From an uncultured Cocleimonas sp. (GTDB lineage: Bacteria; Pseudomonadota; Gammaproteobacteria; Thiotrichales; Thiotrichaceae), in assembly GCF_947495625.1 (NCBI RefSeq), contig NZ_CANLZW010000037.1, positions 1-48,995 of the forward strand: 48,995 nucleotides of DNA, read 5' to 3'. The position numbers and the translations under genes are program-made. The notes below the pieces were generated by a model. It was not told where the DNA came from, did no database searches, and worked only from the letters and a program-made list of their open reading frames with translations. The first letter of the stretch is position 1, and every line of letters begins with the position of its first letter. Positions 1 to 48,995 of the stretch are shown here, piece after piece.

Positions 1-90
1 GAGAGATTCTAAAACCAGATCCTCCCAGACATAAGAAAAGCGAGCCTCAGATGAAGTTCGCTTTCTAATGGTAAACTATGGGACAGCAGT

Positions 91-119
91 GAAGTCACCC
101 CCCTACTTATAGGGCATTT
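91..119 (-). repeat. G-rich hairpin repeat, copy 1
   Basis: Read on the minus strand, this is AAGTAGGGGGGTGACTTC preceded by a left arm ending GCCCTAT. It matches the core AAAGTRGGGGGGTGACTTT found nine more times in the window. It lies downstream of the merR-like gene, in inverted orientation to the next copy about 70 bp away. Nothing else is recognisable in 1-206. Confidence 0.85.
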
Positions 120-160
120 TATAGAGCCGTTTGAATATAGTTATGTTGAAGAAGACAATA

Positions 161-190
161 AAAACCCCCTGAAAGTAGGGGGGTGACTTT
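161..190 (+). repeat. G-rich hairpin repeat, copy 2
   Basis: Exact core AAAGTAGGGGGGTGACTTT at 172-190. It has two alternative folds: CCCCCT/AGGGGG around a 6-nt loop, or AAAGT/ACTTT around the G tract. It sits 16 bp beyond the stop of the merR-like gene (transcribed on the minus strand), so it may act at its 3' end. Confidence 0.88.
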
Positions 191-206
191 AACTATATAG
201 AAGCAG

Positions 207-1265
207 TTATTCTTTGCTAAGAGTCGCGTCAATCACTTTTAATTGTTCAATTGCGCTATCTGTGAGTTGTACAAGATTAGTTTCATCCAATTCCTTAGAC
301 TCAGCTTCACTGTGTTCTCCAGCAATAAATACCGGCATCTTGAGGCTATCCGCAACGGCTTTGATAGAAACCATCATTTCAGTTGTTTGGGTTGATCCGC
401 CCTGATCGGATTCGGGTGAAGCCTGTGAAACAGGCGCGGCAGAGTAAATTATCAAAGCATCGCTCCCTGCTCGAGACAGTGTCATTGGGATAGCATCAAA
501 TGGAATATCGCTACCCAGAACCACCACGCGATAACCGTGAGTGAGAAGAGGAAGTCCAAATAACATCAATTCAACATTGGCTTTACTGTCGCCATAAGCC
601 ATCAATAGAATCTTTTTGCCACGATTCTGCAAGGTGCTTTTTAGAAATAATCCACCTATCCGCTGTTGCAGGAATTGCCAGTAGAAATGATAGTTGCCAG
701 ATAGCGATTGAAGTTGCTCTGCCTGATTTCGAAGATCAGTTAATACCGGCCGTAATAAGCTACGACTTATAATTTCCAGGGGATAAAGTGAAAATATTTC
801 GTGATGCAATCTTTCAAGCTGCTCTAAATCGTAGCTGTTAACTGCATCCAATAATTTTTCACTATAGGTTTTCCACTGATCTTCAGAAGGTGCTTCCTTA
901 AATTGCTTTGTTAATTCGTTATCATTATTTTTATTATGACTGTTCTTATTTAGTGTTTTGCCGGAATTACTTTGCATGGTTATATCTGCAAGGTCTTCTA
1001 ACTCGGTTTCATTTTTTAATGCATTAGAAACGCGACCAATAGACACGCCCTTTTCTAGTAACTGTAAAACCTGCTGAATGCGTAAAATATCTTGCTGGCT
1101 GTAGAGGCGATGACCTTTCGGTGTGCGCTCTGGTTTAAACAGACCGTAGCGTCTTTCCCATGCTCTAAGCGTAATGGCGTTTACGCCGGTTACTTCAGAA
1201 ACCGTTCTAATCGGGTAGAAACCTTCTTCCGATGCGGGTAATAAGTTATCCAGATTTTCTTTCAT
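207..1265 (-). CDS. MerR-family LitR/CarH-like regulator, class II (no B12 ligands)
   Basis: A 352-aa regulator. Residues 17-85 are a typical MerR winged helix (LRAWERRYGL, then RTPKGHRLYS). Residues 125-345 have the helical plus Rossmann-like layout of LitR/CarH cobalamin-binding sensors. The cobalamin ligand region is not conserved: where CarH proteins have E-x-H-x-x-G this protein has G-D-S-K-A-N-V (225-231), and the upstream W...EH helix reads FLQQRI. It therefore probably does not sense light through B12. In Pseudomonas putida such class II LitR proteins work with neighbouring LOV proteins, and a LOV gene lies 2 kb away here. It has its own promoter: TATACA at 1330-1335 and TAGTAT at 1307-1312 with 17-bp spacing, overlapped by the operator, so autoregulation is likely. 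The family call is firm; the class II reading is inference from the missing residues. Confidence 0.88.
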   Translation of the reverse strand: MKENLDNLLPASEEGFYPIRTVSEVTGVNAITLRAWERRYGLFKPERTPKGHRLYSQQDILRIQQVLQLLEKGVSIGRVSNALKNETELEDLADITMQSNSGKTLNKNSHNKNNDNELTKQFKEAPSEDQWKTYSEKLLDAVNSYDLEQLERLHHEIFSLYPLEIISRSLLRPVLTDLRNQAEQLQSLSGNYHFYWQFLQQRIGGLFLKSTLQNRGKKILLMAYGDSKANVELMLFGLPLLTHGYRVVVLGSDIPFDAIPMTLSRAGSDALIIYSAAPVSQASPESDQGGSTQTTEMMVSIKAVADSLKMPVFIAGEHSEAESKELDETNLVQLTDSAIEQLKVIDATLSKE

Positions 1266-1306
1266 GGTGTAAACCAGTTAATTCATCGTGTATAAAATTG
1301 CCGCCT

Positions 1307-1335
1307 ATACTATCATGTTGTACAGATATTGTATA
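1307..1335 (-). promoter_or_regulatory. LitR-type operator/promoter of the merR-like gene (site A)
   Basis: TGTACA (1319-1324), five bases, then TGTATA (1330-1335): two hexamers with an 11-bp period. On the minus strand TATACA serves as a -35 and TAGTAT as a -10 with a 17-bp spacer. The predicted transcript starts about 35 nt before the merR-like ATG at 1265. The same two-hexamer arrangement recurs at three other sites in the window. Confidence 0.7.
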
Positions 1336-1354
1336 AGGAAGCATTTACTTGAGT

Positions 1355-1984
1355 TTAAGGTAAATGTTTTTCGATAAGCGAGACGATCTTGTTACTGTCT
1401 GGAGTGACCTGACTTTTAAAAGAACCAATCAAGTTACCTTTGGTATCCAGAAGATATTTATGAAAATTCCATTCTGGAAATTCACCTGCCAATCCGCCTA
1501 AGGTTTTGTATATAGGCGAAGCATTGCTTTCTGCAGCGTGTGTTTTCTGAAACATGGGAAACTTTACGCCATAAGTAAGACGACAGAATTTAGCGATGTT
1601 TTTTTCGTTCTCAGGGTCTTGATTAGCAAAGTCATTGGAAGGGAAGCCTAAAACTACCAAACCCTTATCTTTGTATTTGTTGTAGAGCGCTTCTAATCCG
1701 TCAAATTGACCGGTGAAACCGCATTTGCTGGCGGTGTTCACGATTAAAACTACTTTGCCTTTGTAAGTGTCACATAGATTTACTTCTTCGGACTTTGCCA
1801 ATCTTCTCAGATTAAAATCCAAAGTTTGAGGGCAGCCATTTGCGTTCACTGGAGAGGGAACTGCCTCAGCTTTTGCAATTGAAAAGAAGGGTAAAAGCAG
1901 TGCAAAACCCATTGATAACGCCACTAGTGTAGATATTTTAAACAGCTTGGTTAAATTTTGGTTGTTGAGATCTTGTTCATTCAT
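1355..1984 (-). CDS. Exported glutathione peroxidase-family thiol peroxidase
   Basis: A 209-aa GPX-family protein that reduces hydrogen peroxide or lipid peroxides. Residues 11-41 are a hydrophobic export segment (signal peptide or anchor), so it probably acts in the periplasm. The peroxidatic Cys is C88 in NTASKCGFTGQF, the family Gln is Q122 in the NQDP motif, and Trp/Asn are W172/N173 in WNF. C134 in FCRLTYGV matches the resolving Cys of thioredoxin-dependent GPX. The third usual Cys, in FPCNQF, is Ser116. It lies 25 bp downstream of the NTF2-like gene in the SDR operon, where protection of membrane lipids from photo-oxidation would make sense. The electron donor is unknown. Confidence 0.9.
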   Translation of the reverse strand: MNEQDLNNQNLTKLFKISTLVALSMGFALLLPFFSIAKAEAVPSPVNANGCPQTLDFNLRRLAKSEEVNLCDTYKGKVVLIVNTASKCGFTGQFDGLEALYNKYKDKGLVVLGFPSNDFANQDPENEKNIAKFCRLTYGVKFPMFQKTHAAESNASPIYKTLGGLAGEFPEWNFHKYLLDTKGNLIGSFKSQVTPDSNKIVSLIEKHLP

Positions 1985-2009
1985 GTTTTTGTGCCTTATA
2001 AAAATGTTG

Positions 2010-2426
2010 CTAACTTGCTGTCAATCGTGATTTAAGAAAATTCATCAGTGGTCTTAGTATTCCCACTTTGCTATATATTTGTTCTGCTGGGTCCCAGTAA
2101 TCAATGTGCTCTTGAACCTGATTGTTGTCATTGAAAGTCACCATGCTAGAGCCATCTATCAACCACATCGTTTTGTTCTTGCCGAAGCTAAATTGCCACT
2201 GGATAAAAAGTGTTTGCTGATTTGAGGCGTAATGTTTAATGCTGAATTTTGGTCGCTCGGTGGTGGCAAACATATGAGTAAATACGTTTTGAATCGCATC
2301 GATTCCGTTAACGTCGTTAAATGGGTCTTTGAAATGTGCATTAGGCGCGAATACATCATTAATCTGTTGTAGATTCTCAGCAGTTAACTCAGTAAAAAAG
2401 CGCATAAAGTTGTCATCTCTATCCAT
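2010..2426 (-). CDS. NTF2/SnoaL-like protein
   Basis: A 138-aa protein of the NTF2-like cone fold. The N-terminal helix (NFMRFFTELTAENLQQINDVF) is followed by HFKDPF and a C-terminal strand with EHIDYWDP, typical of SnoaL-like 'nuclear transport factor 2 family' proteins. No function is known. Its start lies one base beyond the stop of the SDR (TGA-T-ATG), so the two are translationally coupled. This SDR plus NTF2-like pair is a usual component of LitR or ChrR-type light/singlet-oxygen regulons, as far as I recall. No catalytic residue can be claimed. Confidence 0.82.
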   Translation of the reverse strand: MDRDDNFMRFFTELTAENLQQINDVFAPNAHFKDPFNDVNGIDAIQNVFTHMFATTERPKFSIKHYASNQQTLFIQWQFSFGKNKTMWLIDGSSMVTFNDNNQVQEHIDYWDPAEQIYSKVGILRPLMNFLKSRLTAS

Positions 2427-2427
2427 A

Positions 2428-3195
2428 TCAGGCTTCTTTCACTTGATTCGTTTTAAGTGAGGATTTGGTTAAAGCAAAGTAGAGTTTGTAAGGGAGTACT
2501 CGAAACGTTTTCATGATGTAGGAGAAACGTTTTGGGAAAGTGATTTCAAAATTACTTTTTGGTAGCTCTTTAAAAATGTATTCAGCCGCTTTCTCAGGAC
2601 TGATCATAAATGGCATTTTAAAATCATTTTTATCTGTCAGCGGGGATTTTACAAAACCAGGATTGATCAATCTTAAAGTAATATTTTGTTGCTTGAGTTC
2701 TAAGTGAAGCGATTCTGTCAGACTAATTACCGCAGCTTTACTGGCATTGTATGGCGCTGACTTGGGTAAACCACGATATCCGGCAAGACTTGCTGTGATA
2801 TAGATTTCCCCAGAATTTTTGCTCTGCATATACGGCAGGATAGTATCCAGTCCGTTAACAACGCCAAGATAATTGATAGATATTAATTGTTCGAAAAGAG
2901 CTGGGTCGAATTCATCCAGTGGCATTGGGGTGTAATCCCCAGCGTTAAGAAACAGTGTATTTATAAAGCCTAGTTCTTGAATGATCGCATCTCTAGCCTT
3001 TGCCAGACTTTCTTTATCAGTAATATCTAAAGAGAATGGAAAAAGGTTGGGATGATCGTTTGCTATATCATCTAAAGCGTTCTGGTTACGGCTACTAATT
3101 GCGACCTGCCAACCATTTTTGGCTAAAAGCTCAGCCAGGCATTTGCCTATTCCTGAGCTTGCACCAATAATCCACGCTGTGTTTTTGTTATCCAT
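2428..3195 (-). CDS. Short-chain dehydrogenase/reductase
   Basis: A 255-aa classical SDR. The NAD(P) motif is GASSGIG (11-17), NAG is at 84-86, catalytic Ser is S136, and the YNASK motif gives Y149 and K153. Ser-Arg after the second strand (ISSRN) suggests NADP(H). The substrate is unknown. It is the first gene of the SDR, NTF2-like, GPX run. Its promoter overlaps operator site B: TGTACA (3226-3231), a 17-18 bp spacer and GTATAA/TATAAA put the transcription start within a few bases of the ATG. There is no evident Shine-Dalgarno sequence, so the mRNA may be almost leaderless. Confidence 0.9.
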   Translation of the reverse strand: MDNKNTAWIIGASSGIGKCLAELLAKNGWQVAISSRNQNALDDIANDHPNLFPFSLDITDKESLAKARDAIIQELGFINTLFLNAGDYTPMPLDEFDPALFEQLISINYLGVVNGLDTILPYMQSKNSGEIYITASLAGYRGLPKSAPYNASKAAVISLTESLHLELKQQNITLRLINPGFVKSPLTDKNDFKMPFMISPEKAAEYIFKELPKSNFEITFPKRFSYIMKTFRVLPYKLYFALTKSSLKTNQVKEA

Positions 3196-3203
3196 AATGT
3201 ATT

Positions 3204-3231
3204 TATACTAAAATTATACATAACTTGTACA
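3204..3231 (-). promoter_or_regulatory. Three-repeat LitR/CarH-type operator of the SDR operon (site B)
   Basis: Three hexamers with an exact 11-bp period: TATACT (3204-3209), TATACA (3215-3220), TGTACA (3226-3231). Thermus CarH is known to bind three tandem 11-bp direct repeats containing TnTACA, so this fits a tetrameric MerR repressor. The repeats cover both the -35 and -10 of the SDR promoter. Confidence 0.7.
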
Positions 3232-3241
3232 GCTTTATTTT

Positions 3242-3709
3242 TTATTCATCGAGTTTTGCTTTGGCAATCGCTAATTCTTCTTCTAATGCAACGAAGCTAC
3301 TGATGTCTTTTTGTACACCTATATAGTACATCACGCTTTCGACCTCATCGAAGTAAGGCGTGATAGTTAGGTCGTTCCAGAACAGTGTGCCATCTTTGCG
3401 GTAATTTCTAAGCACGACTCTGACGGGTTCTTCGTCTTCTATTGCTTTGTGAATCTTCTTGATTTCTTCCTGTTGCTTATCTTCGCCTTGTAGAAAACGG
3501 CAATCTTTGTATAGGCATTCATCAGGTGTATAGCCAGTCATTTTCTCAAATGCCTGATTCACATATAGCAGAATGGTGTCGTCACCTTCACGTTCTGCAA
3601 TGGTTATACCGTGTTCAGCATGATCAATAAGGGCATGAAGTAAGTCAGGTCTTATCGGTGTCTGTTCAGGTCTTGCATTGTTTTCGTTCGTATCGGGATC
3701 ATTGCTCAT
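3242..3709 (-). CDS. Short LOV-domain blue-light receptor
   Basis: A 155-aa single-domain LOV protein. The photoactive motif is DCRFLQG with Cys70, the residue that forms the flavin adduct. Downstream are RNYRKDGTLFWN (Asn102 and Asn112, which contact FMN) and GVQKD with the flipping Gln133. A short C-terminal helix (residues 138-155) would act as dimerisation or output element. There is no kinase or other effector, as in the Pseudomonas putida short LOV proteins PpSB1/PpSB2, which it strongly resembles. I chose the ATG at 3709 because GGAAG lies 7 bases upstream; an in-frame extension to 3808 exists but lacks LOV-like sequence. It probably signals by contacting the LitR-like repressor encoded 2 kb away. 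Confidence 0.92.
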   Translation of the reverse strand: MSNDPDTNENNARPEQTPIRPDLLHALIDHAEHGITIAEREGDDTILLYVNQAFEKMTGYTPDECLYKDCRFLQGEDKQQEEIKKIHKAIEDEEPVRVVLRNYRKDGTLFWNDLTITPYFDEVESVMYYIGVQKDISSFVALEEELAIAKAKLDE

Positions 3710-3933
3710 ACGATTACTTCCATATCTCTTCATTTTTTTAGGTAAATATTGTCTCAGTCTATAACAAAATTGAGTGTTTATAGCTGTATTTTTAGGGTTT
3801 TTAGCCATTTTTTTGTTTTCAGGAATTAGTCATATTTTCACATACAAATTTTCTCATCCATTTCGCATTTATTTAACAGAAACATCAATAAAATGATTGA
3901 TTATGAAAAATAGTTATACAAATAGATGGAAAT

Positions 3934-3963
3934 ACTATACATTATGTATAACTATTGTATAGA
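3934..3963. promoter_or_regulatory. Divergent LitR-type operator between the LOV and flavoprotein genes (site C)
   Basis: TGTATA (3945-3950), five bases, TGTATA (3956-3961), with a further TATACA at 3936-3941. Rightward, TATACA (3936) and TATAGA (3958) form a promoter with a 16-bp spacer. Leftward, TATACA and TATAGT form another. One operator could thus control both the LOV gene and the flavoprotein-to-DUF4174 operon. Confidence 0.68.
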
Positions 3964-3984
3964 TAAGCGGAGAGTGTGATTAAA

Positions 3985-5349
3985 ATGAGTAAAACAAAAC
4001 AATCAATATCGATTATCGGATCTGGCGTAACAGGATTGTCTGCGGCTTGGTTATTGAATGAAAAATACGATGTCACACTTTTTGAGAAGAACGATTACCT
4101 TGGTGGACATACCCATACTCATGATGTCTTAGAAAGTGATACAAAACTGGCTATTGATTCTGGTTTTATTGTCTACAACGAAAAAAATTATCCTAATCTG
4201 GTTGGTCTTTTCGAAGAGCTAGAGGTGAAGACGCAGGCTACCGATATGTCTTTTGCATTCTCTATGAATCAGGGAGAACTTGAATATGCGGGTTCTGGAT
4301 TAAAGGGTATGTTTGCTCAGCGTGGCAACCTAGTGAGCATTAAACACTGGCGATTGATTCAAGAGATTATTCGTTTCAATAAAACAGCTCATGCCGAATT
4401 ACCAACGTTAGAAAAAGATAAATCCAGTGAACTATCTCTGGGTGATTTCCTTAAACAGCATAATTTCTCCAAAGACCTGCAACAAAACTATCTACTTCCG
4501 ATGGGAGCTGCAATATGGTCTTGCCCTGTAGAGATTATGAATACTTTCCCTGCTCATAGTTTCTTACGATTTTTTGCTAATCATGGATTGATTGATCTGC
4601 AAAACAGGCCTCAGTGGAGAAGCGTGGTTGGCGGTAGTCGTGAATATATTCGCAAGATGATGCCTACTTTAAGCACTGAAATCTGCATTAAGGGCGGTGC
4701 TGAATCAGTAAGTCGTACTACCAATAAGGATAAGGGTAATGTTGAGGTAATTAGTGACGGCAAGCGTTTCTATTTCGATCAAGTTATTTTTGCCTGTCAT
4801 GCCGATGAAGCATTAAAACTGATTGATCAGCCTAGTGAAGATGAAATAGGAATATTAAGTTGTTTCAAATATCAGGAAAATATCACTTATCTACATACCG
4901 ATGAAACGCTAATGCCCAAACGCAAAAACGCGTGGTGTTCCTGGAATTATTTAGCTCAGGCAGGCACTGATGCAGAAGATGGCTCAGAAGAAAGCAAGGT
5001 TACAGCAACCTACTGGATGAATAACTTACAGAAGATTAAAGCAGAAAAAAACTATCTGGTAACACTCAACCCTTATCAGCAGTTAGACGAGACCAAAGTC
5101 ATTAAAAAAATGACCTATCACCATCCCGTTTTTGATCGTGATGCCATTTATGCACAGTCCCGATTGGAGGAGTTGCAGGGTGAAAATAATTGTTGGTTTT
5201 GTGGCAGTTACACGGGCTATGGTTTCCACGAAGATGCTTTAGCTTCATCGGTCAAAATCTGCGAAAAACTGGGTGTTATCGCTCCCTGGAAAGAATTAGC
5301 AACAGTAGACATCACTGAAGAAAAAGCAAAGATTGGGGGTTCTCAATGA
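3985..5349 (+). CDS. FAD-dependent oxidoreductase (amine-oxidase-like, COG2907)
   Basis: A flavoprotein of about 454 aa. The N-terminus has the dinucleotide-binding motif SIIGSGVTGLSAAWLL followed by FEKNDYLGGHTHT, as in amine-oxidase/phytoene-desaturase-like enzymes of COG2907. The C-terminus (FCGSYTGYGFHEDAL) closes the FAD site. I prefer the ATG at 3985, which has GGAGAG 11 bases upstream, over a GTG at 3976. It overlaps the DUF1365 gene by ATGA and is followed by a CFA-type methyltransferase, the standard order in this family. A role in oxidising or desaturating acyl chains of membrane lipids (as proposed for furan fatty acid formation) is inference. Confidence 0.85.
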   Translation: MSKTKQSISIIGSGVTGLSAAWLLNEKYDVTLFEKNDYLGGHTHTHDVLESDTKLAIDSGFIVYNEKNYPNLVGLFEELEVKTQATDMSFAFSMNQGELEYAGSGLKGMFAQRGNLVSIKHWRLIQEIIRFNKTAHAELPTLEKDKSSELSLGDFLKQHNFSKDLQQNYLLPMGAAIWSCPVEIMNTFPAHSFLRFFANHGLIDLQNRPQWRSVVGGSREYIRKMMPTLSTEICIKGGAESVSRTTNKDKGNVEVISDGKRFYFDQVIFACHADEALKLIDQPSEDEIGILSCFKYQENITYLHTDETLMPKRKNAWCSWNYLAQAGTDAEDGSEESKVTATYWMNNLQKIKAEKNYLVTLNPYQQLDETKVIKKMTYHHPVFDRDAIYAQSRLEELQGENNCWFCGSYTGYGFHEDALASSVKICEKLGVIAPWKELATVDITEEKAKIGGSQ

Positions 5350-6107
5350 GCTCATCCGTTTCTCTATATGCTTGCGATGTAATGCATAGAAGACATTTTC
5401 CACAGAACTATCGTTTTGATTACAAAGTGTTCAGTTTTCTGGTTGATATTGATGAGGTTAAGGGGAAAAACGTTAATCCTCTTCTATCATTTAATCGCTT
5501 TAATCTATATAGCGTGTACACCAAAGATCATGGGCCTAGAGATGGCTCAGATTGGAGGACCTGGATCGATACAGTTTTAGATGAGCACAATCTGGGCAAG
5601 GCAAAGCATCAGGTTAAATTACTGTGTTTTCCAAGAATCCTGGGTTACGCGTTTAATCCCTTAAGTCTGTGGTATTGCTTCGGTGAAGATGGGCAACTCT
5701 ATGCGGTTGTCTGTGAAGTAAGCAATACCTTTGGAGAGCATCATCATTACGTTCTACATAACGATAATGAGCCGTACAAAGGCAGGGTAAAAGCACACAA
5801 GAAAAAGCATTTTCATGTATCTCCCTTTATCAGCATGGACGCAGTATATCGATTCACTATTGGGACACCTGGTGAAGATTTACTGATAGTGATTAATGAG
5901 TACCAAGATAACGAATTGATGTTAACTGCTACTCAAATGGGTGAACAGCAAGAAATTAACACCCCCCACCTTTTAGGCCAATTTTTCCGTTTGCCACTGA
6001 TGACATTCAAAATCATGTGGTTGATTCATTGGCAGGCTTTAAAAATCTGGATGAGAGGTGGCGTTTTTCACAAGAAGCCACCAGCACCAAAAGAAGACTT
6101 TAGTTAA
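5346..6107 (+). CDS. DUF1365 family protein
   Basis: A 253-aa DUF1365 member. Family hallmarks visible are the N-terminal YACDVMHRRHFPQNYRFDY, FPRILGYAFNPLSLWYCF near residue 100, EVSNTFGEHHHYVL near 130, KKHFHVSPF near 158, and the C-terminal MTFKIMWLIHWQALKIWMRG. No reaction has been proved; the gene almost always lies between a COG2907 flavoprotein and a CFA-type methyltransferase, so it likely acts in the same lipid pathway. It is translationally coupled to the upstream gene. A region at 5958-5988 resembles the window's G-rich repeat but encodes ordinary family sequence. Confidence 0.9.
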   Translation: MSSSVSLYACDVMHRRHFPQNYRFDYKVFSFLVDIDEVKGKNVNPLLSFNRFNLYSVYTKDHGPRDGSDWRTWIDTVLDEHNLGKAKHQVKLLCFPRILGYAFNPLSLWYCFGEDGQLYAVVCEVSNTFGEHHHYVLHNDNEPYKGRVKAHKKKHFHVSPFISMDAVYRFTIGTPGEDLLIVINEYQDNELMLTATQMGEQQEINTPHLLGQFFRLPLMTFKIMWLIHWQALKIWMRGGVFHKKPPAPKEDFS

Positions 6108-6198
6108 TTTAGAACCGAATTTAAACGTAGCCATGTAGCCATAGCTTTAGAAATTAATAGTAACAAATTGATGCATTCTGAGATTACGAGGAGTAATT

Positions 6199-7437
6199 AT
6201 GAATAATGAAATGACACTTAGTCGTGTTTTACCACCAAGTTTTGATCATTTGCCAGCATTTAAGCGCTGGTTGATGAAATCTCTGGCGAAAATACATCAT
6301 GGAACATTGTACGTATATATTGATGGTCATTGTTACGCCTGCGGAAACGACGATTCTATTACAGCTACCTTACGCATTAACCAGCCTTTAAAAATGGCGT
6401 GGAGATGTCTGGCAAAAGGTGATTTAGGATTTGCCGAGAGTTTTCTAGAGGGTGATTGGAGCAGTGATGATGTGACCCAATTACTTAAACTATTCCTTAA
6501 AAACAGAAACAATCTAGGTAAAACCTACGGTGGCAAAAGCATGTTGCGTGCTACCGCTAATATCTATCACAAATTACGTAAAAACAGCATTAAAGGTAGT
6601 CGTAAGAACATTCAGTATCACTATGATCTGGGTAATGATTTTTACCAGTTGTGGTTAGATGAAAGTATGACGTATTCATCGGCGCTGTTTGCATCAAAAG
6701 TGACATCTAATGTAGCTCGCGAAGACCAGTCTTTATTGGAAGCTCAAGATAATAAATACCAAAGAATTCTAAATGAGATTGATGCAGAGGCAGGCCAATC
6801 AATCCTGGAAGTTGGTTTTGGATGGGGTGGTTTTGCAGAAAAGGCACTGGAAAAAGGTTGTCATCTACATGGTGTAACACTCTCTGATGAGCAGTTTGAG
6901 TTTGCACATAAGCGCCTGTCTCACTTTGGTGAAAAAGGGCAGTTAGAAATCAAAGATTATCGTGAAATAGATCAGCAATATGATCATATTGTTTCTATAG
7001 AAATGTTTGAGGCCGTAGGTGAGCAATACTGGCAAACATATTTTGAAATGTTAAAGCGAAGCCTGAAACCAGGTGGAAAAGCCGTATTACAAATCATCAC
7101 GATCAAAGATCAATATTATGATTTGTACCAGAAGCGTGCAGATTTCATTCAGCGTTATATTTTCCCGGGCGGAATGTTGCCATCTGAAGGTATTCTGTCT
7201 GATTTGGTCAGTAAAAATGACTTGAAAATAAATAACCGCATCAGTTTTGGTCATGATTATGGTGAAACTTTAGCGCGATGGGAAAAGAGTTTTCTAAACG
7301 TGATACCAGAATTGGAAGCCTTAGGTTATGACAAACGTTTTCAACGTATGTGGCTTTATTACCTAGGTTACTGTCAAGCTGGTTTCGAAGAAGAGCGTAT
7401 TGATGTGATTCAACTGACCTTAACGCATTCGGATTAA
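6199..7437 (+). CDS. CFA-synthase-family fatty-acid methyltransferase
   Basis: A 412-aa SAM-dependent methyltransferase of the cyclopropane-fatty-acyl-phospholipid synthase family. NIQYHYDLGNDFYQLWLD (about residue 137) and the SAM motif ILEVGFGWGGFAE (about 203) are characteristic, followed by MTYSSALF earlier and YIFPGGMLPS near 320. GAGGAG lies five bases before the ATG. It would transfer a methyl or methylene group to unsaturated acyl chains of phospholipids at the inner membrane. Within this light-linked gene set it may correspond to UfaM-type furan fatty acid enzymes rather than to housekeeping Cfa; I cannot separate the two from sequence alone. Confidence 0.9.
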   Translation: MNNEMTLSRVLPPSFDHLPAFKRWLMKSLAKIHHGTLYVYIDGHCYACGNDDSITATLRINQPLKMAWRCLAKGDLGFAESFLEGDWSSDDVTQLLKLFLKNRNNLGKTYGGKSMLRATANIYHKLRKNSIKGSRKNIQYHYDLGNDFYQLWLDESMTYSSALFASKVTSNVAREDQSLLEAQDNKYQRILNEIDAEAGQSILEVGFGWGGFAEKALEKGCHLHGVTLSDEQFEFAHKRLSHFGEKGQLEIKDYREIDQQYDHIVSIEMFEAVGEQYWQTYFEMLKRSLKPGGKAVLQIITIKDQYYDLYQKRADFIQRYIFPGGMLPSEGILSDLVSKNDLKINNRISFGHDYGETLARWEKSFLNVIPELEALGYDKRFQRMWLYYLGYCQAGFEEERIDVIQLTLTHSD

Positions 7438-7441
7438 AATT

Positions 7442-9103
7442 GTGAGCGGAAAACTAAAATCACAATTGATATTTTTATATGGTTTGCCGGGATTGCCATT
7501 GGCAATGCTCGGCCTTCCGCTGTTCGTATATTTACCGAGTTATTATAGTCAAAATTTAGGCTTGTCTCTGACGGCAGTTGGTTTAGCCTTGCTATTAGCG
7601 CGTTCTTTAGACGTTATTACCGATCCATTAATTGGAATGTTAAACGATCGATATCCTAAGTTTCGATCGGTTTCATGGCGTAGAAAAAGCTTTATAATTT
7701 CTGGTATTCCTTTGTTGCTAGTTGGCCTGAATTTTTTACTCAGACCTGAAGAAACTGCCACAGCGTTTTATCTATTTTTCTGGTCGTTTGTCACTTACCT
7801 AGGTTGGACCTTAATCAATATTCCGTGGTTGGCTGTTGGTGCTGAAATTAGTGATGATTATCATGAGAAAAGCGCACTGGCATCCAGCCGTGAAATTTTC
7901 GCGGTGATAGGAACGATTGCAGTAATTAGTTTGCCAGTTTTAATGTCTATTGAATCTGACTTAAAGTCTATTCTGCAAGTATTAGCAAACTACCTGACTT
8001 TTTTAATACCACTGACTTTATTGCCGCTGCTGTGGAAATTGTCTCCTAATTTGCTACCTGCAAAGTCTACAAAGCAAAATAGAAATAAACTATTCAGCAA
8101 ACAAACGTTTGTGGTAATTAAACATCCTGCTATCAAAAAGTTGTTACCTGCGTATTTTATTAACAGTATGGCAAATGCGTTTCCTGCAACCCTGTTTATC
8201 CTGTTTGTCAGTTATGTTTTACAAACACCGGATAAAGTCGGAATTTTGTTAATCAGCTATTTTTTATCAGCCATTATAGGCATCCCTTTCTGGCTATATC
8301 TGGCCAGAAAAACAGATAAGCACACCAGTTGGTCTATCGCTCTATACGGTTCTATAGCAAGTTTTATTTGGGTGCCTTTTCTTAATGCTGGAGATTTCCA
8401 ACCCTTTTTAGTGATTTGTGTGGCGAGTGGTTTTTGTTTAGGTGCTGATGTTGTGATGCCTGCATCTATTCAGGCTGATATATCTCAGGATATTTCAAAG
8501 AAGAGATCGAATAGCATCGCTATCGATTCTGGGGAAAGTCTCTTATCCGAAGTAACTATTGGAAGTCAGCAACAGGATTCAACAGCATTGCTATTTGGAG
8601 TTTGGGGTTTACTGACAAAATTATCACTAGCACTTGCAGTGGGTATCGCATTTCCCCTGTTGGATCTAGTGGGGCTTAAGCCAGATGTTTTAGCAACACA
8701 GGAACCTAGTGAAATAGCAGTAATTTCATTAGTAATTTTGTATGCCTTAATTCCCATTATTTTTAAGTTATGGGTGTTATCTCAAATGTGGCATTTCCCA
8801 TATGGACGAAGCTATTTTGCTTCCTCAGCGCCTTTAAACACATCAAGTGCACAATCTTCAAATGAGGATTCTGAAAATATACTTTCTTCAAATACATCTC
8901 CTGCAAATTCACTATCTTCAAAGCCAGTATCGTTAGAGGAAATGCCTCAAAAAGTCATTCTTTCTAAAGCAAAAAAAGCAGAATCATCACCAAAATCCAT
9001 TCAAAAAGAAAATACAATAGTAGGTAAACACGATGAAAACACTCACTCAAAGGCTATTACTCACACTGTTTCTTTTGTTACCCATCATAAGCGGATGCAG
9101 TAG
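7442..9103 (+). CDS. MFS (GPH/MelB-like) transporter with Ser-rich C-terminal tail
   Basis: A 553-aa carrier with about 12 hydrophobic segments. LARSLDVITDPLIGMLNDR near residue 50 is the hallmark of the glycoside-pentoside-hexuronide/MelB-like MFS group (COG2211). It starts with GTG four bases after the methyltransferase stop. Homologues in this cluster lack a known substrate; a role in moving lipids or precursors is a guess. After the last membrane helix (near residue 455) comes a tail of about 95 residues rich in Ser, Lys and Asn. The tail overlaps the next gene by 71 bp. It looks like a recent extension rather than conserved sequence. Confidence 0.85.
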   Translation: MSGKLKSQLIFLYGLPGLPLAMLGLPLFVYLPSYYSQNLGLSLTAVGLALLLARSLDVITDPLIGMLNDRYPKFRSVSWRRKSFIISGIPLLLVGLNFLLRPEETATAFYLFFWSFVTYLGWTLINIPWLAVGAEISDDYHEKSALASSREIFAVIGTIAVISLPVLMSIESDLKSILQVLANYLTFLIPLTLLPLLWKLSPNLLPAKSTKQNRNKLFSKQTFVVIKHPAIKKLLPAYFINSMANAFPATLFILFVSYVLQTPDKVGILLISYFLSAIIGIPFWLYLARKTDKHTSWSIALYGSIASFIWVPFLNAGDFQPFLVICVASGFCLGADVVMPASIQADISQDISKKRSNSIAIDSGESLLSEVTIGSQQQDSTALLFGVWGLLTKLSLALAVGIAFPLLDLVGLKPDVLATQEPSEIAVISLVILYALIPIIFKLWVLSQMWHFPYGRSYFASSAPLNTSSAQSSNEDSENILSSNTSPANSLSSKPVSLEEMPQKVILSKAKKAESSPKSIQKENTIVGKHDENTHSKAITHTVSFVTHHKRMQ

Positions 9104-9575
9104 TACTATGAAAATACAAGATTATCAGCAGAATAAACCTAACTTCTCCTTGTTTGATTATTTCCAGGGAAAAACACGTGGTTGGGGAATGTTTCAGGAT
9201 CGAGGCGGCAACCTTAAAAGACAGTTTGTTGTTGATATCAATGGTTATACCAACGATCAGGGACAGCTCGTTTTAGAAGAAGATTTCGTCTGGAGTGATG
9301 GTGAAAAATCCAGGCGCGTCTGGACTATTAGCAAAGATGGCAATAATCAATTCATAGGTAAAGCTGACGATGTCATCGGTGAGGCTAAAGGTGTTAGTGC
9401 TGGTAATGCGCTGAATTGGAAGTATGACTTGAGCCTACCAGTAGACGGTAAAACTTATAAGGTAAGATTTGATGACTGGATGTTCTTACAGCCGGATGGT
9501 GTTCTTCTCAATCGTGCAAAAATGAGTAAGTTTGGTTTTAATCTGGGTGAAGTTTTTATTAGTTTCAAGAAGTAA
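9033..9575 (+). CDS. DUF3833 lipoprotein
   Basis: A 180-aa protein with a lipoprotein signal peptide: Lys-Thr-Leu start, hydrophobic core, lipobox PIISGC (Cys22). The mature part reads YFQGKTRGWGMFQDRGG, then EEDFVWSDGEKSRRVW, the pattern of DUF3833 proteins. Location is the periplasmic side of a membrane. The start lies 71 bp inside the transporter gene, yet the signal peptide shows it is correct. Function unknown; its constant place in this cluster points to handling of modified lipids or pigments. Confidence 0.85.
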   Translation: MKTLTQRLLLTLFLLLPIISGCSSTMKIQDYQQNKPNFSLFDYFQGKTRGWGMFQDRGGNLKRQFVVDINGYTNDQGQLVLEEDFVWSDGEKSRRVWTISKDGNNQFIGKADDVIGEAKGVSAGNALNWKYDLSLPVDGKTYKVRFDDWMFLQPDGVLLNRAKMSKFGFNLGEVFISFKK

Positions 9576-9599
9576 TAACACTGATTTCTGGAGTCAAAG

Positions 9600-10163
9600 A
9601 TGAGGATTTTTAAAACGATATTTCCACTGATTGTAATGATCATGGTAATGATATTGAGCACGATTTTTTCTTCAGCATTTGCTTACACAAAACAATGGCC
9701 ATTACATAGTAAAGGCGAAGTCCGTTATTTAAAAATGATCAAGGTTTACGATATTAGTCTTTACAGCCCTAATGTAGTGAGAGCAGAAACCATACTAAAC
9801 GCGAATGTGTCGAAGTGTTTAAAGTTAGATTATGCGGTTAACTTATCGGTGGACAAATTCAGGTTGGCAACAACAAAAATATTAAGTCGGCAGCACAGTG
9901 CTGAATACTTAGAGAAAATTAAAGAGCCACTAGATGCATTTCAACAAGCCTACAAGCCTGTAAAGAAGGGTGATAGCTATAGCCTTTGTTACAACGGCAG
10001 AAATCAGTTGATGCGTCTTGATTTAAACGGCAAAAATCTGATAGAAATTAAATCTGCAGAATTAGCAAAAGCCTATCTCGGAATTTGGCTGTCTAAAAAT
10101 AAACCCATATCGAATCCTTTATATCGATCTTTTTTCCCTGTGAATAGGCAAGGTGCGTTGTGA
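9600..10163 (+). CDS. Secreted chalcone-isomerase-like protein
   Basis: A 187-aa protein with an N-terminal signal peptide ending near SAFA (residue 28). The mature part (GEVRYLKMIKVYDISLYSP, later QAYKPVKKGDSYSLCYNG and LAKAYLGIWLS) fits the bacterial chalcone isomerase-fold family. Plant relatives bind fatty acids, and that fold-level link to lipid binding suits the neighbouring lipid genes. It follows DUF3833 by 24 bp and overlaps the next gene by GTGA. Catalysis is not expected from what I can see. Confidence 0.8.
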   Translation: MRIFKTIFPLIVMIMVMILSTIFSSAFAYTKQWPLHSKGEVRYLKMIKVYDISLYSPNVVRAETILNANVSKCLKLDYAVNLSVDKFRLATTKILSRQHSAEYLEKIKEPLDAFQQAYKPVKKGDSYSLCYNGRNQLMRLDLNGKNLIEIKSAELAKAYLGIWLSKNKPISNPLYRSFFPVNRQGAL

Positions 10164-10591
10164 TAAAAGGGTTGGGATTAATACTAATGATGGTGCTTTC
10201 ATTCAATGCATTAGCAACTGAGAAAATACAATCAGCCCTTAATGAGTACGCATGGGAGAAACGCCAACTCATAGTTTTTTCACCCAGTTATGAGCATCAG
10301 CAGTATCAACTATTTAAGCAAGTGCTGGCAGAATTCAGTGAAGAGTTTGAAGAGCGCAAATTACATACCTGGCATGTGATTGCGAAAGATTCTGTAAGAT
10401 TAGATTCCAAAATAAGTAGCGATGTATCCAATCTGGGCTTTAGAGAAATGTATAAAGTAAGCGTAAATGAATTTCGATTGCTGCTAATTGGTTATGATCA
10501 GGGCGAAAAGCTCAGGCAGAAAAAAGTAAATATCGATTATCTGTTTTCTGAAATTGACCAGATGCCAATGCGCATTCAGGAAATGCAGTAA
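10160..10591 (+). CDS. DUF4174 exported protein
   Basis: A 143-aa protein starting with GTG that overlaps the previous stop. It has a signal peptide of about 19 residues (cleavage after NALA) and a small thioredoxin-like DUF4174 body: YAWEKRQLIVFSPSYEHQQYQ, RKLHTWHVIA, then LLLIGYDQGEKLRQ. No CxxC motif is present, so it is not an obvious thiol oxidoreductase. It ends the rightward operon that starts at 3985. Function unknown. Confidence 0.75.
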   Translation: MIKGLGLILMMVLSFNALATEKIQSALNEYAWEKRQLIVFSPSYEHQQYQLFKQVLAEFSEEFEERKLHTWHVIAKDSVRLDSKISSDVSNLGFREMYKVSVNEFRLLLIGYDQGEKLRQKKVNIDYLFSEIDQMPMRIQEMQ

Positions 10592-10620
10592 GATTATGAT
10601 TAATTAATAGTAGAAAAATA

Positions 10621-10711
10621 AAAAAGTGCCTCCAGCTCTGCATAAATTCTATTTACGCTTTTAAAAAACAAAAACGTAATATCATTCAAAGTAGGGGGGT
10701 GTGTTCACTTT
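10621..10711 (+). repeat. G-rich hairpin repeat, copy 3 (interrupted)
   Basis: The core AAAGTAGGGGGGTG at 10688-10701 is followed by a split right arm TGTTCACTTT. A left arm AAAAAGTGCCTCC lies at 10621-10633, separated by 54 nt instead of the usual none, as if the hairpin had been opened by inserted sequence. The spacer has its own TTTACG/CGTAA stem. It lies upstream of the LON-domain gene. Confidence 0.7.
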
Positions 10712-10757
10712 AAATAGTAATAAGACTATTTTGAGAGCCTAATAAACAAGGATGAAA

Positions 10758-11405
10758 ATGAGTAAATTAAGTCCATTTATGCAACATTTTGACCAGCTAC
10801 CAAATACGCTTCCCGTGTTTCCTCTTGGGAATGCCGTGGTTATGCCAGGTGGTCATTTGCCCTTAAATATTTTCGAGCCGCGTTATATTAATATGCTGCA
10901 AGACGCGATGGAGAGTCATCGCTTAATCGGTATGATTCAACCTCGTGACGACAGTCCCAAGCCAGAACTTTATAAAGTGGGCTGCGCCGCCAGAATTACC
11001 CGTTATGAAGAAACCAATGATGGGCGTCTTGAAATTTCACTAACTGGATTGTGTCGCTTTGAAATTAAAGATGAAATAGTGACTACTCGTGGTTATCGCT
11101 TAATTGTTCCAGAATGGTCTAAATTCGCTATCGACTATGAGGAACAATCTGAGCCAGATGCTGTTACTCAAAAATCATTTATTAATACGTTAAAGGTTTA
11201 TTTCAACCAGACCGATATGAAATTAGATTGGGAGGTACTGGAAAAGCTGGATGCAGAAAATTTACTCAATGCTCTTTTCTACTTTCTTAATTTATCCAAT
11301 GAAGATAAACAGATGTTGATTGAAATCGATACTATTGAACAACGGATTAAAGCGATAACGGCTATATTCGAAAGTAATAATAAAGTATCAGAAATCCGTC
11401 ACTAA
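10758..11405 (+). CDS. LON substrate-binding-domain protein
   Basis: A protein of about 215 aa containing only the N-terminal (substrate-recognition) domain of Lon protease: LPVFPLGNAVVMPGGHLPLNIFEPRY near residue 20 and IGMIQPRDD near 60. No AAA+ or Ser-Lys protease part follows, as in COG2802 stand-alone proteins. I prefer the ATG at 10758 (AAGGA five bases before) to that at 10752. Function is unknown; family members are often found near photolyase or light-region genes. It is transcribed alone, with a G-rich repeat in its leader region. Confidence 0.85.
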   Translation: MSKLSPFMQHFDQLPNTLPVFPLGNAVVMPGGHLPLNIFEPRYINMLQDAMESHRLIGMIQPRDDSPKPELYKVGCAARITRYEETNDGRLEISLTGLCRFEIKDEIVTTRGYRLIVPEWSKFAIDYEEQSEPDAVTQKSFINTLKVYFNQTDMKLDWEVLEKLDAENLLNALFYFLNLSNEDKQMLIEIDTIEQRIKAITAIFESNNKVSEIRH

Positions 11406-11424
11406 TTGCTTATTTTGAAGAAGG

Positions 11425-11640
11425 CTATTTCCAGCCCATTAGCCATTCTTCGTTATTTTTTAGGCGCTGCCAATCGATATCGTATTGATTTTTATTAATA
11501 ACAGCTTCTAATTTGCAGCCAATGATTCGTTCTTCCTCGTCCTTTAATAATTCAGAAACGATAAAGTGCCGTTCCTTGTTTTCTGGTGTTATTGCTGTCC
11601 ATTTTGACAAGAGCAATTTTGCTGGGTTGATGCGATTAAT
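11425..11640 (-). CDS. TIGR02450 tryptophan-rich small protein, probable ATT start
   Basis: A 71-aa protein with four Trp and the family pattern INPAKLLLSKWTA, KERHFIV, CKLEAVINK, IDWQRLKNNEEWLMGW. Members are associated with photolyase genes; function unknown. The family's conserved N-terminal block INPxKLL lies upstream of the first canonical start (TTG, 11616), and the only codons between it and the preceding gene's stop are GCC, ATT, AAT, CGC, ATC. An AGAGG Shine-Dalgarno sequence (minus strand, about 11648-11652) stands 8 bases before ATT at 11640. I therefore place the start at ATT, a rare initiator known from infC. The frame and family are secure; the start is inference. Confidence 0.75.
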   Translation of the reverse strand: MNRINPAKLLLSKWTAITPENKERHFIVSELLKDEEERIIGCKLEAVINKNQYDIDWQRLKNNEEWLMGWK

Positions 11641-11643
11641 GGC

Positions 11644-12060
11644 TTAGGCCTCTTTGTTTTGATGTTCAGATGGTTGCGATTTTTTGCCTGTGAGAGGCAA
11701 ACGATATTTCGCAAATAAGGTGTAGATGCTTTCCAGAACAGGCAAGAGAAACGGAACATGCTCGATTACCGGAACGATTCTCCGGTAATAGGGTAAATGT
11801 TTCCACACGGTCATAAATCCTCGAACACCTGTTAGCATTTTTTGACTTTCATCCTGAACATGAATTCTTGCCATAGCTTGTTGGTAAGTTATGCCAGATT
11901 TTTCTAAAGCCTCTTTATCTTTGGTGATATCCACCCAGTAAATGGCATTAGCAATGTCTAGCTTCTGCATTGTCTTTACTTCGAATTTACACAATGGACA
12001 CTCACCATCGTGATACATAATCACTTTAGACATTGTCGATTCTGATTTACTGTTTTCCAT
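11644..12060 (-). CDS. DCC-family (DUF393) thioredoxin-like protein
   Basis: A 138-aa member of the DCC1/DUF393 family: VIMYHDGECPLCKFEV gives the D-x-x-C-x-x-C motif near residue 20, a predicted thiol-disulfide redox pair. The C-terminal half is moderately hydrophobic (VPFLLPVLESIYTLFAKYRL) and may sit on the membrane. GAGG lies five bases before the ATG at 12060, so I keep that start although it overlaps the CIA30 gene by 14 bp. It is cotranscribed with lipocalin, CIA30 and TIGR02450 genes, all common in light-region clusters. Confidence 0.85.
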   Translation of the reverse strand: MENSKSESTMSKVIMYHDGECPLCKFEVKTMQKLDIANAIYWVDITKDKEALEKSGITYQQAMARIHVQDESQKMLTGVRGFMTVWKHLPYYRRIVPVIEHVPFLLPVLESIYTLFAKYRLPLTGKKSQPSEHQNKEA

Positions 12061-12622
12061 AGAACCTCACAGAAGCAACACACAAATCAGCATCAAAATT
12101 TTTGCCAATGGCGACTAATCCAATACGCTTGATATGATTCGCCTTAAACTGCTTGCTGGTTTTATATTGTGTCATAGTACTAAATGGTATTTTTACTATT
12201 CCCCATTCTGGCGATACTTTGAAACTGGCTCGATACGATTGCCACGGCATCCAGAGTCCGCTGGTACGATAATGTACATTATAAACTTCGTTGTTTCCTG
12301 CAACGACTAATTCAAGACCTTCAAAGTTACTGGCATCGAACGCTTTGCCGTCATTTAAATCCAATGCCATTTGCACGAAGCCGCCGTTATTTTCAGTGGA
12401 CACTTCTCCTGTCATTCTTAAGCATTGTTTACCCTGATATTGCTCGGGAGATAGGCTGCCTTTTGAAACCCCTCCCATAACCCTATCGGTAAAGAGTCGC
12501 CAGTCAGATCCTATATTTGATCGAGTATTTCCGCTGCTGCGGTCATCAATAATTAAGTCTTCGGCGGATGCATTCATAAAGCAAAATAGGCTCGTTAGAA
12601 TTATGAGTAGGAATTTTTTCAT
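12047..12622 (-). CDS. CIA30 family exported protein
   Basis: A 191-aa protein: signal peptide of about 20 residues (cleavage after NASA), then the CIA30 beta-sandwich with DWRLFTDRVMGGVSKG and RLTGEV-like RMTGEVSTENNGGFVQM. The family is named after a mitochondrial complex I assembly factor, but bacterial members are of unknown function and resemble carbohydrate-binding folds. I chose the ATG at 12622, which begins a proper signal peptide four bases after the lipocalin stop; an upstream ATG at 12646 would add eight unneeded residues. Confidence 0.83.
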   Translation of the reverse strand: MKKFLLIILTSLFCFMNASAEDLIIDDRSSGNTRSNIGSDWRLFTDRVMGGVSKGSLSPEQYQGKQCLRMTGEVSTENNGGFVQMALDLNDGKAFDASNFEGLELVVAGNNEVYNVHYRTSGLWMPWQSYRASFKVSPEWGIVKIPFSTMTQYKTSKQFKANHIKRIGLVAIGKNFDADLCVASVRFYGKQ

Positions 12623-12626
12623 CGGT

Positions 12627-13157
12627 TTATTGTTTAGCAAGGTCATGATTAACGTAGATCAACTTTTCAACGGGAAACTTAAGGCTACGGGCTTTATTAA
12701 TAAGGCGTTTTTGTACCGCTGGATCGAGTTTCGGAGTACGTGACAATATCCAGAAATAACTTCGATCATTACCAGCAATCATTACATATTGATAGTTCTG
12801 CTGATCCAATTCGATAATGTTGTAGCCACCGTAAAATGGTCCAAAGAAAGATACTTTTAAGCTCCCAATATCACTTGGGCCAGTAAATTTGGCTTTACCC
12901 TCTGCGTCTTGCCATTTCTTCTTTTTGATATTGTAACCACGATTAAGTACCCGTAAATTGCCATCTTCGCGAAGACTGTATTCCGCTGTTATATTACTCA
13001 GTCCGCGCTCAAATGAATGATCAAGACGCGCTATTTCATACCACTTACCAAAGTAGCGATTAACCTCAAAATCAGAAACTGGTTTAATGCCATCTGGAAC
13101 ACCTGCTGAGCAGCCGCTCAAGAAAATGGTTAATAGTAGTAAATATTTTTTTATCAT
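12627..13157 (-). CDS. blc: Bacterial lipocalin (Blc-like outer-membrane lipoprotein)
   Basis: A 176-aa lipocalin with lipoprotein signal peptide (lipobox FLSGC, Cys16). The family GxW motif is YFGKWYEIARLDHSFERG near residue 35, followed by AEYSLREDG, KAKFTGPSDIGSLKVSFFGPFYGGYNI and YFWILSRTP near 135. Blc binds fatty acids and lysophospholipids and is thought to store or repair membrane lipid. It overlaps the histidine kinase stop by ATGA, so the two-component system and this operon are one unit. Confidence 0.93.
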   Translation of the reverse strand: MIKKYLLLLTIFLSGCSAGVPDGIKPVSDFEVNRYFGKWYEIARLDHSFERGLSNITAEYSLREDGNLRVLNRGYNIKKKKWQDAEGKAKFTGPSDIGSLKVSFFGPFYGGYNIIELDQQNYQYVMIAGNDRSYFWILSRTPKLDPAVQKRLINKARSLKFPVEKLIYVNHDLAKQ

Positions 13158-14503
13158 TTTGTTAACCCTTGTTTATCTTCACTGCTTGCCTTCAGCGAAT
13201 CTTGATTTTTAGTAAGAGTCACGAGAATGCCTTGTATCTCTTTATTTTTAATAGAAATATGCCAATCGAATTGATCGCATAATCTTTTAACAATAGCGAG
13301 ACCAATACCTTCACCTGCCTGATGTAGACCTCTACCACGCACATGACGTTCAAATAACTTTGGTAATAATTCATTGGGTATACCAATTCCAGTATCGGAA
13401 ACCATTATCTGATTGCCAGACACGGTTATTTCAATGGCTCCTTTTTCGGTGTATTTGATGGCATTGCCCAGAATGTTCCCAATGATTATTTCTAGTGCTT
13501 TTCTGTGTGTATTAACAATAAGTTCGTCTTGAATATTTATGGATAAATCTACATTTTTGGTATCAATCAAAGAACTCAATTTGATTACTTCATTTTCTAT
13601 GATTTCAGTCACATTAGTATCTGGGTTGCCAAGTTCAGGCTTCTGTTCTCTAGCCATTAGGAAGAAGGCAGAGGTCAGGTCGTTTACATCGCTACAAGCG
13701 CGGCGAATCATTTTGACTCGATCAGCGCCTTTGTCACTGATGTTACTTTCAGTTTCAAGAAATTGAGCAGCACCATCAATGATAGTCATCGGTGTACGTA
13801 ACTCGTGGCTAACGTCAGCAGTAAACTGGCGTTCTCTTTCGACAAAAACATCAATACGTTTAGCATATTCATCCAGCGCTTCAGCCAGTTCTTTGGTTTC
13901 GCCACTCAGGTTTTTAGTCGAAACTTTTAAGGCGAAACTATCAGGGCCAGATTTTCTCAGATTGCGCGCAATTTTTAATACAGGAGAAGCTGCTCGCCAG
14001 GTTAATTTGTAGGCTATCCAACTGCTGGTATAAATAAGAATGAGCAAAATACTCATCGGGATTAAACCGAAAACTCCCACTAGGCGGTCAATGTTCGCGC
14101 CTTCAAAAATCAGGTAAAGGCGATTGTTGTCAAAATCTCTGATATAGACAGGCACAGGTTTTTCACGACCAGATATCATTACTTTTGGGTACAGGCCGGC
14201 TTCAAGATTGCTGATTTCAGCGGGGGTGTCTGCAGTGGAGTCGGGCGTTGTGAGGTAACCAATGAGATTTCTGGTTCTAGGTAGTGGAAAGTTTTTATCT
14301 TGTTGGTAATGGCTTATAAAAGCATCGGCTTCTAATTCCATCGCCTGTTTTACCAGGCTTTTTTCTAAAATCCAGGTAATAGTTATAATGCTGATTAGTA
14401 CCGCAAAGACGATAAATAGTGTTTGTAAAATCCATCGTTTAGAAAAAATATTGTTGAGGTCAAAGCCGTGCGCGATATTAAGTAAATTAAGCTGCTTGGT
14501 CAT
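13154..14503 (-). CDS. Sensor histidine kinase
   Basis: A 449-aa membrane kinase. Two transmembrane segments (about residues 24-45 and 142-165) flank a periplasmic domain of about 95 residues without a recognisable ligand site. A HAMP-like linker is followed by HisKA with the phosphorylated His in DVSHELRTPMT near residue 235, then an HATPase_c domain with N-box GNILGNAIKYTEKGA, G1 SDTGIGIP and G2 AGEGIGLAIVKR. I start at the ATG at 14503, overlapping the regulator by 17 bp; upstream in-frame codons lie inside the regulator. The signal is unknown. Coupling to Blc suggests envelope lipid stress. Confidence 0.9.
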   Translation of the reverse strand: MTKQLNLLNIAHGFDLNNIFSKRWILQTLFIVFAVLISIITITWILEKSLVKQAMELEADAFISHYQQDKNFPLPRTRNLIGYLTTPDSTADTPAEISNLEAGLYPKVMISGREKPVPVYIRDFDNNRLYLIFEGANIDRLVGVFGLIPMSILLILIYTSSWIAYKLTWRAASPVLKIARNLRKSGPDSFALKVSTKNLSGETKELAEALDEYAKRIDVFVERERQFTADVSHELRTPMTIIDGAAQFLETESNISDKGADRVKMIRRACSDVNDLTSAFFLMAREQKPELGNPDTNVTEIIENEVIKLSSLIDTKNVDLSINIQDELIVNTHRKALEIIIGNILGNAIKYTEKGAIEITVSGNQIMVSDTGIGIPNELLPKLFERHVRGRGLHQAGEGIGLAIVKRLCDQFDWHISIKNKEIQGILVTLTKNQDSLKASSEDKQGLTK

Positions 14504-15191
14504 CATAAAGCCTATACCCCACGCTATGAATGGTGTGTAATAATTTATTCTCGTAGGGCTTATCAATCGCTTGTCTGATAGCGGACAAATGTGTTCTCAA
14601 TGCATCGCTCTCAGTTGGGTCATCTCCCCAGACGTGTGTTTCCATTTCTCTGCGTGACACAACTCGGTGAGTATTTTCCATGAGCAAACGTAGAATTTTG
14701 AGTCTTATTGAATTTAATTTTATTGCGTTACCTTCTCTGGCCACTTCAAGTGTTTCGTAATTAAAGGCCAGATTAGAGACGTTTATGATGGTTTGGTTGT
14801 CGTTATTTGAACGTCTCCATAGTGCTTGAACTCTGGCATACACTTCCAGTAAATCAAATGGCTTTACCAGATAATCGTCTGCTCCAGCATCAAAACCAAT
14901 CAGTTTTTCATCTAAAGAATCGCGTGCGGTTAGCATTAAAATTGGAGTCGAAGAGTGAAGTTCTTTACGTAGCTTTTGGCATAGGGTGATTCCATCGATC
15001 CCCGGCAGTGCTAAATCCAGCAAAATAACATCGTATTCATTAACGGTTACGAGATGTAATCCTGTTAAGCCATCACTTGCATAATCCGCAATGTGACCTT
15101 TATCAGTAAAAAAGTCGACCAATAAAGAGGCAATATCGGTATTGTCTTCGACGACCAAAATCCGCCCATGAAAATCATTTAAGCTACTCAT
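14487..15191 (-). CDS. OmpR/PhoB-type response regulator
   Basis: A 234-aa regulator. The receiver domain (residues 10-122) has the acidic pair ED at 16-17, phosphoacceptor Asp in VILLDLALPG near residue 59, Thr in MLTARD, and Lys in DDYLVKPF. The C-terminal winged helix (about 135-230) ends with LLHTIHSVGYRL, as in the OmpR family. AGAGG precedes the ATG by four bases. It is the first gene of the kinase-lipocalin-CIA30-DCC-TIGR02450 operon. No light operator is visible in its short upstream region. Confidence 0.93.
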   Translation of the reverse strand: MSSLNDFHGRILVVEDNTDIASLLVDFFTDKGHIADYASDGLTGLHLVTVNEYDVILLDLALPGIDGITLCQKLRKELHSSTPILMLTARDSLDEKLIGFDAGADDYLVKPFDLLEVYARVQALWRRSNNDNQTIINVSNLAFNYETLEVAREGNAIKLNSIRLKILRLLMENTHRVVSRREMETHVWGDDPTESDALRTHLSAIRQAIDKPYENKLLHTIHSVGYRLYDDQAA

Positions 15192-15212
15192 ATATCCTCT
15201 TTAAACTAAAAG

Positions 15213-15246
15213 AACCGGGAAGATTCAAAAAATACTCTTCCCGGTT
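15213..15246 (-). terminator. Hairpin terminator after the DUF4397 gene
   Basis: AACCGGGAAGA (15213-15223) pairs perfectly with TCTTCCCGGTT (15236-15246) across a 12-nt loop. Read leftward it is followed by TTCTTTTAG. It separates the DUF4397 gene from the response regulator operon. Confidence 0.75.
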
Positions 15247-15268
15247 TGAAGCTGGCTTCTTAAAAAAA

Positions 15269-16588
15269 CTAATTAAGATCAGCAAGTAAAATCACACCAA
15301 AATCAGTAGATCCTGGAACAGGGTCAACGGCAAATGCAGTACGTATTTGTCCATCAGATAAACTGAGTGTGCCAGTATCAATTGCCACTGTTTTAGTCGT
15401 TGACAAAGTAATTCTCACTTGATAATCACCAGCAGGAACTTCCAGGTAATCTGAATTATCTTTGAACTCAAAATTGCTGATTGTGGGTGACATAGAATTG
15501 ATATCAGCGCCCGGTGCGGTAATGTAAATATCTACTAAGCCAGCGCTTGGTGCAGCATGTATCAATCGTACTTTTACATTGCCGGCAGCTGGCGGGTAGT
15601 TGTCATCTGTTAAAACAATCGGCTCAATATTATTTAATGAATTCACTGCAGCAATGGTGTAATCCATTTGCGGATCAAATTGAAGGTCAGCATTGATAAC
15701 GCTAGCTGAATTTGCGGCAGCAGCTACATCTATATTGTAAGTGTCACCTATTATTTCCAGGTAGTCAGATCCAGTTCCAAATGGAACATCACTCAGTACT
15801 TCAGAACCATCTACCGAAATATCTACCTCAGGAGCGTCTGCAGACGCATGTACCACGCGTAATCTTGCTCTAGCATCGTCCACATTAACAAAAGGAGTAG
15901 CATCTTGATCGGTAAGAATTGTTAATCCAATAGGTGATAGTCCTCCACTGGATTCTGCGGCAATGGCTACATATTCAACGCCTGACTCTAGTGATAATGT
16001 ACCTGAGTCATAAATTACAGCGTTATCATCCGCCAATGTAACTCTCACTCTATAATCCCCCGCAGGGACTTCTAGTTCACCTGAATTTGCTTTAAAGGGA
16101 ACATCTTCCAGAGTTGGAGTTAGACTTGAAAAATCATCTTCTGGTGCAGACACGTAAACATCAACTGGAGGAGCTGATGGCGCACCATGTACTACTGTAA
16201 TAGCAGCGAAACCATTAGTAGGCTGGTCGATATCATCTGCAATCACAATAGGCTCAATGTTGGCAACGGTATTGACAGCCAGAACGGTATATTTCATATC
16301 CTCTTGCAAGTTGAGAGTTTCATCTATAACTGCGGTTGAAGTATCTGCTACTAAAATCTTTACATTGTTATTCCCTTCATCAACAAACAGAAAGCCACTG
16401 GCTTGTCGGTAATTTACATTTTCTAGAGCGACATCACCTTCAATACTGACATCAACGGCTGGTGCATCTGGTGATAAATGCACGGCTCTGAGTTGTGGGT
16501 CGTGTGAATTGTTGCTTGAACCTCCTCCACAACCGATGAGTAACAAAGAGCTAATTAAAAGAGTAAATAATGTTGTAAATCGTTTCAT
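15269..16588 (-). CDS. DUF4397 repeat lipoprotein
   Basis: A 439-aa lipoprotein (lipobox LLIGC, Cys20, then GGGSS). The mature part holds four related beta units, each opening with a HxSPDAPxVD-like motif: VHLSPDAPAVDVSIEG, VVHGAPSAPPVDVYV, VVHASADAPEVDISVDG, LIHAAPSAGLVDIYI. Units 1 and 3, and 2 and 4, are most alike, so a two-unit module (DUF4397) was duplicated. It is very acidic and predicted to be exposed at the cell envelope. GGGAG precedes the ATG by seven bases. A LitR-type operator lies about 115 bp upstream with a TATACA/AATATT promoter, which places this gene in the light regulon. Function unknown. Confidence 0.88.
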   Translation of the reverse strand: MKRFTTLFTLLISSLLLIGCGGGSSNNSHDPQLRAVHLSPDAPAVDVSIEGDVALENVNYRQASGFLFVDEGNNNVKILVADTSTAVIDETLNLQEDMKYTVLAVNTVANIEPIVIADDIDQPTNGFAAITVVHGAPSAPPVDVYVSAPEDDFSSLTPTLEDVPFKANSGELEVPAGDYRVRVTLADDNAVIYDSGTLSLESGVEYVAIAAESSGGLSPIGLTILTDQDATPFVNVDDARARLRVVHASADAPEVDISVDGSEVLSDVPFGTGSDYLEIIGDTYNIDVAAAANSASVINADLQFDPQMDYTIAAVNSLNNIEPIVLTDDNYPPAAGNVKVRLIHAAPSAGLVDIYITAPGADINSMSPTISNFEFKDNSDYLEVPAGDYQVRITLSTTKTVAIDTGTLSLSDGQIRTAFAVDPVPGSTDFGVILLADLN

Positions 16589-16689
16589 CTCTAATCTCCC
16601 GAATTTAGTTGTGAATAAGATGATTCACAATCGGTAGGTTCACATTGAAGACGTTAACTGAGTGCGAATTAAATGTGAAAATTATGCAA

Positions 16690-16718
16690 AATATTAAATT
16701 ATGTATAGATATTGTATA
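16690..16718 (-). promoter_or_regulatory. LitR-type operator (site D) upstream of DUF4397 lipoprotein
   Basis: TGTATA (16702-16707), five bases, TGTATA (16713-16718). On the minus strand TATACA and AATATT stand 17 bp apart, and the sequence is nearly identical to site A over the two hexamers and spacer. A further lone TGTATA lies at 16765-16770 toward the HNH-like gene, so both flanking genes could respond. Confidence 0.65.
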
Positions 16719-16805
16719 ATAAATTACATAATAGTCCTAACTTTAGGTTATTATTTCGAAGATATGTATAAGTATTTTATCTTTATTTAAAAGGAATCTT
16801 TAAAA

Positions 16806-17087
16806 ATGCATCGAGTTCGTTTACAAGAAAAACTCCAGTTCAATAGCCAGATTAATGCAGATACTCATTGTTGGGAGTGGCAAGGGCAAGTTTCTAATAG
16901 TGGCCATGGGCGAATCACTATCAGAGATTTTTCGCAAGCAACCAATCAAAAGGTTAGTGCTGAGACAGCAAGCTACTTAGCCTTTATCGGTGGGCTTCCC
17001 GAGGGGATGATGGTCAACCAGACTTGTTCTAATAGGCTTTGTATAAACCCTGAGCATTTATGTATTAAAAAAATACCTACTCTTTGA
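16806..17087 (+). CDS. HNH-endonuclease-like small protein, catalytic His replaced
   Basis: A 93-aa protein with the fold signature of small HNH homing-type nucleases: CWEWQGQVSNSGHGRITI, then ASYLAFIGGLPEGMMVNQTC and SNRLCINPEHL. The zinc-site residues C74, C79 and H84 are kept. The catalytic first His, normally in VxHxC, is Gln72 here (NQTC), so nuclease activity is doubtful. AGGA lies nine bases before the ATG. It is a single gene between the light operator at 16.7 kb and tRNA-Arg. It could be a domesticated nucleic-acid-binding protein or a mobile remnant. Confidence 0.75.
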   Translation: MHRVRLQEKLQFNSQINADTHCWEWQGQVSNSGHGRITIRDFSQATNQKVSAETASYLAFIGGLPEGMMVNQTCSNRLCINPEHLCIKKIPTL

Positions 17088-17155
17088 ATTGTTTCATCAA
17101 TAATTAAAGAATTACCTATGAAGCCCTTACCCGTTTTCGTTAGAATACAAGGCTA

Positions 17156-17232
17156 GCGCCTGTAGCTCACTTGGATAGAGTGCAACCCTCCGAAGGTTGA
17201 GGCAGCTGGTTCGAATCCAGCCAGGCGCGCCA
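17156..17232 (+). tRNA. tRNA-Arg (anticodon CCG)
   Basis: A full cloverleaf of 77 nt with encoded CCA. Acceptor GCGCCTG pairs with CAGGCGC; D stem GCTC/GAGT; anticodon stem CAACC/GGTTG with loop CTCCGAA giving anticodon CCG; T stem GCTGG/CCAGC with loop TTCGAAT. A -10-like TAGAAT lies at 17141-17146. Confidence 0.97.
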
Positions 17233-17368
17233 TTTTCCTCTTTTTTCATTCGAATTTAAGAGCTGCTGCTTCCGCTGGCATGCGGTCACAGTAAATAATA
17301 CCAGCAGTAAAAACGGTAAAAATTAATCTGAATACATCTACATATAACCATTCAAGGACTAGACGATT

Positions 17369-18661
17369 ATGAGTAATTGGCAACAGAGCTATGATGATAA
17401 ACTGCTAACGGCGACAGATGCCGCAGCTACTATCAAATCGGGCGACCATATCTGGCTGCCAGTTGGCGCTGGGGAGCCTGATGTGTTTTTAAAGGCATTA
17501 ATAGATCGAAAAGAAAGCCTTAAGGATGTTGTTACTCACCAAATCTTACCTGCAAAACCTGGTTATTTTGATAAAGAGTCGTCAGCACATATTCGTCATG
17601 ATTCTCTTTTCGTAAGCGGTGCATCTCGTGAAGCAGTGCATCAGGGTTGGGCAGACTTTACGCCGAGTCATTTTCACGAAATACCCCGACTAATTCGCGA
17701 ATACTGGCCTGTCGATGTAGTTAGTACCGTTGTCTCACCTATGGATGAACATGGTTATTTTAGTTTAGGTTTAGGTGTCGATTACACGTGGGAAGCTTTG
17801 CACAAAGCAAAAACGGTGATTGTTGAAGTGAATCAAGATGCGCCTCGTTGCTATGGTAATTGTCAGGTGCATATCTCTCAGATTACTCATATCGTTGAAT
17901 GTCCTAATCCCGTTCCAGAGCTAGCCTGTGCCCCTTTGACCGATCTGGATATAACGATTGGTGGCTATGTTGCAGAACTGATTGACGATGGCTCGACATT
18001 GCAAATTGGATTTGGTGGAGTTCCTAATGCAGTCTGTGAGGCACTTAAAAATAAGAAAGATCTGGGTATTCATACCGAAATGGTTACAGAGGGCATATTA
18101 GGGCTAGCCGAGTGTGGTGCTGTAAACAATTCTAAGAAAACATGGAATCGTGGAAAACTTATTGGCACCTTCGCCTGGGGATCAAAAAGCCTTTACGAGT
18201 TTATGCATGAAAACCCTATGATTGAAATGCACCCCGTGGATTACACAAATAACCCTTACAATATTGGTCGACATGACAATATGGTTGCTATCAATGCCAC
18301 TATCGAAGTAGATTTATTCGGTCAATGTTGTTCAGAATCAATGGGACCAAAACAATGGAGTGGCACTGGCGGACAGGTTGATTTTTTCCGTGGGGCTAAT
18401 ATCTCTAAAGGCGGTAAAGGTTTCGTTACGATGCCATCCACCGCAAAAAGTGGAACGATCTCAAGAATTGTACCTATGCTAAAGCAGGGTGCAGTCGTAA
18501 CGACCAGTAAGAATGACGTGGATCATGTTGTTACCGAATACGGCGTCGCTAAATTGCGTGGAAAGTGTATTCGGGAGCGTGCATTAGCTTTGATATCGAT
18601 TGCACACCCCGATTTTCGTGATGAACTTCGCGAGTATGCTGAAAAGATGCATATTATATAA
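17369..18661 (+). CDS. Acetyl-CoA hydrolase / CoA-transferase family enzyme
   Basis: A 430-aa enzyme of the Cat1/4-hydroxybutyrate CoA-transferase family (class I CoA transferases). The catalytic Glu is in LGIHTEMVTEG near residue 240, after TLQIGFGGVPNAVCEAL. The oxyanion and CoA-binding region reads GGQVDFFRGANIS near 335. It moves CoA between acetyl-CoA or other acyl-CoAs and a carboxylate; the exact partner (acetate, butyrate, hydroxybutyrate, succinate) cannot be set from sequence. AAGGA precedes the ATG. It is transcribed alone, between tRNA-Arg and cytochrome c5. Confidence 0.88.
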   Translation: MSNWQQSYDDKLLTATDAAATIKSGDHIWLPVGAGEPDVFLKALIDRKESLKDVVTHQILPAKPGYFDKESSAHIRHDSLFVSGASREAVHQGWADFTPSHFHEIPRLIREYWPVDVVSTVVSPMDEHGYFSLGLGVDYTWEALHKAKTVIVEVNQDAPRCYGNCQVHISQITHIVECPNPVPELACAPLTDLDITIGGYVAELIDDGSTLQIGFGGVPNAVCEALKNKKDLGIHTEMVTEGILGLAECGAVNNSKKTWNRGKLIGTFAWGSKSLYEFMHENPMIEMHPVDYTNNPYNIGRHDNMVAINATIEVDLFGQCCSESMGPKQWSGTGGQVDFFRGANISKGGKGFVTMPSTAKSGTISRIVPMLKQGAVVTTSKNDVDHVVTEYGVAKLRGKCIRERALALISIAHPDFRDELREYAEKMHII

Positions 18662-18771
18662 ATTTGAGATTTATTATGGGTAGCACAACCAATATTTCCG
18701 TTCAATACGACTTTATAAATCGAAATGTGAGTAAATTGACTAATATATAATCGTTCATGATCATTTGTTTC

Positions 18772-18785
18772 ATGATCCACATCAA
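18772..18785 (+). promoter_or_regulatory. Candidate FNR/Anr box upstream of cytochrome c5
   Basis: ATGAT-CCAC-ATCAA matches the FNR/Anr consensus TTGAT-N4-ATCAA at nine of ten positions. A TATATT -10-like sequence at 18828-18833 would place the box about 61 bp before the start of transcription, a usual activator position. TTCATGATC also occurs twice just upstream. Confidence 0.45.
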
Positions 18786-18889
18786 CTATTACAAGGATTA
18801 AAAAATCAATCACACAAAAAAGTAGAGTATATTAGCGTAGTTGAATATAATCCTGCCACTATTTATTACCGATGGCAGTTGGAGAGATC

Positions 18890-19918
18890 ATGGCAAGTCA
18901 AGCACCTAAGATGGACAATGTATCTAAGTTAATGCTTTTACTTAGTGCAGTAGCGATTTTAGCAGTGGTTTATGTGTTAATTTCAAGCTTAATTAACACC
19001 TATCAAAGAAACTCACTTAAAGGTGAGGTGGATAATACCCAGTTAGTTCTTAATGCTGAAAATAACATAAAGCCAATTGGTTTCGCTGCTGAAGCAGGTG
19101 CTGTTGTTGCAAATGCTGCAGGACGACCTCCGAAAGAAATTTATACCGGCGTTTGTGCTGCATGTCATGCAACAGGCGTTCTTGAAGCACCTAAGTTTGG
19201 TGATAAGGCTGCCTGGGAAGCACGTGCCGGTGTTGGTATTGCAGGCTTACTAAAGTCAGCGGCTGAGGGTAAAGGCGCTATGCCTGCTAAAGGTGGCGAT
19301 CCTTCAATTACAGATGGCGAGCTAGAAGCTGTGATTCTGTATATGACTAAAGAAGCAGGCTTAGATCTTGGTGGAGCAGAAGAAGCACCTAAAGCTGCAG
19401 CAGCGGAAGAGGCTCCAAAAGCAGAAGCCGCAACTGAAGCAGCACCAGCAACTGAAGTAGCTGAGGCTAAATCAGAAGAGAAACAAGAAGCTGCTAAAGA
19501 GACAGTGACTGCTGAAGCGCCAAAAGTAGAAGCAGCACCCGTTGCACCAACAACTCCAGAGGCGCCAAAAGCAGAAGAAGCTCCCGCAGCAGTAGAGGCA
19601 CCAGCTGCTCCAGTAGCGGCAGCAGCACCAGTTGTAGCCGCAGCTCCAGCAGTAGCCGCTGCACCAGCTAAAGATAATGCCGAAGGCAAGAAAGTATACG
19701 ATACAGCATGTTTTGCTTGTCATGCTTCAGGTGTTGCAGGTTCTCCAATATTGGGTAACAAAGAACAATGGGCACCAAGAATTGCTCAAGGCATGGATGT
19801 TTTATACAAAACAGCTATCGCAGGTAAAGGCGCGATGCCACCAAAAGGCGGTAATATGTCACTTGAAGATTCAGCGATTAAAGCTGCAGTTGATTATATG
19901 GTTAGCCAATCACAGTAA
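18890..19918 (+). CDS. Membrane-anchored di-heme cytochrome c5
   Basis: A protein of 342 aa. One N-terminal transmembrane anchor (about residues 15-38) is followed by two class I cytochrome c5 domains with heme sites CAACH (near residue 88) and CFACH (near 276). Each has the Met ligand in GKGAMPxKGG. Between them lies a linker of about 110 residues of almost only Ala, Pro, Glu, Lys and Val, a flexible tether. It would carry electrons in the periplasm between the bc1 complex or another donor and a terminal oxidase. The ATG at 18890 has GGAGAG before it. A candidate FNR box lies upstream and a strong terminator follows, so it is monocistronic. Confidence 0.92.
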   Translation: MASQAPKMDNVSKLMLLLSAVAILAVVYVLISSLINTYQRNSLKGEVDNTQLVLNAENNIKPIGFAAEAGAVVANAAGRPPKEIYTGVCAACHATGVLEAPKFGDKAAWEARAGVGIAGLLKSAAEGKGAMPAKGGDPSITDGELEAVILYMTKEAGLDLGGAEEAPKAAAAEEAPKAEAATEAAPATEVAEAKSEEKQEAAKETVTAEAPKVEAAPVAPTTPEAPKAEEAPAAVEAPAAPVAAAAPVVAAAPAVAAAPAKDNAEGKKVYDTACFACHASGVAGSPILGNKEQWAPRIAQGMDVLYKTAIAGKGAMPPKGGNMSLEDSAIKAAVDYMVSQSQ

Positions 19919-19940
19919 TCTATACCCAACAAGCTTAATG

Positions 19941-19967
19941 AAAAGGCACCTTGATGGTGCCTTTTTT
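19941..19967 (+). terminator. Rho-independent terminator of the cytochrome c5 gene
   Basis: AAAAGGCACC and GGTGCCTTTTTT form a 10-bp stem with loop TTGAT, followed by a T run. It lies 23 bp after the stop codon. Confidence 0.9.
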
Positions 19968-20066
19968 GTGCCTGCCATATTGTCTTAATAAATTGAAAAC
20001 TATCTGTTGAAATTAGTTTATTTAACCCAATTATTTTAAGATTAGCTCAAAATAAAGGTTATCTAG

Positions 20067-20096
20067 AAAAAACCTCCTAAAGTAGGGGGGTGACCT
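20067..20096 (+). repeat. G-rich hairpin repeat, copy 4
   Basis: AAAAAACCTCCT, loop AAAGT, then AGGGGGGTGACCTT. CCTCCT can pair with AGGGGG (one G-T pair). It lies 37 bp upstream of hslV, after the cytochrome terminator, so it may lie in the hslV leader or promoter. Confidence 0.85.
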
Positions 20097-20132
20097 TAAA
20101 CTAAATCTAAAACAAATTAATCTGGACTGAAA

Positions 20133-20666
20133 ATGGAACAATATCGAGGAACAACCATACTATCCGTACGTCGCGATGGAAAAGTAGTGATTGGTGGAGA
20201 TGGTCAAGTCTCATTAGGTAATACCATTATGAAAGGTAACGCGCGTAAAGTGCGTCGTCTATATAACGACAAAGTCATCGCGGGTTTCGCTGGCGGAACA
20301 GCAGACGCATTTACTCTGTTTGAAAAGTTCGAAGCTAAACTACACGAGCACAATGGCAACCTAACGCGTGCCGCCATCGAGCTCGCAAAAGACTGGCGTA
20401 CCGATAGAGGTATGCGTCAATTGGAAGCATTGCTCGCAGTAGCAGACAAAGAAACATCATTGATCATTACGGGTAATGGTGATGTCATCGATCCAGAAGA
20501 TAACTTAATCGCGATAGGTTCAGGCGGACCATTCGCGCAATCAGCAGCGCGTGCGTTACTTGATAATACAGAGTTGTCGGCGCGTGAGATTGTTGAGAAG
20601 GGGTTGGGTATTGCGGGTGATATATGCATATACACAAACCAGAACCGCACAATCGAAGAATTATAA
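20133..20666 (+). CDS. hslV: ATP-dependent protease peptidase subunit HslV
   Basis: A 177-aa peptidase that forms the double hexamer of the HslUV (ClpYQ) protease. The catalytic Thr is Thr7 in [10 protein letters not shown], exposed after removal of a short propeptide. Other family blocks are [39 protein letters not shown] and the C-terminal [10 protein letters not shown]. It degrades unfolded proteins with HslU. The gap to hslU is 233 bp and filled by repeats, whereas the two genes normally sit a few bases apart. Confidence 0.97.
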
Positions 20667-20793
20667 TTTAGAGCATTAACCTTTCGCCCTAGCTCGGCGT
20701 TAACATCGTGCTCGAATGGTCACGTATTTAACATACGCTCACATTCTCCGCTCGATGTTGCCTTGATCTAGAACGAAATCTAAACGCTCTAAA
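20667..20793. repeat. 127-bp imperfect palindrome (MITE-like) between hslV and hslU
   Basis: The element begins TTTAGAGC and ends GCTCTAAA, and its two halves are complementary over most of their length. Matching blocks are TTTCG with CGAAA, CTAG with CTAG, AACATCG with CGATGTT, GAATG with CATTC, and GTAT with ATAC around a central TTAAC loop. It starts at the base after the hslV stop. It contains no reading frame of note. The design fits a miniature inverted-repeat or ERIC-like non-autonomous element; I see no other copy in this window and no clear target duplication. Confidence 0.82.
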
Positions 20794-20813
20794 AGATAAT
20801 TACAGTATTTTAT

Positions 20814-20846
20814 AAAAAACCTCCTAAAAGTAGGGGGGTGTGTTTT
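20814..20846 (+). repeat. G-rich hairpin repeat, copy 5
   Basis: AAAAAACCTCCT, loop AAAAGT, AGGGGGGTGTGTTTT. The left arm is the same as in copy 4, 750 bp upstream. It lies 54 bp before hslU, next to the 127-bp palindrome. Confidence 0.85.
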
Positions 20847-20899
20847 AAATAGACACATAATCAATAAATAGAAAATAGTAGTAAAAAACGAGAATTATT

Positions 20900-22261
20900 A
20901 TGTCAATGACACCTAGAGAAATTGTTCAAGAATTAGATAAGCACGTTGTAGGGCAGCATGATGCCAAGCGTGCTGTTGCGATAGCTTTGCGTAATCGCTG
21001 GCGTAGACAGCAGCTTGATGCAGATTTGCGCCAAGAAGTAACGCCGAAAAATATTCTAATGATCGGCCCAACGGGTGTGGGTAAAACTGAGATTGCCCGT
21101 CGTTTGGCGAAATTGGCGAATGCGCCTTTTATCAAGGTTGAAGCGACTAAATTCACGGAAGTGGGTTATGTCGGTAAAGAAGTTGATTCGATAATACGCG
21201 ATCTTGTCGATGTGGCGATTAAAGTGACACGCGAGCAAGAAGTTGAGAAGGTCAAGAACCGTGCAGAAGATGCTGCAGAAGATCGAGTGTTGGATATTCT
21301 AATACCACGACCAAAAGCAGAAGAAGATGCGAACTGGTTCGGTATGGATAGTGACGGCAACGAAACAGATAAGAAGCCTGTAGAAGATAGTTCGACACGC
21401 CAGAAATTCCGTAAGAAATTACGCGAAGGTGATCTTGACGATAAAGAAATCGAAATTGAAGTTTCTGCCAGCCCATTAGGTGTAGAAATCATGACGCCTC
21501 CTGGAATGGAAGATATGGCGAGTCAGTTGCAAGGCATGTTCCAGAACTTGGGTAACAACAAGACCAAGAAGCGTAAGCTGAAGATTAAAGATGCGCTGAA
21601 AGAGTTGGCTGAAGAAGAAGCGCATAAGCTGGTTAATACCGAAGATCTAAAGCTTAAAGCACTGGAAAATGTAGAGCAAAACGGCATCGTATTCCTTGAT
21701 GAAATCGACAAAGTGATTCAAAAAGGTGAAATGGGTGGCGCGGGAGTTTCTCGTGAGGGTGTGCAACGTGACCTACTACCTCTTATTGAAGGTAGCACGG
21801 TAACGACCAAGCACGGTATTATCAAAACAGATCATATTTTGTTTATTGCTTCAGGCGCTTTCCACATGGCTAAGCCTTCTGATTTGATTCCTGAATTACA
21901 AGGTCGTTTACCGATTCGCGTAGAACTTGGTGCATTAACGGCGGATGACTTTAAGCGTATTTTGACTGAGCCAAATGCATCACTGACTGAGCAATACCAG
22001 GGGCTTCTACTAACAGAAGGCGTTAAAATAGAGTTTACTGAAGACGGCATTCAACGAATCGCAGAAACGGCGTTTCAGGTGAATGCACAAACTGAAAACA
22101 TTGGCGCTAGACGCTTGCATACCATCGTAGAAAGATTGCTCGAAGAAGTGCTATTTTGCGCACCTGATTGCACAGAGGCAGTTACTGTCGATGCGAAGAT
22201 GGTTGACGATGTTCTGGGCGAATTGATTGAAGATGAGGATTTAAGCCGCTACATTCTGTAG
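20900..22261 (+). CDS. hslU: ATP-dependent protease ATPase subunit HslU
   Basis: A 453-aa AAA+ unfoldase, partner of Hsl[26 protein letters not shown] opens the protein; the Walker A motif is [10 protein letters not shown] (near residue 55) and Walker B is [10 protein letters not shown] (near 250). The intermediate domain (about 110-235) is acidic and variable. [16 protein letters not shown] is the sensor-2 region, and the C-terminus DLSRYIL is the tail that inserts into HslV to open it. Length is normal for the family. Because of the interposed repeats it may be transcribed or translated separately from hslV. Confidence 0.97.
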
Positions 22262-22405
22262 GCTGTAAATAATCTACAGATAATCAAGATATGATGAAAG
22301 TATAAGCAATTGCTAATAAACGACATAAAAATAGTGTTGAATTTATCTAACTGCAGCTGATTAGTATAGACTAGCGACCACTGAAATATTGAAACAGGAT
22401 TTACA

Positions 22406-22771
22406 ATGACACCAACAAATATAGCACTACACCAGAAATCACGTGTTCTGGAACTTACATGGCCTGATGGTGTGGTTCAGAATCTACCTTGTGAGTATTT
22501 GCGTGTTTACTCTCCATCAGCAGAAGTGCGTGGCCATGGGCCAGGCCAGGAAGTATTGCAGCTTGGTAAGGAAAACGTCAATATCAAAGAGATCGAGCCT
22601 ATCGGTCATTACGCCGTTAAACTTGGTTTCGACGACAATCACGACAGTGGCCTCTACGATTGGGGCTTGTTGCGCGAACTTGGCGACAATTACGAAGAAT
22701 ACTGGGCTGATTATCTTGCGCGATGCGAGAAAGCCAAATACGTAAGAAAAGAACCAGGGCAGGTAATCTAA
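22406..22771 (+). CDS. DUF971 (gamma-butyrobetaine hydroxylase-like N-terminal domain) protein
   Basis: A 121-aa protein of the DUF971 family: VLELTWPDGVVQNLPCEYLRVYSPSAEVRGHG, then IKEIEPIGHYAVKLGFDDNHDSGLYDWGLLRELG. It folds like the N-terminal domain of gamma-butyrobetaine dioxygenase, which binds zinc, though the zinc ligands are not all evident here. It is commonly encoded just after hslU in gammaproteobacteria, as here (144 bp). AGGA precedes the ATG. A role in Fe-S protein metabolism has been suggested for relatives; not shown by the sequence. Confidence 0.9.
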   Translation: MTPTNIALHQKSRVLELTWPDGVVQNLPCEYLRVYSPSAEVRGHGPGQEVLQLGKENVNIKEIEPIGHYAVKLGFDDNHDSGLYDWGLLRELGDNYEEYWADYLARCEKAKYVRKEPGQVI

Positions 22772-22794
22772 TTACCCAACGCTACTATACTACT

Positions 22795-23175
22795 ATGAAA
22801 TTTATCGACGACTTAAAATTCAACGAAGACGGGTTAATCCCTGCCGTTGCTCAGCAATTCGATACGAATGAAGTATTAATGATGGCGTGGATGAATAAAG
22901 CGTCGATTGAAGAATCATTAGAAACCGGTCGCGTTTGCTATTGGTCGCGTTCGCGTCAGGCATTTTGGCGCAAAGGTGAAAGCTCGGGGCAGGTTCAAAT
23001 GCTCAAAGAGTTCAGAGTCGATTGTGATGGCGATACCTTATTGTTAATGGTCGATCAAACTGGCCCAGCGTGTCATACAGGCCGAAGAACATGTTTCTAT
23101 CAAGTAGCTCAGGATGGTGAATTAAAAATCGATTCTGATCCGTTAATCGATCCTGAAGAACTTTACAAAAAATAA
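22795..23175 (+). CDS. hisI: Phosphoribosyl-AMP cyclohydrolase
   Basis: A 126-aa stand-alone HisI, the enzyme that opens the purine ring of phosphoribosyl-AMP in the third step of histidine synthesis. EVLMMAWMNKASIEESLETG and YWSRSRQAFWRKGESSG are family blocks. The zinc cysteines are in RVDCDGD and PACHTGRRTCF, and the Mg-binding Asp residues are in DCDGD. There is no HisE domain fused and no other his gene nearby, so it is outside a his operon. I start at the ATG at 22795, since upstream in-frame sequence overlaps DUF971 and has no family likeness. Confidence 0.93.
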   Translation: MKFIDDLKFNEDGLIPAVAQQFDTNEVLMMAWMNKASIEESLETGRVCYWSRSRQAFWRKGESSGQVQMLKEFRVDCDGDTLLLMVDQTGPACHTGRRTCFYQVAQDGELKIDSDPLIDPEELYKK

Positions 23176-23181
23176 ACAGCT

Positions 23182-23430
23182 ATGAGATGGTTTCTTCTCA
23201 AGCTCATACGCGGCTATCAACTTTTCCTAAGTCCCGTTCTAGGTAGTAGTTGTCGTTTCGAGCCCACTTGTTCTTGTTACACGCATCAAGCGATTGAAAA
23301 GCATGGCGCTATCAAAGGCGTATGGTTAGGGCTTAAACGTATCGGTAAATGCCACCCCTGGAATGAGGGTGGCTACGACCCGGTTCCTGATAAGAAACAG
23401 GCAACTCAAAAGTCACCCCCCCACTTTTAG
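23182..23430 (+). CDS. yidD: Membrane protein insertion efficiency factor YidD
   Basis: An 82-aa protein, family blocks [23 protein letters not shown] and [12 protein letters not shown]. The three Cys and the amphipathic N-terminus are typical. YidD assists YidC in membrane protein insertion. It usually lies between rnpA and yidC; here it follows hisI by six bases with no rpmH, rnpA or yidC nearby. Its last eight codons (QKSPPHF and the TAG stop) are provided by a G-rich repeat (copy 6), so the native C-terminus has been replaced or extended. Confidence 0.92.
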
Positions 23431-23440
23431 GCGCTTTTTT
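23408..23440 (-). repeat. G-rich hairpin repeat, copy 6 (overlaps yidD end)
   Basis: Minus-strand reading: AAAAAAGCGCCT, AAAAGT, GGGGGGGTGACTTTT. It spans the last codons and stop of yidD and extends into the convergent gap with the phoH-like gene, where the AT-rich arms could help termination in both directions. Confidence 0.88.
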
Positions 23441-23473
23441 ACTTTAGAGTTCCTACAGAGAATTAAATGCATT

Positions 23474-24859
23474 TTAATTTTCTCGCTTCTCAAATATCTC
23501 TTCGGCAAATTGCGCGAACTTACCACGTACAGATCTCTCCAGTTCAATCGCATACATCGAGACTTCTTCATGCTTGTTGGTAGTTTGCTTAAGTAGGGTG
23601 GTTAAACCATTGTTGTAGCGATTCAGGTAGATATTATCTATCTGGCGGTTCGAGCCAATGATGATTGCTTTACAGCTTTGATCGAGTCGCGATAAAACCA
23701 GTTGAGTCGTATTGTTCGAGCTGTTCTGCCACTCATCAAGTATCACGATAGCGTTACTCAGGGTTCGTCCACGTGCTTCGCCCGGCCAGAGCTTTTCAAT
23801 ATTGTATTTGTTCACCAAATACTCGACCTTCATTTCAAGTGCTTCTTGTTGAAGAACGCTTTCACGACGTTTCAACTGGGTCTTGGCAATAAATTCCAAC
23901 GTGTCATACAAAGCCATATTATAGACTCGGAATTTTTCATCATTGCCTGAGAGAAAGCCAACTTCGGCACCCTTGTCGACACTTTCGATGGAGTTTCTAA
24001 CGTAAACAATTTTTTCATAATGCCCCAAATCAATCAGGCGCATGGCTGCGGCAAAGGCCAGTAAGGTTTTACCACTGCCTGCCTTGGCATCCACAACTGT
24101 GATATCAAAATAGTCACTAAGCATCGCTTTCAGAAGAAACATCTGCTTCATATTCATCGGTTTTATACTGAGACCGTTGAAGTCTTCTTTTTCATTGACG
24201 ATGTCTATCTTTCCGCCTTTGCTGACAATTCCGTATTGGCGATTACCATCTTTAGAGACGAATTCGTAATTAAAGTTGTCGTTCTGGTAGTTATCATCGT
24301 AATCGGTGATATCGCTATTCTGCATGCCATTGAATAAGCTTGAATCTACCTCGATGGATTTGAAAAAGTGAAATGGCGGTAAGTCTGATCTATCTTCGTA
24401 AAGCGTCTGAACCTTAATACCGCTGAATAAGCCAAACATGCGCGCATAAATATCGAGTGATAGGAAAATGATTTTATGGCCTTTGTAATAGCTTTGTGCA
24501 GCTTCAGCGACTTCGACGATTCGTTTATCGTTGGATTCTGCAATGTGTGCAGCGTCGAGATCTGATTCGTATTTGTTTTTAGAGAAAAGGTGGATGGAAG
24601 CGGAATCATTAAAACGTAGTTTGACGACTCTACATTCTTTTTTCTGATCTATTTTATCAACTTTGCAGGCGGCTAGCATTCGAGCGAAGCTTCTTGCCTG
24701 ATAGCTCAATTCTCCTGAGCCTTTTTTAAATTCTTCTAATTCAACCAGGACGGTTTCTGGTATTACCACGATATTGTTGTTGTCTTGTGAAAGTTGTTTG
24801 ATGCCCTGTGGATTATGCAAAATGATGTTGGTATCGATTACATAAATCTTATCTGCCAT
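23474..24859 (-). CDS. PIN-PhoH fusion ATPase (PhoH2-like)
   Basis: A 461-aa protein. The N-terminal PIN domain (about residues 1-130) shows IYVIDTNIILHNP with Asp8 and later acidic residues (LVELEEF, SDLDAAHIAE) of an RNase active site. The C-terminal PhoH ATPase (about 220-450) has Walker A VVDAKAGSGKTLLAFA near 260 and Walker B NAIVILDEWQNS near 375. PhoH2 proteins are RNA helicase-RNases related to VapC toxins, often acting in RNA turnover. CAGGAG lies ten bases before the ATG. It converges with yidD and is divergent from the acyltransferase. Confidence 0.92.
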   Translation of the reverse strand: MADKIYVIDTNIILHNPQGIKQLSQDNNNIVVIPETVLVELEEFKKGSGELSYQARSFARMLAACKVDKIDQKKECRVVKLRFNDSASIHLFSKNKYESDLDAAHIAESNDKRIVEVAEAAQSYYKGHKIIFLSLDIYARMFGLFSGIKVQTLYEDRSDLPPFHFFKSIEVDSSLFNGMQNSDITDYDDNYQNDNFNYEFVSKDGNRQYGIVSKGGKIDIVNEKEDFNGLSIKPMNMKQMFLLKAMLSDYFDITVVDAKAGSGKTLLAFAAAMRLIDLGHYEKIVYVRNSIESVDKGAEVGFLSGNDEKFRVYNMALYDTLEFIAKTQLKRRESVLQQEALEMKVEYLVNKYNIEKLWPGEARGRTLSNAIVILDEWQNSSNNTTQLVLSRLDQSCKAIIIGSNRQIDNIYLNRYNNGLTTLLKQTTNKHEEVSMYAIELERSVRGKFAQFAEEIFEKREN

Positions 24860-24931
24860 ATATTAACGCTCCTGAAATGATTGTTATTAGTTAATTGCCA
24901 AAGGATTTTACGTTCTATAAATGAGTATAGT

Positions 24932-24962
24932 AAGAACCTGTGAAAAGTGGGGGGGTGACCTT
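24932..24962 (+). repeat. G-rich hairpin repeat, copy 7
   Basis: AAGAACCTGTG, AAAAGT, GGGGGGGTGACCTT. It lies in the divergent gap between the phoH-like gene and the OlsF-like gene, where a terminator would make no sense for either gene. Confidence 0.83.
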
Positions 24963-25122
24963 CATTTGATATCAATTAAGTGATTAATTTTGTATAGGTC
25001 TGCTTAGATTGTTGCAAAGCAATAGCAGGCTTACAACGAATGATGTCAATGTCATTAAACATTAATTTTTTAGTCATCTTTTTTTAACACATCTTAATTA
25101 AGCTTTGTTGCCATGATTATTA

Positions 25123-26898
25123 ATGGAAACTAAAGGCTTTACAACAGTGATTAATTTAGAAAAGAAATTGTTAGAGGTGAATCCAGCTCTGGCGGATAAG
25201 CCGGGTTCGAATCTGTTCTTTAAAACAATGAGGCGTTTATTCCGAGAGAAAGAAATCAATAAATTTATCGATAAGAATCAACACTTAAGAGGTTTTGCAT
25301 TTTTAGATAAGGTACTGCAATACTTCAATTTTACTTTTGAAGCTACAGCAAAGTCTTACGATAATATTCCTGCGGAAGGCAAAGTGATTATTGTTGCGAA
25401 TCACCCCATTGGTTCACTGGATGGTTTAGCCTTATTAAAAATGGTTCGTTCTGTTCGGCATGATGTAAAAGTCGTCGCCAATGAAGTGCTGTCACAGGTT
25501 AAGCCTTTGCAGTCGTTACTTCTTCCTGTAGAGGTAATGTCAGGTAGAGCGGCTTTCAGATCACAGCTAGAAAGCATGATTCAAGTACTGGAAAATGAAC
25601 ACGCTTTGATTATTTTCCCATCTGCTGAGGTCTCTCGAATTAAGCCTAATGGTGTTAGAGACGGAAAGTGGAAAACTGGATTCCTGAAACTGGCAAGACG
25701 TACTGGTTCTCCAGTACTTCCTGTATTTGTCGAAGCGAAAAATTCAGCACTATTTTACAGCATGTCGACTATTTATAAGCCGTTAGGAACAGCCATGCTA
25801 GTCCATGAAATGTTCAATAAGGAAAACAAGCAGCTAAAAATTCACGTTGGCAGTCCTATTCCTGTTTCTGAGTTTACCGGTACAGGGTTGGCAGACAAGC
25901 GCATTGCTAAGCTACTAAAAAAACAGTTATATCGACTATCAGGCAAAAACAAATTGCCGATGTTTAACACCGTACAGACAATCGCTCATCCAGCGAGAAG
26001 AAAAGCATTAAAGGACGCTTTGTATCAAGCCCAGCAATTAGGCGAAACAGACGATGGCAAAAAGATATTTCTCTATGATTATGAGCCAGACTCGCCAGTA
26101 ATTCATGAAATTGGCAGGCTTCGAGAACTGAGTTTCCGTTCTGTAGAAGAGGGTACAGGTGATTCAATGGATATCGATAAATACGATAGTTATTACCGTC
26201 ATCTAGTACTTTGGGATGAAAATGATCTTGAAATTGTAGGTGCTTATCGCATTGGCGAATGTGCCACTATCGTAAAAGAAAAAGGATTGGATGGCCTGTA
26301 TTCGAGCACATTATTTACATTCGAAGAAGCGTTTGTGGATCATTTACCCAAAGCGATTGAGCTAGGCCGTAGCTTTGTGCAACCGCGCTATTGGGGTAAA
26401 CGAAGTCTTGATTATCTGTGGTTTGGAATAGGTGCTTATTTACGTCATAACCCAGAGATTAAATATTTATTTGGTCCTCTGAGTTTGTCGCAAGCTTATT
26501 CGCGACCACCCACTGAATTAATATTATCTTTTTATAATCAGCAGTTTTCAGCAAATCCAAAAATGGCTTCGGCGCTCAAGCCTTTTGAGTTAACGCCACA
26601 AGTATTGGCGATAGCGAATGAGGATTTTGCTGATGACTATAAATCAAGTTACAAACGTTTGAATAAAAAGCTTAAGCACTATGGAGTAAAAGTGCCAACC
26701 TTATACAAACAATATTCAGAAGTTTGTAAGCCTGGAGGCTGTCAGTTTATTGCTTTTAATATCGATGCAGAATTTAACTATTGCATAGACAGTTTAATTC
26801 TTGTCGACCTTGAGCAAATCAAAGAAAAACGTAAGAAACGTTATTTTGGGGAAATATCTAATGAAAATAAAAGTATTGAAGAAAAGAAAACCGCTTAA
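25123..26898 (+). CDS. Bifunctional acyltransferase, OlsF-like (ornithine lipid synthesis)
   Basis: A 591-aa fusion. The N-terminal half (about residues 70-280) is a PlsC-type O-acyltransferase: VANHPIGSLDGLALL with H94 and D100, then FPSAEVSRIKPNGVRDGKWKTGF. The C-terminal half (about 310-560) is a GNAT/hemolysin-like N-acyltransferase: IHEIGRLRELSFRSVEEGTGDSMDIDKYD, ELGRSFVQPRYWGKRSLDYLW and FGPLSLSQAYS. This two-domain order matches OlsF of Serratia, which makes ornithine lipids from ornithine and acyl-ACP by N- then O-acylation. The product is a phosphate-free membrane lipid. The specific substrate is inference; a hemolysin label would be misleading. Confidence 0.8.
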   Translation: METKGFTTVINLEKKLLEVNPALADKPGSNLFFKTMRRLFREKEINKFIDKNQHLRGFAFLDKVLQYFNFTFEATAKSYDNIPAEGKVIIVANHPIGSLDGLALLKMVRSVRHDVKVVANEVLSQVKPLQSLLLPVEVMSGRAAFRSQLESMIQVLENEHALIIFPSAEVSRIKPNGVRDGKWKTGFLKLARRTGSPVLPVFVEAKNSALFYSMSTIYKPLGTAMLVHEMFNKENKQLKIHVGSPIPVSEFTGTGLADKRIAKLLKKQLYRLSGKNKLPMFNTVQTIAHPARRKALKDALYQAQQLGETDDGKKIFLYDYEPDSPVIHEIGRLRELSFRSVEEGTGDSMDIDKYDSYYRHLVLWDENDLEIVGAYRIGECATIVKEKGLDGLYSSTLFTFEEAFVDHLPKAIELGRSFVQPRYWGKRSLDYLWFGIGAYLRHNPEIKYLFGPLSLSQAYSRPPTELILSFYNQQFSANPKMASALKPFELTPQVLAIANEDFADDYKSSYKRLNKKLKHYGVKVPTLYKQYSEVCKPGGCQFIAFNIDAEFNYCIDSLILVDLEQIKEKRKKRYFGEISNENKSIEEKKTA

Positions 26899-26995
26899 AC
26901 GCGTTAATAAAAATAAATATCGATTCTGGAATGAATTAATGAGTACTCACTTAAAGCAGTCAAAAGAATCAGCGGTTCGCGAACAAGCTCGTTAG
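26861..26995 (+). CDS. Possible 44-aa basic small protein
   Basis: An ATG at 26861, nine bases after GGGG, opens a 44-aa frame overlapping the end of the OlsF-like gene by 38 bp. The product is strongly basic (MKIKVLKKRKPLKRVNKNKY at the start) and continues FWNELMSTHLKQSKES. Codon choice outside the overlap resembles neighbouring genes. I recognise no family, and it could be chance. Confidence 0.35.
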   Translation: MKIKVLKKRKPLKRVNKNKYRFWNELMSTHLKQSKESAVREQAR

Positions 26996-27071
26996 AAATT
27001 TTTTCTGATTATTTCTATCGTTATTGATAACTCACATTGATTCAGAGTCGAACAGGCGTTATCTTCATATA

Positions 27072-28580
27072 ATGACAAAATCAAGTAATGCTGAGCATAG
27101 AAAATACCCAGAAATGATTGCGGCTGTAGATTTGGGTTCGAACAGTTTTCATTTAATCGTAGCCAGAGTTGATGAGCATGGTAATTTTTCCATGGTTGAT
27201 CAAATGAAAGAAATGGTGAGATTGCGAGGTGGCCTCGACGAATACAACAATATGGATGAGGCTGTTGCGCAAAATGCGCTTGAGTGTCTGCAGCGTTTTG
27301 GAGATCGAATAAGGCATTTAAAGTCCTCTGCAGTCAAAGCAGCAGGTACCAATACATTACGCACGATGAATAGCTCTTCAGAGTTTTTGCGCAAAGCAAA
27401 CAAAGCACTTGGGCATCGTATTGATATTATCCCGGGTCGTGAAGAAGCACGTCTTGTTTATTTAGGTGTATCACATACGCTGTCTGATGATAAAGGCAAA
27501 CAACTGGTTGTTGATATCGGTGGCGGTAGTACAGAGTTTATTGTCGGTAAAAAGTTTGAGCCCATACGCCTCGAGAGTTTAAATTTCGGTTCGGTAAGTG
27601 TGACTAAACGATTTTTTCCCAATGGGGATTTAAGCCCAGCTAATTGGCAGACTGCTAATACCGTTTTACGACTTGAAATAATGCCGATCCAGCGTGACTA
27701 CTCGCAAAAAAACTGGAAGCGGGCGATTGGCTCTTCGGGAACAATCAAGGCAACGTTATCTATTATCCAGGAACTCGAGATTGATCGATTTGCCATAACG
27801 CTAGATGCTCTTTATGAGATTCGAGACAAGCTGATCGCAATTGGAAATATAGACGATATTATCTTGCCGGGGTTAAATCAAAATCGCGCGCCGGTTTATG
27901 CTGGTGGGCTTGCAGTGATAATAGCGGTGTTCGAAGCATTAAATATAGAGATAATGACAGTATCAGAAGGGGCGCTGCGCGAAGGGTTGCTCTACGATAT
28001 GTTGGGGCGAATAAACCATGAGGATGCTCGCGATCGCTCTGTTAAAGATCTAATGAAACGTTTCAATATAGATGTGAAGCAGGCTAATAGAGTAAAGAAA
28101 ACGGCCTTGCATTGTTTTACTCAGATTAGAAAAGACTGGGGCTTGAACAAGAAACGCAGTCATACACTCGCCTGGGCCGCTGATCTGCATGAGTTGGGAA
28201 TGAGTATCACGCATGATAAACACCATCTTCAGGGAGCACATATTCTTGATCATGCAGATATTCCAGGTTTTAACCAGCGTCGGCAGCACTGGTTAGCGGT
28301 GCTGGTGCAAACACACCGTAAAAAAATTGAAAGTGAAATATTTGATTCTCTATTAGAGGATGATCGTCAGACTATTGTTTATCTATGTGTGTTGTTGCGT
28401 ATTGCCGTGTTATTGCATCGTTCGAGACAAGACAAAGATATTTTGCCGGATGTCACAGGTGCAGAAAATAGCATGCATATTAACAGTTCAAAATCACTTA
28501 AAGATCAGGCGCTGTTAGAAGCAGATTTGACTCAAGAGAAAGTCTGGTTAGAGAAACTGGGATTCACTTTAACCTTTTAA
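27072..28580 (+). CDS. ppx: Exopolyphosphatase (Ppx/GppA family)
   Basis: A 502-aa protein. The N-terminal ASKHA phosphatase domains show AAVDLGSNSFHLIVARV (phosphate 1 motif), GREEARLVYLGV and VVDIGGGSTEFIVG (phosphate 2 motif). The C-terminal part (from about residue 310) is HD-like: WAADLHELGMSITHDKHHLQGAHIL. Length and domain order fit Ppx, which removes terminal phosphate from polyphosphate; GppA-type pppGpp hydrolysis is possible too. I start at the ATG at 27072; an upstream TTG at 27024 adds no family-like sequence. It is probably cotranscribed with no other gene (no ppk nearby). Confidence 0.9.
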   Translation: MTKSSNAEHRKYPEMIAAVDLGSNSFHLIVARVDEHGNFSMVDQMKEMVRLRGGLDEYNNMDEAVAQNALECLQRFGDRIRHLKSSAVKAAGTNTLRTMNSSSEFLRKANKALGHRIDIIPGREEARLVYLGVSHTLSDDKGKQLVVDIGGGSTEFIVGKKFEPIRLESLNFGSVSVTKRFFPNGDLSPANWQTANTVLRLEIMPIQRDYSQKNWKRAIGSSGTIKATLSIIQELEIDRFAITLDALYEIRDKLIAIGNIDDIILPGLNQNRAPVYAGGLAVIIAVFEALNIEIMTVSEGALREGLLYDMLGRINHEDARDRSVKDLMKRFNIDVKQANRVKKTALHCFTQIRKDWGLNKKRSHTLAWAADLHELGMSITHDKHHLQGAHILDHADIPGFNQRRQHWLAVLVQTHRKKIESEIFDSLLEDDRQTIVYLCVLLRIAVLLHRSRQDKDILPDVTGAENSMHINSSKSLKDQALLEADLTQEKVWLEKLGFTLTF

Positions 28581-28597
28581 GAGCAATTGCTCTGTTT
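28580..28597 (+). terminator. Weak terminator-like palindrome after ppx
   Basis: AGAGCAATTGCTCT followed by GTTTTA, overlapping the ppx stop codon. Short stem without a proper loop, so only a weak candidate. Confidence 0.4.
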
Positions 28598-28723
28598 TAT
28601 AGACGCTTTGATCGCTAATTTCATCAGCTCGTCTACAATAAATACCATTTCATTGATTTTTACTGAATAATTGAGCGCTGATTGTCTACATAGAAATACA
28701 GACAACATAACAGGGGCAATTTC

Positions 28724-29773
28724 ATGAAAAAAATCGCAATCGTTATTGCAGACCTAGATTTAGGCGGCGGGCAACGTGTGGCAATCAATCTTGCTAATGC
28801 ATTGGCGAAAGATAATGACGTAAGCATTGTTATTTTTCAGGATAACGATATCCACTACCATGTTCCCGGTAAATTGATTAATTTAGATTGTCCCCAAAAA
28901 ACCAGTGTTATTGGGAAAGCATTCAATGTTTTAAAGCGTGCTTATCGATTAAGGAAACTACTCAAAAAAGAAAAATTTGATCATGTGTATGGTTTTATGG
29001 AGACGGCTAACTTTCCTACTGCCTTAGTATTTCATGATGCCGCATTGTCCGTGCACTGTAACCCTCGTGAGTTAAGCTTTTTCGAATCTACACTTGTTAA
29101 GATAACCTATCCTCGTGTTAAAAACATCATTGCAGTTTCAGAAGATGTTGCCTCAATACTCAAAACGGATTATTCATTGAATAACGTTTCTCGTATTTAT
29201 AATCCGGTTGATGTGGAAGATATTGTTGCGCAGGTCGAAAAGCCTTATGAGCATCCCAAGCCTTATATTGTTGCACTAGGCAGATTCCATGAAGTAAAAC
29301 GTTATGACTTACTGATCAATGCCTATGCTAACAGTAAGATGAAGGATGACTGTGACCTAATTATTGTTGGTGATGGCGAGCTGCGGGAAGATCTGGAGCG
29401 TCAGGTAAATTCTTTACAAATTCATCATAAAGTCCATTTTGTAGGAACTCAGACGAATCCTTTTCCTTATCTGGCGGGAGCTAAGTTCTTAACATTGACC
29501 AGTCGTACTGAAGCATTTCCAATGGTTTTGATTGAAGCGTTAGCACTAAAAACGCCAGTGGTTGCGACTGATTGCCCGACAGGGCCAAGAGAAATTGTGC
29601 GACATGGAGAGAACGGTCTTTTGGTAGAAAATGAGAATACCGAAGCTTTTACAACAGCAATCGATGACTTGTTCTACAACGAATTGATGTTACGTAAATT
29701 TAGAAATAATGCGATAGATTCCATTCAACATCTATCTGGTGGTGTCATTGCAAAAGAGTGGTTGGCGCTTTAA
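28724..29773 (+). CDS. GT4-family glycosyltransferase
   Basis: A 349-aa GT-B enzyme. The N-terminal domain opens with IADLDLGGGQRVAINLANAL; the C-terminal domain has VALGRFHEVKRYDLLINAY (near residue 184), IIVGDGELREDLE and the donor-binding motif SRTEAFPMVLIEALALKTPVVATD (near 262) with the EX7E pattern. Such enzymes retain anomeric configuration and use nucleotide sugars, usually for lipopolysaccharide or capsule. AGGGG precedes the ATG. It stands alone without other polysaccharide genes, so the acceptor is unknown. Confidence 0.9.
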   Translation: MKKIAIVIADLDLGGGQRVAINLANALAKDNDVSIVIFQDNDIHYHVPGKLINLDCPQKTSVIGKAFNVLKRAYRLRKLLKKEKFDHVYGFMETANFPTALVFHDAALSVHCNPRELSFFESTLVKITYPRVKNIIAVSEDVASILKTDYSLNNVSRIYNPVDVEDIVAQVEKPYEHPKPYIVALGRFHEVKRYDLLINAYANSKMKDDCDLIIVGDGELREDLERQVNSLQIHHKVHFVGTQTNPFPYLAGAKFLTLTSRTEAFPMVLIEALALKTPVVATDCPTGPREIVRHGENGLLVENENTEAFTTAIDDLFYNELMLRKFRNNAIDSIQHLSGGVIAKEWLAL

Positions 29774-29871
29774 CTACTTTTTATTAGCTTGATCCGTCTT
29801 AATAGCACCTTATCAAACTTCTTCTGATCAGGTGATTGTGCTACATTAATTAAAAAATAATGGAGCATTTC

Positions 29872-30660
29872 ATGAGAAAAAAAAGTCACCCCCCCACTTT
29901 AAAGTCTTTTTTCACGTTGTTCATAGCACTGCTATTAACAAATACAGTCGTATTTGCGAGTGATCTTGATAAAGAAAAACGCTGGGCCGAGCAAATTACT
30001 GACTCACTATTTGATGGTGAAGCCATCGAACTGAATGATGGTACAAATGATTTTCTAGCCATAGATACTCGTGCAGATGAGCCTAAAGACGTTGGAGTGA
30101 TTGTAATTCATGGCATTGGGATTCACCCAAATTGGGAAACCGTGGTTAAACCGTTACGTGTTCAACTAGCAGCTAAAGGTTGGAACACTCTCGCTTTACA
30201 GATGCCTGTTCTAGCAAATGATGCTGATGGCAAAGACTACGAGCCTTTGATGAAAGAAGTACCTGCCAGAATAGATTCAGGTATTCGTTATTTAGCCAAA
30301 GAAGGGGCCAAAAAGGTTGTGATAGTTTCGCATAGTTTAGGTGCCCGAATGACTAATTACTATTTAGCGCATAAAAAAGTCTATAAAGAAGCACAAACAG
30401 AAACCCCGATAATTGCTTATGTGGGTATCGGGATGAATACTGATAATGAACAGTTTTTGGAAAAGATTAATATTCCTATACTGGATTTGTATGGAGAAAA
30501 AGATTTAGAAGGCGTACTAAAATCGGCAGAATCTAGAAAAAAAGCAGGGTCGCATAATAAAGACTACAAACAACAAAAGGTAGCTGGTGCAAACCACTTT
30601 TTTGAAGGTCAAGATGATGACTTGGTAAACGCAGTAGCTGCTGCCTTGGAAAAGTTTTAG
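29872..30660 (+). CDS. Exported alpha/beta hydrolase (DUF3530-like)
   Basis: A 262-aa hydrolase with a signal peptide (cleavage after VVFA, about residue 27). The catalytic triad is likely Ser155 in VSHSLGAR, Asp in LDLYGEKD (near 206) and His in ANHFFEG (near 242); the oxyanion region is VIHGIGIHPNW. It resembles DUF3530 proteins; substrate unknown. I choose the ATG at 29872, which has GGAG seven bases before it, over 29860. Odd feature: residues 3-14 of the signal peptide (KKSHPPTLKSFF) are encoded by a complete G-rich repeat (copy 8). Confidence 0.85.
   Translation: MRKKSHPPTLKSFFTLFIALLLTNTVVFASDLDKEKRWAEQITDSLFDGEAIELNDGTNDFLAIDTRADEPKDVGVIVIHGIGIHPNWETVVKPLRVQLAAKGWNTLALQMPVLANDADGKDYEPLMKEVPARIDSGIRYLAKEGAKKVVIVSHSLGARMTNYYLAHKKVYKEAQTETPIIAYVGIGMNTDNEQFLEKINIPILDLYGEKDLEGVLKSAESRKKAGSHNKDYKQQKVAGANHFFEGQDDDLVNAVAAALEKF
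29877..29912 (-). repeat. G-rich hairpin repeat, copy 8 (inside hydrolase signal peptide)
   Basis: Minus-strand reading: AAAAAAGACTTT, AAAGT, GGGGGGGTGACTTTTTT. It lies five bases after the hydrolase ATG, in frame and without a stop, so it is translated as part of the signal peptide n-region. It is the only copy lying wholly within a real gene. Confidence 0.88.
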
Positions 30661-30710
30661 ACCTTTATTTGTAGTACTGAAACATAAGTATAGTAATGAA
30701 AACAAGAAAC

Positions 30711-30741
30711 AAAAAAGCCGACGATAACGTCGGCTTTTTTT
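30711..30741. terminator. Bidirectional terminator between hydrolase and DsrE-like gene
   Basis: AAAAAAGCCGACG and CGTCGGCTTTTTT form a perfect stem around ATAA with T runs on both strands. It ends the hydrolase (+) and the DsrE-like gene (-). Confidence 0.93.
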
Positions 30742-30765
30742 AATTTCTAAAAGTGTGCTTATAAC

Positions 30766-31278
30766 TTAAATATATAAACAAATATCTGAATCGCCAGCAA
30801 AATCGAAGAATGTCGCTGCGCCAACATACTCCAGCCCATCCATGAAGTCCTTTTCAGCGTCGAATCCGAATAGCTCAACCGTCATTTGGCAAGCTAGGAA
30901 TCTAACTTCTGCTTCCTGACAAAGCTCGCGTAATTCAGCGATTGAAGCAACACCATTATTAGCGATGGTTTTCTTCATTAACGTTGTCGCAATTGCTTCA
31001 TAACCAGGTAGGTTAGACTGAATAATGTTTGGGATATTCCAGTTAATTCCCTGGAACCACTTTGGGCCAACCGGCATTTTCATCGGCATGCCAGGGTTTC
31101 CAAGAGGGCTAACTTGTAGATCACTCACGTCTTTCTTTAAAAGTTGTAAGCCATAAAAAGTACAAAATACTTCTACTTCATAACCTAATGCAGCAGCCGT
31201 AGATGCCAGGATAAAGGGAGGGTAAGCCCAGTCCAACGTACCTTTAGTGGCAATGATTGCTAGTTTCTTCTGCTCCAT
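30766..31278 (-). CDS. DsrE/DsrF-like (DsrE2) protein
   Basis: A 170-aa protein of the DsrE2-like family: KKLAIIATKGTLDWAYPPFILASTAAALG at the start, EVFCTFYGLQLLKK, and ARFLACQMTVELFG-like VRFLACQMTVELFGF near residue 130 with the putative sulfur-relay Cys. The C-terminus ATFFDFAGDSDICLYI is typical. Relatives transfer sulfane sulfur or bind small thiols; no dsr or tus partners are nearby, so a role is unclear. I start at the ATG at 31278 (GAGG seven bases before); upstream in-frame codons are not family-like. Confidence 0.87.
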   Translation of the reverse strand: MEQKKLAIIATKGTLDWAYPPFILASTAAALGYEVEVFCTFYGLQLLKKDVSDLQVSPLGNPGMPMKMPVGPKWFQGINWNIPNIIQSNLPGYEAIATTLMKKTIANNGVASIAELRELCQEAEVRFLACQMTVELFGFDAEKDFMDGLEYVGAATFFDFAGDSDICLYI

Positions 31279-31478
31279 TTTTCTACCTCTTAGCTTATTT
31301 GTTTGGGTTAATAATCGCCCGACTATAACAGAAAACAATAATATACTGAAATACTATAATTTATTGTCTTTATAGGTTCCATTAATCAACAAATGGGTCT
31401 CTATAAATTTAACGGACAAAATTTCTTACTAGATGCATAATTTAAAACTTATTAATGCGATCAGGGTAATAAGAAAGA

Positions 31479-32216
31479 ATGAGAGTCTCACGGTTTTATC
31501 AAGAAGGCGATATCCAAGAAGGGGAAGAAATGGATTTAAGTCAGGCTAATCATCGGCATGCAGTGCAAGTACTTCGTCTAAAAAAAGGCGATAACCTGAT
31601 TCTTTTTAATGGACGTGGTGGAGAGTATCAGGCATCCGTTATAGCGACAGATAAACGCCAATCCCAGGTACTTATTGAAAACCATATTCAAATTGATCGA
31701 GAGTCTTCATTAGAACTCACTTTAATACTGGCTAATATTAAACCCGATAAAATGGATTACGCGATTCAAAAAGCAGTTGAACTGGGTGTCTCAACGATTC
31801 AACCCATGTACACAAAACGCAGTGTAATAAAACTGAAAAGTAATCGTCTCGAAAAAAAGATGCAACATTGGCAAGGGGTAATAATTGCCGCTTGTGAACA
31901 ATCAGGCCGAACCTCGATTCCAGAGATAAAGAAACCTTGTGACTTTAACGAGATTTTCAGCCTTTATGCAGAGACAACACAAATATCAATGCTGCCTGGC
32001 TCAGAAAATAAAATACAACAAATGAAACTTGATGAGAGCCATAACGGAGTATCGTTAATTATCGGGCCAGAAGGTGGCTTTAGTGATGATGAAGAGAAGA
32101 TTATGCAAACTAACAAGGTGCACTCTGTAAATTTTGGGAAACGTATTTTACGCGCAGAAACTGCTGTAGTGGCTGGTATTACCGCGTGTCAGATGACGTG
32201 GGGTGATTTGAGCTAG
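31479..32216 (+). CDS. rsmE: 16S rRNA (uracil-1498-N3)-methyltransferase RsmE
   Basis: A 245-aa SPOUT methyltransferase. The N-terminal PUA-like part has HAVQVLRLKKGDNLILFNGRGGEY; the C-terminal SPOUT domain shows KPDKMDYAIQKAVELGVSTIQP, CEQSGR, LIIGPEGGFSDDE and the knot end LGKRILRAETA (FGKRILRAETAVVAGI). It methylates U1498 of 16S rRNA in the 30S subunit. Length is normal. A possible weak terminator follows at 32289. Confidence 0.96.
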   Translation: MRVSRFYQEGDIQEGEEMDLSQANHRHAVQVLRLKKGDNLILFNGRGGEYQASVIATDKRQSQVLIENHIQIDRESSLELTLILANIKPDKMDYAIQKAVELGVSTIQPMYTKRSVIKLKSNRLEKKMQHWQGVIIAACEQSGRTSIPEIKKPCDFNEIFSLYAETTQISMLPGSENKIQQMKLDESHNGVSLIIGPEGGFSDDEEKIMQTNKVHSVNFGKRILRAETAVVAGITACQMTWGDLS

Positions 32217-32288
32217 AAATAATTTATTATAAAGTTCATCCTGTTAATTCAATTAGTAAATGCAATTAGCATTATATATTGAGAGATA

Positions 32289-32320
32289 TCCTTAATGCTT
32301 ATGGGATAAGGAATTTTATT
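32289..32320 (+). terminator. Weak terminator candidate after rsmE
   Basis: TCCTTA (32289-32294) can pair with TAAGGA (32307-32312), followed by ATTTTATTTTT. Six-base stem, 12-nt loop: a weak candidate. Confidence 0.35.
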
Positions 32321-32412
32321 TTTAGCTCTGGTAAAGTAGCGCAACATTTTGATTTTATGCTTAGTATTAGTCTTTAATCGCTGAAGCATTTAATAGTAAA
32401 GGGGAAAATTCA

Positions 32413-33555
32413 ATGCCGCTGAAATTAGGTATACCACGCGAAACAGCGAAAGGTGAGCGTCGCGTGGCTATCGATCCTACAGTTATTACAAAACTAACTA
32501 AGTTGGGTGTCGAAGTCTATGTGGAAAAGGGAGCTGGCGAATCTGCATTGATATCAGATTCGCAGTTTAAAGGAGCAATTTTAGTCTCTGATTTTGCAGA
32601 GTTATGCGAAAGCTCAGATATTATCTGGCGCGTTCAAGCTCCAACTCCTGATGAAGTAAAGCAAATGCGTGATGGCACTGTTTTGATCAGTACCTTAATG
32701 GCACATAACAATATTGCTATGCTAAAGAGTCTGCAAGACAAGAAGATAACCAGTTTTGGCATGGAATTGATTCCTCGCATCTCACGTGCGCAGTCCATGG
32801 ATGTGTTGTCATCACAGGCAGCGATTGCTGGTTATAAAGCAGCGATTATGGGCGCTGACATTGCTCCACGATTCTTCCCTATGTTAACAACCGCAGCAGG
32901 CACTATCAGACCATCAAAAGTCATCGTAATTGGTGTGGGTGTTGCTGGTCTTCAAGCAATCGCTACGGCTAAGCGTCTTGGTGCAGTAGTTGAAGCGTAT
33001 GATGTTCGCCCTGAGACGAAAGAACAAATCGAATCATTGGGTGCAAAAGCGATTGTGCTTAAAATATCAGCAGTTGGTAAAGGCGGCTATGCGCGTGAGC
33101 TTTCTGCGGAAGAGCGAGAACAGCAACAACAAGAGTTAGCAGATTACATCGCTCTGGCGGATGTGCTTATTACCACTGCTCAAGTCCCAGGTAAGCCGGC
33201 ACCGAAAATCATTCCTCAAAGCACAGTTGAAGGTATGAAAGAAGGTGCCGTAATTATAGATTTAGCTGCTGAGGGTGGTGGAAACTGTAGCTTAACAAAG
33301 CCGGGTGAAACAATTAAGCATGGCAGTGTAGTAATACATGGTCCACTTGATGTGGCGAGCCAGGTGCCAATTCATGCGAGTGAAATGTACGCCAAAAACT
33401 TATTTAACTTTACCCAGTTACTCATCGATGAAAGTGGCAATTATGTTCCAAATTATGAAGATGAAATCGTCATAGGGGCTTTGCTAACCAAAGATGGTGA
33501 AGTGATGCACGAAGGTACGGTAGAACTACTAAATAAAACCTTAGGGGAAAGATAA
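32413..33555 (+). CDS. pntAA: NAD(P) transhydrogenase subunit alpha, part 1
   Basis: A 380-aa soluble NAD(H)-binding subunit (domain I) of proton-translocating transhydrogenase. It opens MPLKLGIPRETAKGERRVAIDP, carries RAQSMDVLSSQAAIAGYKA (near residue 125) and the NAD Rossmann motif VIVIGVGVAGLQAIATAKRLGA (near 170). VIIDLAAEGGGNC is near 280. Lacking membrane helices, it is the three-subunit type. AGGGG precedes the ATG. Its stop overlaps the next ATG (TAATG). Together the three subunits use the proton gradient to make NADPH from NADH. Confidence 0.95.
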   Translation: MPLKLGIPRETAKGERRVAIDPTVITKLTKLGVEVYVEKGAGESALISDSQFKGAILVSDFAELCESSDIIWRVQAPTPDEVKQMRDGTVLISTLMAHNNIAMLKSLQDKKITSFGMELIPRISRAQSMDVLSSQAAIAGYKAAIMGADIAPRFFPMLTTAAGTIRPSKVIVIGVGVAGLQAIATAKRLGAVVEAYDVRPETKEQIESLGAKAIVLKISAVGKGGYARELSAEEREQQQQELADYIALADVLITTAQVPGKPAPKIIPQSTVEGMKEGAVIIDLAAEGGGNCSLTKPGETIKHGSVVIHGPLDVASQVPIHASEMYAKNLFNFTQLLIDESGNYVPNYEDEIVIGALLTKDGEVMHEGTVELLNKTLGER

Positions 33556-33860
33556 TGGAAGGGTTTGTTGCACTTTATATTTTTATGCTGGCAGCTGTGA
33601 CTGGATATGAAATCATTTCAAAAGTACCAGTAATATTGCACACGCCATTAATGTCAGGTTCTAACTTTATTCACGGCATTGTTCTGGTAGGAGCGATGGT
33701 TGCTATGGGGCATGCAGAAACCACCACACAAACTGTTATAGGGTTTATTGCAGTAGTTTTAGCTGCGGGAAATGCTGTCGGTGGTTACGTAGTAACCGAG
33801 CGAATGCTAGAGATGTTTAAATCTAGTAACTCCAATAACAAAGATAAGAAGGAGGGTTAA
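33555..33860 (+). CDS. pntAB: NAD(P) transhydrogenase subunit alpha, part 2
   Basis: A 101-aa membrane subunit with about three hydrophobic helices: FVALYIFMLAAVTGYEIISKVP, HTPLMSGSNFIHGIVLVGAMVAMG and the following segment IGFIAVVLAAGNAVGGYVVTERML. The HTPLMSGxNxIHGI motif is highly conserved. Coupled to pntAA by a one-base overlap and followed at three bases by pntB. Confidence 0.95.
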   Translation: MEGFVALYIFMLAAVTGYEIISKVPVILHTPLMSGSNFIHGIVLVGAMVAMGHAETTTQTVIGFIAVVLAAGNAVGGYVVTERMLEMFKSSNSNNKDKKEG

Positions 33861-33863
33861 GTC

Positions 33864-35240
33864 ATGCCAGATCTTGTTATCCAAGCAACTTACTTCCTGG
33901 GTGCATTGTTATTCATTCTTGGATTGAAACAGATGAGCTCTCCGGTTACTGCCCGAAGAGGTATTGTCTGGGCCGGTGTGGGTATGGTTCTTGCTACTCT
34001 AATCACTTATTTCCATCATGAAATAAATCACAATTATATTTTGATGACCGTGGCTATCGCCATAGGTGGAATTATTGCTTATGTCAGTGGCAAGAAAGTT
34101 GCGATGACTGATATGCCGCAAATGATCGCGTTATATAACGGTATGGGTGGTGGAGCAGCAGCAGCTATAGCTGCAGTTGTACTTATTCAGCAACAACCTA
34201 TGAGTTTGACTGTGCAGACGTTAGCCGTTGTAGGTGCGTTGATAGGAACTGTGGCATTTTCTGGCTCTTTGATTGCTTTCTTTAAGCTTCAAGGAATTAT
34301 GAAGGGTGTTATTCGCTTTCCGATGCAACAATGGATGAATGCATTGGTCTTTGTCATTACCTTAACGTTTGGCCTTGCCATCATACTTAGCGGCACTCAA
34401 TATGAAATGAGTTCGCTTGCTATTTTCTTTGTTCTAGCGCTAGTTTTTGGTGTGTTGATGACAGTGCCTATTGGCGGCGCTGATATGCCAGTGGTGATTT
34501 CTTTATACAATGCTTTAACTGGCCTGGCTGTGGGCTTTGAAGGATTTGTGCTGGAAAATCCGGCAATGATGATAGCAGGTATCGTCGTAGGTTCTGCAGG
34601 TACTCTGCTCACTCAGTTAATGGCAAAAGCGATGAATCGCCCGATCACGAATGTTCTTTTCAGTAACTTTGGTGATGGCGGAAGTGGCGAGTCTTCTGAC
34701 GTTTCTGGCAGTATGAAAGAAATAGACAGTACGGACGTTGCTGTAATGATGGCATTTGCAGAGAAAGTAATTGTAATTCCAGGTTATGGCATGGCGGTTG
34801 CGCAGGCTCAGCACAAAGTTTGGGAAATGACTAAGCAACTTCAGGAAAGAGGCGTTAGTGTAAAGTTCGCTATTCATCCTGTTGCTGGACGTATGCCTGG
34901 ACACATGAATGTACTATTGGCAGAAGCTGGAGTACCTTACGATATTATTTATGATCTTGATGAGATTAATGACGAGTTTGCGACAACTGATGTGGTGTTA
35001 GTTATTGGTGCAAATGATGTTGTTAACCCTGCCGCAAGAACTGATGCTAACAGTCCAATTTATGGCATGCCTATCTTAAATGCTGATTACGCCAAGAATG
35101 TCATTGTGGTCAAACGTGGTAAAGGAGCTGGATTCTCGGGTATTGAAAACCATCTGTTTTTTGCAGATAACACACGTATGTTATACGGAGATGGTCAAGC
35201 AGTAGCCAGTGAATTGGTATCAAATATTAAAGAACTTTAG
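33864..35240 (+). CDS. pntB: NAD(P) transhydrogenase subunit beta
   Basis: A 458-aa subunit. The N-terminal half has about eight or nine membrane helices (proton channel, domain II); MIALYNGMGGGAAAAIA and MPVVISLYNALTGLAVGFEGF are conserved blocks. The C-terminal NADP(H)-binding domain III (about residues 280-458) has VIVIPGYGMAVAQAQHKVWEM, HPVAGRMPGHMNVLLAEAGVPYD, and DVVLVIGANDVVNPAA. GGAGG lies upstream. The operon ends here, followed by a 22-bp palindrome and a terminator. Confidence 0.96.
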   Translation: MPDLVIQATYFLGALLFILGLKQMSSPVTARRGIVWAGVGMVLATLITYFHHEINHNYILMTVAIAIGGIIAYVSGKKVAMTDMPQMIALYNGMGGGAAAAIAAVVLIQQQPMSLTVQTLAVVGALIGTVAFSGSLIAFFKLQGIMKGVIRFPMQQWMNALVFVITLTFGLAIILSGTQYEMSSLAIFFVLALVFGVLMTVPIGGADMPVVISLYNALTGLAVGFEGFVLENPAMMIAGIVVGSAGTLLTQLMAKAMNRPITNVLFSNFGDGGSGESSDVSGSMKEIDSTDVAVMMAFAEKVIVIPGYGMAVAQAQHKVWEMTKQLQERGVSVKFAIHPVAGRMPGHMNVLLAEAGVPYDIIYDLDEINDEFATTDVVLVIGANDVVNPAARTDANSPIYGMPILNADYAKNVIVVKRGKGAGFSGIENHLFFADNTRMLYGDGQAVASELVSNIKEL

Positions 35241-35252
35241 CCGTTTTCTGAT

Positions 35253-35274
35253 CTCTAATATTTAAATATTAGAG
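35253..35274. repeat. 22-bp perfect palindrome after pntB
   Basis: CTCTAATATT followed by its mirror TAAATATTAGAG gives a perfect 22-bp palindrome, 13 bp after the pntB stop and just before the terminator. It could be a protein-binding site or a transcript-end hairpin. Confidence 0.7.
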
Positions 35275-35286
35275 AGTATATGTCAT

Positions 35287-35316
35287 AAAAGCCTCTTGCA
35301 AAAGAGGCTTTTATTT
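35287..35316 (+). terminator. Rho-independent terminator of the pnt operon
   Basis: AAAAGCCTCTT and AAGAGGCTTTT form a stem of about 11 bp around a short loop, followed by ATTTTG. It is 47 bp after the pntB stop. Confidence 0.9.
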
Positions 35317-35322
35317 TGTTTG

Positions 35323-35584
35323 TTATGCACAGTTAAGAGACACTTGGACTAAATATTTTTTGATAAAAGTTTGAACGTAGTTCAAATAATCTAACTTATT
35401 GATATTAAATAATTATTAGTTTTTTCTAATATTCTTATGATTAGTAATCGTTGTAGTTAATGGGATTTTTACCTTCAAAAGCTGGCCTTTATCCACAAAG
35501 TTATCCACAGGGTTTTTATAATTTTAAAAAATACACTTAAAAAGATTAACTATCATTCTATTTTATGATTTCATTTATGATTCA
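35323..35584. other. DnaA-box cluster with AT-rich tandem repeats (origin-like region)
   Basis: In this 418-bp gene-free gap (35241-35658) three DnaA boxes have the same orientation: TTATGCACA (35323-35331), TTATCCACA (35489-35497) and TTATCCACA (35501-35509), the last two 12 bp apart. An AT-rich stretch follows, with a tandem TTTATGATTTCA / TTTATGATTCA (35562-35584). Also present is TTTGAAC-GTA-GTTCAAA (35370-35386). The layout resembles a replication origin or a DnaA-controlled promoter for priA. No dnaA, dnaN or mnmG lies within the window and gene direction does not change here. Confidence 0.5.
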
Positions 35585-35623
35585 ATCTTAGTCTATTATT
35601 TTTTTCATTTAAAAATAGTTTAA

Positions 35624-35640
35624 AACTATTCCTTTAAATC
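35624..35640. promoter_or_regulatory. Inverted repeat just upstream of priA
   Basis: AATAGTTT-A-AAACTATT, an 8+1+8 perfect dyad ending 18 bp before the priA start. It could be an operator or lie in the leader as a hairpin. No match to a named regulator. Confidence 0.45.
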
Positions 35641-35658
35641 CCAAGCTAGGATCTTTGT

Positions 35659-37878
35659 TTGTCACAAGAGAGTTTTACTAATGTCGTCCGAGTAGCAATT
35701 CAGAGGCCTTTATACATGCTTCTGGATTACTCATGTGATTCTGAACTTCATCCTGAACCAGGTTGTCGAGTTAGAGTGTCGCTTGGAAACTCTGTCATCA
35801 CAGGAATCGTTGTAGAGACTGGTGTAGAGAGTGAATTTAAAACACTGAAACCTATTATTGAAATATTAGATCAATCTCCTCTCATTGATGAGAAATTACT
35901 GAGTTTGCTGCACTGGTCGAGTAGTTACTATTTTCACCCGTTGGGTGAAGTGTTATTCCACGCATTACCTGTCGATCTCAGGAAAGGTAAAAACGTTCCC
36001 AAAATAGAAATCTGGAATGTTACAAAAGCAGGTTTGGAGTTGCTTGAGGGTGAATTAAAAAGAGCGCCTAAACAACAGGCCATGCTTGATTATGTGATTC
36101 AGAAGGTAGGGGCGGACGCAAATGGCCTTAAGCAATTGTTAGGGGATAACTGGAGAAGTACGTCACGTGAACTAATCAAAAAAGAGTTAGTTACGATTGA
36201 AGAAATAGATCCACAAAAAATAACTACTCCTGCTAATCATGTATTCTCAGTAAATCCTCCACATCATTTAACCGAAGAGCAGCAGCAATGTTTAACAGAT
36301 ATTGATACACACTTTAAAGAACCTAAACTGCTTCCTATTTTACTCCATGGCATTACCGGTAGCGGAAAAACAGAAGTCTATCTGAGTGTCATAGCTCCAA
36401 TATTAAAAGCTAAAAAACAGGTGCTAGTGCTAATCCCTGAGATTGGTTTGACTCCCCAATTGCTTTCTCGATTTAGGCAATATTTTCCTGATAGTAATAT
36501 TGATTGTTTGCATTCCGGTCTAGCTGATGGAGAGCGTACTAGGGTCTGGTTGGGGGCAAAATCAGGCAGTATCGATATTGTAATAGGCACTCGCTCCGCT
36601 GTGTTCACGCCGCTTCTAAATCCTGGAATGATCCTGATAGATGAAGAGCATGATGCTTCGTTCAAGCAACAGGAAGGTTTCCTGTATCAAGGTCGTGATA
36701 TGGCGATTAAGCGCGCTCATGATCTAAGTATTCCTATATTACTTGGCAGCGCTACTCCATCTTTGGAATCTTTATATAATGTAGAGAAAGAACGCTATCA
36801 CTATTTGCGATTAAATAATCGGCCGGGTGCTAGTAATCCTCCAGATATCGCATTGCAGGATATTCGCACGTTACCGTTGGATGCCGGTATTAGTAGTTTG
36901 ATGATGACTGATATTAGACAGCATCTGGATAATAACAATCAGGTCATGTTGTTTTTAAATCGGCGTGGCTTTGCCCCAGTTTTGATGTGCCAGGATTGTG
37001 GTTGGCATGCTGTTTGTAGCCATTGTGATATGGGTATGACTTACCATGCATCGATGGGCAAGATCATCTGTCATCATTGTGGCTATGAAGAGCGTGTAAA
37101 ATCCACTTGCCCTGATTGCAGCAGCACGAAACTAACAACACAAGGTCAAGGCACAGAGCGTATCGAAGAAGTCCTCAATACGCATTTTCCAGAAACTCCG
37201 GTTATAAGGATTGATCGTGATAGCACCTCAAGAAAAGGCTCATTAGAAGAAAAGCTAGAGCTGGTTAATAGTGGAGAGCCAGTAATATTGATTGGTACTC
37301 AAATGTTAACTAAGGGACATGATTTTCCAAAACTGACTCTGGTTGGCATTCTGGATGTGGATCAGGCCTTGTTTAGCATGGACTATCGCGCTCATGAGCG
37401 GTTAGCCCAGCAGGTTTTGCAAGTCGCTGGACGAGCAGGTAGAGGAGAGGCAAAAGGCAAAGTAATATTGCAAACATCTCAACCACAACATCCTATGTTG
37501 TTGAGTTTATTATCACAAGGCTATGCAAGTACAGCACAACAAATATTGAACGAAAGAAAGCTATGGAACTACCCACCCCTAGGGTGTCAGGCACTAGTTC
37601 GGGTTAACGCTCTGGATTTACAGCTCGCGCATAATTTTATTAGTACCTTAGGTGCCGACTTAGCAGCGATTAACAGTGAAAAAGTCATGCTGCTTGGACC
37701 CATGCCTTCTCCCTTAGCGAGAAGGGCAAAAAGATACCGTTTTCAACTATTAATCTCTGCTGAAAAAAGAGGAGATTTACATGGTTTTTTACATAGTGTA
37801 TTGAGTATTATTAGCAAAATTAGAAAAACGGGTGGTGTTCGCTGGATGATAGATGTTGACCCGGTAGATTTTTTATAA
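35659..37878 (+). CDS. priA: Primosomal protein N' (replication restart helicase PriA)
   Basis: A 739-aa superfamily 2 helicase. The N-terminal 3'-end-binding domain is followed by Walker A HGITGSGKTEVYL (near residue 232), DEEH box MILIDEEHDASFKQQE (near 327), and a zinc domain with eight Cys in CQDCGWHAVCSHC, CHHCGYEE and CPDCSS (about 435-480). LTKGHDFPKLTLVGILDVDQAL and AGRAGRG are the C-terminal helicase motifs. It loads DnaB at stalled forks. The start is TTG at 35659, with AGGA seven bases before; no ATG fits better. Confidence 0.95.
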   Translation: MSQESFTNVVRVAIQRPLYMLLDYSCDSELHPEPGCRVRVSLGNSVITGIVVETGVESEFKTLKPIIEILDQSPLIDEKLLSLLHWSSSYYFHPLGEVLFHALPVDLRKGKNVPKIEIWNVTKAGLELLEGELKRAPKQQAMLDYVIQKVGADANGLKQLLGDNWRSTSRELIKKELVTIEEIDPQKITTPANHVFSVNPPHHLTEEQQQCLTDIDTHFKEPKLLPILLHGITGSGKTEVYLSVIAPILKAKKQVLVLIPEIGLTPQLLSRFRQYFPDSNIDCLHSGLADGERTRVWLGAKSGSIDIVIGTRSAVFTPLLNPGMILIDEEHDASFKQQEGFLYQGRDMAIKRAHDLSIPILLGSATPSLESLYNVEKERYHYLRLNNRPGASNPPDIALQDIRTLPLDAGISSLMMTDIRQHLDNNNQVMLFLNRRGFAPVLMCQDCGWHAVCSHCDMGMTYHASMGKIICHHCGYEERVKSTCPDCSSTKLTTQGQGTERIEEVLNTHFPETPVIRIDRDSTSRKGSLEEKLELVNSGEPVILIGTQMLTKGHDFPKLTLVGILDVDQALFSMDYRAHERLAQQVLQVAGRAGRGEAKGKVILQTSQPQHPMLLSLLSQGYASTAQQILNERKLWNYPPLGCQALVRVNALDLQLAHNFISTLGADLAAINSEKVMLLGPMPSPLARRAKRYRFQLLISAEKRGDLHGFLHSVLSIISKIRKTGGVRWMIDVDPVDFL

Positions 37879-38051
37879 AATTGTAAAAAACAGATAAAAA
37901 CGTAGTAAATGCAAGTTTTTTACTGCCAAGTCTCATGAGAAGGTTCTTGTAAGTGTACGAAAATAATGGCATTATTGATGCTGGGGATTTCTTGCTCTAA
38001 AAAGAATTTAAATAATTATAGCTGGCTTTTAAAAGCTAAAGAGTGAATTAA

Positions 38052-38750
38052 ATGTATAAGGATTTTAAGCAAAGCGAATCACTGGACACAGGATTCGTGG
38101 GCGGAAGCGGTATTATCTGGATGTTCTCAGGAATCGTTCTTGGTTTGTTAGTAGGTATGGGGATGTACTACTTTTCAAACGATAAAGATTCAAGAATTCG
38201 AATAGTTGATTCTTTGCAAAAGAAAATAGAGAGTACTCAGTCAGCAGATAAGTCTGCGCCATCGCTGAATAACTTCTCACAACGAACAATACCTCCTGCA
38301 AATAGAATTGAGCCAGCTAAAGCAAAACAAAGTAATGAAAGCAAATTTAGTTACTATGCCGTTTTGCCAACACTTGATGTGCCAGTAAACTCTTCTCGCC
38401 CAATCGATACGCGCAAGCAGGTTGTCAATAAGGTAGAAGATCTTAATGCTCAGCCACAAGCTGAATTAGTTGCTCAAGTTGATACCACTCATGAAGAGGC
38501 TCAGGCAGAAACTCATAATATCGGTGATTATTTGTTACAAGTAGCATCCTTTAAAAAAGAGAGCATGGCAGACAAAACCCGTGGACGTTTAAACAACCAA
38601 GGTATTGATGCTTACGTACAAAAGAAGAAAGTTAAAGGTAGATATTGGTACCGTGTCGTAGCTGGTCCAGTTGATCAGATGAGTGTTGATAATTGGAAAC
38701 TTACCGCTGAAAAATTAGGGCATAAACCCCTCGTTATCTCAGTTAGATAA
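38052..38750 (+). CDS. ftsN: FtsN-like SPOR-domain cell division protein
   Basis: A 232-aa bitopic protein: a transmembrane helix at about residues 20-42, a Lys/Gln/Ser-rich periplasmic linker containing SYYAVLPTLDVPV (the conserved FYxxLP-x-xxV block of FtsN), and a C-terminal SPOR domain (about 155-232) with DYLLQVASFKKESMADKTRGRL and WYRVVAGP. SPOR domains bind denuded septal peptidoglycan; FtsN triggers constriction. In related bacteria ftsN lies near priA or argS and hslVU; here it follows priA while hslVU is 15 kb away, showing rearrangement. Confidence 0.85.
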   Translation: MYKDFKQSESLDTGFVGGSGIIWMFSGIVLGLLVGMGMYYFSNDKDSRIRIVDSLQKKIESTQSADKSAPSLNNFSQRTIPPANRIEPAKAKQSNESKFSYYAVLPTLDVPVNSSRPIDTRKQVVNKVEDLNAQPQAELVAQVDTTHEEAQAETHNIGDYLLQVASFKKESMADKTRGRLNNQGIDAYVQKKKVKGRYWYRVVAGPVDQMSVDNWKLTAEKLGHKPLVISVR

Positions 38751-38764
38751 GTTTGGAGTGAGTT

Positions 38765-40015
38765 TTGGCAAAGGTTGAATCAGTTTTGGAAAATACTGCT
38801 TTAGACACGAGTCAGGATAAAGCTGAAGCGGCAAGCTTAATGCAGGGACAAATCGAGTACCTGTACAAAAATAAAACGCTCGGCATCTGGAGTAATATCT
38901 TACTTGCAGGTGTATTGTTAGTTTTTTTCTGGTTACATTTTTCAAATAAACAGGTTTCTCTTTTAATCTGGTTTGGCCTCGTTGTCACAGTTAGCCTTGT
39001 CAGATATTTGATGGGTAAAAGCTTCAAGCCAAAACGTCAATATACACAGCAAGAATTAACCAGTTGGGCTAATAGACACGTCTTTTTCACAACCTTATTG
39101 AGCACTATCTGGGGTTTGACTGGAATTGTGTTTTTCCCTAATGATTTAGCCCATCTAGGTTTATTGGTTTTTATACTCTTCAGTGTATTACTCTCTGCAA
39201 TCCCCACATTAGCTGCATCAAGAATTGCCTACTACTTTCAGATAATCGTTACATTAGTACCCACCACGCTGTTACTTTTCCTGAGTAAAGATATTGGACA
39301 TGACTTATTTGCCCTTTCGATAATTGTAATGGCAGGTACATTGGTTTTAGTTTCAGGTTACATCTACAGCCTTTTATTTGAATTACAAAATGCGCAAATA
39401 GCATTGCAAGCGCTGGCAGATACAGATCAATTAACGGGTATTGCCAACCGTAGACATTTTGACAGAAAGTTTAAAGTGGAATGGCGCAGAGCAATGCGTG
39501 AGCAAACACCTATCTCTTTATTGTTGATAGATGTCGATCATTTCAAAAAGTATAACGATACCTATGGTCATCAAGCAGGTGACAGATGTTTGCAGCAAAT
39601 TGCTAAAGCATTGGAATCTGTTTCACACCGTCCCGCTGATTTGGCATCACGTTATGGTGGTGAAGAATTTGCAGTATTACTACCGGTTACATCTCAGGAA
39701 AATGCAGCAATGCTCGCTGAGCGATTGCGTAAGAAGATAGAATCACTGAAAATTGAACACTCAAAGTCTGAATTCGGTATTGTCACTATTAGTGTTGGTG
39801 TTTCGTGTTGTAAACCAGTTTGGGACTTCACAGGTAATACGCCAGATGAAGAGCAGAAGGTTACCTTCCCAGCCATGTTGCTAACGGCTTCTGATAACGC
39901 TTTGTATGTATCCAAAGAACAGGGTAGAAACCAGATTTCAGAACAGGGATGTGGCGATCAAAAAATGTCCAAAGTGTTGCAAAAGCAGAAAGAAGAAAAT
40001 ATTCCGATCGCTTAA
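38765..40015 (+). CDS. Membrane diguanylate cyclase (GGDEF)
   Basis: A 416-aa protein. About six hydrophobic segments occupy residues 40-205, forming a membrane sensor without a named domain. The GGDEF domain (about 215-390) has DTDQLTGIANRRHFDRKF, LLLIDVDHFKKYNDTYGHQAGD and active-site GGEEF. RPAD lies five residues before it, matching the RxxD inhibitory site, so product feedback is expected. It makes cyclic di-GMP from GTP. Translation starts at TTG 38765 with GGAG six bases before. It is 14 bp after ftsN and probably cotranscribed. Confidence 0.92.
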   Translation: MAKVESVLENTALDTSQDKAEAASLMQGQIEYLYKNKTLGIWSNILLAGVLLVFFWLHFSNKQVSLLIWFGLVVTVSLVRYLMGKSFKPKRQYTQQELTSWANRHVFFTTLLSTIWGLTGIVFFPNDLAHLGLLVFILFSVLLSAIPTLAASRIAYYFQIIVTLVPTTLLLFLSKDIGHDLFALSIIVMAGTLVLVSGYIYSLLFELQNAQIALQALADTDQLTGIANRRHFDRKFKVEWRRAMREQTPISLLLIDVDHFKKYNDTYGHQAGDRCLQQIAKALESVSHRPADLASRYGGEEFAVLLPVTSQENAAMLAERLRKKIESLKIEHSKSEFGIVTISVGVSCCKPVWDFTGNTPDEEQKVTFPAMLLTASDNALYVSKEQGRNQISEQGCGDQKMSKVLQKQKEENIPIA

Positions 40016-40075
40016 TCAGATCTTCTCTAACGAAAACATCAAGTTTTTGTTAAAATCACTGTAATGTTTAATCTT

Positions 40076-40105
40076 AAAGTCACCCCCCCACTTTTAGCCC
40101 TTTTT
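40076..40105 (-). repeat. G-rich hairpin repeat, copy 9
   Basis: Minus-strand reading: AAAAAGGGCT, AAAAGT, GGGGGGGTGACTTT. It lies between the diguanylate cyclase and hrpA, both on the plus strand. Confidence 0.87.
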
Positions 40106-40170
40106 CTTGCGAACAGGATATTGCCACTCAATATGCAATTTATCGCAGAAAAGATCTGTTGCGACCTGAT

Positions 40171-43100
40171 ATGAAATCCTCTGAACAGTCTAAGTCAAAT
40201 CACTCAAAAAAAGAGCAATCGAGTGGAGCACAGCGTCGTGCCATGCAAAAACATCTGTTTGATTTACTCAGCAAGTGCCGAGGGTCTCAGCGTTTTTTCC
40301 TGTCTAATAAAATCAGACAATTATCTAGATTAAAGGCCGGTGATAAATCTTACGATTCTCGTTTGAAAAAGTTAGAAGCCGATATCAATACTTCCATAGA
40401 AAAAAGAAAACTTCGTCTACAACGTTTACCAAAAGTAGATTATCCAGAAGAATTACCGGTTGCAGAACGTCGCGATGAAATAATAAAGACCATCAAAGAA
40501 AATCAAGTCACTATCATTTGTGGTGAGACAGGTTCGGGTAAAACGACCCAGTTACCAAAAATGTGTCTGGAACTTGGGCGAGGTATCGATGGAATTATTG
40601 GACATACTCAACCACGCCGAATTGCAGCAAGAAGCGTTGCTGCTCGTATTGCCGAAGAGCTAAAAACTGAATTAGGCTCGGTAATTGGTTACAAAGTTCG
40701 TTTTCATGATCAGCTGCAAGATGACAGTTACGTTAAATTGATGACAGATGGCATTCTGCTGGCTGAAATTCGTAATGATCGCTATCTTAATCAGTACGAT
40801 ACCTTGATTATTGATGAGGCTCACGAGCGAAGTCTCAATATTGATTTTCTGCTGGGTTATTTACGCTGGTTATTGCCACGTCGTAAAGATCTAAAAATCA
40901 TTATTACTTCAGCAACAATTGATCCTGAGCGCTTTGCAAAGCATTTTAACTTCACCGGTAAAGAAGATGGTGATGCACCGATTATCAATGTGTCTGGTAG
41001 AACCTTCCCCGTTGAAATTCGTTACAATCCGTTAATTCCTGATGTAAAGAAATCTAATTCAAAAAGTGATGAGGAGAATCAGGAAGAAGCTAAAGAAAAA
41101 GACATGCTACAAGCAATTGTCGATGCGACCGATGAGCTGATGTTAGAGAAGCCCGGTGGGATTTTAATCTTCTTGTCTGGCGAACGAGAAATTCGACAAA
41201 CAACCGAAGCATTAACCAAGCATCACAAAGCCAGTGTTGAGATACTGCCGTTATTTGCTCGATTGTCAGCGGCTGAGCAAAATAAGATATTCCATCCTAC
41301 GGGTGCTCGTAGAATCGTACTTGCAACCAACGTTGCTGAGACTTCGTTGACTGTACCGGGTATTAAATACGTGATTGATGCCGGAATGGCTCGTATATCG
41401 CGTTATTCGTGGCGCTCACGTGTTCAAAGACTTCCAATAGAGAAAGTGTCGCAAGCATCCGCAAATCAGCGCTCAGGGCGTTGTGGGCGTACCAGTAGTG
41501 GTATCGCTATCAGACTCTATTCAGAAGATGATTTTGAATCAAGGCCAGAGTTTACCCTGCCAGAAATTCAACGTACCAATCTTGCTTCTGTGATCTTGCA
41601 ATTAACGTCTCTTAATTTGGGGGATGTTTACGATTTCCCTTATTTAGAAGCGCCTGACACCGGCATGATTCGTGATGGCTACAAGCTGCTGTTTGAACTT
41701 GGGGCAGTTAATAAAGGCACAGGTGACCATATAAAAATCACCGATGTTGGTCGTAAGCTAGCAAGGCTTCCAACCGATCCAAGATTGGGCAGAATGTTAG
41801 TGGCAGCTCAAGAGTTGGGTGTACTACAAGAGGTGCTAGTGATAGTTAGTGCTTTGTCGATACAAGATGTTCGAGAACGCCCTATGGATAAGCAGCAGGC
41901 GTCTGATCAAAAGCATAGTCGCTTCAAGGATGAGAGTTCTGATTTTATCAGCCTACTAAAGTTATGGGATTACTATCACGATAAAAATGGTGAGTTGTCA
42001 CAGGGGCAATTACGAAAGCTTTGTCGTAAAGAGTTCTTATCTTTTATGCGTTTACGTGAGTGGAACGAAACGTATCGACAACTCAAAATGAGTCTGAAAG
42101 AAACTGATTTAAATATAGCTAAACCAGACAGGTCAAAAAAAGCGAAGCTTCAGCAATTAAGCAAGCATCAAAAAAATAATAAATCAGTCAAAAACAAACA
42201 AACACAAAATGCTGATGAAGACGAAGATAAGTACAGCGCAAGTTACAACGTCATCCATCAGAGTCTGTTAACTGGGCTACTGAGCAATATTGGTTTCAAA
42301 GAAGATAACAACGAATTTCAGGGCGTTAATAACCGCAAGTTTTTCGTCTTTCCAGGGTCTGCGCTTTATAAAAAGCCACCAAAGTGGATCATGTCTGCTG
42401 AGATTGTCGATACCTCTCGCCTTTTCGCCAGAACGGTTGCCAAAATACAGCCTGAGTGGGTGGAATACTCAGCGAAACATTTATTAAGTCACCATTACAG
42501 CGAACCACGTTGGGAGAAAAAAGCAGCACAGGTAGTTGCCGATCAAAAAACGTCTTTATATGGGTTGACGATTACACCCAAGAAGCGCGTCAGCTTCGGC
42601 CCCATAGATGCAGTAATTTCTAGGCAGTTATTTATTCGTCATGCGTTAGTCTATGGGGAGTATTCGTGTAATGCGGCATTCTTCAAACACAATCGACAAT
42701 TAATTGAAGAAGTTGAAAATCTGGAAGCAAAATCGCGTCGACGAGATATTCTTGTTGATGAAGAAATTCTGTTCGATTTTTATGACCAGATTATCCCAGA
42801 GAATATTTACAACGGACCTGCGTTTGAGAAGTGGCGAAAGAGCTACGAAAAAGGTAATGAAGACGCTTTAAAGCTTACGCGCGATTACTTAATGAAACGT
42901 GATGATTCTCACGTGCACGGTGAGTTGTATCCAGACCATCTTGATGTGGCGGATATGATTTTGCCGCTAAGCTATCATTTTGAGCCGGGTGCAAGTGATG
43001 ATGGTGTTACGGTGAGAATTCCAGCGGCTGCGCTTAATCAACTATCTAGTTCGGACTTTGATTATTTAGTACCCGGTATGCTCGAAGAGAAAATCACAGA

Positions 43101-44346
43101 ATTTATCCGAAGCCTGCCCAAGCAAGTCAGAAAGCAATTTGTACCCGCACCTGAGTATGCAAAAGCCTGTTTAGAATCATTAAACGCGAGTATTAATGCA
43201 CAGGAAACTAAGCCAGAGAAAGATCAGGAAAAATTGTCCATAGTGAGAGCAATCAGTACTGCGTTGCATAGAATCACTGGACACAGAATCAGCGAAGAAC
43301 TACTCGAAAACTACCAGTTTAGTGATCACATGCTGATGCGTTTTGAAGTGATGGATGAAGCCGGTAAAGTTATCGGGTCTGGTCGCAATATCGAAAAGCT
43401 AAAGAAAACAGTCGCCTATAAAGGCTCTGGAAAAGTGGTCACTAAAGCTAAAGGAGCAACCAGCAAGATAGAACGAAGCGGTATTGAAAAATGGGATTTT
43501 GATACGCTTCCAGAAAGCGTCGTTATGGATGTTTCCGGGATGAAAATTAAAGCGTGGCCAGCGCTTGTAGACAAGGGTGATTCGGTAGACATCAAGTTGT
43601 TTGATTCGCCGCAAAAAGCCCAACAGCAAAGTGGCTTATTACGTTTAATACTTCTCGAATACAAAGATAAGCAAAGAGAGCTTTCGAAGCAAATACCAGA
43701 CATTCAGAAAATGTGTTTATTCTATGCATCAACGGGAAAATGTGATGAATTAACTAACAGTATTATTGAGAACACTTTCAGGCTTACGTTTGTTACCAAT
43801 GAATTGCTGGATAAAAAACATGGCAGTGAGCTTTCTGAGAAACAGTTTACTGATCAATTAAAAACTCAAGAACCCAAACTGAAACAAAATTTAGAAGAGT
43901 TGTGTCAGCAGTTATTGACGGTTTTGTCGTTAAATCATGATATCCGTAAGCAGTTAAAAGGCAATATAGATTTCAGTCTATTAGAGACGCTGAATGATGT
44001 GACAGACCAACTCAATTCGTTAGTTTATCCAGGTTTTCTTGATACGCTTAATATAGAAGAAATTCGTCAATATCCGCGTTATCTCAAAGCCATTGTAAAA
44101 CGTTTAGATAAACTGGCAGGTGATGCGCATAAAGATCGTGGTTTACGTTTGCAGATACAATCGCTGTGGGATGATTATAAAGCACTGTTGAAAAAGCATG
44201 GATCAAGTCAGGACTTGGTTGAATTTAGATGGATGCTTGAAGAGTTCAGGGTATCTTTATTTGCTCAGGATTTGGGAACGGCATATCCGGTATCTGAGAA
44301 AAGACTTAGAAAACGGTTTAATGAAATAAAGAGCCAATTTTCTTAA
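40171..44346 (+). CDS. hrpA: ATP-dependent RNA helicase HrpA
   Basis: A DEAH-box helicase of about 1390 aa. Motif I is CGETGSGKTTQLPK (near residue 118), Ia HTQPRRIAARSVA, motif II IIDEAHERSLN (near 220), III ITSATID, V ATNVAETSLTVPGI, VI QRSGRCGRTSSG. The long C-terminal DUF3418 part (from about 740) is typical of HrpA. It works in mRNA processing and rescue of stalled ribosomes. The region near 645-680 is Lys/Gln-rich low complexity. I choose the ATG at 40171; a TTG at 40159 would add four residues. No clear Shine-Dalgarno sequence for either. Confidence 0.95.
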   Translation: MKSSEQSKSNHSKKEQSSGAQRRAMQKHLFDLLSKCRGSQRFFLSNKIRQLSRLKAGDKSYDSRLKKLEADINTSIEKRKLRLQRLPKVDYPEELPVAERRDEIIKTIKENQVTIICGETGSGKTTQLPKMCLELGRGIDGIIGHTQPRRIAARSVAARIAEELKTELGSVIGYKVRFHDQLQDDSYVKLMTDGILLAEIRNDRYLNQYDTLIIDEAHERSLNIDFLLGYLRWLLPRRKDLKIIITSATIDPERFAKHFNFTGKEDGDAPIINVSGRTFPVEIRYNPLIPDVKKSNSKSDEENQEEAKEKDMLQAIVDATDELMLEKPGGILIFLSGEREIRQTTEALTKHHKASVEILPLFARLSAAEQNKIFHPTGARRIVLATNVAETSLTVPGIKYVIDAGMARISRYSWRSRVQRLPIEKVSQASANQRSGRCGRTSSGIAIRLYSEDDFESRPEFTLPEIQRTNLASVILQLTSLNLGDVYDFPYLEAPDTGMIRDGYKLLFELGAVNKGTGDHIKITDVGRKLARLPTDPRLGRMLVAAQELGVLQEVLVIVSALSIQDVRERPMDKQQASDQKHSRFKDESSDFISLLKLWDYYHDKNGELSQGQLRKLCRKEFLSFMRLREWNETYRQLKMSLKETDLNIAKPDRSKKAKLQQLSKHQKNNKSVKNKQTQNADEDEDKYSASYNVIHQSLLTGLLSNIGFKEDNNEFQGVNNRKFFVFPGSALYKKPPKWIMSAEIVDTSRLFARTVAKIQPEWVEYSAKHLLSHHYSEPRWEKKAAQVVADQKTSLYGLTITPKKRVSFGPIDAVISRQLFIRHALVYGEYSCNAAFFKHNRQLIEEVENLEAKSRRRDILVDEEILFDFYDQIIPENIYNGPAFEKWRKSYEKGNEDALKLTRDYLMKRDDSHVHGELYPDHLDVADMILPLSYHFEPGASDDGVTVRIPAAALNQLSSSDFDYLVPGMLEEKITEFIRSLPKQVRKQFVPAPEYAKACLESLNASINAQETKPEKDQEKLSIVRAISTALHRITGHRISEELLENYQFSDHMLMRFEVMDEAGKVIGSGRNIEKLKKTVAYKGSGKVVTKAKGATSKIERSGIEKWDFDTLPESVVMDVSGMKIKAWPALVDKGDSVDIKLFDSPQKAQQQSGLLRLILLEYKDKQRELSKQIPDIQKMCLFYASTGKCDELTNSIIENTFRLTFVTNELLDKKHGSELSEKQFTDQLKTQEPKLKQNLEELCQQLLTVLSLNHDIRKQLKGNIDFSLLETLNDVTDQLNSLVYPGFLDTLNIEEIRQYPRYLKAIVKRLDKLAGDAHKDRGLRLQIQSLWDDYKALLKKHGSSQDLVEFRWMLEEFRVSLFAQDLGTAYPVSEKRLRKRFNEIKSQFS

Positions 44347-44373
44347 TAGGCTTAATCAAAGTAAATGGTCTTG

Positions 44374-44406
44374 AAAAAAGTGCCCAAAAGTAGGGGGGTG
44401 ACTTTT
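44374..44406 (+). repeat. G-rich hairpin repeat, copy 10
   Basis: AAAAAAGTGCCC, AAAAGT, AGGGGGGTGACTTTT. AAAAGT can pair with ACTTTT and CCC with GGG. It lies 28 bp after hrpA, before an ordinary terminator. Confidence 0.88.
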
Positions 44407-44452
44407 CCTTATTATATGTTCGAGTTATATGTACAAGCTAACATTCAAACGT

Positions 44453-44484
44453 AAAAAAGCAGGCGAGGGAAGGCCTGCTTTTTT
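44453..44484. terminator. Bidirectional terminator between hrpA and the roadblock gene
   Basis: AAAAAAGCAGGC pairs with GCCTGCTTTTTT across an 8-nt loop, with T runs both ways. It serves hrpA (+) and the roadblock gene (-). Confidence 0.9.
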
Positions 44485-44513
44485 ACATAAGTTGTTTTGT
44501 ATTTGGTAGTTTA

Positions 44514-44879
44514 TTACATAACTATTTTCTGGATAGCGTCTGCCGCACGTTTAACATCAAGGAAGATTAATCCAAGTCGTGCTTCTGGTTTTGTTAACAC
44601 TGTGACAACTGCTTCAGGGCCCGCATAGGTCATTAATATATAACCATGATCGCCTTTGATTAGCACTTGTTCTAATTTACCCCGTGCTAACTCTTCAGCG
44701 GTTCGATCACCGAGTGATAACATTGCTGCACTCATTGCGCCGACACGGTCTTCATCCATTCCCGAAGGAAGTAGTGAATCCATCATTAAACCATCTGTAG
44801 ATAAAACAGCAGATGCTTCAATATCAGCACTTGAGCCGTTTAAGTCGCTCAATATTGAACTAAGCATTTCAGAACGCAT
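44514..44879 (-). CDS. Roadblock/LC7-domain protein (MglB-like)
   Basis: A 121-aa single roadblock/LC7 domain: EASAVLSTDGLMMDSLLPSG, the helix DRVGAMSAAMLSLGDRTAEELARG, then LEQVLIKGDHGYILMTYAGPEAVVTVLT. Such proteins dimerise and act as GTPase-activating or localisation partners of MglA-type GTPases. One is encoded 0.8 kb upstream on the same strand. GAGGGG lies eight bases before the ATG. The 165-bp gap to the previous gene may hold its own promoter (TATAAT-like sequences at about 44905-44920), so it may be made in excess over the GTPase. Confidence 0.88.
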   Translation of the reverse strand: MRSEMLSSILSDLNGSSADIEASAVLSTDGLMMDSLLPSGMDEDRVGAMSAAMLSLGDRTAEELARGKLEQVLIKGDHGYILMTYAGPEAVVTVLTKPEARLGLIFLDVKRAADAIQKIVM

Positions 44880-45044
44880 GTTGTGTACCCCTCGTAAATA
44901 TTATATTTGTTATTATATGTGTCATTGCTTAATTTATCGTTCTCTTGCATGCACACTATAAATTAGTTAGTAAAATAAATCCTATTAGTCCGATAGACTG
45001 CTATGTGCGGCCTATTGTATTTGTTTATTGAATTGATCTGATTG

Positions 45045-45683
45045 TTAAGTAGTCGCCCCATAACGTCTCATCAGCGACCACACAAGTTGCTTGAAAGCAG
45101 GTCTATTGAGTTGTGGCATGCCGTGAATGACTAAGGCAAATTGGTTAAAACCAATATACAAAGGCCAGAAACCTACTTCGCTATTGCCAGCAGCATCAAT
45201 CAAACCCCAGGCGTGTTGGTTGAAACGTAAGTTACCGTGTAATAATCGCTTATGTCTTTGATAAACCTCAGAAAGATTTGCGCTTATGGCCGCTAACTCT
45301 TCTGCTGCCTCATGTGGAAATCCAGAAGCACCGAGGTAAAGTCCGCTGTGTTCAGCCAGTAATACCTTTTTAGAATCTGATAACGCCCCAAGTAATTCTT
45401 CAAGTGCATCTTCCAGGTTTTTTTCTGGCGCTGTTTCGATTTCTTGTTGGCCAGAAATTAAACCTAAAGTCTGCATTCTGTGAATAAGATTCGAGGCATC
45501 TTCAAGTTCCATCTCGCATAACTCAATCACTGAGTTATCAGTAAGTTCTGGGCTATCGTCCATCATCAGCAACTTAAGTAAGATGCTACGTGTTACATCA
45601 CTGGCATTATCTTGCACTGCGTAATAGGCACCTCGCGGTGTTATGTTGATGTATAAATTACTATTAAGTGAAAAACTACTCAT
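45045..45683 (-). CDS. Uncharacterised protein of the GTPase module (possible wHTH plus roadblock-like fold)
   Basis: A 212-aa protein without a family I recognise. Residues 1-80 read like a winged helix (TRSILLKLLMMDDSPEL, then DASNLIHRMQTLGLISG). Residues 105-212 alternate strands and helices (KVLLAEHSGLYLGASGFPHEAAEELAAISANL, later FWPLYIGFNQFALVIHG, KQLVWSLMRRYG) in a way that suggests a degenerate roadblock/longin fold. Its start overlaps the GTPase stop (TAATG), so the two are made together. By position it resembles CvnC of actinobacterial conservons, which is also a winged-helix partner of a roadblock and a GTPase; that analogy is inference. Confidence 0.7.
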   Translation of the reverse strand: MSSFSLNSNLYINITPRGAYYAVQDNASDVTRSILLKLLMMDDSPELTDNSVIELCEMELEDASNLIHRMQTLGLISGQQEIETAPEKNLEDALEELLGALSDSKKVLLAEHSGLYLGASGFPHEAAEELAAISANLSEVYQRHKRLLHGNLRFNQHAWGLIDAAGNSEVGFWPLYIGFNQFALVIHGMPQLNRPAFKQLVWSLMRRYGATT

Positions 45684-46240
45684 TAAGCCGCGATCCCTGG
45701 GTCAAGTGAATAAAGTAAAGCTTGTATTAATGATGAGACATCTTGGCGTTCACGCGCATCAACAGTAAATACAGGTGCTGATACAGAAAACTCGCTAAGC
45801 CACTGTCTATAATCATCTATGCTTGGTGTTTTTTGCTCATCCATTCGGGTTATGCCGATAACTAAATCGCCCTGCTGAATGAATTTGCTAAAAGAATGTA
45901 GATAAAATTTTAAGTCTTGCTGAGGATTGTCTCTGGAATTATCCAGTAACAAAATCAAACCAAGCGCTCCTTTAGTGAGAATATCCCACATAAAACTAAA
46001 ACGTTCCTGTCCGGGTGTTCCATATAAGTGAATTTTTTCTTTGCTACCAATATTGATGCGCCCGTAGTCCATCGCAACCGTTGTTTGTGGTTTGCGATCT
46101 TTTGTCATGTCACTGGCTTCTTCATTGGTACTGACAATAGGAATGTCACTCATTGTTTGAATCGCAGTAGTTTTTCCTGCGCCAACTGGCCCAGTAAATA
46201 TTATTTTTTTGTTTGTAATAGCCGTATTAGTTTTAGACAT
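45683..46240 (-). CDS. MglA/COG2229-type small GTPase
   Basis: A 185-aa Ras-like GTPase. G1 is FTGPVGAGKTTAIQ (residues 15-28), a switch I Thr is in QTTVAMDYGRI, G3 is LYGTPGQERFSFMWDIL (near 73) with the catalytic Gln, G4 is ITRMDEQ (near 130), and G5 lies near VDARE. The YGTPGQ and TRMD variants are usual in COG2229 proteins, often paired with roadblock proteins. It probably acts as a nucleotide-dependent polarity or assembly switch at the membrane. It follows the large acidic protein by 16 bp and overlaps the next start by one base. Confidence 0.9.
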   Translation of the reverse strand: MSKTNTAITNKKIIFTGPVGAGKTTAIQTMSDIPIVSTNEEASDMTKDRKPQTTVAMDYGRINIGSKEKIHLYGTPGQERFSFMWDILTKGALGLILLLDNSRDNPQQDLKFYLHSFSKFIQQGDLVIGITRMDEQKTPSIDDYRQWLSEFSVSAPVFTVDARERQDVSSLIQALLYSLDPGIAA

Positions 46241-46256
46241 ATCAGTAATTACCTAG

Positions 46257-48995
46257 TTAAGACTTTAATCTTTTAAGGAGTCTTCCAAAGAAACCACGTT
46301 CTTTCTTTTGCTCGTTAGAAGAAGCATTCAATTTGAAAGCAAACTTAGATGTTTTAAGTTTGCTGCTATTAAATTCGATCATATCTAAAGCCATTGCAGC
46401 ATTGTAAAAAGCAAATACATAACATTCAGGTATATTCAACCACTTGGGTATATCGCTCAGGCTGCCCGGATGTTTGCTGAATACAGCAGCAATATTCATG
46501 ACATGTGGAAATGATTCATTTCGAGTGAGGTTAGGCCAGGTTTTCAAGCCTATTTTCTTTTTAAGATCTGTGTGAGCTAAAAGTCTACCGCGAGAGGTGA
46601 GCAAGCTAACAGTCCATATAAATGCTTCAAACGAATGCGCATTCTTTGGATTCTCTATCGATTTAGTTTGGTAAAGTTTGATTTCGCTGTAATCTAATTC
46701 ATGAATTTTAAAATTATCAGGATTTACAGTATTGAAGCAAAAGTTAACGAATGCTTCGTTATCGACTGGGTAATTGCAATAGATCGAATCATCTTTAGCA
46801 TTAATCACAATCATGATGTCATTATGTTTAAGTCTTATTATCTTTTCATTGTGTTCTTTGGCCACTTCAATTTGATCGAGTAAAATGGATAACATATGTT
46901 GATTAAGATTGTAATAATCATCTTTTGGATCTTTGTTCTTTAGGTTTTTTTCTTTATAGCCACACAACTGGGTCCAGCGTGTCTCTGCTTTTGTTTGGTC
47001 AGTTTCGATATTTGATGTTTGAGCTGTATTTGTTTTTGTATCAGCTTCTTGTCTGATTTCGTTTAATAAAGATTGAAGTTCGGTTTCTGCAGATTTAGTT
47101 TTATCTTCACTTGGTTTTGCTTTTTTACCGATTAATGCATCAGTCGCCAATCCAATGTCGGTTATCTCACCCATTTGAATATCTATAAGCGTCTTTTCTG
47201 CCTTGGCTGCTGATTTTTTAACGGTTTCATCAATATTGATATTCAAGTTATTAGGCAAATCTTCTTCATCTAATTCATCAACATGAACATCCATTAAATT
47301 GATCGCTGATCCATCATCTTCTATAGAAACTTTCTTTTTAGATTCATCTAGCTGTAAAGATTCCAGGTCAAAATTAAACAAATCCTGTTCCAGTTTTGCT
47401 TCCATCTCTTCTTCACTGGGAGGGAGAGTCTCTGTTTCAATGGTGTGGATGTCGGCAATGATATCTTTGGATTCTATTTCCAGTGTTTCTACGAACGTTA
47501 CTTCATCTGGATCGAGAACCGGAGCATCTTGCATCAACACATCTTCAATAATTAAAGATTTTTTATCAGGCGTTTCTGTTTTTTTGGTTTCACTTGTTGA
47601 ATCTATAGTCAGATTATCAATAGTTGTTAATGACTCGGGAGCCAGTAAAGTGTCTTCTATGATAAATGGCTCTTCAATATCCATCGAATCATCATGTGCA
47701 AGAAAATCCTTAACTTCGACAGTCTTCTTGTCCGTTTTAGTATCGTCTTTTGTTAATAATTCTTCTTTAATTGAAGGTTTTTTAGATGATAATTGCGCTT
47801 CCAAGGATAGAGAGTCATTAACTGGTAAAGAGTCATTAACTGGTAAAGAGTCATCAGCCAGAAAAGAGTCATCAGCCTTTTCATTCGTTATTTCAGCTTC
47901 TTCAGCAATAGAAAGAGACTCTTCAACGGTTAGCAAGCTGTCTTCAAAGCTCTCTTCTTTTTTGGCTTTTGGTTTTTCTGGACTAACTTCGTCCTTGGTT
48001 TCTAAATTGATGAGTTCTATCGAAGCATCTAAATCAGTAGATGTTTCTGTATTTGATTTATCTGCAGTAATTTCAAGATCTGTAGTGTCAACGAACCCAT
48101 CTGACAAGATCTCTTGATGCTCAGCGCTTTCATCTTGAATCAGTGAAGCTAATAAAGCGTCTATTTCATCACTATCAGAATTTTCTAAAATTTCTATAGT
48201 TTTGTTTATGGCCTCATTAACTTCAGGTTTCTTTTCATCGAAAGAGTTCTCCGCAATCGAGAGTTCTTCCTCAAAAGATGGCTCTTTAGTAGATAAAGAA
48301 TCTTCAGACGCAAAAGGCTTTTCCCCCGCTTTAATAACTTCGTTGAAAATATCGAAATCTATTTCGTCTTTTTCAATTGTTTTATTTTTCTCATCCGCTG
48401 CATCTTCAATACTGTCTTCAACAATGACACTTGCTTTATTATTAAAACTTTCATCAAGCTCCTGAAGTGCATCTTCGTCAGAATTTAAAAGTTCTGCATC
48501 ATTTAATATTTCATTATCTGATTCAGTCTCTGTGTCAGCATCTTTATCTAAAAGAGAGTTGAATTCAAAACCCGCGACAGAACCGGTCATAGCTAGTTCT
48601 TTAATGGAGATAGATTCTGATTTTCGACTTTTTAGTTGTTCGTTTGATACCGATAGTGTTTGCGGTTGAATTTGCGGACTAAATTCTGATTTACTTTCCT
48701 GATTTTCAAATTTTAATGACTCGATGAGTAAATTTTCTGCTGTCTCTTCTTCAGGTTCTTTAAAAACATCCAGAGCTAAATCTACAGCACTTTCATCTTG
48801 TTCAACCATATCCAGAAGAATTTCATCTTGAACAGACTCAACAGACTCAACAGACTCAACAGACTCAACAGACTCAACAGACTCAACAGACTCAACAGAC
48901 TCAACAGATTCAACAGACTCAACAGATTCAACAGATTCAACAGATTCAACAGATTCAACAGATTCAACAGATTCAACAGATTCAACAGATTCAAC
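46257..48995 (-). CDS. Large acidic protein with (Val-Glu-Ser)n repeats, N-terminus beyond window
   Basis: At least 912 aa, open to the right edge; an internal ATG at 48809 is not the start because the frame stays open upstream. The first 55 visible residues are Val-Glu-Ser repeats, then about 590 very acidic, Ser/Glu/Asp-rich, probably disordered residues with imperfect repeats (SLPVND twice, EESLSIAEE-like). The C-terminal 260 residues are folded: TRWTQLCGYKEK, an alpha/beta part (IIRLKHNDIMIVIN), then KTWPNLTRNESFPHVMNIAAVF and IPECYVFAFYNAAMALDMIEF, which looks like a winged-helix unit. It ends with a basic tail (FFGRLLKRLKS) that could bind membrane. It heads the GTPase operon and is likely its effector or scaffold. 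No known family name. Confidence 0.8.
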   Translation of the reverse strand, partial: VESVESVESVESVESVESVESVESVESVESVESVESVESVESVESVESVESVESVQDEILLDMVEQDESAVDLALDVFKEPEEETAENLLIESLKFENQESKSEFSPQIQPQTLSVSNEQLKSRKSESISIKELAMTGSVAGFEFNSLLDKDADTETESDNEILNDAELLNSDEDALQELDESFNNKASVIVEDSIEDAADEKNKTIEKDEIDFDIFNEVIKAGEKPFASEDSLSTKEPSFEEELSIAENSFDEKKPEVNEAINKTIEILENSDSDEIDALLASLIQDESAEHQEILSDGFVDTTDLEITADKSNTETSTDLDASIELINLETKDEVSPEKPKAKKEESFEDSLLTVEESLSIAEEAEITNEKADDSFLADDSLPVNDSLPVNDSLSLEAQLSSKKPSIKEELLTKDDTKTDKKTVEVKDFLAHDDSMDIEEPFIIEDTLLAPESLTTIDNLTIDSTSETKKTETPDKKSLIIEDVLMQDAPVLDPDEVTFVETLEIESKDIIADIHTIETETLPPSEEEMEAKLEQDLFNFDLESLQLDESKKKVSIEDDGSAINLMDVHVDELDEEDLPNNLNINIDETVKKSAAKAEKTLIDIQMGEITDIGLATDALIGKKAKPSEDKTKSAETELQSLLNEIRQEADTKTNTAQTSNIETDQTKAETRWTQLCGYKEKNLKNKDPKDDYYNLNQHMLSILLDQIEVAKEHNEKIIRLKHNDIMIVINAKDDSIYCNYPVDNEAFVNFCFNTVNPDNFKIHELDYSEIKLYQTKSIENPKNAHSFEAFIWTVSLLTSRGRLLAHTDLKKKIGLKTWPNLTRNESFPHVMNIAAVFSKHPGSLSDIPKWLNIPECYVFAFYNAAMALDMIEFNSSKLKTSKFAFKLNASSNEQKKERGFFGRLLKRLKS
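48831..48995 (-). repeat. 9-bp coding tandem repeat, about 18 copies, continuing off the edge
   Basis: Read on the minus strand, GTTGAATCT or GTTGAGTCT repeats every 9 bp without interruption and encodes Val-Glu-Ser. Copies near the unique sequence use GAG, those toward the window edge use GAA, with a short mixed zone. This pattern suggests recent expansion and copy-number change in frame. Confidence 0.95.

Follow-up and report, generated by a model that had tools for sequence, protein, structure and literature searches.

An ERIC-related hairpin between hslV and hslU of an uncultured Cocleimonas: a possible domesticated MITE with mobile relatives

A long hairpin separates hslV from hslU in the window, the 48,995-nt stretch of an uncultured Cocleimonas sp. 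analysed here; all features described lie on its forward strand. The hslV gene (20133–20666; NCBIfam HslV, E 7e-91) ends with a TAA stop codon at 20664–20666, and its last codons and stop sit in or at the 5′ arm of the structure. The 127-nt core follows at 20667–20793 and is an imperfect palindrome whose limits are TTTAGAGC (20667–20674) and GCTCTAAA (20786–20793). Its predicted fold reaches −40.5 kcal/mol, whereas 200 dinucleotide shuffles average −21.99 (sd 3.55) and none of them folds as well (z −5.21); the covariance model R1 described below matches 20652–20808 with 156.4 bits. These results confirm the hairpin, its limits and its start directly 3′ of the hslV stop, as proposed in the initial annotation. 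The 127-bp palindrome described there stands as the core, but the true base is predicted to be wider and to reach into the stop codon: a 5′ outer arm AATTAT (20659–20664), which ends in the first base of the hslV stop, pairs in the predicted fold with a 3′ outer arm ATAATT (20796–20801). Downstream, hslU occupies 20900–22261 (NCBIfam hslU, E 2e-205), and the intervening gap measures 233 bp, exactly the expanded distance first reported. The premise that the two genes normally lie a few bases apart holds only in part: at the 46 of 80 hslV loci where our script placed both ends, gaps range from −8 to 232 (median 36).

A G-rich repeat lies beside the element at 20814–20840. Sequence searches place it outside the element, in a separate dispersed family. 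Scoring covered 40 of 794 candidates of this family, and its blastn matches in the same genome number at least 42. Within the window this repeat also occurs at 160–190 and 20067–20095, combining a constant GTAGGGGGGTG part with a variable CCT-type left arm, and it is sometimes arranged in facing inverted pairs (L009, L011, L019, L026). We considered and rejected an intrinsic terminator (GC stem followed by a T run), for which the three overlapping matches, against 2.0 expected, all fall in this adjoining repeat. An Rfam search of the whole window at the gathering score returned tRNA alone, with no structured-RNA match at the hairpin, and a plasmid search with the element as query gave no match.

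The element belongs to a repeat family. Seven blastn matches in its own genome, the window copy counted, answer the suggested genome-wide search and show that it is not unique; similar matches occur in 9 of 12 genus genomes (its own included) and in none of 27 genomes outside the genus. R1, a covariance model built from 25 genus copies, finds matches in all 12 genus genomes and in 20 of 63 family genomes (E ≤ 0.01). At E ≤ 0.001 it also matches 77 of the 369 class genomes sampled, representing 59 of 272 genera; some of the weaker matches there may be subfamilies or hairpins arising by chance. The closest named hslV match comes from a MAG labelled Thiotrichaceae (97%). Aligning 92 copies over a wide span gave a poor consensus fold, which is left out of the results. 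Shorter subfamilies carry the same core: one of about 137 nt lies directly 3′ of ftsZ in genomes G000 and G003 (L204, L243), and another of about 100 nt follows a different gene in G000, G003 and G010 (L250, L252, L253). A gene that we take to be gor, from its 5′ end, is apparently flanked by two elements (L194 and L158; G000:C60:3479-3635 and 5048-5203), with a partial third copy (C60:5218-5281) beside L158.

The core of this family resembles that of ERIC, also called IRU or RU-1, the 127-bp imperfect palindrome of enterobacteria and Vibrio. When applied to 19 loci with enterobacterial ERIC, R1 gives 15 matches up to E 10; twelve (12 of 19 loci, E ≤ 0.013) are full length, fall at the ERIC and lie on the expected strand, and the best of the remaining three has E 0.24. 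A second model, R2, was built from 13 ERIC copies only; it recovers 9 of the 32 element loci, each time at the element and with E ≤ 0.0027. Its best match is the hslV copy of G001 (E 2.2e-10), and the window copy is among the 23 of 32 loci that R2 did not report; E-values from both models are rough, and the homology to ERIC applies to the family as a whole. Since R1 recognises ERIC repeats and R2 recognises nine of the element loci, a distant relationship between the element family and ERIC is well supported, in fold as well as in sequence. In both, the strand defined here as sense has the weaker fold. ERIC ends in TATACCC and duplicates TA at its target, whereas the window copy ends in TTTAGAGC and GCTCTAAA and its mobile relatives have GTAAC ends with 8-bp duplications. 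The lineage differs as well. ERIC ends are not found here, and we therefore name the element an ERIC relative rather than an ERIC. The divergence of ERIC among Gammaproteobacteria is said to be treated by Zo (2011).

Several relatives retain the hallmarks of transposition. We analysed the ends of 124 copies among the matches listed, 72 from the genus and 52 from outside it. GTAAY...RTTAC ends are kept in 26 of them, comprising three from G006, a doubtful one from G004 and 22 from outside the genus, and the 8-bp flanks agree at six or more positions in 22 of these 26 GTAAC-ended copies, compared with 4.5% of swapped pairs. Six of the eight genomes searched contain the exact end pattern, each 6 to 68 times, and it is absent from the other two, G000 and G003; a reversed control gave none. 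Such GTAAC-ended elements are numerous in G224 (68 exact matches), G334 (53) and G138 (39), and a GTAAC...CAGCTCA end variant is also present in G334 and G138. From their ends and flanks, the relatives outside the genus look mobile, and the G006 copies look recent.

A candidate source of this mobility is the IS66 transposase (PF03050), genes for which are present in four of five other-genus genomes searched and absent from all four genus genomes searched, the element's own among them. IS66 genes in G138 end in GTAACTACTCA, whose first 11 bases are the same as the MITE end; beyond these the IS and MITE ends differ. At the G138 IS66 loci L281 and L282, the end GTAACTACTCACCCCC lies some 115 nt past the family match; at the G334 locus L316 the end GTATCTACTCACCCCC has one mismatch. 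The same scan found no such end at the larger IS66 loci L313 and L314. An IS66 transposase with matching ends thus occurs in genomes that also carry the MITE (G138, G334). Published IS66 ends begin with GTAA in the section of one report that gives them (PMC12888890), and a portion of another describes two IS66 elements with 8-bp repeats (PMC3281130). GTAA ends and 8-bp repeats are likewise found in the mobile relatives of our element, as in the IS66 family and its MITEs; the window copy differs in having no recognisable GTAAC ends or 8-bp duplication, and its genome in having no detected IS66 gene. The search for a transposase with the same ends was therefore fruitful in other genera and unsuccessful in the element's own genome.

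The hslV site itself records an older history. We found hslV in 10 of 12 genus genomes, with the element directly 3′ of its stop codon in six (G000, G003, G004, G011, G001, G005) and absent after it in four (G002, G009, G010, G007). The G007 locus (L138) and L055 share one different sequence in the gap after hslV, and neither has a detected hslU start adjoining hslV. The initial annotation had proposed a mobile element and held that uniqueness together with conserved position would point instead to a fixed regulatory structure. Our results divide these alternatives: copies are multiple, and the position is shared among genus genomes. A mobile origin is upheld by the multiple copies and, beyond the genus, by the 8-bp target duplications of relatives and by IS66-type transposase genes with matching ends. 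A recent insertion at this site is not, because the element follows hslV in six of ten genus genomes and no IS66 transposase was found in its own or the three other genus genomes searched. The hslV-site copy of the window's genus is old and apparently immobile.

Copies at orthologous sites are well retained. In comparisons beyond G000–G003, element identity is 73–90% in 13 of 14 orthologous pairs (65% in one lysS pair), and four-fold sites of the upstream genes match at 32–48% in 13 of 14 (59% in one). Across seven G000–G003 pairs, identities are 80–99% for the element, 69–91% for four-fold sites and 71–99% for the next 90 nt. These 90 nt are a weak control, because their conservation roughly equals that of the element at several G000–G003 sites, and at larger distance their alignments contain many gaps. 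With G000–G003 left aside, orthologous copies have a mean identity of 0.786, compared with 0.718 for paralogous ones. The best match is the orthologue for 14 of 22 copies; the window copy is not one of them, its closest non-sister match being the copy at the presumed ilvC site rather than its hslV orthologue.

The copies of the genus also share a striking placement relative to stop codons. We scored all 56 genus copies of at least 75 bits among the R1 matches listed, using mechanical open frames of at least 90 codons rather than annotated genes. A stop codon falls within the 5′ arm in the sense orientation only in 41 copies, in antisense only in none, in both in two and in neither in 13. G006 contributes 12 of the 56 (five sense, seven neither); the remaining 44 comprise 36 sense, no antisense, two both and six neither. 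Outside the genus, a selection of 36 copies of at least 75 bits among the matches listed is mixed, with nine sense, seven antisense, one both and 19 neither. The sense bias of the genus over the outside copies is significant on copies (Fisher 4e-5) and when 19 genus sites replace the genus copies in the comparison with the 9:7 outside copies (0.0017). The bias is likewise absent from 18 Dickeya and Samsonia ERIC loci (no sense stops, three antisense), a further difference from ERIC.

The 19 sites consist of 18 protein clusters outside G006 and one site cut by a contig end, where the upstream frame, read by eye, is presumably the C terminus of DnaK and dnaJ follows. NCBIfam identifies upstream genes that include hslV, gor, lysS, ftsZ, leuC, purA, ahcY, groES and a class III alcohol dehydrogenase, and assigns no family to 3 of the 16 upstream fragments tested (window proteins aside); ilvC and some other upstream genes are putative assignments. 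Downstream partners include hslU, groEL, dnaJ and leuD, so that the element lies within the pairs hslV–hslU, groES–groEL, dnaK–dnaJ and leuC–leuD, among others. The six copies outside G006 that lack a sense stop include the dnaK site and two (L194, L196) that adjoin the start of an opposed gene, which we take to be gor. The placement of the genus copies at stop codons, mostly in a single orientation, suggests that they may now help tune gene expression.

The arms show further signs of correspondence. At 16 sites, the outer arms pair better with their own partners (−6.19 kcal/mol) than when swapped (−3.85 kcal/mol), and none of 20,000 permutations does as well; for the hslV site alone the match is weak, and 5 of 120 permutations equal it. 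This match extends into the coding end of the upstream gene. The stem pairs are almost only Watson–Crick. With two G-U-dominated columns left out of each set, G-U is no commoner than A-C in the stem columns, at 26 versus 33 in the genus and 15 versus 25 outside it, and selection on RNA pairing therefore gains no support from this test. Dropping three more genus columns with recurrent A-C changes the count to 24 versus 13, a post hoc choice on which we do not rely. Of the two strands, the sense strand folds less stably in 49 of 55 copies from the genus, in 32 of 33 from outside it and in 12 of 12 ERICs. In a model calculation, covering the 13 nt after the stop, as a ribosome would, raises the mean unpaired probability of the 3′ arm from 0.31 to 0.71 and leaves the inner stem unchanged.

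Among the explanations considered, we tentatively favour the segment as a fixed, domesticated ERIC-related MITE that acts as a stop-codon-coupled mRNA element and has mobile relatives with IS66-type ends, a reading we hold with confidence just short of evenly balanced. In its favour are the model matches with ERIC in both directions, the duplications and IS66-type ends of the relatives, the sense-stop bias, the outer arms matched copy by copy, the retention at orthologous sites and the modelled opening of the 3′ arm. Against it stand the lack of a G-U excess, the weaker fold of the sense strand, the unbiased Dickeya and Samsonia ERIC loci, the weak arm match at hslV, the non-orthologous closest match of the window copy, the absence of the element after hslV in four of ten genus genomes and the similar conservation of the next 90 nt at several G000–G003 sites. 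For its mechanism, we infer that the element would be co-transcribed with hslV and hslU and act at the mRNA level. While terminating on hslV, a ribosome would cover the outer 5′ arm, freeing the A-rich 3′ arm for ribonuclease attack; at low translation the stem would close and protect that arm. In this way translation would shift the level of hslV mRNA relative to that of hslU, resembling what portions of the reviews relate for Yersinia 3′-end ERICs. Those portions describe orientation-dependent effects of ERICs at 3′ ends: in Yersinia, ERICs reduce the upstream mRNA compared with the downstream one by way of an RNase E site located in the 3′ inverted repeat (PMC2229807, PMC10969869). The anatomy of our element, with the stop in the 5′ arm, the sense orientation and an A-rich 3′ arm, would suit that RNase E model. 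An effect on the HslV:HslU ratio, as the initial annotation suggested, would be plausible by analogy with these Yersinia accounts. De Gregorio (2005) is the key paper on Yersinia ERIC and reportedly gives further details of this effect.

A serious rival, though an unlikely one, is that old MITE copies simply persist at gene ends as functionless fossils, tolerated because the weaker-folding strand does little harm. The retained orientation is indeed the weaker fold in 49 of 55 copies, there is no G-U excess, and the element is evidently dispensable, since it is absent after hslV in four of ten genus genomes. Such fossils would not be expected to remain 73–90% identical in 13 of 14 orthologous comparisons whose four-fold sites are nearly saturated, or to keep outer arms matched copy by copy. 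We think it improbable that the hairpin simply stabilises the 3′ end of the upstream mRNA, as REP hairpins do, uncoupled from translation. A long hairpin directly 3′ of a gene in an operon-like pair has the right form, and a larger yield from the upstream gene would suit DnaK, whose gene precedes dnaJ. However, the kept strand is the weaker-folding one, which argues against a plain stabilising hairpin, and a ribosome terminating at a stop codon inside the stem would open its base.

The matched arms might also be a mutational by-product, in which one arm is rewritten from the other by template switching within a long quasi-palindrome, so that pairing persists without selection. Correction on DNA would account for nearly exclusive Watson–Crick pairs, for A-C being as common as G-U and for an arm match that runs into the coding end. 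As a sufficient explanation it is decidedly improbable, for it leaves unexplained both the sense bias and the retention of copies against near-saturated synonymous change, although it can operate alongside the favoured domesticated element. Least probable by far, and disfavoured, is a MITE that remains mobile and whose target preference directs it to positions just after stop codons. In its favour are the recent-looking G006 copies and the 19 sites beyond G006 where a stop codon falls in the arm. Against it are the lack of IS66 transposase in all four genus genomes searched, the absence of any exact end pattern from G000 and G003, and the mixed orientation of the outside copies, 19 of 36 of which lie away from stop codons. 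Integron attC sites and REP/RAYT elements were considered on general anatomical grounds alone and dropped given the ERIC and IS66 evidence.

Other long palindromic elements compare with this one by description. QMITE2 of Coxiella burnetii is portrayed in part of one paper as 150–190 bp long, with 7–11 nt direct repeats, lying mainly in 3′ untranslated regions with short gene-end overlaps (PMC5896051), a likeness for which we claim no homology. YPAL, or RU-2, of Yersinia is likewise a long palindromic miniature element, enterobacterial and of about 168 bp according to passages in two papers (PMC2229807, PMC2267715), set here beside our 127-nt core from descriptions. Searches of open-licence full-text literature returned nothing joining ERIC with IS66 and MITE, ERIC-like elements with Gammaproteobacteria, or ERIC elements with Thiothrix; for repeats at hslV/hslU, none of the open-licence papers returned appeared to treat such an element.

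A 2024 review places ERIC in two families, Enterobacteriaceae and Vibrionaceae (PMC10969869); these findings widen the range of ERIC-type elements past both and make IS66 a candidate transposase family for mobile ERIC cousins. A broader proposal, possible though on balance doubtful, is that ERIC is one branch of a gammaproteobacteria-wide hairpin superfamily moved in other branches by IS66-type transposases. Within the genus, where no transposase was found, copies would have become a dispersed, one-orientation, stop-codon-coupled mRNA regulon over chaperone and housekeeping operons (hslVU, groESL, dnaKJ, leuCD and others). The family offers a natural before-and-after comparison, in which likely mobile copies lack orientation bias and those kept by the genus are strongly biased. 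If the proposed mechanism is true, a mobile repeat would have been repeatedly turned, within one genus, into a termination-sensing device that adjusts the gene ratios of operons.
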